A stretch of 27,710 bases of DNA. It comes from a virus. Every line of letters begins with the position of its first letter. Within the stretch, counting starts at the first letter, position 1. The stretch lies in IMG/VR virus record IMGVR_UViG_3300010392_001036, positions 1 through 27,710 of that record; one strand, given 5' to 3'. This document shows positions 1 through 27,710 of the stretch, piece by piece. The position numbers were made by a program, and so were the translations under genes. The notes below the pieces were generated by a model that did not search any database, was not told the DNA's origin, and saw only the letters and a program-made list of their open reading frames with translations.

Positions 1-13
1 GTCGGTATCTGAG
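1..13 (+). repeat. gene-junction repeat copy 1
   Basis: GTCGGTATCTGAG lies 11 nt before the ATG at 25, with a GAGAGGA Shine-Dalgarno overlapping its end. It is one of seven clear copies of GTCSGTWTCTGAG in the first 1.5 kb. Confidence 0.7.
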
Positions 14-25
14 AGGAAAGAGTGA
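1..25 (+). CDS. 3' end of an upstream small phage gene (partial)
   Basis: The reading frame beginning at base 2 encodes a tail SVSERKE and stops with TGA at 23-25. This shares one base with the next ATG (TGATG junction). The tail matches the C-termini of several following genes (LSVSERGEK, PSVSEETN, PSVSEGSSDDG), so this is most likely the end of another member of the same array, with its body outside the window. No function can be given. Confidence 0.6.
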
Positions 26-270
26 TGGCCGTACATTGTCACAATGGCTGCGAATACTACAGCTTGAGCGATTGGACGGCGCAGCGTCTCGCTGAGAAGG
101 ACGCTGAGATCGAACGGCTGCGGGCTGCGGTATCCGTTGATGCTCAAAAACAGCGAGCGCCCGAAAGCTGCCCGCATTGCCATGATGAAGACGACTGTTC
201 GCATGTCGCTCTCTGCAACGCCGTTGATGCAACGTCCGATTCCGAGCGAGGTAGCAATGAAGGCTCTTAG
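25..270 (+). CDS. small phage protein with coiled coil and CxxC motif
   Basis: This 81-residue protein is of unknown function. The ATG at 25 is preferred over the GTG at 22 because GAGAGGA sits about 7 nt upstream and the preceding stop overlaps it. The N-terminal part has CHNGC. Residues about 20-35 form a short coiled coil containing AEIERLR, a heptad also found in the gene at 1284. Around residue 49 is CPHCH followed by DCSH, a possible zinc-ribbon half. The C-terminus reads TSDSERGSNEGS, a degenerate version of the SVSERG tail. Its 3' end overlaps the ASCH gene by 14 bp. A nucleic-acid-binding role is conceivable but not shown. Confidence 0.7.
   Translation: MAVHCHNGCEYYSLSDWTAQRLAEKDAEIERLRAAVSVDAQKQRAPESCPHCHDEDDCSHVALCNAVDATSDSERGSNEGS
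234..246 (+). repeat. gene-junction repeat copy 2 (degenerate)
   Basis: GTCCGATTCCGAG matches the 13-bp consensus at 11 of 13 positions and lies 10 nt before the ATG at 257. It is read in the same frame as the other copies, giving SDSERG. Confidence 0.5.
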
Positions 271-697
271 CATCCGACAGCCCTACGCATGGGCGATCAT
301 TGCCGGTTACAAACCGGTCGAGAACCGGGACTGGTCAACCAACTTCCGGGGCCGCGTTCTGATCCATGCCAGCAAGCGAGAAGAGACCGAGGACGTTAGC
401 AACGTGATCCGCAATGTCGCCGTGCAGACAGGCCGCACAGATGCCGAGGTCGAAAAAGAATACGCCGACCATCTGTTGAGCGGCGGACTTGGTGCCATCG
501 TCGGAGCTGCGACCATCACGGATTGCGTCCAGGACATGCAGAACGAGTGGTTCTACGGGCGGTTCGGCTTCGTCATGGCTGACGCCAAGGCCATCGATCC
601 AGTGCCGTGCAAAGGCGCGCTGTCGTTCTTCAACGTGCCGACCGAGGTCGCTGCCGCGATCCGGGAATTGTCGGTTTCTGAGAGGGGCGAGAAATGA
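257..697 (+). CDS. ASCH domain protein
   Basis: This 146-residue protein is an ASCH domain (a PUA-like RNA-binding fold) over nearly its whole length. The N-terminus has the family signature SIRQPYAWAIIAGYKPVENR, followed by NFRGRVLIHASKR at about 29-41. The later part shows GAIVGAATI and a CKGALSFF segment near residue 118, as in phage and bacterial EOLA-like ASCH proteins. Family members bind RNA or act in nucleoside metabolism; the substrate here is unknown. The ATG at 257 has GAGG 5 nt upstream; the longer upstream extension is in the frame of the preceding gene's antiphase and is not conserved-looking. The C-terminus ends LSVSERGEK, encoded by the junction repeat. Its stop overlaps the next start as ATGA. 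Confidence 0.88.
   Translation: MKALSIRQPYAWAIIAGYKPVENRDWSTNFRGRVLIHASKREETEDVSNVIRNVAVQTGRTDAEVEKEYADHLLSGGLGAIVGAATITDCVQDMQNEWFYGRFGFVMADAKAIDPVPCKGALSFFNVPTEVAAAIRELSVSERGEK
670..682 (+). repeat. gene-junction repeat copy 3
   Basis: GTCGGTTTCTGAG ends 11 nt before the ATG at 694. A purine-rich AGAGGGGCGAGAA stretch follows it and supplies the ribosome binding site. Confidence 0.75.
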
Positions 698-855
698 GAC
701 CGCAGTTTATGACCGACGAGGCAATAGACGCCGAAATCAAGGAACTGTCCAAGGTGACATTAGGCGCCGCCACGGATTACGAAATGATCCGGTTCGAGCG
801 GCTGCAAGAAGAAAAATGGCTTCGGCAACCGTCGGTTTCTGAGGAGACGAACTGA
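694..855 (+). CDS. 53-residue hypothetical phage protein
   Basis: This ORF starts MRPQFMTDEAIDAEI and is rich in charged residues, with a predicted mostly helical fold. It overlaps the ASCH gene by an ATGA junction and the next gene by TGATG, so it is tightly coupled on both sides. The spacing, the Shine-Dalgarno stretch and the shared PSVSE tail support it as real despite its size. No domain is recognised. Confidence 0.65.
   Translation: MRPQFMTDEAIDAEIKELSKVTLGAATDYEMIRFERLQEEKWLRQPSVSEETN
831..843 (+). repeat. gene-junction repeat copy 4
   Basis: GTCGGTTTCTGAG is identical to copy 3. It again lies exactly 11 nt before the next start (855), with GAGGAGACG as the ribosome binding site. Confidence 0.75.
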
Positions 856-1028
856 TGACTGACGACTATCCGTTCAAGTGCGTCGAGTGTGGCCGGTTTG
901 TTGGCGTTAATGGGCAAGTCGATGTTGTTTGGCCCAACGGGAGCCAGCCTGACGAGCGCGTTGAAGCCCTCTGCAAATACCACAAAACGAAGTCGTCCGT
1001 TTCTGACACGGGAGAGAGCAAGCAATGA
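855..1028 (+). CDS. small zinc-ribbon-like phage protein
   Basis: This 57-residue protein has CVECG at residues 9-13 and CKYH at 40-43. The CxxC...CxxH arrangement would bind one zinc ion. It starts in a TGATG junction with the preceding gene and ends in ATGA with the next. The C-terminal tail SSVSDTGESKQ is encoded by a junction repeat. The family function is unknown; small zinc proteins of this kind are common in phage early regions. Confidence 0.68.
   Translation: MTDDYPFKCVECGRFVGVNGQVDVVWPNGSQPDERVEALCKYHKTKSSVSDTGESKQ
995..1007 (+). repeat. gene-junction repeat copy 5
   Basis: GTCCGTTTCTGAC has one change at the last base and lies 17 nt before the ATG at 1025. The intervening bases include GGGAGAGAG. 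Confidence 0.65.
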
Positions 1029-1291
1029 ACCGCACAAAGATTTCAGACGAAGCCCGCGTATTGGCTGGCTGGACCGATCCCGACGAACGCGCTCAGAAGA
1101 TACAAGAGGCGCTGATCGACGCTCGGATCGAGACGACGCGAACACTCGCCAGTGCACTACGCAAGTTCGCGCCGGACCTGACATCACAGATCGTTGAGCG
1201 CCATGAAGCGGCAGAGACGGTCTTCGATGACTTGCTCGCGTTGCTGCGGGCGGGATCGTCCGTATCTGCAGCGGGAGAGAGTGATGGCTGA
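1025..1291 (+). CDS. 88-residue helical hypothetical protein
   Basis: The protein begins MNRTKISDEARVLAGW and looks all-helical, with hydrophilic helices through residue 75 and the tail SSVSAAGESDG. There are no cysteines or recognisable motifs. The start overlaps the previous stop (ATGA), with GGGAGAGAG upstream. The 3' end overlaps the next gene by 8 bp. Function unknown. Confidence 0.65.
   Translation: MNRTKISDEARVLAGWTDPDERAQKIQEALIDARIETTRTLASALRKFAPDLTSQIVERHEAAETVFDDLLALLRAGSSVSAAGESDG
1258..1270 (+). repeat. gene-junction repeat copy 6
   Basis: GTCCGTATCTGCA differs from consensus at the last two bases and lies 13 nt before the ATG at 1284. GGGAGAGAG follows as ribosome binding site. 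Confidence 0.6.
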
Positions 1292-1556
1292 GTTTCGTCT
1301 TTCAGCATACGACGGCCTTAGTCGCGACGATCTGATTACCAAGTGTCGGAACCATGTGCTGCGGAGTATGGAACAGACCGCCGAGATCGAGCGGCTGCGC
1401 AACGTCATCACGGCTGCTGCCGATGCCATTGAGAAACTGGCTTGGGAGATACCGGCACCCAATCCCGTGACGCCCGGGCTCATGCAAGTCGCCAGTTCCA
1501 TGAAGGTGTACCGGACAAAGCCGTCCGTATCTGAGGGGAGTTCTGACGATGGCTGA
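1284..1556 (+). CDS. 90-residue coiled-coil hypothetical protein
   Basis: The start at 1284 is chosen because GGGAGAGAG precedes it and it lies at the normal distance from the junction repeat. Residues about 32-57 form an amphipathic helix with AEIERLR, the same heptad as in the first complete gene of the window. A proline-rich stretch (residues about 63-69) separates it from the tail PSVSEGSSDDG. Overlaps of 8 bp at both ends show translational coupling. Function unknown; oligomerisation through the coiled coil is likely. Confidence 0.68.
   Translation: MAEFRLSAYDGLSRDDLITKCRNHVLRSMEQTAEIERLRNVITAAADAIEKLAWEIPAPNPVTPGLMQVASSMKVYRTKPSVSEGSSDDG
1523..1535 (+). repeat. gene-junction repeat copy 7
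   Basis: GTCCGTATCTGAG fits the consensus fully and ends 13 nt before the ATG at 1549. GGGGAG is the Shine-Dalgarno sequence. Confidence 0.72.
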
Positions 1557-1821
1557 TATTCACGTCATCAATATGGGATGGGGTGATGCCGAGTGCGTCT
1601 TGTGCGGCCAGTCCGCGCCACTCGATTACAGCATCCCTTACTTCGAGGGGCCGGTTCACCAAGAGATTGGCAGCGCGCTACCGAGCGGAGACGTGGTTGG
1701 TGGCATGACATGCTGCAAGACGTGCCACGATCTGCACTACGCAACCCCCGCACAACCCCCTGTCACAAACCGCCTTCCCGAAAACGGTGACATTAAAGGT
1801 TCTGACGAGAAGGAGATTTGA
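1549..1821 (+). CDS. small zinc-finger-like protein
   Basis: This 90-residue protein has CVLC at residues 16-19 and CCKTCHDLH at 55-63. Together these suggest a four-cysteine zinc site resembling a treble-clef or HNH-like knuckle, but no nuclease motif can be confirmed. The C-terminal 20 residues are polar and end KGSDEKEI, a weak echo of the SVSE tail. It overlaps the previous gene by 8 bp and is followed within 1 bp by a 30-codon ORF. Function unknown. Confidence 0.65.
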   Translation: MADIHVINMGWGDAECVLCGQSAPLDYSIPYFEGPVHQEIGSALPSGDVVGGMTCCKTCHDLHYATPAQPPVTNRLPENGDIKGSDEKEI

Positions 1822-1822
1822 C

Positions 1823-1915
1823 GTGAATCCTCTTTGGCTGCGCTGGTATCGACTTGGAAAGCGTCTAGGCATGACAGACGCCGAGGCCCAGGACTACGCG
1901 AACTGCAACTTTTGA
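1823..1915 (+). CDS. 30-residue microprotein
   Basis: A GTG start is preceded by AAGGAG with 7-nt spacing, the best ribosome binding site in this part of the window. The product starts MNPLWLRWYRLGK and contains a basic, tryptophan-rich N-terminal helix, then an acidic segment ending ANCNF. Only the strong Shine-Dalgarno sequence and the snug fit between neighbours support it. Confidence 0.5.
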   Translation: MNPLWLRWYRLGKRLGMTDAEAQDYANCNF

Positions 1916-1930
1916 AACGAGGGATTTTCC

Positions 1931-2113
1931 ATGGACCGACTTCGCAACGACGACGGCACGTTCAAGGCCCGCACCTACAAGGTGACGGTCTGGAACAACA
2001 CGAACGGCGACATGGAGCTTTACGAGGATGAAGCGGCCGAGGCCCGAGTCGACGAGATCAAAGACATCTTCGACGAACCGATCTACTCGGTCGAGGTCGA
2101 GGACAACAACTGA
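1931..2113 (+). CDS. 60-residue acidic hypothetical protein
   Basis: The product reads MDRLRNDDGTFKARTYKV at its start and is strongly acidic in the second half (YEDEAAEARVDEIKDIFDEP). GAGGGA lies 8 nt upstream of the ATG. It looks like a small alpha/beta fold and carries no known motif. The gap to the next gene is short, so it is part of the same transcript. Confidence 0.65.
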   Translation: MDRLRNDDGTFKARTYKVTVWNNTNGDMELYEDEAAEARVDEIKDIFDEPIYSVEVEDNN

Positions 2114-2136
2114 ACCGATTGGGAGAGGTATTGAAA

Positions 2137-2595
2137 ATGGACAGCAAAACACTAGCCAACTTGAAGCACGAAGTCGCGGAGGCCGAACGTTGCGGGGGTG
2201 TCACACGGCAGACCTCGAATGCGTTTTGGGAGGCCCGACATGACATTATTTCGGCACTAGAGAGCCAGGCACCGACGGACATACTTGAGCGCCTTTCTAA
2301 TCCTTGGAAGACAGGCGATGCGACAGAGAAGCTAGAGCAATCAGTTGGAGACCTTCTCTTCGACGCGAAGGCGGAGATCGAGCGACTGAACAACGCGATG
2401 ATGTTGGCTCAAGGATTTTTCACGGGCTATCAGTTGAAACCGGCGCGGGAGGCCCTGCGGCGAGGTCTGTCTGGCGAGCCGGTCTCCGAAGCCGATTGCC
2501 TCAATCCGGTCGAGCGCCCCTCGAACGGTCTCAACGTCGCAGACTTCGAAACAACGGGCGATGCCATCAACAAGCACCCCTCGCGGTTCGGTTAA
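2137..2595 (+). CDS. 152-residue hypothetical protein
   Basis: The ATG at 2137 follows GGGAGAGG; an in-frame TTG at 2119 is less likely. Residues about 82-95 contain a helix KAEIERLNNAMM, close to the AEIERLR helix of the genes at 25 and 1284. This suggests that part of the array shares ancestry or a partner. The C-terminal third is polar and probably flexible. No family is recognised. Confidence 0.62.
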   Translation: MDSKTLANLKHEVAEAERCGGVTRQTSNAFWEARHDIISALESQAPTDILERLSNPWKTGDATEKLEQSVGDLLFDAKAEIERLNNAMMLAQGFFTGYQLKPAREALRRGLSGEPVSEADCLNPVERPSNGLNVADFETTGDAINKHPSRFG

Positions 2596-2611
2596 AACGG
2601 ACGACCGAGTT

Positions 2612-2860
2612 ATGAGCAGATCGCTTGAACGCTTGATCGCCGAAGCCGAAGCCCTCGCGGGCGGTGATCGACTATGTGCCACTCTCGGTCATGTGTGGGT
2701 TTCAACCGGCGGTGCGAATGCCGGGTGCAACCGGGATTGCGATTGCAGCGTGCCGGTCAACGAGTGCGCGATCTGCGGGGACTGCGACTACGGAGACAAC
2801 GAGGACGCCAATGAAGTTCGGCGTGAGTGCATTCAGCGTCGAGAGCTTAGGGGGATCTGA
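2612..2860 (+). CDS. cysteine-rich small protein
   Basis: This 82-residue protein has a helical N-terminus (SRSLERLIAEAEALAGG). A cluster of cysteines follows: C20, then GCNRDCDC, then ECAICGDC, with a histidine in LGHVW. The spacing fits a metal-binding knuckle, probably zinc. The C-terminal tail is charged. The ribosome binding site is weak (CCGAG), so expression may depend on coupling to the gene before it. The role is unknown. Confidence 0.62.
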   Translation: MSRSLERLIAEAEALAGGDRLCATLGHVWVSTGGANAGCNRDCDCSVPVNECAICGDCDYGDNEDANEVRRECIQRRELRGI

Positions 2861-2863
2861 GCC

Positions 2864-3058
2864 ATGCGTTGCGTCTACGTCAAACAGGAGATCACGAACC
2901 GCCTGCTCAAGTTCTACACGCTCGAAGAGGCTTTCAAATGGCTGCATTCGCCACACCCGCAACTCGACGGCAGGACACCCGTAGGCGCTATGGCTGATGA
3001 TCGTGAGGATGAGGTAACGGCAATCATCGACCGGCTAGAAGCCGACGCATACCTGTAG
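2864..3058 (+). CDS. stand-alone DUF2384-like (MbcA/ParS/Xre toxin-binding) domain
   Basis: Residues 20-58 of this 64-residue protein follow the pattern of the C-terminal toxin-binding domain of MbcA/ParS/Xre antitoxins. There is an AFKWLHSPHPQLDGRTPV segment, then EDEVTAIIDRLEA. In that family the domain is normally fused to an N-terminal HTH and neutralises RES-type toxins that degrade or modify NAD. Here the HTH is missing and no RES toxin gene is adjacent. AGGGGGA lies 9 nt before the ATG. The assignment rests on motif recognition by eye. A phage-encoded stand-alone antitoxin is an inference. Confidence 0.6.
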   Translation: MRCVYVKQEITNRLLKFYTLEEAFKWLHSPHPQLDGRTPVGAMADDREDEVTAIIDRLEADAYL

Positions 3059-3069
3059 GAGCGCGAGAG

Positions 3070-3249
3070 ATGCACGAGCAACTGACCATCTGGGCCGTGA
3101 ACGCCGCCGAAGGCCCGAAGACGTGGCGGGCTAAGTGGGACCACTCGCCCATCTTCCATCTCGATTGTGAAACACCCGAAGCCGCACTATCTGCCGCCAT
3201 GAAGGAAAGGACTGATGATGAAGACAGTATCAAGCGTGTTTCAGACTGA
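3070..3249 (+). CDS. 59-residue hypothetical protein
   Basis: The product begins MHEQLTIWAVNAAEG and has a WRAKWDHSPIFHLDC stretch, then a helix TPEAALSAAMKER. The layout of a beta hairpin followed by an 'EAAL..A' helix is common in small phage proteins of unknown function. GCGAGAG precedes the ATG. Its 3' end overlaps the next gene by 35 bp. Confidence 0.6.
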   Translation: MHEQLTIWAVNAAEGPKTWRAKWDHSPIFHLDCETPEAALSAAMKERTDDEDSIKRVSD

Positions 3250-3532
3250 GGCCGAACGGCTTGCAGCAATACCCGATCAGGCCGGGCGTGAGATGGAGAT
3301 TGAAGCGGCCCTTATCCGGTTCCATGCGCTCGGCTTCAATGGTGCAGAAGAACGGCCTCGCGATGCGCTAACTCCTAGCGCCGAGACCAAGGCTGCGTAC
3401 ATGGGCGAGTTCTCGATGCCGTGGCCGGAACAAGACGAAGAAGGGAACGAGGTCGTCCGTAGCGTCAACGTGCCGTGGGTCACCATTAAGCAAATCATGG
3501 CCCGCATTCGACAGCACGCCAACCTGGCGTAA
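3215..3532 (+). CDS. 105-residue hypothetical protein
   Basis: Two adjacent ATG codons follow GAAAGGA with good spacing; the first (3215) is used here. The N-terminal half is helical (TEAERLAAIPDQAGREMEIEAA is in residues 11-32). The second half contains a PWPEQDEEGNEV segment and ends with a helix. The gene lies 16 nt before the Xre-type regulator. No domain is recognised. Confidence 0.62.
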   Translation: MMKTVSSVFQTEAERLAAIPDQAGREMEIEAALIRFHALGFNGAEERPRDALTPSAETKAAYMGEFSMPWPEQDEEGNEVVRSVNVPWVTIKQIMARIRQHANLA

Positions 3533-3548
3533 ACGAGGGAGACTGAAA

Positions 3549-3908
3549 ATGGACAGCATAGCCAAGCGAGCACGGACACTGCGGATCGAACGCGGGCTGA
3601 CACTGAAAGAAGCAGCCACCCAGAGCGGCATCACCAAGAGCCATCTTTGGGATTTCGAGATGGGGCGATCATGCAACCCCACGCTCAAGATGTTGAACGG
3701 CCTAGCGGACACCTACGGCGTGTCTCTGTCGTATCTAGTCAGTGGGGAGGACATCACCGCTCTCAGCCGCGCTTTGGCATGGTGCGGCGCTCATCCCGAC
3801 TTTGCGCCCGATGCCAAGTACGGAGCGGGCTTCGACGCAACATGCCGCCAACATCTCGATAACGAGTTCACGCCGGGCAGCGGGTTTGTCTGGTGCACGA
3901 GCAACTAA
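3549..3908 (+). CDS. Xre-family HTH transcriptional regulator
   Basis: Residues 1-65 form a typical Xre/Cro helix-turn-helix: RARTLRIERGLTLKEAA, SGITKSHLWDFEMG, NPTLKMLNGLADTYGVSLSYLV. It should bind an operator in phage or host DNA as a dimer. The C-terminal 50 residues are not a known sensor domain and have two cysteines and several aromatic residues near the end. No LexA-like autoprotease site is visible, so it resembles a Cro-type or accessory regulator rather than a CI repressor. GAGGGAG precedes the start. A short AGCCG-TTCTG-CGGCT hairpin lies just after its stop (3919-3933). Confidence 0.88.
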   Translation: MDSIAKRARTLRIERGLTLKEAATQSGITKSHLWDFEMGRSCNPTLKMLNGLADTYGVSLSYLVSGEDITALSRALAWCGAHPDFAPDAKYGAGFDATCRQHLDNEFTPGSGFVWCTSN

Positions 3909-3947
3909 AGCAACAACGAGCCGTTCTGCGGCTGAAAGGAGAGAACG

Positions 3948-4118
3948 ATGAGCGACAAGAAACAAATTGAGAAAGAGCGCGACGCCCTGTTGGCGGTGAT
4001 GAACTTCTTGAAGGGGGTTCAGGCCACCAATCCGCAATCTCATGCGCTCGACAACATGCCCGCCCTGTATTCGCTCAATGATCGGCTTGGCATCCTGATC
4101 GACGAAGCCAGCGCATAA
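3948..4118 (+). CDS. 56-residue helical protein
   Basis: A strong AAAGGAG site lies 7-8 nt before the ATG. The product starts MSDKKQIEKERDALLAVM and appears to be two helices joined by a loop, with a hydrophobic face suited to dimerisation. There is no known motif. It follows the Xre gene by 39 bp. Confidence 0.62.
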   Translation: MSDKKQIEKERDALLAVMNFLKGVQATNPQSHALDNMPALYSLNDRLGILIDEASA

Positions 4119-4135
4119 CCGAGGAATATCGACCG

Positions 4136-4234
4136 ATGAAACTGATACCGATTTTTTACGCGGGAATTGGTCTAGGGCTGGCTATCGGGATACCCGCTGG
4201 CTGGTTCTTGATCGGCCCAATTCTCACGCAATGA
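4136..4234 (+). CDS. 32-residue single-span membrane microprotein
   Basis: Nearly the entire product is one hydrophobic helix (IPIFYAGIGLGLAIGIPAGW and onward) with a lysine at the N-terminus. A glycine-rich GxxxG-like pattern within the helix could favour oligomerisation. GAGGA lies 11 nt upstream. The next gene encodes another small membrane protein. Function unknown; superinfection or membrane-stress roles are only speculation. Confidence 0.5.
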   Translation: MKLIPIFYAGIGLGLAIGIPAGWFLIGPILTQ

Positions 4235-4241
4235 CGAAGAT

Positions 4242-4433
4242 ATGACGATGGAGATGAAATTTTACGTGAGTCACATCGAACGTCGATGGGTCCGTCGCCT
4301 CGTACTGGTCCTATCGACCCCGTTCTTGATGCTCGCGGTCGCACCATCGGTCGCCGTCTGGAACGGCATTCTCGACCTGATCCGTTTTGAGTTCGACTTA
4401 GTAACCAGCGCCGTCGAGCAATGGCGCAAATGA
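4242..4433 (+). CDS. 63-residue single-span membrane protein
   Basis: The N-terminal 19 residues are basic (HIERRWVRR). They are followed by a hydrophobic span at about 20-42 (LVLVLSTPFLMLAVAPSVAV) and an amphipathic C-terminal tail. The positive-inside rule suggests a cytoplasmic N-terminus. Three in-frame ATGs (4242, 4248, 4254) make the exact start uncertain. It follows another predicted membrane microprotein by 7 bp. Confidence 0.58.
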   Translation: MTMEMKFYVSHIERRWVRRLVLVLSTPFLMLAVAPSVAVWNGILDLIRFEFDLVTSAVEQWRK

Positions 4434-4443
4434 GGAATTTTTC

Positions 4444-4545
4444 ATGACTGGTTATCACTACGCTCTAGCAATGATGCTCTTGAGACGAGGCAGACCTCAG
4501 GACAAGCTTGCAGCCGAAAACCTGTTAAAGTATGGATGCAAATAG
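4444..4545 (+). CDS. 33-residue microprotein
   Basis: GAGGA sits 7 nt before the ATG. The product begins MTGYHYALAMMLLRRGRP and looks like one amphipathic, basic helix, ending YGCK. The gene is flanked closely by others, and its stop is immediately followed by the AGGAGG of the next gene. No function is recognised. Confidence 0.48.
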   Translation: MTGYHYALAMMLLRRGRPQDKLAAENLLKYGCK

Positions 4546-4557
4546 GAGGGTATGACA

Positions 4558-4734
4558 ATGACGCCAGCGCAACAGAAATACATCAAGGATTGGGAGTCCA
4601 TCGCCGGGCGAGACTTCCTGTGGCCCGAAGACGCCAAGTCGTTCATGGAGGCGGTTCATTGGAACAATGGCCACATGGAGGACGTAGTGGCCGAGCTTGT
4701 CCACATTCCGGCTCCGATACCGTTGTCGGCGTAA
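4558..4734 (+). CDS. 58-residue hypothetical protein
   Basis: A consensus AGGAGG (4545-4550) decides the start. The ATG at 4558 has 7-8 nt spacing, while the in-frame ATG at 4552 is too close. The product, starting MTPAQQKYIKDW, is compact and acidic with aromatic residues (RDFLWPEDAKSFMEAV). It is the last gene before the structured 223-bp gap. No domain is recognised. Confidence 0.62.
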   Translation: MTPAQQKYIKDWESIAGRDFLWPEDAKSFMEAVHWNNGHMEDVVAELVHIPAPIPLSA

Positions 4735-4742
4735 TCGAGGGA

Positions 4743-4937
4743 TTGTTTAACAGGGCGGCGGCGTGGAAGGACACGCTAACCAACGGGGATAGGCCAGTCA
4801 CCCGCGTTATGCGGCGATGCCCCGGCGAAATGAATGATGACGCGCGTTGTGCTCTGATCCGTCAGAGGCAACGAGCAGAGTTCTGAGGAACCAAACTGGT
4901 CAAGCCGGTATCAAGCCCGGCCCGCCCTGTTAAACAA
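4743..4937 (+). ncRNA. candidate structured RNA closed by a perfect 16-bp inverted repeat
   Basis: TTGTTTAACAGGGCGG (4743-4758) is exactly complementary to 4922-4937. The 163 nt between can form further helices. These are GCGTG/CACGC (4761-4765 with 4772-4776), CGGGGAT/ATgCCCCG with a one-base bulge (4784-4790 with 4817-4824), and CCGC/GCGG nested inside it (4802-4805 with 4811-4814). Also present are CTCTGA-TCCG-TCAGAG (4852-4867, a UNCG-type tetraloop) and GCCGG/CCGGC (4904-4908 with 4917-4921), stacked on the closing stem. Together they resemble a multibranched RNA about 195 nt long. It lies 9 nt after one gene and ends 20 nt before the next, so it could be a trans-acting RNA or a leader controlling the 135-residue gene. 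Weak coding alternatives exist in this gap. Strand is assumed from the neighbouring genes. Confidence 0.45.
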
Positions 4938-4957
4938 GTCTGAGTAGGAGAGAGAAG

Positions 4958-5365
4958 ATGACTTACACACCTGAACTTGGACAAGCGATCTTTGGGCAGC
5001 CATACAAGGAATATGCCGTGCCGGATATATGGGAAGCCGCGCTAGCATTCCTGAGTCACGAACTTGACCGCGTTATGTGGAATATTCATCAAAAGCAGTA
5101 CGTCGGTCCGTTTGGCAACAGCGGAGATGCGTTTCGTTGCGGAGTATTTGAGGTGGAAGCCTATTCGTGGGATGACGAATACGATCAACCATGGAATTTC
5201 AAATGGCGCGACGTTGAAATCAGTTGGTATAAATACCTCGGTCGCGGCATGTCTGCGAATCAGGAATTAACGCCAGAGCGAGCAGCGGACATGTTAACGG
5301 AATGCTTGCTAGCGTGCAAAAAATACGAAGATAGCAACGACACGCGCAGACCATGCCCCCCCTAA
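4958..5365 (+). CDS. conserved phage protein of unknown function
   Basis: This 135-residue acidic, aromatic-rich protein starts MTYTPELGQAIFGQPYKEY. Its middle contains VFEVEAYSWDDEYDQPWNF and EISWYKYLGRGMSANQEL, a block I associate with conserved uncharacterised phage proteins. GGAGAGAG lies before the ATG. Codon use is more AT-rich than its neighbours (TTA, GCT, ATA codons), hinting at separate acquisition. It is the last + strand gene: its TAA overlaps the stop of the opposing gene. No catalytic motif is seen. Confidence 0.75.
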   Translation: MTYTPELGQAIFGQPYKEYAVPDIWEAALAFLSHELDRVMWNIHQKQYVGPFGNSGDAFRCGVFEVEAYSWDDEYDQPWNFKWRDVEISWYKYLGRGMSANQELTPERAADMLTECLLACKKYEDSNDTRRPCPP

Positions 5366-5523
5366 TCATCAACCCCCTGCATCATCTCATCGGGGATAAG
5401 GACAGGCTTGGAGTCCGGGGATTTGTCTTCAGCCCTGACGACTTCAACCGGAACGGCTTCAACCTCTATGCCGTCCAGCCTCCCTCTGACATACCCTCTA
5501 CTGATAAAGGCGTAAGGGGTCAA
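5362..5523 (-). CDS. 53-residue C-terminal gene of the late unit (TTG start)
   Basis: The frame opens with TTG overlapping the previous stop as TTGA, and the product reads MTPYAFISRGYVRGRLDG at its start. The middle is rich in valine and glutamate (GIEVEAVPVEVV) and the end is acidic. No ATG is available, and the Shine-Dalgarno sequence is weak (GGAAAG), so it would depend on coupling. Its TAG overlaps the TAA of the + strand 135-residue gene by 4 bp. Real coding character is likely but not certain. Confidence 0.45.
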   Translation of the reverse strand: MTPYAFISRGYVRGRLDGIEVEAVPVEVVRAEDKSPDSKPVLIPDEMMQGVDD

Positions 5524-5678
5524 AGGTCTTTCCAGTCGATCACATTGAGGGACTCGGCAAGCTGCTTCAACAGGTGAAGGGCTTGCTGTTGGGTAATGTG
5601 ACCCTTGAACACGCTCCGGCTGCCCTCGTAGATGCGGAGTTCGTCGTCAACGACCTTGTAGCGGTGGGTGGGTTTCAT
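5520..5678 (-). CDS. 52-residue hypothetical protein
   Basis: The ATG is in an ATGA overlap with the metallophosphoesterase stop, and GGAG lies 8 nt upstream. The product starts MKPTHRYKVVDDELRIYEG, a small beta-rich N-terminal half, followed by a helix (QQQALHLLKQLAESL). This looks like a compact folded protein. Function unknown. It is too short for standard ORF cut-offs and easily missed. Confidence 0.65.
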   Translation of the reverse strand: MKPTHRYKVVDDELRIYEGSRSVFKGHITQQQALHLLKQLAESLNVIDWKDL

Positions 5679-6859
5679 GAGATCATCTCCGGGGAGACGT
5701 GGACGGACGCGACCTGACCATGCAAACGATCATATGTGATGCACTCGGCCTTGCGCTCGGCGAAGTACCCGCCACGGGCCGAATAGGCGTCCTTGGCCGC
5801 TAGCGTGCGGTGCTGGGTTATGCTCACGCCCTGGTCCTCTTTCTCGTCAATCCTGACCTTGTGGTGCATGTGTCCGCAGTGGCCGTAGCGGTACTTGGTC
5901 AGCCCCCATACACGCGGGAACTGTGCCGCGAATACGCCCGGAAGGCCAGCGGGCTTCGTCAGATGGCCGTGGTGGAAGAACAGCGCAGTCTCGCCGTGCT
6001 TGTGTGCGTAGTATGGAAGGGGGGAGTTGACGACCTCGACGCGGGGGTCTTTCTCGTACATCGCCCCGAACAGGCATTGAAGCCATATCGAGGAAACCAT
6101 GTCATGGTTGCCCTCGGCCATCAGAACGATGACCTTGGAGTGCTTGGATAGCGCCATATCGACAACGGCCCGCAGGACATGGATTGTGGCGTTGATGACC
6201 TTGTGCGGTCTGCCGTCAGCGTCGAGAGCATGCTGTGACATAGGCGTAACGGACGCCATCGCCGGGTAGTCGGTATGCAGGAAGTCGCCGAGTTGGCAGA
6301 TAAACCCCGTCTCGGCATCGGGAGACTGCGCCATCATTTGAGAGAATGACCTGACCAGCGTATCCGTCGCTATGGACACGTCCCAATCCTCGCCGGTCTC
6401 CGCGTGCCAACTAAGCATCCCCATGTGGTAGTCGGTCAGGATGTACAGATTCAGGAGGTCTTCCAGACACAACTTGGGGGCCTTGATGGGCTTGAGGCGT
6501 GGCACGTTCGCCGTGATGTCCTGGACGGCCTCGCGCAGCGCCTCTAGCTGCGCTTCCTTGTCGCGCTCCGTCTTCTCCCATCGCAGCCGGGCCTCGCCTG
6601 TCTGCATATCGCGGAGAGTGGATACGCCCTTGACGACGTAGCCGGGTGGGGTATCGTGTTGCCAGCCGTGTTCCGGGGCAAACCCGTGCATGGCTGCTTT
6701 CTTCTGCACCGCAGCCCACGCCTGATTGATGGCCGCGTGATGGCACCCAATGGCGTCCGCCGCTGGTCGTGTGCTGCCGTGCCGCTCCCAAGCCTTGAGT
6801 TTTTCCCATTGCTTGGGGGTGGCGTACTTCTCGAACTCAGGGTCGAGAATAAATGCCAT
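5675..6859 (-). CDS. metallophosphoesterase with N-terminal HTH-like region
   Basis: This 394-residue protein carries the calcineurin-like phosphoesterase motifs in order: DYH (143-145), GD (191-192), GNHD (250-253), HHGH (296-299) and GHMHH (329-333). These residues coordinate two metal ions, so the enzyme should hydrolyse phosphodiester or phosphomonoester bonds, possibly in nucleic acid. Residues 1-60 (PKQWEKLKAWERHGSTRPAA and following) look like a helix-turn-helix resembling terminase-small or resolvase HTHs. The region 90-120 is a coiled coil. It lies downstream of the lysis genes, 19 nt after the holin stop. The substrate is unknown. Confidence 0.87.
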   Translation of the reverse strand: MAFILDPEFEKYATPKQWEKLKAWERHGSTRPAADAIGCHHAAINQAWAAVQKKAAMHGFAPEHGWQHDTPPGYVVKGVSTLRDMQTGEARLRWEKTERDKEAQLEALREAVQDITANVPRLKPIKAPKLCLEDLLNLYILTDYHMGMLSWHAETGEDWDVSIATDTLVRSFSQMMAQSPDAETGFICQLGDFLHTDYPAMASVTPMSQHALDADGRPHKVINATIHVLRAVVDMALSKHSKVIVLMAEGNHDMVSSIWLQCLFGAMYEKDPRVEVVNSPLPYYAHKHGETALFFHHGHLTKPAGLPGVFAAQFPRVWGLTKYRYGHCGHMHHKVRIDEKEDQGVSITQHRTLAAKDAYSARGGYFAERKAECITYDRLHGQVASVHVSPEMIS

Positions 6860-6878
6860 GTGCTGAATCCCAGGTCAG

Positions 6879-7289
6879 TTACTTGTCTTTCCAGACTTGA
6901 ATACCCTTCTCGACGGACCGACCAACCACGTAGCCGCCAAGGCCGATCTTCAGCAGCGCCCACATGTCGGGCGGAATGTCGAGCATGGCTCCCGTATCAA
7001 AGAACAGTTGGAGGTACGGGTAGATGATGTAGTTGTTGGCAATGATCGTGACGAACACGAGCATGGTGATCGGCCGCCAGTTTTTCGCGAGGTAACTGTC
7101 CGAACCGATCTCGGCAACGATGATGTCCCGCGCCGCCTCAATCTCCGTCTTCAGAAGATCCAGCACCCGTTCCTTGAGAACTTGCTTCAGCTTGTTGGCG
7201 AGGTCCTTGTCTTCAACTACCTCGTCTACAGTGTTGAATATGCCGTCCAGAAGTTTGCCGCCGAGACTGGCAATAAGCGTTGCGATCAT
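6879..7289 (-). CDS. holin, 3TM family
   Basis: This 136-residue membrane protein would form lesions in the inner membrane at the end of infection and release the endolysin. The signature of the 3TM holin family (Holin_3TMs) is visible: NWRPITMLVF at 70-79, a long hydrophobic span at 73-95, and GLGGYVVGRSVEK at 116-128. The N-terminal third is an amphipathic helix with a coiled-coil stretch (20-60). The ATG at 7289 overlaps the endolysin stop as ATGA. Upstream in-frame starts lie inside the endolysin gene and are rejected. Confidence 0.87.
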   Translation of the reverse strand: MIATLIASLGGKLLDGIFNTVDEVVEDKDLANKLKQVLKERVLDLLKTEIEAARDIIVAEIGSDSYLAKNWRPITMLVFVTIIANNYIIYPYLQLFFDTGAMLDIPPDMWALLKIGLGGYVVGRSVEKGIQVWKDK

Positions 7290-7699
7290 TTGATCCCCGC
7301 AAAGAATAGGTGATTGCCGATGTTCGCGGCGGGTGTGTGGCCTTCTGACCAGTCGGGCTTCACGCCCTTTGTGTGGTAGTGACAACTTCCCTTCGTGGGG
7401 TCGTCATCGGACACCAATGCCATGGCGACGGCGGAGAGGGCATGAAAGTACCCATCCGACTTTTTGTCGAGGTCGATTAGTTTCTGCCGGTTCCGGTCGT
7501 TCGCGTTCCAGCACGAGAACTGCCACGGCTTCTTACAGACAGTCTCAAGGGTGTCGCCCCACCATCCGCCCTTCTCCGCCCGGTTGCGGATCACGTGGGC
7601 GACGGCAAGCATCCCCTCCGGTCCCTCGCCGCGTGCCTCTGCCCATACGGTGCGGGCGGCGGTGTCGAGGTCTTCGGCTATCAGAGATTCGGGGAACAT
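7286..7699 (-). CDS. endolysin, SleB-type cell wall hydrolase
   Basis: This 137-residue protein is a SleB/Hydrolase_2 domain over its entire length: AARTVWAEARGEGPEGM (14-30), AVAHVIRNRA (32-41), then KKPWQFSCWN (56-65) and the C-terminal HYHTKGVKP motif. The glutamate in WAEARGE is the likely catalytic acid. Family members are lytic transglycosylases or glycosidases acting on peptidoglycan. There is no signal peptide, so export depends on the holin encoded next. It starts in a TAATG junction with the secreted protein gene. Confidence 0.9.
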   Translation of the reverse strand: MFPESLIAEDLDTAARTVWAEARGEGPEGMLAVAHVIRNRAEKGGWWGDTLETVCKKPWQFSCWNANDRNRQKLIDLDKKSDGYFHALSAVAMALVSDDDPTKGSCHYHTKGVKPDWSEGHTPAANIGNHLFFAGIK

Positions 7700-8091
7700 T
7701 ACGTCGCCTCGCCCCGGCTGCGCTCCCAGAACTCGATAGCCGCCTTACGGGTAACAACCAGGCCGAACTCGTGGCCGTCCATTCCATCAAAGGTGATCTT
7801 CAGTAGCTGGATTTCAACGCCGTCAACGTCGGTCATGTTCTCGACGCCGATAATCTTCCCCATTGATCCGGGGATCGGTCTGCACAAGCCATGTTCCGCC
7901 GCTATCGTGTGGCGCTGTTTCGCCAGCGTCGTGCTGTGCTGGGCCGCTGCGTCTGCAATCGTCTCCGCCGCGTTGTAGGTGCAGGCGTAACCGAAGCCCG
8001 CTTCCTCCCCCGCCTCGAAGCCGTCAGGTCCCGCCAGTACGGGCCATGACAAAACCGCCACAAGGGCGGCGATAAGCACTGCGCGAAACAT
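7699..8091 (-). CDS. secreted 130-residue protein of the lysis region
   Basis: The N-terminus MFRAVLIAALVAVLSWPVLA is a classical signal peptide, with probable cleavage after VLA at residue 20. The mature part has two cysteines (in GYACTYN and HGLCRPI) that could form a disulfide. It ends with a charged segment ERSRGEAT. The position between holin and endolysin candidates suggests a role at the cell envelope, such as a spanin-like or superinfection function, but no lipobox or spanin helix is visible. The ATG at 8091 follows TTGGACGCACC. Function unknown. Confidence 0.7.
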   Translation of the reverse strand: MFRAVLIAALVAVLSWPVLAGPDGFEAGEEAGFGYACTYNAAETIADAAAQHSTTLAKQRHTIAAEHGLCRPIPGSMGKIIGVENMTDVDGVEIQLLKITFDGMDGHEFGLVVTRKAAIEFWERSRGEAT

Positions 8092-8102
8092 GGTGCGTCC
8101 AA

Positions 8103-8348
8103 TCAATCCAGTTTGAAAAATGCTGCGATGAATCCAACCCCGGCACCGATGGCCGCAATGCCGCCCATGAACCACGATTGCCGTCTCTCAACGGCGGTGA
8201 TGCGCTTCTCCGACGCAAGAACGCGCCCGTTTGTGGTGTCCTGCTTCTGGTGCATCAGACGAACACCCTCCTGTAGAACACCTAGTTGATGGTAGATGTC
8301 TGCGTTCGACGGCTCGGAACGCCGGTTTGGTCCTTCGTATTCACTCAT
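8103..8348 (-). CDS. XhlA-like single-span membrane protein, holin candidate
   Basis: The 81-residue product begins MSEYEGPNRRSEPSNADI. It then has a coiled-coil helix (residues about 20-58) with LGVLQEGVRLMHQKQ and ends in one transmembrane span, WFMGGIAAIGAGVGFIAAFF, plus KLD. This layout, soluble coiled coil followed by a C-terminal glycine-rich anchor, is that of haemolysin XhlA-type or pinholin-like accessory proteins. The ATG at 8348 is preferred to the GTG at 8357. It may act with the 3TM holin or serve as its antiholin. This is inference from topology and location. Confidence 0.65.
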   Translation of the reverse strand: MSEYEGPNRRSEPSNADIYHQLGVLQEGVRLMHQKQDTTNGRVLASEKRITAVERRQSWFMGGIAAIGAGVGFIAAFFKLD

Positions 8349-8370
8349 GGCATGCACTCATGTTGCTTGT

Positions 8371-8838
8371 TTATATCAACGCCATTCCGCCGACGATTGC
8401 GGCCCCCGCCGGTCCCTCGGTCGACAGATACGACCACCATCCGCCGTAATGGGCGAACCAGCGGTTCTTCACGTAGTAACCCGCCGCTACCGCGCCCATC
8501 AGCGCGACGTACAACGGCCACGTATCAGCGGCCTGATAGCCGATGCCGAAGATGCCGGGCCAGATTAGCAAGCAAATCGGCAAGCCGTAGTGAGCCAGCA
8601 TTTTCCGCATGGAATCCCATGCGTCGGTGTCGAAGCCGTGGATCAGCGCCCAACCGGCCAGCCCGCCGCACCAGACCGTGCCGAGCGGGGTTCCGGTCGC
8701 CAACCATGCGGCAACAAGGCAGATAGCCACGATGAAGCCGTGGCGAACGCCGCCCGGCAGCGGGATCCACTCCTTGCCGCGTCCGTCGATGATGCGGAAC
8801 GCAGCGCCGATCAGGGCGATGGTGAGCCAGATGACCAT
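8371..8838 (-). CDS. polytopic membrane protein
   Basis: The 155-residue product begins MVIWLTIALIGAAFRIIDG and has about five hydrophobic spans with short loops (for example FIVAICLVAAWLATG, LPICLLIWPGIFGIG, LYVALMGAVAAGYYV). The ATG at 8838 forms a TGATG junction with the preceding gene. Upstream in-frame sequence is low-complexity and overlaps that gene, so it is excluded. Similar small membrane proteins sit beside phage lysis genes, but this is larger than most holins. The role is unknown. Confidence 0.7.
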   Translation of the reverse strand: MVIWLTIALIGAAFRIIDGRGKEWIPLPGGVRHGFIVAICLVAAWLATGTPLGTVWCGGLAGWALIHGFDTDAWDSMRKMLAHYGLPICLLIWPGIFGIGYQAADTWPLYVALMGAVAAGYYVKNRWFAHYGGWWSYLSTEGPAGAAIVGGMALI

Positions 8839-9200
8839 CAAACCCCCGTCAGCGCGTCGTGGTCGGTCTGGTCGATCAGGGATTGCGCCAGTAGCCAGTC
8901 GCAGGCGCTCGTCCATGCCGTCGATTTCACGTTGAACGTCGATTGGACAAACAGCTTGCGCTGATATTGGACGGCGACCGCGTGCTGCGCGTGCTGATCG
9001 TCCGCTGCGGCATTCGCCAGATATGCCGTGATTGCGTCCAGCTTCGCTCCGGAGAGCGGGGCGAATGCTTCCTCTTTCCGCAAATGCAGCTCGCTGGGTT
9101 CGGGTCCATCCGCTGCCTCGACCCACTCTGTCGCGTCCGCCTGCGGTCGGGCGTAGACGCCGATAATGTTGTTGCTCCCGTCTCGCTTAACGAATGGCAT
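8838..9200 (-). CDS. tail-fiber-assembly-like protein
   Basis: This 120-residue protein begins MPFVKRDGSNNIIGVYARPQ, the typical N-terminus of small proteins encoded directly after phage tail fibers and thought to act in fiber assembly. Its middle is helical (LDAITAYLANAAADDQHAQH) and it ends SLIDQTDHDALTGV. The start overlaps the fiber stop as TGATG. It may alternatively be a minor virion component. No enzymatic motif is seen. Confidence 0.7.
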   Translation of the reverse strand: MPFVKRDGSNNIIGVYARPQADATEWVEAADGPEPSELHLRKEEAFAPLSGAKLDAITAYLANAAADDQHAQHAVAVQYQRKLFVQSTFNVKSTAWTSACDWLLAQSLIDQTDHDALTGV

Positions 9201-10678
9201 CAGTCTTTTCCTCTCGGGTCTTCCCATCCTTGGGTCACGATGGTTGCGTTTCCGCTGGCGGACTGCGCACGATACCGGACCTGCGCGCTGGTGTTGGTTA
9301 CGGCCTCGAAGTAGCCTGCCCAATTCGCGCCGGGATCGCCCGCCTGCGACAGAATGGCGCTCGCCGCCTCGTTATCGGCATCGGGCGACGACACATAAAT
9401 GTAGCTGTTGCCCGAGGTCAGGCTGGCAAGACCGAAGGCGTTGACCTTAACGCCGGTCGGAACGCTCAATGCCTTGAGTGCGCCGGACGTATCGGCGGTC
9501 TCGCTGACATCGGTTGGCGGATCGTCCCAAACGAACGTGTCGCCGGTCTGCGTGAACCCGAGAATGTTGGCGGAACCGTCCGTCAGGACCGACCCGATAC
9601 GGCGATACTTGGTCAAACCCGCCGCGACAACGGCGGCGTCCGCCAGCAGGTTCGTGGCGGTCAGGCTGGTGTCGAACCCGGCATCGACCGTGGCGCCATC
9701 CGCGCTCGAAAGCAAATGCACATGGAAACATTCAGTGTTGCCAACAGTGTCGCCGTCTTCCATTCCGCCCGCGTCGTCGCCGCTCGCCCACGTCGCGTCG
9801 ATTTGCTTCGTGATGGCGCTCGCAAGGACCATATCGACGCTGTCCTCTGCGTCCCGGCACTCGCCGACAGCGATGAAAATGTCGTGGTCCGCGTCGGTGT
9901 CGTTCGAGATCGTCAGGCCCGAGAGGTACCCGCGCGGGAGGTCCGATGTGACCAAATCAAGTATGCCCTGCACCGTGTCCTTCTTGACGGCGTTGCTGTC
10001 GTCAGCGTCCGCAAACAGGATTTCATCACCTGCTGTGATTGTCGTGTCAGTAGCGTTGTTTGGGTCAACAGAAACAGCATTTGATGATACTGACGCGCCG
10101 CCATTACTCGCCGCCGAAACACTTGCATCAGCACTAATCTGCTCAATCTGGAACGCCGTGCCGTCATAGATGCCGCGATAGTATTTGTTCGCCGCGTGGT
10201 CGCCTGCCGACAATGCGCTGTCGTTGATCTCAAGCGCCTTTGGCGAGGGAAGCCCGGAAATAGCCACCGTGGCCGCGCCCGTGTTCGCGTTGGCCGAAGC
10301 CTTCCAGCGGAACTCCTGCCCGGTTGCATAAGCGGTAATCGCCGGGGATGGTGTGAAGGTGATTGCATCCGCCGTGCCGCCCGCCGTGCCGCACCAGATA
10401 AAGGAGCCGTCCTGAATCTGGCTGACGTTTGCGCCGTCAGTCAGTGCGGTGCCGTCAGCAACCGCCGTCAGCTTGTTCGATCCCAAGTTAGCATCACCCG
10501 TGAAGGCGTTACTGCCGTCCTTGTTGACGCACTGGTTGAGGCCAGTGGCGATGTCCTGATCGTGGGTATCGTGGCGCGTGGACAGAATGTCCGTCCCCGC
10601 TGCCTCGTCCTGCGCCCACGTCGTGGTGCCGGTGTTGACGCCGTTGGTGCGGCTGAATGTCCCTGAACTCCAAGGCAT
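9200..10678 (-). CDS. tail fiber protein
   Basis: This 492-residue protein probably recognises the host surface. Residues 1-70 (SGTFSRTNGVNTG, DILSTRHDTHDQDIATGLNQCV, LGSNKLT) are the conserved virion-attachment module found in many phage fibers. A repetitive, small-residue-rich middle runs to about residue 235. The section from 250 (YLSGLTISNDTDADHD) to the end is a separate beta-rich domain with YRRIGSVLTDGSANILGF at about 375-392. GAGGA lies before the ATG. The gene begins 28 bp downstream of a strong terminator, so it may use its own promoter or need antitermination. The C-terminal domain is the likely receptor-binding part; this is inference. Confidence 0.82.
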   Translation of the reverse strand: MPWSSGTFSRTNGVNTGTTTWAQDEAAGTDILSTRHDTHDQDIATGLNQCVNKDGSNAFTGDANLGSNKLTAVADGTALTDGANVSQIQDGSFIWCGTAGGTADAITFTPSPAITAYATGQEFRWKASANANTGAATVAISGLPSPKALEINDSALSAGDHAANKYYRGIYDGTAFQIEQISADASVSAASNGGASVSSNAVSVDPNNATDTTITAGDEILFADADDSNAVKKDTVQGILDLVTSDLPRGYLSGLTISNDTDADHDIFIAVGECRDAEDSVDMVLASAITKQIDATWASGDDAGGMEDGDTVGNTECFHVHLLSSADGATVDAGFDTSLTATNLLADAAVVAAGLTKYRRIGSVLTDGSANILGFTQTGDTFVWDDPPTDVSETADTSGALKALSVPTGVKVNAFGLASLTSGNSYIYVSSPDADNEAASAILSQAGDPGANWAGYFEAVTNTSAQVRYRAQSASGNATIVTQGWEDPRGKD

Positions 10679-10705
10679 TGTATTTTTGTCCTCGTTTTTC
10701 CATAG

Positions 10706-10726
10706 AAAAACCCCGCCGAAGCGGGG
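10706..10726 (-). terminator. rho-independent terminator
   Basis: On the - strand, CCCCGC-TTCG-GCGGGG is a six-base-pair GC stem with a stable tetraloop (10711-10726). It is followed by five T residues (10706-10710). It lies downstream of the large ejection-type gene and immediately upstream of the tail fiber leader. In the + direction the sequence after the stem (TATTGTTG) is a weaker T tract. Confidence 0.85.
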
Positions 10727-10738
10727 TATTGTTGCGCC

Positions 10739-10900
10739 ATGAAAATCGCGCTGATTGTGTTCAACCTAATCGTTATCGGATTAGGCGTTTCCATCGTCCT
10801 GCTAATGAAGTGGTCTGGTCCCGGCTTTGCGCTTGGATGCGTTGTCGGGTTCTTCTCTTGGGCAATCTATGCCCGGCAGAAGATGGGGTACTGGGTTTAG
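10739..10900 (+). CDS. antisense two-span membrane microprotein
   Basis: A 53-residue ORF begins MKIALIVFNLIVIGLGVSIV and has two hydrophobic spans (about 3-23 and 28-44) separated by KWSGPG. It ends with a basic ARQKMGYWV tail. It occupies the only gap of more than 200 bp between late genes and runs against them. Its TAG overlaps the TAA of the 703-residue gene by 4 bp, just as the genes at 5362-5365 do. The ribosome binding site is poor (GGGG about 14 nt upstream) and no promoter is evident. Clean gap filling and the membrane profile support it. Confidence 0.5.
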   Translation: MKIALIVFNLIVIGLGVSIVLLMKWSGPGFALGCVVGFFSWAIYARQKMGYWV

Positions 10901-13008
10901 CGGGCCGATATAGCCCCACCCTCTGCGGCAACAGGGGCCATCAGCGCCCTTGCCAATGCCGCCTTCGTCGCGTCGGGCAGGTCTATCCGTTTCGGCTGCA
11001 TCAGCGCCCGTAATACGCTCTTGTTGGCCCCTGGGTCGGTGTTCATCAGGATGCGAGCGAGTTCTTCCGCCGTCTTGGGGTTTGGGGCCGTCGCCTTGTT
11101 GACCACCGCCCGAAGCGGAGCGCCCGCCGCCCCCACGTAGTTCTTCATGGCAAGGTTCGCGGCCACATCGGCCATCATGCCTCCAGCAGGAGCGCCAAGT
11201 GCCGCAACGTCCTCTTGCAGGCCCGCCGTCTGCGATCCGGCACGCGGCCCGACAAACCGTTCCGTTTGCAGCTTGGCGATTTCATTCTGCACCTTGTCAC
11301 GATACGCATTGAATGCCCCATCATCGGGGAATAGCGCCCTGATCTGTCCCCACATCGCCTCTTTCTTGTCGGCTAGTTTCGTGGCCGCTGATTGCGTGTC
11401 ACGGCTAATCATGTCGTCAATGGCGTTCCGCGCACCGATGCGGTACGCATCCCGCTGCGATTCTGGAAGGCTCGCCAGTTCGCGGCGGATTTGTTCGGCA
11501 GTCTTTCGCTGGAATTTCTGACCAGCGGCCAGTGCGGACTTTTCACCAGCCACCGCACCGTATTCGGATCGCGCCATAGCGTAGCTGCCTGACTCGTCCG
11601 CCTTGTCGAGTGCGCTTATCAGTTTCCGCCGTAGGCCACCGATGGCCCCCGACTCACTTGACGCGACCTTCTTGCCAAAGTCGTCAGAAACCTTGGCAGC
11701 CTGTTCCATATCCCACAGCGCCCGCTTGACGTAATCAAGAGTGCGTAGTTTCAGACCGCGACCGACACCAAGGCCGGTGACGGCATCCGCCTTGCCCAGC
11801 TCGACGGCCTCCTTGAGCGCCGCCGTCAACTCGGGATCGACACGTGACATATTTACCATGTCATTTTGCATGGTGTTCGCCGCCTGCTTCAATGCGGTGC
11901 GCCCGGCAGGGGTGTCGAGAATACGATTGATGTCGGGGCTTTCAACCATCTGGTTGGCCTTGTAAGCCGACTTGTACAGGTCATCGGATGCCATCTTCGC
12001 CGCCGCGTTGATGTCGTCGGCAAACTGCATCGGCTCCTTGGACGGGGCTAGTTTGTTGCCAGCAGAACGGAAACGCTCGCCCCGGCCAGCCGTGCGCTGC
12101 GCCACGAAGTCATCGGCAATCTGTGCGCCCTGCCCCGGCACGTTTGCCGCCGCTCGCCCAAGCTTCTGGCCACCGATGCCGGTTGCATCAACAAGCGCGC
12201 TATCCGGTCCTTGGCGTTTCATTTCCTGCAATACAATCCTGGTCCCGGCCCGCAGGTCACCATCGCCAATATTCTTGATCAACGCGGCGACCTTTCGCTC
12301 GGCAGCACTCAGCCCACCGACGCCACTCAGAATGCGGTCAAGACCTTTCCTGCCAATCGACATGACACCATTGATCGCCGGGGTCATCACAACCCCCGCA
12401 CCAGCACCCACAGCCGCTCCCATAGCGGCCTCTGGCATGCGCTCCATTGGGTTGCCTTCGGCGTTGCCCGCGCCCCATAGGCCACCGTATGCCGCACCCG
12501 TACCGGCGACACGCGCACCCTTTTCCAGAAGACTCGCGCCCTTTGCCGCCGTTGCCCAAGGCAGCAAGACCTTGTTGATCGGGGACGCAACAGCGCCGCC
12601 GATTTCCGCCGTCAGGGCCGATCCGGGATTTTCCTCGCGGAATGACTCAAGGTCGCCGCGATATGCCGACACGCGATCATCGTAAGCCTTGCCCATGTCG
12701 AACGGCTGACCATCGACAAGCGAGCGGTATCCAGCGACGAACGGCGCATCGAGGCCAGCGGCAACTTCGTCTGCAAACCCCGCCGTCACGCCAGATACAA
12801 ATGTCTGAGCGCCCTTGTTGACGTAACCAAGCGCGTCCTCATACCACGGCGAATCAGAAACCCCGCCTTCGGGGGCGTGGCTTTCTAGCGACGGCATTGC
12901 GCCAATCTCTCGGGCTTTAGTTAGCCACGCTTTCTGATTTTCAGACAGCGCGCCAACCTTCTCAGCATCAAGAATCCAAGCGCGTTGCTTATCGGTGAGT
13001 TCCGTCAT
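10897..13008 (-). CDS. large internal virion / DNA ejection protein
   Basis: This 703-residue, alanine- and glycine-rich, mostly helical protein sits at the ejection-protein position of podovirus genomes. Two glycine-rich hydrophobic regions (about 66-96 and 170-215, including EAAMGAAVGAGAGVVM) could insert into membranes during DNA delivery. Residues 5-38 contain a tandem duplication, TDKQRAWILDAEKVGAL then SENQKAWLTKAREIGAM. A related copy occurs in the preceding small gene. It starts in an ATGA overlap and ends 170 bp before the terminator stem. No lytic transglycosylase motif is seen. Confidence 0.72.
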   Translation of the reverse strand: MTELTDKQRAWILDAEKVGALSENQKAWLTKAREIGAMPSLESHAPEGGVSDSPWYEDALGYVNKGAQTFVSGVTAGFADEVAAGLDAPFVAGYRSLVDGQPFDMGKAYDDRVSAYRGDLESFREENPGSALTAEIGGAVASPINKVLLPWATAAKGASLLEKGARVAGTGAAYGGLWGAGNAEGNPMERMPEAAMGAAVGAGAGVVMTPAINGVMSIGRKGLDRILSGVGGLSAAERKVAALIKNIGDGDLRAGTRIVLQEMKRQGPDSALVDATGIGGQKLGRAAANVPGQGAQIADDFVAQRTAGRGERFRSAGNKLAPSKEPMQFADDINAAAKMASDDLYKSAYKANQMVESPDINRILDTPAGRTALKQAANTMQNDMVNMSRVDPELTAALKEAVELGKADAVTGLGVGRGLKLRTLDYVKRALWDMEQAAKVSDDFGKKVASSESGAIGGLRRKLISALDKADESGSYAMARSEYGAVAGEKSALAAGQKFQRKTAEQIRRELASLPESQRDAYRIGARNAIDDMISRDTQSAATKLADKKEAMWGQIRALFPDDGAFNAYRDKVQNEIAKLQTERFVGPRAGSQTAGLQEDVAALGAPAGGMMADVAANLAMKNYVGAAGAPLRAVVNKATAPNPKTAEELARILMNTDPGANKSVLRALMQPKRIDLPDATKAALARALMAPVAAEGGAISAR

Positions 13009-13259
13009 GAACCGCTTTCTTTATACATATCCGTGAACGGCACTATGCCAAGTTGACGGCACCACTCGGGGGAGAACGGCGGAACAACGCGCCGCGCTCT
13101 AGCCTCGTAGAGCCAGATTTTCTGTTTGTCAGCCAACTCCCCGCGACACTCTTTCTCTTGGTATTCGCGGGTAAAGTTCTGCTCAACCCACTGAGACGGC
13201 GTTTCACCGCTAATCAGTAGGGAAAGGGTTACTGCGCTTCCAAGCTTCAACAGCATCAT
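13005..13259 (-). CDS. small protein with N-terminal hydrophobic segment
   Basis: The frame is open from a GTG at 13310, but the tandem ATGs at 13259 and 13256 are likelier starts. The resulting 84-residue protein begins MMLLKLGSAVTLSLLISG, a signal-like or membrane segment. A later ADKQKIWLYEARARRVV stretch resembles the duplicated N-terminal motif of the 703-residue protein next to it. It overlaps the 380-residue gene by about 50 bp and the following gene by ATGA. The ribosome binding site is weak, so the start is uncertain. Confidence 0.58.
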   Translation of the reverse strand: MMLLKLGSAVTLSLLISGETPSQWVEQNFTREYQEKECRGELADKQKIWLYEARARRVVPPFSPEWCRQLGIVPFTDMYKESGS

Positions 13260-14352
13260 TGCCGGGATTATCGCCCTGTCCGTTGGCGGGGACAATGGAA
13301 TTTTTGCCACCGTTTTTCACATCGCCAGCAACACCAAGCTTCGCCCGCACAATGTCATAGATCATACTGATCTTCGCCTTACGGGCTTCGGGGTGGTCAG
13401 TGCGAGCCGGGACCATGTTCAACAGCAACTCCTGATCCTTGTCGGTGAATGTGCCCTCACCAGCGGTACGGAACATGCTCTTGAGAATCGGGGCCATGGT
13501 AGCAGTCGCGCCCTCGGCGGTCTGTTGGGCGGCGGTAAATGTCGGAAGGCGACCGACAACAGGGCCAGTTTCCGTCTGCGACATAGCCTCTTCAATGTTC
13601 TTCATGCCAATATCAAAGGTCTCAAATAGAGACTGATTCTGCGCATCAAGCGAGGCGGCTTTTATGTCGCTCTTTTCTTGCGGAGTCTGAGGCGTCAGTT
13701 TGCGTTCGCCGGTCGTGAGGTTGACCTGAATTGCCGGGTTGCTCGGGTCCGGTTGCCAGTTGTCTTGACCAGCGGCAGACTTCGCGGCAAAGACCTGCGC
13801 CTGGCCCTCGATATATCCCGGAATCCATTGCGGTGTTCCGTCCACCATCTGCATACCGGGCGGCAGCTTCGGCTCCAATGGCTTCTCCGGCCCCTGATAG
13901 TTCACCAGTTCACCGGTAATGGAGTTTTTCTGAGCCGCACCGCCGCGACCGTAGGGATCCTGCACAATGTCAAACTTCGGCTGCGCAGCCAACTGATCCG
14001 CCATCGCCTGCTTGCGGTCGAGGCTAGCCAACTGCATGTTCGCGGCCATCGGGGCAAGGTCGGCATTACCCAGCATCGCCTGCACGATTTCGTCGCTTGA
14101 CTTCTCGCGCGGGAACTTCGCTTGCGGGCCTTCCATCGCCGGAGCGAAAGCACCTTGCAACGCCTTGGCCATTTCGGCCTGCTTTACGGCCTCCTGCTCC
14201 ATGCCCTTTTTCTGCATCAGCGCACCGGCAATCGAGGATGCGGCGCTGCCGATACCCTCGCCTACGTTGGTGATCCGGCGCGGGCGCGACATCAGCGCCA
14301 GAGCCTGCTGCATCAACGGGGACTGGCTGTTGTCCTGCTTGAACATCACCAT
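13210..14352 (-). CDS. putative internal virion protein
   Basis: The 380-residue product starts MVMFKQDNSQSPLMQQALAL and is helical in the first third. It then has a linker rich in proline and glutamine (about 125-200) and a helical C-terminal half with a GTFTDKDQELLLNMVP segment at about 311-326, seen in phage internal or DNA-transfer proteins. Its position between the S74 protein and the large ejection-type protein supports a virion-internal role. It begins in a TGATG junction. No enzymatic motif is recognised. Confidence 0.66.
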   Translation of the reverse strand: MVMFKQDNSQSPLMQQALALMSRPRRITNVGEGIGSAASSIAGALMQKKGMEQEAVKQAEMAKALQGAFAPAMEGPQAKFPREKSSDEIVQAMLGNADLAPMAANMQLASLDRKQAMADQLAAQPKFDIVQDPYGRGGAAQKNSITGELVNYQGPEKPLEPKLPPGMQMVDGTPQWIPGYIEGQAQVFAAKSAAGQDNWQPDPSNPAIQVNLTTGERKLTPQTPQEKSDIKAASLDAQNQSLFETFDIGMKNIEEAMSQTETGPVVGRLPTFTAAQQTAEGATATMAPILKSMFRTAGEGTFTDKDQELLLNMVPARTDHPEARKAKISMIYDIVRAKLGVAGDVKNGGKNSIVPANGQGDNPGNDAVEAWKRSNPFPTD

Positions 14353-15464
14353 CAGGCCGTCTCCAACTTCGAGTAATCGACAGCGAGATATTCACCCACC
14401 TTCTTGACCGCATCCGGGATCACCCGCGCCACCTCCTGAGCAATCACACCGATCATGCGCGGGCTGTTCCAGAGGTAGTTGAACTCGTAAACGCCGATGC
14501 CGTTATTTAGAGTGCCGACCTTGCGAATGTCACGTTTTAGGCGGATGTCAGACATGAAGAACCCGGCCCCAAGCGTTCCACCCGCACCGATCAAGTTGCC
14601 GCGCAGCGAACTGGACGCAGCACTCTGCTGTGCCGCCGCGTTGGCATTCGCGTTGTACGCACCAAGGGTCAACCCCTGAATGTCCGGCGCACCCACCTGA
14701 TACTGTGCGTTCGGCGCGAAGTTGGGGGCGTTGATCGCGGGCGAGCCTTGCAACGCAGCCGCCAACTCGTTGATCGGGGCCGCGCGCTCCGTCTGGTATT
14801 CGTTCATGCCCTGCTGGCGTCCGGCAAGCTGTAGATTGAACAGCCGCGACATTTCGTCGCCGGACATGCCCGAGATAGCCAGTCGAAGGTCATTCTCCTC
14901 GCGCGACAGATCGTCCATTGCGGCGTTGTATGCATCGGAGCCAAGCGTGATGCCCTGATTGGCAAGCTGCGTTGCAACCTGCTCTCGCCTGCGGTCAATC
15001 TGCGGATTGAGGCGGCTGAACATGTCGCCTGCGACCTGCTGCCGGTAATCGCTATCGAATGTCGGCATGTCCCCGAATTGATCGAAGCTGAATTGATCGG
15101 TTGGAAGCTGACCGGCGCGGGTCTGCGCGTAGTCGCCAAGCGTTCCCGTGATGTCCAACTGCTGATCAAAGAGAGCCTGGCTTTCGGGCGTCAGTGACGT
15201 AGTGCGGGTGCGATCAGGCTCCCCGATGTTCCCTGAATATGTCAACGAGCCGTAGGGCGTGACCTCGTTGATCTGGTTTACCTTAGCGGACTCGCGAACA
15301 GCCTCCTTGTTCGCCGCTGCCTGCGCCTGTGCCGTCGCCTTCGGATCGGGCGCAGCGGGCTGACCGCCGCCCTTCTTGAAGCACACACCGCGCTTCATCG
15401 CATCATGGTCTTCGGCGGTCCATTCCTCGAAACCGTCCGACCACATTCCCCTGATCATATCCAT
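14352..15464 (-). CDS. virion protein with C-terminal S74 intramolecular chaperone
   Basis: The last 66 residues (305-370) are an endosialidase-type chaperone (Peptidase_S74). They show SDIRLKRDI, YEFNYLW, RMIGVIAQEV, IPDAV and LAVDYSKL. Ser305, Asp306 and Lys310 fit the Ser-Asp cleavage site and the serine-lysine dyad of the family, so the chaperone may be cut off after trimer assembly. The N-terminal part has an alanine-rich PAAPDPKATAQAQ stretch and TPYGSLTYSGN, common in phage tail or transfer proteins. AAGGA lies upstream of the ATG at 15464; another ATG at 15458 overlaps the previous stop. The protein is short for an S74-bearing fiber. Confidence 0.82.
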   Translation of the reverse strand: MDMIRGMWSDGFEEWTAEDHDAMKRGVCFKKGGGQPAAPDPKATAQAQAAANKEAVRESAKVNQINEVTPYGSLTYSGNIGEPDRTRTTSLTPESQALFDQQLDITGTLGDYAQTRAGQLPTDQFSFDQFGDMPTFDSDYRQQVAGDMFSRLNPQIDRRREQVATQLANQGITLGSDAYNAAMDDLSREENDLRLAISGMSGDEMSRLFNLQLAGRQQGMNEYQTERAAPINELAAALQGSPAINAPNFAPNAQYQVGAPDIQGLTLGAYNANANAAAQQSAASSSLRGNLIGAGGTLGAGFFMSDIRLKRDIRKVGTLNNGIGVYEFNYLWNSPRMIGVIAQEVARVIPDAVKKVGEYLAVDYSKLETA

Positions 15465-15859
15465 TTGCAGTCTTCCTTGGTCATGCCGTAGCTGATTGCC
15501 GTTTGCCCGCCCGCCAAGGCCTTCTTGTGCGTTCCTTCAAGGGTGAAGCCCAAACCCTCGTTCATCCGTCTTGCCCGCTTGTTTCCCTTCGCCACCATCG
15601 CCGTGACGCGGGCGCACCCGAGTTGATTGAACGGGTAGTCGAAGAACATGCGGAGATTGCCCCGGTTGCACCATTTCGGTGTTTCCGCTGCAATCGACAT
15701 GAAGATGTCCGTTCCCGAAAACCCGTCATAGACAACGCCGCACTTGATCGCGCCGCCTTCCTCTAGGCCGATAGCCGTAGCGTGCTGCGAAAAGCCCGTG
15801 CAGTAGGGAATACGGGCTGCTACCCACTGAATGACATCGGGGCCGAATACGGGTGTCAT
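15455..15859 (-). CDS. GNAT-family acetyltransferase-like protein
   Basis: This 134-residue protein resembles GNAT N-acetyltransferases of phage structural operons. A strand region (GAIKCGVVYDGF, TDIFMSIAAE) is followed by a helix FDYPFNQLGCARVTAMVA and the acceptor end NKRARRMNEGLGFTLEG. It would transfer an acetyl group from acetyl-CoA to an unknown target, perhaps a virion or host protein. The start at 15859 overlaps the previous stop as ATGA; an in-frame start 16 codons upstream is less likely. The classical acetyl-CoA loop is only partly visible. Confidence 0.75.
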   Translation of the reverse strand: MTPVFGPDVIQWVAARIPYCTGFSQHATAIGLEEGGAIKCGVVYDGFSGTDIFMSIAAETPKWCNRGNLRMFFDYPFNQLGCARVTAMVAKGNKRARRMNEGLGFTLEGTHKKALAGGQTAISYGMTKEDCKWI

Positions 15860-16275
15860 GGCTTCCGCAGCGGCCTGATTGTTTGCGCCGACCGCTCGCT
15901 TGGCCACCCCATAAGCGGAGAACGTGAAGCCCCACCAGACGCACTTCTATCAATCGCCGCCTTAATCGCTGCTGACTGCGATGGCCCCGCTTCAAGATCA
16001 GCTAATGTGTCGTTGTAATACGGGAACCTACGCCCAACCATTTCCTCATATGCCAAGGCGCGAGCCATTGCCGCCTTGGGGTCGTCGGCGTAGGATATTG
16101 GATTGCCCGCCTCGTCCCACCAAATCGTTGGATAGTTAAACGCGCCGCCCTTCGGATGCATGTCTGTGGATAGATATTCCGTAGATGGGCCACCAAACCC
16201 TACATCCTGCGCCGTATTGGTTTTGGGGTTGAACGGCAGCAACAAGGCCTCCGCTAGTTTCTGCTTTGCATCCAT
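15856..16275 (-). CDS. 139-residue putative virion-associated protein
   Basis: The ATG at 16275 forms a TAATG junction with the preceding tail gene, so longer upstream starts are rejected. The product begins MDAKQKLAEALLLPFNPKTN and contains STEYLSTDMHPKGGAFNYPTIWWDEAG. This 'TE...G...PTIW' arrangement recurs in small phage tail-region proteins. A helix (DDPKAAMARALAYEE) and a serine- and arginine-rich tail follow. Function unknown; co-expression with the tail genes suggests a virion or assembly role. Confidence 0.65.
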   Translation of the reverse strand: MDAKQKLAEALLLPFNPKTNTAQDVGFGGPSTEYLSTDMHPKGGAFNYPTIWWDEAGNPISYADDPKAAMARALAYEEMVGRRFPYYNDTLADLEAGPSQSAAIKAAIDRSASGGASRSPLMGWPSERSAQTIRPLRKP

Positions 16276-17798
16276 TACAGCCCCGTCCCCTCTTCCCACA
16301 TGAAGTCCGTTGACTGCCATGTGATATTCTGTTGCGTCGTGCTGGTGCGAAGCCGAACCGAGCAGCACTTGCCGATCCCGCTAACCGCTCGCCACGCCCT
16401 CACCGGGGCCGCGTCACGGCCCCAAGGCGAACCCCACGGCGAACCCCACGGCGTCGTTGAGGTCGTCACCGTCGAGGGATCGTAGGTCGCCACCTTGGTA
16501 TCAAAATCGACGTTGAAGCCAATCGAGATGGGAACGGACCCGTCCGACTGGAACACAGGCCGGATCATAGTCCACCGCTTCGTGGTCGCGTTGCCAAAAT
16601 AGTTGTAAGCCGTCTCCACGTCGCCAAGAATCGCCATGTCGTTGTCGTTGCGGCCCGTGTCGGCCAAAACCACGTTTCCGTCATCGTCACCGAAGTAGAG
16701 ATTGTCGTTGTGGACCGCCCAACAGCCGCCGTTCATGTCAGTGAACCGGCACCACGCGCCAGTGGTCGTGTTCACCACATGCTGATCGTATACACCGCCA
16801 CCCTTCGGCACATTGAACAGGCCCCACCCCGCCTTGGGATAAAGAATGCATTGCCAGCCGAAATTGGAGCCATACAGCCTGACAGCACTCCGAACCTCGC
16901 CGGAAATCTTGTCCGACAGAGCAAGCTCGGGACTAACGCGATCAGTCGAGAGGACGCGAGACATCGGCATATAGCCGTCCTGCGTGATTATGACCAGATC
17001 ACCGGCAACCTTGAAATAGCAACGGTCGCCAATCGGTGCGCCGATCTTGAACGTCCCGACCTTCTGCCACGTCGAGGCGCTAGACGGGTCGGTGCCTGAA
17101 TAAATCGCAACCTCGCCCTTGTTCGTAATGAATGCCATCATGTCATCAGGACCGGAGCCGCCATCTCGCGTCCACGTCGCACAGGCCACCAGCTTTCCGC
17201 CTTCACGGAACACCCCGCGAGACAGATCAACGACAGAAACCGTACCCGTGATCGACGCCGCAGGCAGATAGCAGTAACTGAGGCTGTTCTTGATCACCAT
17301 GAACAGCCTGGAAACGTGCGCCTCAACGTTGATGATGTCGCCCGCGCTAACGCCGGTCAGACTCGCCGTGGCCCATGTTGAGCCGTTGTAGTATCGCTCC
17401 TGGTCGGTGCCGTTGCAAATCCAGAGAAAATTACCACCAGCCGTGCCGAAGTTGACGTACTGCCACTTGTTCGAGGACAAGCCCGAGACTTCCGCAGAAC
17501 CGACCGCGCCAGCCGTTGTCACATCGAATATCTTGCCGTCCGCCGCCGCCTTGAGTTCATTGGTCGATCCGGTCGAGTATGGCATCAGGGACTGCACCGC
17601 CGCGCCCAGCCCGGTTACATGATCCGCCGAGCCACGGCGCAACGACACGCCAGTCTCCGAGGGGTAGTAGTTGACCAGCGTCTTCGCGTCGGTCGGGGCC
17701 ATTGCCGACAATTGGTCGCGCGCGTTCCATCCGGTAATCGGGGCCGGAACGGTTGCCATCCTTGACGCCGGGCGAGCGGCGTCCGCGAATTGCAGCAT
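16275..17798 (-). CDS. tail nozzle-like beta-propeller protein
   Basis: The 507-residue beta-rich protein opens with ITGWNARDQLSAMAPTDAKTLVNYYPSETGVSLR. This N-terminus is typical of podovirus stem or nozzle proteins (P22 gp10-like class). Repeated blade-like units follow (LFMVIKNSLSYCYLP, MMAFITNKGEVAIYSG, VIITQDGYMPMS), suggesting a beta-propeller. Near the end is a PWGSPWGSPWG repeat encoded by a 12-bp tandem repeat. It follows the adaptor gene in a TAATG junction, consistent with assembly below the portal and adaptor. The assignment is by position and repeat pattern. Confidence 0.75.
   Translation of the reverse strand: MLQFADAARPASRMATVPAPITGWNARDQLSAMAPTDAKTLVNYYPSETGVSLRRGSADHVTGLGAAVQSLMPYSTGSTNELKAAADGKIFDVTTAGAVGSAEVSGLSSNKWQYVNFGTAGGNFLWICNGTDQERYYNGSTWATASLTGVSAGDIINVEAHVSRLFMVIKNSLSYCYLPAASITGTVSVVDLSRGVFREGGKLVACATWTRDGGSGPDDMMAFITNKGEVAIYSGTDPSSASTWQKVGTFKIGAPIGDRCYFKVAGDLVIITQDGYMPMSRVLSTDRVSPELALSDKISGEVRSAVRLYGSNFGWQCILYPKAGWGLFNVPKGGGVYDQHVVNTTTGAWCRFTDMNGGCWAVHNDNLYFGDDDGNVVLADTGRNDNDMAILGDVETAYNYFGNATTKRWTMIRPVFQSDGSVPISIGFNVDFDTKVATYDPSTVTTSTTPWGSPWGSPWGRDAAPVRAWRAVSGIGKCCSVRLRTSTTQQNITWQSTDFMWEEGTGL
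16426..16449 (-). repeat. 12-bp tandem repeat within the tail gene
   Basis: GGCGAACCCCAC occurs twice head to tail, followed by GGCG. A diverged third unit flanks it. On the coding strand it encodes an SPWG repeat. It is in frame, so copy-number change would preserve the gene. Confidence 0.9.
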
Positions 17799-18517
17799 TA
17801 CGGCGACCAGTTACCGTCCGGGACAATCAGCCCCGTCATACGTCCCGGTCGACTGGACAGGCGCAGCGTGCGTTTGCCGCCATCCCGTGAAATCGCCTGC
17901 GTAACGCTGTTCTCATACACCAGGTATTCGTTCTGGAACGGCAGCGATCGGGACTTCTTGTAGCGCCAGACAGTCCCCAGCATCATCAGGTGTTCGTCAA
18001 GCAACCCCACATCGGTATCAGCGGCCCATGCCGCCTGATCGGTGCCGCCAGACGACTGACACCAGTTCTTCGAGACATACTCAAAGGCGTGCGTCTCGCC
18101 TGCCGTAGGGGCGGGGTAGAGGTACAGGTTGCCCGACTGAATGCGCCATTCGTTATAGGGGCCGGATACGTTCGATGACTTCTTGGCCTGCCACTCTGCG
18201 GGCGTCAGCGGCCCCCAAATGCGCCACGTCTGCGAGCGGTTCCAGTATGTCTCAGGGATCATGCGGTCGAAGTCGGAATAGTCCGCACTGCCGCCACCAA
18301 GGGACGAGAAAGCCCCCTGAGACTCCGCCGCGACACTGGTATAGGTCGCGCCCTTGGTGATCTCCTGCCACGTGTGCCGTTTGGCGAGTTCCTTGCCCTC
18401 GGTGTTCGCGGCGGCAAGCAGAAACTTCACGTTGTCTTCATTGTTGCCGATCACGGTTGCGGGACGCGGAATGCCGATGTTGTCGGATGCGTCCTGCGCG
18501 AGGGTAAGGAGTGTCAT
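17798..18517 (-). CDS. putative head-tail adaptor protein
   Basis: The 239-residue product begins MTLLTLAQDASDNIGIPRPA and carries a helical N-terminal half with ELAKRHTWQEIT. It then has a beta-rich WRIWGPLTPAEWQAKK and NLYLYPAPTAGE region and the final helix YLVYENSVTQAISRDGG. This order is found in podovirus head-to-tail connector proteins (P22 gp4-like and related families) that bind the portal. It is encoded directly before the nozzle-like gene. Assignment is by pattern and position. Confidence 0.7.
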   Translation of the reverse strand: MTLLTLAQDASDNIGIPRPATVIGNNEDNVKFLLAAANTEGKELAKRHTWQEITKGATYTSVAAESQGAFSSLGGGSADYSDFDRMIPETYWNRSQTWRIWGPLTPAEWQAKKSSNVSGPYNEWRIQSGNLYLYPAPTAGETHAFEYVSKNWCQSSGGTDQAAWAADTDVGLLDEHLMMLGTVWRYKKSRSLPFQNEYLVYENSVTQAISRDGGKRTLRLSSRPGRMTGLIVPDGNWSP

Positions 18518-18520
18518 GCG

Positions 18521-19093
18521 TTATGCCGCCTCTTTCTTCGGACGCCCGCGTTTGGGCTTGCCCGCCGTGAGTTCGTCGATCTGCTTGGATTGGCGATCGA
18601 CCGTTTCGGCCAGGTCCGCCAACTGCGCCTTGAGCGCCGCGTTTTCCTCCGCAACCTTGCCGGTGTCGCTCGCCGCATCGAGCCACGCCGCCGCACGGTC
18701 CTTCAGCGCACGACCGCCCATGCCCATCTTCGCAATCGAGGTTTCATTCGCCGCCGCGAGGTCTTCAACGGTACGCAGACCCGCCGCCCTGATCTGCTTG
18801 ACCTGCGCCGGGGTGACGGACGGCCACATTTCGATGGGCGTGCCGTCTACCGGGGCCTCACGGTCCTCAAGGAACGCAGTGAGCGCCTCCTTGTAGTGGC
18901 GGTAGAACGGGTCATTGCGCTTCGCCGCAACCCAGTCCTCCGCGACCTTCTCAACCGTCAGATTGCCGCCCGGTGGCGTGACAATGGCGTAAGCCACATC
19001 ATGGTAAACGGGATGCCCCGCCTTGATGGTCTCCGAGCGGTCCTCCACCGCCCTGATTTCAAACTCGACGTATGCCGGTCTGTCCGTACTCAT
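18521..19093 (-). CDS. virion-region protein with HhH-like, coiled-coil and AT-hook-like segments
   Basis: Residues 92-142 contain SVTPAQVKQIRAAGLRTVED and a second helical turn around GMGGRALKDRAAAWL, together resembling a helix-hairpin-helix DNA-binding unit. Residues 143-175 form a coiled coil. The end GKPKRGRPKK (178-187) is an AT-hook-like minor-groove binding motif. AAGGAG lies 8 nt before the ATG. The position between capsid and adaptor genes suggests a virion or packaging role with DNA contact. I do not recognise a named family. Confidence 0.68.
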   Translation of the reverse strand: MSTDRPAYVEFEIRAVEDRSETIKAGHPVYHDVAYAIVTPPGGNLTVEKVAEDWVAAKRNDPFYRHYKEALTAFLEDREAPVDGTPIEMWPSVTPAQVKQIRAAGLRTVEDLAAANETSIAKMGMGGRALKDRAAAWLDAASDTGKVAEENAALKAQLADLAETVDRQSKQIDELTAGKPKRGRPKKEAA

Positions 19094-19105
19094 AGTCCGC
19101 TCCTT

Positions 19106-19684
19106 CTAAAGTGCGCCCATGTGAGGGCTGATAAATCTCTTTCGGTCGTTGACGCCGTAGCGCCCCGCTTCCCACATCGACATGAACAACGGGCATCCAT
19201 CCGGGATCGTGACCTTCACGCCCCGCCCCTCGGCATAGCCGACCCAATAGGTGACGGACGGCTTTTCCCAGAACAGCTCCGTCCGCCCGACCATGTGGAC
19301 GCCCCACAATCCGATCTCTTCAACGTCCTGCATCAGCGCAAACGCGATCATGTAGGCAATGGAGTTATCGAGGTGCGGCCTCGGGAACCGGGCCATGATT
19401 TCATCGATTGGAAACGGCTTCGGGTTGCCGTACGCATACGCCCGCGACGGCGGGCAGTAGCACGGCAGATGCCAGTAATATTGCTTGACCTGTTCCCGGA
19501 TTTCGTCGTCTTTCGCCGCCTTCTCCGGGGAGCGGCGGGTCAGTTCGTCTTCGTGAATGTCAAACAGGACATCCACGCGAGGATAGGAAATCCAGGGCAC
19601 CCCCCAGATTTCCCATTCCTTGTCCCGCCATGGCGCAAGGGAGGACGTACCCCCCTTGGCCACTATGGCGATCTTACGGCTCAT
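19106..19684 (-). CDS. MptE/DUF115-like Rossmann-type protein
   Basis: The 192-residue product has the opening MSRKIAIVAKGGTSSLAPW followed by WEIWGVPW and DVLFDIHEDE. This is the pattern of small phage proteins with a Rossmann-like nucleotide-binding start, similar to the MptE-like/DUF115 group. A conserved HLDNSIAYMIAFALMQ helix and EEIGLWGVHM strand follow. Family members may be glycosyltransferase-like, so a role in sugar-nucleotide binding or virion glycosylation is possible but unproven. It starts in a TAATG junction with the decoration-like gene. Confidence 0.6.
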   Translation of the reverse strand: MSRKIAIVAKGGTSSLAPWRDKEWEIWGVPWISYPRVDVLFDIHEDELTRRSPEKAAKDDEIREQVKQYYWHLPCYCPPSRAYAYGNPKPFPIDEIMARFPRPHLDNSIAYMIAFALMQDVEEIGLWGVHMVGRTELFWEKPSVTYWVGYAEGRGVKVTIPDGCPLFMSMWEAGRYGVNDRKRFISPHMGAL

Positions 19685-20181
19685 TACGCCGTGTCGTTGT
19701 CGTCACCGTCGTTGACGAACGGGCGCGCAATCTCGACATCCGCGAGGTTGGTTGCCGTGTCGTCAGCCGAGGCCCAGGTGGCATTCCACACCTGATCGCC
19801 CGCCACGAAGGCGTCGTCACAGGTGCCGGCCGCCGTGTCGATGAAGACGCGGGCGTTATCGGCAACATCCGCAGCCGAGGCCGAAGCCTTGCCGTGGATT
19901 TGATACCAGCCGTAGTTGGGGCCAGCGACGTTAGCCGACATGGCGACCGCAACCGGACCTTTGGCGTTGGCCGTTAGAAGGGCCGTGGACCAGTCGTCCG
20001 AACTGTAGGTCACCCACGAGCCAACAGCGGTAGAGGCGACACCCTTGAGATAGATGAACTCGCCTTCACCGTTGGTCGGATCAACCGCGTTAACGATGGT
20101 GCCAAGCGGGTGGTTCTGCGTGGTGGACGTGTCAGCGATGCGCTGATGGCCAACCTGACCGTCTTTGATGATATAAGCCAT
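19684..20181 (-). CDS. head decoration-like protein
   Basis: This 165-residue, beta-rich protein without catalytic motifs directly follows the major capsid gene. GGAGG lies 9 nt before the ATG. It contains GEGEFIYLKGVASTAVGSWV, GPVAVAMSANVAGPNYGWYQI and a KASASAADVADNAR segment, a pattern found in phage capsid decoration or cement proteins. It would stabilise the mature capsid. Assignment is by position and composition. Confidence 0.68.
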   Translation of the reverse strand: MAYIIKDGQVGHQRIADTSTTQNHPLGTIVNAVDPTNGEGEFIYLKGVASTAVGSWVTYSSDDWSTALLTANAKGPVAVAMSANVAGPNYGWYQIHGKASASAADVADNARVFIDTAAGTCDDAFVAGDQVWNATWASADDTATNLADVEIARPFVNDGDDNDTA

Positions 20182-20196
20182 GTTGTTTTCCTCCGA

Positions 20197-21171
20197 TCAG
20201 GCTTTGAGAACGCCCTGGAGAGAGCGGTTGGACACGGTGAGGTTGCCCATCCAGAGCAGCGGGGTCACCGCAGCGTCCTGGTTGACCGGGCGCTGATCTT
20301 CGATCTGCGTCCAGTTGGCATCCTTGTGCACCACCATCTTCAGGTAGTCGGTGTTGAGGAAATACATGTGAGCGTCCGGCATACCAGACGCGGCGCTGTC
20401 GTAGACAACATCCGCAGTCTTGTATTTCAGCGTCACGAAGCCGCCCTGGCCCTGACCGTCTTCGGTGTACCGCTTCAGGTCGGTAAGGCTTTCCTCGTAG
20501 TAGGTGAAGTACGTGTCATCGGCCACGATCAGATCGGGCTTGTCGGTGCCACGGGTCAAGGTCAGCCAGAGCGGAAGCATGAGGCTCTGAATGGTTCCCT
20601 TCGCCGGGGTGATCGCGCTGCCGCCCTGAAGCGGTGCCGCTGCCGACTGCACGGCGTTCTTCCAGAACGTGTAGGTGGACGAAACGATGCCGCCAACCGT
20701 GCCAGTACCGGCGTCAGCCACAAGGGCCTGAATGCCATTGATCTGGTTGGTCGCCGTGCCGTCCGAATACACGTCTTCCGACATGTTGTTGTAGGCGGTG
20801 TTGAACGCATTCTTAATGCGGCTCTTGACGAGCTTGATCATGGCGTTCTTGCCGCTGTTCTTGCGGAGTTCTTCACCGTTGGCCGTGACGTGAATCGCCA
20901 CGTTCTTCCAGTCGAACTTCGCAGCCGACAGGACATCGGAAGCCGAGACATTCAGGGTGTCGTAACCGCTGAAACGCTGGTAGGTGCCGTTCTCGGCGTA
21001 TTCCAGCGGCTCGACGATTTCGTAACCGCCGTCAGCCATCTCGATGTTGCCCTTTTTCTTCATACGCATCAGAAGGGCGTTGTGCTCTGACACGTTGTCC
21101 GCAAGGGTCTTGCCGTGCTTGCGGAGCGTAGTCGTCACCATCTCGGTGAACGTGCTATTGGGGGAGGTCAT
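20197..21171 (-). CDS. major capsid protein
   Basis: The 324-residue product is the main shell protein. It starts MTSPNSTFTEMVTTTLRKHG and contains MADGGYEIVEPLEYAENGTYQRFSG (residues about 46-70), a spine-helix-like block (NAMIKLVKSRIKNAFNTAY, about 110-128), and the C-terminal WTQIEDQRPVNQDAAVTPLLW. The last matches the class of podovirus capsid proteins with an HK97 fold but no maturation protease site. AGGAG precedes the ATG by 10 nt. It follows the scaffold gene by 30 bp, consistent with scaffold-dependent assembly. Confidence 0.88.
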   Translation of the reverse strand: MTSPNSTFTEMVTTTLRKHGKTLADNVSEHNALLMRMKKKGNIEMADGGYEIVEPLEYAENGTYQRFSGYDTLNVSASDVLSAAKFDWKNVAIHVTANGEELRKNSGKNAMIKLVKSRIKNAFNTAYNNMSEDVYSDGTATNQINGIQALVADAGTGTVGGIVSSTYTFWKNAVQSAAAPLQGGSAITPAKGTIQSLMLPLWLTLTRGTDKPDLIVADDTYFTYYEESLTDLKRYTEDGQGQGGFVTLKYKTADVVYDSAASGMPDAHMYFLNTDYLKMVVHKDANWTQIEDQRPVNQDAAVTPLLWMGNLTVSNRSLQGVLKA

Positions 21172-21201
21172 TGACCTTTCTCCTGCTCATTGCAGGCGGC
21201 G

Positions 21202-22317
21202 CTAACTTGCGCGGTCGAAGGCCTCACTCAGATCATCGTCCCAATCGGAGGGCTTGACCGAAGCCTTGACGCCGCCGCCCGGACGGGTGCCGGTGCTTTT
21301 GACGTTCTTCGACTTCTTCGCCTTGGTGGCAGCTTCCGCTGCGTCCTTCAGGCGCTTTTCCTCCGCAGCCTTGACCTGTGCTTCAAGGCTCAACTTCCGG
21401 GTTTCCGGGTTGGCCCATACGGCGCGGTCATAAGCCTCCGTCAGCACTTCAGCATTCGACTTTCCGGGGCTGGCGCTTCGGATCGACGCGATGAGCGGGA
21501 TCATGTCGCCCTCAACCGCGCTGTAATGCGGTCGGAGCGGTTCGCCCTTCTCATCTTTCGCCGCCGAGAACGCCTCGATCTCGGAGAGAATGCCCTGCTG
21601 CTGTTGCTGAACGGTCTGCTGTTGCTGCTGGGTGATGAAGTTCGTGAGGTCTGCGACCTGCTTTTGCAGCGCAGCCACGTTGGGATCAGTGCCGTCCAAG
21701 GACGGATCACCGGGTTCATGCGCGAGGTTCACCCCAAACTGTTGTGCAGTCTGGCGAATGACGGCTTCCTTCTGCTGCGGCGAGCCGGTACGGAGGATTT
21801 GCGCCGTATTGAGCAACGTCTGAACGGCCTGTAGGGGGGTCGCCCCTTCAGCCCTGATCTGTCCCTCATACGGTCTGACAATCTCCGAGAACTCGTCGGC
21901 TAGAGAAGCCTTGCCCTCGTACTGTTCTTTGAGCCTGGTAACGCCCTTTTCCATTTCATCTTCCCGCGCGGCAATTTCTGCTCGCAACTCGGGAGACGCA
22001 CTGGCAAAAGCCGCTCGCCGTAGCTCATTGTCCCACCCAGCCGGAGGGGTCGCCTCATCGGTCTCGGTGCTTTCGCTGTCAATGTTGTCATCGTCAGCGT
22101 GTTCGCCTTCGTCCTCGTTGTCGAGTTCGTCGGCGGCGGATTCCTCCGCAATCTCTTCCTCGCCTTCGTCGCCATCGTCAGCGCCGTCAGCGTTGGTCGA
22201 TACAAACTTGCCGTGTTCGTCACGCGGGCGCTCAGGCGCTTCCGCCGTGGCCTCGTCGTATGCCTCGCCTAGCGTGTCGCCAAGCCCCTCCATGAAGTCT
22301 TCTGTGTCTTCAGCCAA
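21202..22317 (-). CDS. capsid scaffolding protein
   Basis: The 371-residue product is very acidic at the N-terminus (residues about 45-95, rich in Asp and Glu). It then has helical regions, a glutamine-rich run (ITQQQQQTVQQQQQG, about 228-242) and a basic C-terminal end (KAKKSKNVKST). This charge layout is usual for phage scaffolds, whose basic C-terminus contacts the capsid shell. TTG at 22317 is the start because AGGAG lies 8 nt upstream; the next in-frame ATG is 24 nt further in. It directly precedes the major capsid gene. Confidence 0.85.
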   Translation of the reverse strand: MAEDTEDFMEGLGDTLGEAYDEATAEAPERPRDEHGKFVSTNADGADDGDEGEEEIAEESAADELDNEDEGEHADDDNIDSESTETDEATPPAGWDNELRRAAFASASPELRAEIAAREDEMEKGVTRLKEQYEGKASLADEFSEIVRPYEGQIRAEGATPLQAVQTLLNTAQILRTGSPQQKEAVIRQTAQQFGVNLAHEPGDPSLDGTDPNVAALQKQVADLTNFITQQQQQTVQQQQQGILSEIEAFSAAKDEKGEPLRPHYSAVEGDMIPLIASIRSASPGKSNAEVLTEAYDRAVWANPETRKLSLEAQVKAAEEKRLKDAAEAATKAKKSKNVKSTGTRPGGGVKASVKPSDWDDDLSEAFDRAS

Positions 22318-22327
22318 TGTTCCGCTC

Positions 22328-22618
22328 CTATTCCTGCTCCAAAGTTCGGTCTATAGCCGCGTTCAGACTCTCCCGGCGGCGTTTCTCGGCATCCCGGCTT
22401 TCGCCCTTCTCCAACAGCCTACAACCCGTGCGCTTGAGGTTTTCACGGTGCGCGGCGCGGCCCTCGACCCATTTGCCGGTAACGGGGCAGTCGTAGCCCT
22501 CGTAATCCCCTGAAATCATCGGCGTAGCGAAGTCAGACCGCTCCGGCCTCGGCTGGTTGGCATAAAAAATGGCCGCTTCAACAAGCGACCGGGTTTCGGG
22601 ATCAAAGACGTACCTCAT
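22328..22618 (-). CDS. 96-residue conserved phage protein
   Basis: The product begins MRYVFDPETRSLVEAAIF and includes SGDYEGYDCPVTGKWVEGRAAH, followed by ENLKRTGCRLLEKGE. The CPVTGK...AHRENLKRTGCR block recurs in small phage proteins near portal and scaffold genes; its role is unknown. The two cysteines could bind metal, but no second pair is present. The ATG at 22618 overlaps the winged-helix stop as ATGA. The C-terminal half is helical and charged. Confidence 0.7.
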   Translation of the reverse strand: MRYVFDPETRSLVEAAIFYANQPRPERSDFATPMISGDYEGYDCPVTGKWVEGRAAHRENLKRTGCRLLEKGESRDAEKRRRESLNAAIDRTLEQE

Positions 22619-22887
22619 GCCGCCTCCTGCAATGTCCACCCCTCCGGGAAGCGGCTGTGAACAACCGTCCAGCCCGCACTTTCCAGCTTGCGGCGCAAGT
22701 CACGATGCAGCAACCACACGACACCTTGGCTATACTCCGGCTCGTCATCGGGATCGGGCCATATCAATTCGAACATATCGTCACGAGACAGCCTACGCCG
22801 CGCCATCAATGCCCACAGCGTCTTGTGTTCCCTCTCCGTCAACGAGGTGTTCCCGATGCGGTACGGCGCTCCAAACGAGACATTCAT
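22615..22887 (-). CDS. stand-alone winged-helix (OmpR/PhoB-type) protein
   Basis: The 90-residue product is a lone effector domain resembling OmpR/PhoB response regulators. LTEREHKTLWALMARR is at about 16-31, LSRDDMFELIW at 33-43 and VVWLLHRDLRRKLES at 56-70, with a C-terminal hairpin ending SRFPEGWTLQE. There is no receiver domain. It lies inside the structural operon between the portal and a small conserved gene, overlapping the portal stop as ATGA. It probably binds DNA, perhaps regulating late transcription or aiding packaging. That role is inference. Confidence 0.72.
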   Translation of the reverse strand: MNVSFGAPYRIGNTSLTEREHKTLWALMARRRLSRDDMFELIWPDPDDEPEYSQGVVWLLHRDLRRKLESAGWTVVHSRFPEGWTLQEAA

Positions 22888-24947
22888 GCGCTCTGCTGTG
22901 CCTTCTCCTGGGCCGCTTCACGGTTCGCCGCGTTGTCCTCGCGCTGCTGGCCTAGCTTAGCCCATTCAAGCGCCATCTTGTCGTCATGCTCGCGCTTCTG
23001 CTCGTCAAGCTGCGCGGAGAACTTCTCGATTTCCATGCGGATGGTATCCTGATGCTTTTGCATGTCAGCCTGTAGCTTTGCCATAGCATCTTGCGACTTG
23101 GCTTGCAACTCAGCCTGTTTGACCTGGCTATCTTGCTGCGCCTTCTGCACGTCGGCCTGAAGCTCCTGCATTTTAATTTGCATTTCGGCCTGCTTGGCCT
23201 GCGCCTCCGCATTCGCGGCAACCTCGGCCTCGCTCGGCCCTTCGGGCTGTTGCGGGTTTTCCTCATCGCCGCCGATCTGGTCCACAGCGTCCTCAACATC
23301 ACGACCAAGCTTGAACCGGCGCACACCGGCCAACAGGATCGACTTGGCCGCGTTCGCCGGGAAATAACCTTCGGCAACAGCAGGCCCGACCGTGTTAATG
23401 TAGCCCGTGATCGACTGGATAAGCGCCGTGATGTTCTGTTTGTCCGATTCCTCGTCCGCCATGATGGTGGAGTCGGTCTCGATGTCAATGCGGAATGACC
23501 GAAGCCCATCCTGCTGCATGATGGCGATCATTTCCGGCGTCACCGGCTTGCCCGTCATCAACTGCACGGTAGTCGGCTGGAACCTCTCGCACATTATTTC
23601 AACGGCGATACGGATCAGGTCTCGTGCGTACCGCTGGACCTCCGCTTGACGCTTCTGAAGGCGCTGAGACCCCCATTGCGCCTTGATGCTCTGTGCCGTC
23701 GCCGTTTCGCTCGACTTCGTGGAGCCGCGCAGGATGTCGGAAATCCCGATGATCTCGTAAATAGTCTGCTTGATCTGGTCGCGCTGTAGGTACAATTCCC
23801 GCAGCACTGCCACGATCTGCTCAACCGGATACATCCAGATCGCCGCCGAAAGACCGCCCTTGTCGGCAAGCTGCATAATGTTCTCAGCCGGGACGAAATC
23901 ACCGTCCTCGGCGTCTTCCATTGACCACAGTTCGCTGATCTTGCTGTCCGCCACGCCGCGAACCTTCAACACCTCGATAATGCGCGTGATACGCAGCGTC
24001 AGGCGGTCCAGCTCCTGCGCCTGATCCTTATACATCTGATATTCAGGAACCGGCACCAGCGAACCGCTATCCTCGACCGCATACATCGGGCGCGGGATCG
24101 GGTAGAAGTTCGCCAGTTCGATGTCAGGCTCGCCTTCGGCCAAGAAGCCGTCACGATAGCCCTTCGACACCCACTTTACGGTGCGGCTTTCCTTGCACCA
24201 GATTTCCCACACCGTAGCGCGCTTGAACGAATTGGCGTCCTCGCGCTCGTCGGTGTCTTCGGGCGTGTAGTCAAGCGGCACCAGCTTGGCTATTTCCTCG
24301 TCAGCCAGTTCAACCAACTGTTCCTTGGTGATGCGGTGGCGGAAGGCAACCCATGGAACCTCGTCCCAACGCCTGCCCGGGCCGCGCCGGAAGTCCTGCC
24401 AGTCCACATGCTCGAATTGACACTCCTCGAAGGCAACGGTCTCGCCGTCTTCGCTATATTCAGCAGGCTCGGAGGGGGCCGAAGCCTCACCCTCCTTGCC
24501 CTCTTCGGCGGGAGCGGGCTTGCCGAAGAACGGGACGTACCTCACTCTTGTCACGGCCCGTCCCGGCAAGAGTACGTCCATCACTGCGGCATTCATCACG
24601 TAGTCGAAGTCCTGCGCGTCGAGCGTGTAAGACGCCGCGCGCTCCATGACCTCGGCTAGCTGTTTGCCGGTCTCGTCTTTGTCCCGGTAGCGCCTGCGAA
24701 TATCGGGGTTGGGCGACTTCGCATAGAGCGCAGGGGCCATCGTCTGCGTGTTCGAGTACAGGATGTTGAATTGCGCGTCCTCGCGGTCCTTCTCGTCCCT
24801 GTACCGTTCAATCGTCTTCAACGCACTCTCGCGCCACGCCTTCTCCTGCTTGTCAGCAAGGTCAAGCTCTGCGATCCAGCGGGCAACAGGATACCCCTGG
24901 GCGGCGTCCTTTTTTGTCTCGAACGCGCCTTCGCCCTCAATCGTCAT
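22884..24947 (-). CDS. portal protein
   Basis: The 687-residue product forms the dodecameric DNA channel at one capsid vertex. It contains NILYSNTQTMAPALYAKSPNP at about 62-82, DWQDFRRGPGRRWDEVPWVA at about 181-200, and RITRIIEVLKVRG, GSTKSSETATAQSIKAQWGS and QRLQKRQAEVQRYARDLIR further on. These are segments typical of podovirus portals. The C-terminal 115 residues are a long, charged coiled coil rich in Lys, Glu and Gln, possibly forming the barrel. It starts in a TGATG junction with the small virion-type gene. Confidence 0.88.
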   Translation of the reverse strand: MTIEGEGAFETKKDAAQGYPVARWIAELDLADKQEKAWRESALKTIERYRDEKDREDAQFNILYSNTQTMAPALYAKSPNPDIRRRYRDKDETGKQLAEVMERAASYTLDAQDFDYVMNAAVMDVLLPGRAVTRVRYVPFFGKPAPAEEGKEGEASAPSEPAEYSEDGETVAFEECQFEHVDWQDFRRGPGRRWDEVPWVAFRHRITKEQLVELADEEIAKLVPLDYTPEDTDEREDANSFKRATVWEIWCKESRTVKWVSKGYRDGFLAEGEPDIELANFYPIPRPMYAVEDSGSLVPVPEYQMYKDQAQELDRLTLRITRIIEVLKVRGVADSKISELWSMEDAEDGDFVPAENIMQLADKGGLSAAIWMYPVEQIVAVLRELYLQRDQIKQTIYEIIGISDILRGSTKSSETATAQSIKAQWGSQRLQKRQAEVQRYARDLIRIAVEIMCERFQPTTVQLMTGKPVTPEMIAIMQQDGLRSFRIDIETDSTIMADEESDKQNITALIQSITGYINTVGPAVAEGYFPANAAKSILLAGVRRFKLGRDVEDAVDQIGGDEENPQQPEGPSEAEVAANAEAQAKQAEMQIKMQELQADVQKAQQDSQVKQAELQAKSQDAMAKLQADMQKHQDTIRMEIEKFSAQLDEQKREHDDKMALEWAKLGQQREDNAANREAAQEKAQQSA

Positions 24948-25249
24948 CAGGTGACAGCGCCCTTGGCGTCATCGGCATAGAGAATGCCAAGCGCGGTGAC
25001 GTTGGTCAGCGTGGCGTGAACATCCGTCCCGAACGACAGACCGCCGCCTGGGATCGAAATGGTAAAGATGCCCGCGACCGCAGGCGTGTTGATCGTAATC
25101 AATTCAGCCCCTGACGCGCCGCCGTCCTTCACGACAGCCGTTCCGCCCGTGCCGGATGGCGTCACCACGAACGCACGAATGCGCCCGTTCGTCGTCACGA
25201 CCGTGCCTGTCGAGGTCACGTCCGCCGCCTTGATTGCTTCAATGTCCAT
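24947..25249 (-). CDS. 100-residue putative virion protein
   Basis: The product starts MDIEAIKAADVTSTGTVVTT and is beta-rich with many Thr, Gly and Val residues (VVKDGGASGAELITINTPAV, FTISIPGGGLSFG). Placed between TerL and portal, it may be a small capsid-associated or head fiber protein. TAATG and TGATG junctions on either side make it part of a tightly coupled unit. No domain name can be given. Confidence 0.65.
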   Translation of the reverse strand: MDIEAIKAADVTSTGTVVTTNGRIRAFVVTPSGTGGTAVVKDGGASGAELITINTPAVAGIFTISIPGGGLSFGTDVHATLTNVTALGILYADDAKGAVT

Positions 25250-26844
25250 TAGATCGTCCCGTATTTCGGTTTCGATGAATTGCTAGGCCGCATCAGCTTC
25301 TTGATCGGCTGTTGCAGCGTGTAGACTGGCTTATCGTCTTTCTGCTTTTCCGGCTTGCCCGTGTCGATATGGTCAAGCAACTGGCCGACCAACCCCAAGG
25401 CGTCCACCTGATCGTCATGTGATGCAGCGGGGAACGCCATCAACTCACGCTCGAAATCGACACGCCACGGAGCATCCTTCGGCACGTACAGGCCTTTGAG
25501 CGCCATCCGGCCACGAATAGCCTGCGCCCTCACCGCCTTGTCCCCCCGCGTCGGAAAGGCCCTGCGATAGACGTAAGCCTTGCGTTCGGATTGCCTCTTC
25601 AAAAGAAACGGCCCGACACCGGACTTGATCTGCCCGGTTTCCTCCGCCCATTCGATAGGCTTGTGGCGAATCGTTAGATCACAGAACGACTCAACCCACT
25701 CCGCCGAGTCAGTCTGCCCCCTCCACAGGTCCAGCAAATACATGCGATCCTCGGGATCAACACCGACAACCACGTGAACCGTGTAGTCGCCGCCGCCAGC
25801 CGTTACTGCGTAGTCAGACGCGCCGTAGACGCGCATGGTCGCCGCAGCGGGGGGAACGTCATACGTTCTGATCCACTCCCGTCTGAAGTAATCGCCGTCT
25901 TCCGGTGCTGGGCGCTGCTGATAAAGCGCATTCCATGTCCGCAGGCTGCGTAGCGTGGCTGATCGCTTCGTCTGCTCCCACTCTTCAACAGACCACCACT
26001 CTGTCCACAGCCATTCGCCGTTGCGACGACCGAGGGGGTCATCTTCTCGTTCTGCCTGAGCAGGGACATTGACCACATACCACTGCTCACCGTCGCGGGC
26101 TGTGACCCAACCAGACTGCCCAGCATAGTCCTCCGGTAGTATTCGACCCGACAAGTCGTCCTCGTGCCATCGGGTCTGAACAATGAATATCCAGCCACCT
26201 GGTTTCAGACGGGTTTTCACATCATCAACGTAGGCGTCCCACGTCTTATCGCGGATAACCTCCGAGTCGGCGTCCTCGCGCCCCTTCACGGGGTCATCAA
26301 CGACAATCCCATCAGCACGGTTGCCCGTGATACCAGATAGAATGCCGCCGGTCATGTAGGTCGAGCCGTTGTCCAGCGACCAGTCGTCGACAGCCGAATT
26401 ATCGCCAGTCAGACCAGCCCCGAATATCCGCTCATACGTCCCACTACGCACAATCGCACGGCACTTGCGGCCAAACTTGCGCGCCAGATCGGCACCGTAA
26501 GAGACCGCAATGATATTCTTCCCGGGATTGTTTCCCATAAACCACGGCGGGAAAACAACACTAGCATACGTGCTCTTGGCGCTACCGGGAGGCAAAAAGA
26601 ACATGACACGCTTGATTTCACCCCGAGCGACCCGCTCAAGCACATCAATCATTAAAGCGTGATGTTCGGCTGGCTCCACACGATCCGGGTAGAATGTCTC
26701 GCAGTCTTCGTCGTCACTGACCGGAACACCGGGTATATCAATCTGGTTTACGAACTCAGTGAGGCTTTCCCGCGCCCGCAATAGACGGTGCGCCTCCAAC
26801 CCCCGCCGGTATACGAGGCAATCCGAGCCTGTCAGCAAGTTCAT
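25249..26844 (-). CDS. terL: terminase large subunit
   Basis: The 531-residue ATPase-nuclease drives DNA packaging through the portal. The Walker A-like PPGSAKST (85-92), Walker B IVVDD (180-184) and coupling motif QTRWHEDD (223-230) lie in the N-terminal half. The C-terminal RNase H-like nuclease half has ASDYAVTAGGGDYTVHVVVGVDP, a typical acidic metal site, and HDDQVDALG near the end. The ATG at 26844 is preferred to an upstream TTG at 26868. It overlaps TerS by 89 bp, an unusually long overlap. Confidence 0.92.
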   Translation of the reverse strand: MNLLTGSDCLVYRRGLEAHRLLRARESLTEFVNQIDIPGVPVSDDEDCETFYPDRVEPAEHHALMIDVLERVARGEIKRVMFFLPPGSAKSTYASVVFPPWFMGNNPGKNIIAVSYGADLARKFGRKCRAIVRSGTYERIFGAGLTGDNSAVDDWSLDNGSTYMTGGILSGITGNRADGIVVDDPVKGREDADSEVIRDKTWDAYVDDVKTRLKPGGWIFIVQTRWHEDDLSGRILPEDYAGQSGWVTARDGEQWYVVNVPAQAEREDDPLGRRNGEWLWTEWWSVEEWEQTKRSATLRSLRTWNALYQQRPAPEDGDYFRREWIRTYDVPPAAATMRVYGASDYAVTAGGGDYTVHVVVGVDPEDRMYLLDLWRGQTDSAEWVESFCDLTIRHKPIEWAEETGQIKSGVGPFLLKRQSERKAYVYRRAFPTRGDKAVRAQAIRGRMALKGLYVPKDAPWRVDFERELMAFPAASHDDQVDALGLVGQLLDHIDTGKPEKQKDDKPVYTLQQPIKKLMRPSNSSKPKYGTI

Positions 26845-27208
26845 TCGCCCTCTTGATCTCGTCCTCAAGTGAAGGCTGCTTGGTCACATCCTCGCGGCGC
26901 TGAACCTTCAGGCCGTGAAGTTCCGCCTTTGCCATGATCGCGCTGACCATCGCCGCAGCGTTCTCTTTTGTCTCCGCTACCTTTAATGCGTCGTTAAGTT
27001 CCTTAGTCAGACTATCTACCGTCACCGCGCATCGTTCGGCGTGTTCTTTCGCGCCATCTTCGATGGCCGCTGAAACCTCAACATGTTTCAACAACCGCTG
27101 GCCGTGTGAATATGCCGTCTTCTCACTGTACCCGGCGCGGATCGCTGCCTGGGTTGCGTTGCGGTCAATCAGGTATTCCCGCACGAATGCCGCTTGCTTC
27201 GCGTTCAC
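26756..27208 (-). CDS. terS: terminase small subunit
   Basis: This 150-residue Terminase_2-family protein recognises the packaging site and regulates TerL. MNAKQAAFVREYLIDRNATQAA and AIRAGYSEKTAYSHGQRLL give the N-terminal DNA-binding helix-turn-helix. The C-terminal half is a helical oligomerisation stretch with ENAAAMVSAIMAKAELHGLK. A GTG start is preceded by GAGGGGGAATA and shares its G with the preceding TAG. It is followed immediately by TerL in a long overlap. Confidence 0.9.
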   Translation of the reverse strand: MNAKQAAFVREYLIDRNATQAAIRAGYSEKTAYSHGQRLLKHVEVSAAIEDGAKEHAERCAVTVDSLTKELNDALKVAETKENAAAMVSAIMAKAELHGLKVQRREDVTKQPSLEDEIKRANELADRLGLPRIPAGVGGAPSIAGAGKPH

Positions 27209-27435
27209 TATTCCCCCTCGTCTCCCATGACCAACTGATCCCCGTACTGCGCGATGATACGGCAGTCGTAGAGGATCTCGGGTACGGGGCGTTGATCGTG
27301 TGCGATGGTCGCGTTGTCGCCGGTAATGGCGATCATGGTGATGTGGTCTATCTCGTCCTGGTGACGGTAGAGCCAGTTGATAATGGACTTGGCTGTCGGT
27401 GGAGCGTCCGTCTCCAGTTCGATGATGTCAGCCAT
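27208..27435 (-). CDS. 75-residue leader gene of the late unit
   Basis: The ATG at 27435 is preferred over a GTG at 27513 because the upstream extension is low-complexity and poorly structured. The product begins MADIIELETDAPPTAKSIIN. It has a helical half (IINWLYRHQDEIDHITMIAIT), and the remainder DQRPVPEILYDCRIIAQYGDQ is alpha/beta-like. AGGGG lies about 10 nt upstream. It is the first gene of the late unit within this window. Function unknown. Confidence 0.62.
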   Translation of the reverse strand: MADIIELETDAPPTAKSIINWLYRHQDEIDHITMIAITGDNATIAHDQRPVPEILYDCRIIAQYGDQLVMGDEGE

Positions 27436-27710
27436 ACCATCTTGCCCCTGGTTGTTGAATTGCGCGGGCCGGGCGTTACTCCGGCTAGGTGCTTTTGGCC
27501 GAGCACCGGTCACGGCCTTAGACCCGTTTGCCCTGCGCTTCTACTTTCAGCGCCGCCGCGCAAACTGAATCCGCCCGCTCACCCCTGCTCAACCATTCGG
27601 CGGGGAGAGACCGCCGTTGTATGGGATGCTTTTAGAGGTGGCGGGCGAAACTAGCTAGACACGTCGTGACGTGTCCGAATGCCGCTTCTGCGCGTGGCAG
27701 ATCGGCGGTA
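27436..27710 (-). promoter_or_regulatory. non-coding leader of the late unit with inverted repeats
   Basis: No convincing gene was found in this 275-bp edge region. It holds two hairpins: GGTGCT/AGCACC with 8-nt loop (27488-27493 with 27502-27507) and CGGCGG/CCGCCG with 7-nt loop (27598-27603 with 27611-27616). It also holds the 18-bp palindrome listed separately. It probably includes the late promoter or control region, but no clear -35/-10 pair could be identified. Confidence 0.4.
27658..27675. promoter_or_regulatory. 18-bp palindrome, operator candidate
   Basis: GACACGTC and GACGTGTC are perfect 8-bp inverted arms separated by GT. The size and symmetry fit a dimeric HTH protein site. It lies upstream of the first - strand late gene, and two candidate HTH proteins (3549-3908 and 22615-22887) occur in the window. 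CTAGCTAG, another palindrome, lies immediately beside it at 27651-27658. Confidence 0.45.

Follow-up and report, generated by a model that had tools for sequence, protein, structure and literature searches.

A putative phage RNA family with a constant frame and an exchangeable insert

The DNA analysed here (the window) is a viral stretch of 27,710 nt, positions 1 to 27,710 of IMG/VR record IMGVR_UViG_3300010392_001036. On its + strand, a 60-aa gene (4552-4734) with a good Shine-Dalgarno sequence is followed by a 135-aa gene starting at 4958, and the element that concerns us (copy 1, 4743-4937) lies between the two. Its ends form a perfect 16-bp inverted repeat, TTGTTTAACAGGGCGG (4743-4758) and CCGCCCTGTTAAACAA (4922-4937), enclosing 163 nt, so the stem, its contents and its place in a gene gap are as an initial annotation, made from the letters of the window alone, had described them. 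A 116-aa ORF at 4536-4886 (+), which overlaps the RNA in a frame other than that of the 60-aa gene, is probably a shadow ORF.

The fold of the + strand of the element reaches -84.8 kcal/mol, compared with -66.2 +/- 4.5 kcal/mol for its shuffles (z = -4.1; none of 200 shuffles was as good). The - strand folds nearly equally well (z = -4.05); fold energy by itself is therefore no proof of an RNA and does not tell which strand encodes it. The initial annotation had recognised no tRNA or tmRNA features in the element, and neither ARAGORN nor Rfam calls any there. An Rfam scan of the window gave nothing at the gathering thresholds and, up to E = 10, only chance matches to snoRNAs, while the phage records searched contain no close relative of the whole window.

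The first lead came from a low-stringency search of phage records, which returned 23-nt exact matches in the unrelated phages phiKX1, phiKX2 and DMCA and a match at 95.8% in Pan3, all of them in unannotated intergenic DNA. The matching piece is a hairpin, AGCCGGTATCAAGCCCGGC (4903-4921). Used as an exact 19-mer query, it is present in at least 120 viral-contig stretches and in 87 from bacterial genome contigs, the bacterial hosts being mostly Acetobacteraceae, Rhizobiales, sphingomonads and Betaproteobacteria.

The members gathered (204 distinct ones of class 1 and about 80 of class 2, the classes being defined by their loops, below) have a constant frame in the order P1, C-R linker, hairpin P2, variable insert, A, hairpin P4 and P1' (Table 1). 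P1 is 6-20 bp long, with a mode of 7-9 bp, and the part of it modelled across the family is the inner 7 bp (4752-4758 in copy 1). The insert between P2 and P4 spans 35-200 nt, rarely more. Both window copies meet the criteria of the proposed family, i.e., the frame helices plus a matched loop pair. Note that the P2 loop and pairing were selection criteria for the 204 members whose position counts are given in the table.

Table 1. Features of the two copies of the element in the window.
Feature	Position	Strand	Basis or remark
Copy 1 (class 1), P1 5' strand	4743..4758	+	16 bp; perfect inverted repeat; covariation of P1 in the family; covariance-model hit 4752-4928
Copy 1, C-R linker from P1 to P2	4759..4760	+	column counts (n=204): C 99%, G 88% / A 10%
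Copy 1, P2 hairpin GCGUG-GAAGGA-CACGC	4761..4776	+	class-1 loop GANGGA; compensatory variants at all five pairs in the family
Copy 1, exchangeable insert, 126 nt	4777..4902	+	sole detected relative in contig L087 (55 nt, 87% identity)
Copy 1, insert helix CGGGG (4784-4788) / CCCCG (4820-4824)	4784..4824	+	crosses P3; both strands kept in L087
Copy 1, insert P3 5' strand GGCCAGU	4792..4798	+	7 pairs with 4895-4901
Copy 1, insert hairpin CUCUGA-UCCG-UCAGAG	4852..4867	+	sequence; tetraloop TCCG at 4858-4861
Copy 1, insert P3 3' strand ACUGGUC	4895..4901	+	one nt ahead of the conserved A
Copy 1, conserved A ahead of P4	4903	+	99% in 204 members
Copy 1, P4 hairpin GCCGG-UAUCAAGC-CCGGC	4904..4921	+	class-1 loop; widespread exact 19-mer; stem covaries
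Copy 1, P1 3' strand	4922..4937	+	abuts P4 directly; inverted repeat and family architecture
Copy 2 (class 2), P1 5' strand UUGCGCGG	27556..27563	-	pairs with 27460-27467
Copy 2, P2 hairpin GCGCU-GAAAGUAGA-AGCGC	27535..27553	-	class-2 loop
Copy 2, insert, 48 nt	27487..27534	-	unrelated to the copy-1 insert
Copy 2, P4 hairpin GCCGG-AGUAACGC-CCGGC	27468..27485	-	class-2 loop
Copy 2, P1 3' strand CCGCGCAA	27460..27467	-	24 nt upstream of the probable start codon at 27435(-)

Because our detector itself demanded pairing, we retested the pairing with members anchored on their loop sequences alone. In this set (n=142), P1 positions 1-7 are paired in 93-99% of members and P2 in 97-100%, and when the partner is slid by one or two bases as a control, P1 and P2 pairing collapses overall. 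P4 is paired in 100% of 129 members found via P2, where its pairing was not demanded, and the third pair of its stem occurs as CG, AU, GC and UA. In alignment A1, which comprises 64 members and excludes the window, both partners vary at 15 of 17 pairs, and G-U pairs are tolerated in the frame stems; the 100% pairing of A1 is partly due to selection, pairing having been part of the inclusion criteria. The covariance model R1 was built from A1, and the window was thus held out; R1 matches it at 4752-4928 with 71.9 bits (E ~6e-13). Phage QDWS595, filed under Schitoviridae, has a P2 of UCGAU-GAAGGA-AUCGA, which has almost no sequence in common with the usual stem, and a P4 stem of GCAGG/CCUGC. P1, P2 and P4 all covary and, as far as sequence comparison can establish it, we have little doubt that the structured RNA family is real.

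The initial annotation had proposed a novel structured RNA, an idea that homologues without compensatory changes would have refuted. Instead, there are hundreds of homologues, with compensatory changes in every frame helix, and the covariance search against Rfam that it suggested gives the element no family. With Rfam 15, across the window and 36 loci, the frame likewise matches nothing at the gathering thresholds; the only hits are to tRNA, in inserts or neighbouring genes, and one, unrelated, to Burkholderiales-2, outside the RNA. The last of these (RF02917) is at L026:1542-1615 (-), approximately 0.9 kb from a frame RNA. The helix that the annotation saw stacked on the closing stem corresponds to P4 (4904-4921), a conserved hairpin. 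What the annotation could not have seen are the second copy, the two classes of loops, the exchangeability of the insert and the association with tRNA. In some members (L027, L047, L094, L344), the P2 loop is interrupted after its GA by a long extra hairpin, whose position is that of a predicted second insertion point of the frame.

Six cultured phages (DMCA, Pan3, AP1, phiKX1, phiKX2 and QDWS595) have one covariance-model hit each, all unannotated. In evenly drawn bacterial genomes, R1 under strict filters finds the RNA in 13 of 200 around Acetobacter (family level) and in 4 of 398 at phylum level, with four copies in one genome; this is as expected for prophages. E. coli genomes gave no match. 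Two kinds of candidate were rejected. The pattern GCCGGTNNCAAGCCCGGC also catches coding sequences of no relation (e.g., tape-measure genes of mycobacteriophages); these are discarded by the covariance model, under which only three of L224-L263 score. Secondly, P4 19-mers in a Bacillota MAG, a Bacteroidales MAG, Glutamicibacter and an acidobacterium have no covariance-model hits and are probably chance. The Bordetella IFTN phages, which are relatives of member contigs, are without the frame RNA. One of them, vB_BaM-IFTN2, has a different closed-stem RNA (L587:2584-2665) where relatives carry the frame RNA: a stem of approximately 20 bp around approximately 40 nt, without P2 or P4. The other IFTN phages are without it, and its core has no exact match among viral contigs.

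R1 also finds a second copy in the window, at 27461-27562(-), with 42.1 bits (E ~7e-7). The start codon downstream of it, leading into terminase genes, is a probable one. This copy differs from class 1 in the loops of both hairpins, and like pairs of changed loops are present in L075, L092, L124, L174 and L291. A scan with the class-2 P4 gave at least 120 more viral-contig stretches; P1 and P2 are present in 91 of 114 distinct hits, and the P2 loop of these is mostly GAAAGCAGA.

Class-1 RNAs combine a P2 loop of GANGGA with a P4 loop of UNUCRANN, and class-2 RNAs combine GAAAG[C/U]NGA with AGUARCGC. Over all loci, there are 200 class-1/class-1 loop pairs, 64 class-2/class-2 pairs and no chimeras, with 11 loops fitting neither definition. 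In class-2 RNAs, position 5 of P4 and position 6 of P2 combine as G-C in 63 cases, as A-U in 5 and as a mismatch in 1 (Fisher p ~1e-7); copy 2 of the window is of the rarer A-U kind, with the A in its P4 loop and the U in its P2 loop. Neither these counts nor the p value takes phylogeny into account. Because the P2 and P4 loops change together, we consider it probable that they touch each other, though this contact is predicted from covariation. That it is also like the elbow of tRNA and formed within one molecule is an even bet. The class-2 loops are not T-loop-like, so the elbow reading rests on topology and on class 1. Both classes can reside in a single phage, as they do in the window, L075, L092 and L454. 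Further P4 loop variants occur in L152, L159, L207 and L200:1513-1647, namely UAACCAAY, and UGCAAUUC together with a P2 loop of GACAGCGA. These variants suggest, from their sequences, that there may be more than two loop classes.

The insert follows other rules. Among class-1 inserts, 178 of 204 have no relative within their class; the same is true of 77 of 79 class-2 inserts, and four similar pairs cross the classes. In L026/L076 (flanks 97-98% identical), L178/L287, L109/L293 and L022/L115, flanks and frame are common to both loci and the insert is different; we dropped the same-contig flank pairs L097 and L099, where the flank windows overlap. It is very likely, judging by these alignments, that insert turnover is wholesale replacement and not drift.

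Where an insert does have a relative, it is RNA-like. In L087, all 7 pairs of the insert helix P3 are retained (GAGCGGU/ACCGCUC); relative to the window, two of them have changed on both sides and one carries a single compensating change. The L075 and L088 inserts have a helix altered in step. P3-like helices abut P4 in many members. In copy 1, the CGGGG/CCCCG helix crossing P3 is a probable pseudoknot, as predicted from its complementarity. The UNCG-type hairpin of the initial annotation is present, but it belongs to the variable part, and its loop is not conserved in L087. As nested folds, the inserts are not unusually stable relative to shuffles (mean z -0.35). A universal P3 helix, sought in all inserts, gave only a modest excess over shuffles, a universal H-type pseudoknot an excess of approximately 2.6-fold without being universal, and a conserved motif only weak k-mers (e.g., GGUAG and GGAUAG), none of them universal. 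Given the unremarkable nested-fold stability and the modest pseudoknot excess, part of what the insert does may depend on its sequence and not on its shape.

Some inserts are related to tRNA. A perfect T-arm is found in 11 of 283 (approximately 4%), where shuffles predict 0.02, and the controls gave none on the antisense strand of the inserts and 2 in 386 flank segments. The inserts of L062, L084 and Pan3 score above the Rfam tRNA threshold. Where a tRNA or tmRNA is recorded within 1 kb of a member, it is on the same strand in 30 of 31 cases, sometimes only 2-7 nt away. At L187:3432-3751, a viral contig encodes a permuted tmRNA, and a member of the family follows it on the same strand after 21 nt. 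The class-2 insert of L372 is like a circularly permuted tRNA, with a T-arm, acceptor halves joined by GAGG, and a D-arm.

The frame has its own likeness to the tRNA and tmRNA domain: a closing stem, a 2-nt linker, a D-arm-like hairpin with GG in its loop, and a T-arm-like P4 (5 bp, with the class-1 loop UNUCRANN resembling a T loop plus one base) that abuts the closing stem, as well as promoters and tRNA-adjacent loci. It differs in its 8-nt P4 loop, its closing stem of 6-20 bp and its lack of an anticodon arm. Moreover, the family has no signal for a CCA after P1 at the 3' end, the class-2 loops are not T-loops, and neither ARAGORN nor Rfam calls the frame a tRNA, a score that only some inserts attain. 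The frame does not match tmRNA models either, and tmRNA is only the neighbour of one member (L187). In the engineered tRNA scaffold, the anticodon arm of a tRNA-like frame is exchanged for a foreign RNA, so that the latter is stabilised and displayed. The phage frame is comparable to this and related aptamer scaffolds in displaying foreign RNA in a tRNA-like frame, but it is apparently natural and widespread, and it has two orthogonal loop codes.

Is the RNA a transcript of its own? In 30 of 190 upstream sequences, the -10 hexamer of the best sigma-70-like site ends exactly 6 nt ahead of P1 (approximately 1.6 are expected per position), which places the start of transcription at the first base of P1. 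This peak persists in clustered (deduplicated) upstream sequences and is seen in both classes; about a sixth of the members have such a box. Both window copies are without a good -10 box. Downstream of members, no excess of intrinsic terminators marks a 3' end. Flanking genes have no strand preference (++ 39, +- 36, -- 32, -+ 32), and there is no recurring neighbour gene family among 148 flanking proteins. The initial annotation left open whether the element was a small RNA or a cis-acting leader. Because there is no flank strand bias, no recurring neighbour, and a -10 box at P1 in many members, we favour the first of these and think a stand-alone transcript likely.

The second, a cis-acting 5' leader of the following gene, would be an HK022 put-like antitermination element or a translational switch whose insert senses something or engages polymerase. 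HK022 put consists of phage RNA hairpin elements in operon leaders, two per genome, and the window also holds two copies. Both are leader-like, lying 20 nt (copy 1) and 24 nt (copy 2) before a same-strand start codon, the latter ahead of late/terminase genes. Across the family, a same-strand start with a Shine-Dalgarno sequence lies within 70 nt downstream in 45 of 237 members, compared with 14 and 16 in two of the controls, and NusG-type antiterminators make up 3 of the 148 neighbouring proteins. The enrichment of close starts and the leader-like window copies mean that a cis role is not excluded. As a family, however, the RNA lacks the leader bias in flanking-gene strands, no downstream gene recurs and the positional test is not met. 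Members in DMCA and Pan3 are in convergent or operon-end positions, several members have their own promoter starting at P1, some are beside tRNA genes, and tandem copies with different inserts occur. We therefore regard the leader reading as unlikely.

The nearest described RNAs are GOLLD and ROOL, which suggest a different use of the loops: the frame could homo-oligomerise through contacts between molecules, with the insert as an enclosed or displayed linker and the two codes preventing co-resident classes from mixing. The ecology is the same (phages, prophages and loci often near tRNA genes, function unknown), as are the loop-loop contacts and the combination of a conserved part with a poorly conserved linker; the variable linker of GOLLD sometimes holds tRNAs (PMC12286853). 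The matched, orthogonal loop codes found together in the window and in the three other contigs named above would also suit it. On the other hand, the frame RNA is far smaller (about 100-300 nt), is unrelated in sequence and structure, and has no match to the GOLLD or ROOL models of Rfam; its variable part is replaced wholesale and bounded exactly by P2 and P4. Linkers of 2 nt and 0 nt suit docking within one molecule, and this analysis holds no evidence of oligomers, which leaves this reading no better placed than the leader.

Less probable again is a guide RNA, in which the insert would pair with a target nucleic acid and the frame would bind a nuclease or repressor encoded elsewhere. A constant handle with unrelated variable parts is what one would expect of it, and phages do encode guide systems: the VIPR vrRNAs are phage-encoded guide RNAs (PMC13142463), with constant and variable parts, that are implicated in conflict. 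However, vrRNAs are tandem GGY/NN repeats tied to the Vipr protein, neither of which was found for the frame RNA, and there is no linked effector or associated protein family among the 148 flanking proteins. Among the loci examined, inserts match essentially other inserts alone; compensatory changes preserve helices in them (window/L087), and some of them contain complete folded tRNAs.

We give very little credence to a DNA-level element without RNA function (a captured cassette, or a recombination hairpin of the integron attC kind): the ends are conserved and what lies between them is precisely replaced, which does resemble cassette exchange, and insertion and absence are seen among related Bordetella phages, but G-U pairs in stems, the loop-loop code, P1-aligned promoters and strand-specific T-arms point to RNA. 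A self-cleaving ribozyme is just as improbable: ribozymes tolerate variable peripheral domains, and class-1 P4 (GCCGGUAUCAAGCCCGG) has what we take to be a resemblance to the P4/L4 element of twister, but no Rfam ribozyme, twister included, matches in 37 sources, class 2 replaces the resembling loop, and there is no conserved candidate cleavage site outside the loops.

The explanation we somewhat prefer is that of an independent phage RNA gene whose frame clamps the ends of the molecule and displays an exchangeable core. The transcript would begin and end in helix P1, on which P2 and P4 sit in the same order as the D arm and T arm on the acceptor stem of tRNA, with their matched loops probably in contact by the class-1 or class-2 code. 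The place that the anticodon arm takes in tRNA is occupied, between P2 and P4, by an interior domain that is swapped between related phages. We infer that the frame may serve to stabilise and display the insert, in the manner of a clamp or end cap, and that the insert may be the active part, acting in trans during infection. Its most likely action, again by inference, would be that of a decoy or counter-defence factor that binds or imitates an RNA partner in the host, sometimes a tRNA; an arms race would drive the rapid exchange of inserts. The structure and the exchange are well supported, and the elbow geometry, the stabilising role, the action in trans and the function are inferred. The decoy or counter-defence idea is based on rapid replacement, on presence and absence among related Bordetella phages and on tRNA cores; there are no transcript or phenotype data, and we offer it only tentatively.

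The phage RNA family appears to be new, as it is in neither Rfam nor accessible papers. We found no description of it in the open-access literature; preprints and subscription papers were mostly uncovered, so an unseen description is possible. In its fullest form, which we put forward as a speculation, the family would be a natural phage RNA-display system: an elbow-like frame with two orthogonal codes, able to coexist, would carry domains, tRNA mimics among them, that are exchanged like cassettes from phage to phage and that either block host defence or take over the RNA machinery of the host.

This RNA is carried, without annotation in the records examined, by hundreds of phages and prophages, among them cultured phages of Caulobacter, Komagataeibacter, Alcaligenes and Acidovorax. 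With its frame fixed and its core replaceable, it would be the RNA counterpart of modular protein effectors, whose swapped part is the one under selection. Should the cores be counter-defence RNAs, the family would offer a ready catalogue of natural RNA inhibitors that can be found by two short loop signatures. The frame, given that its two loop codes exclude each other, would also lend itself to RNA engineering as a natural scaffold.
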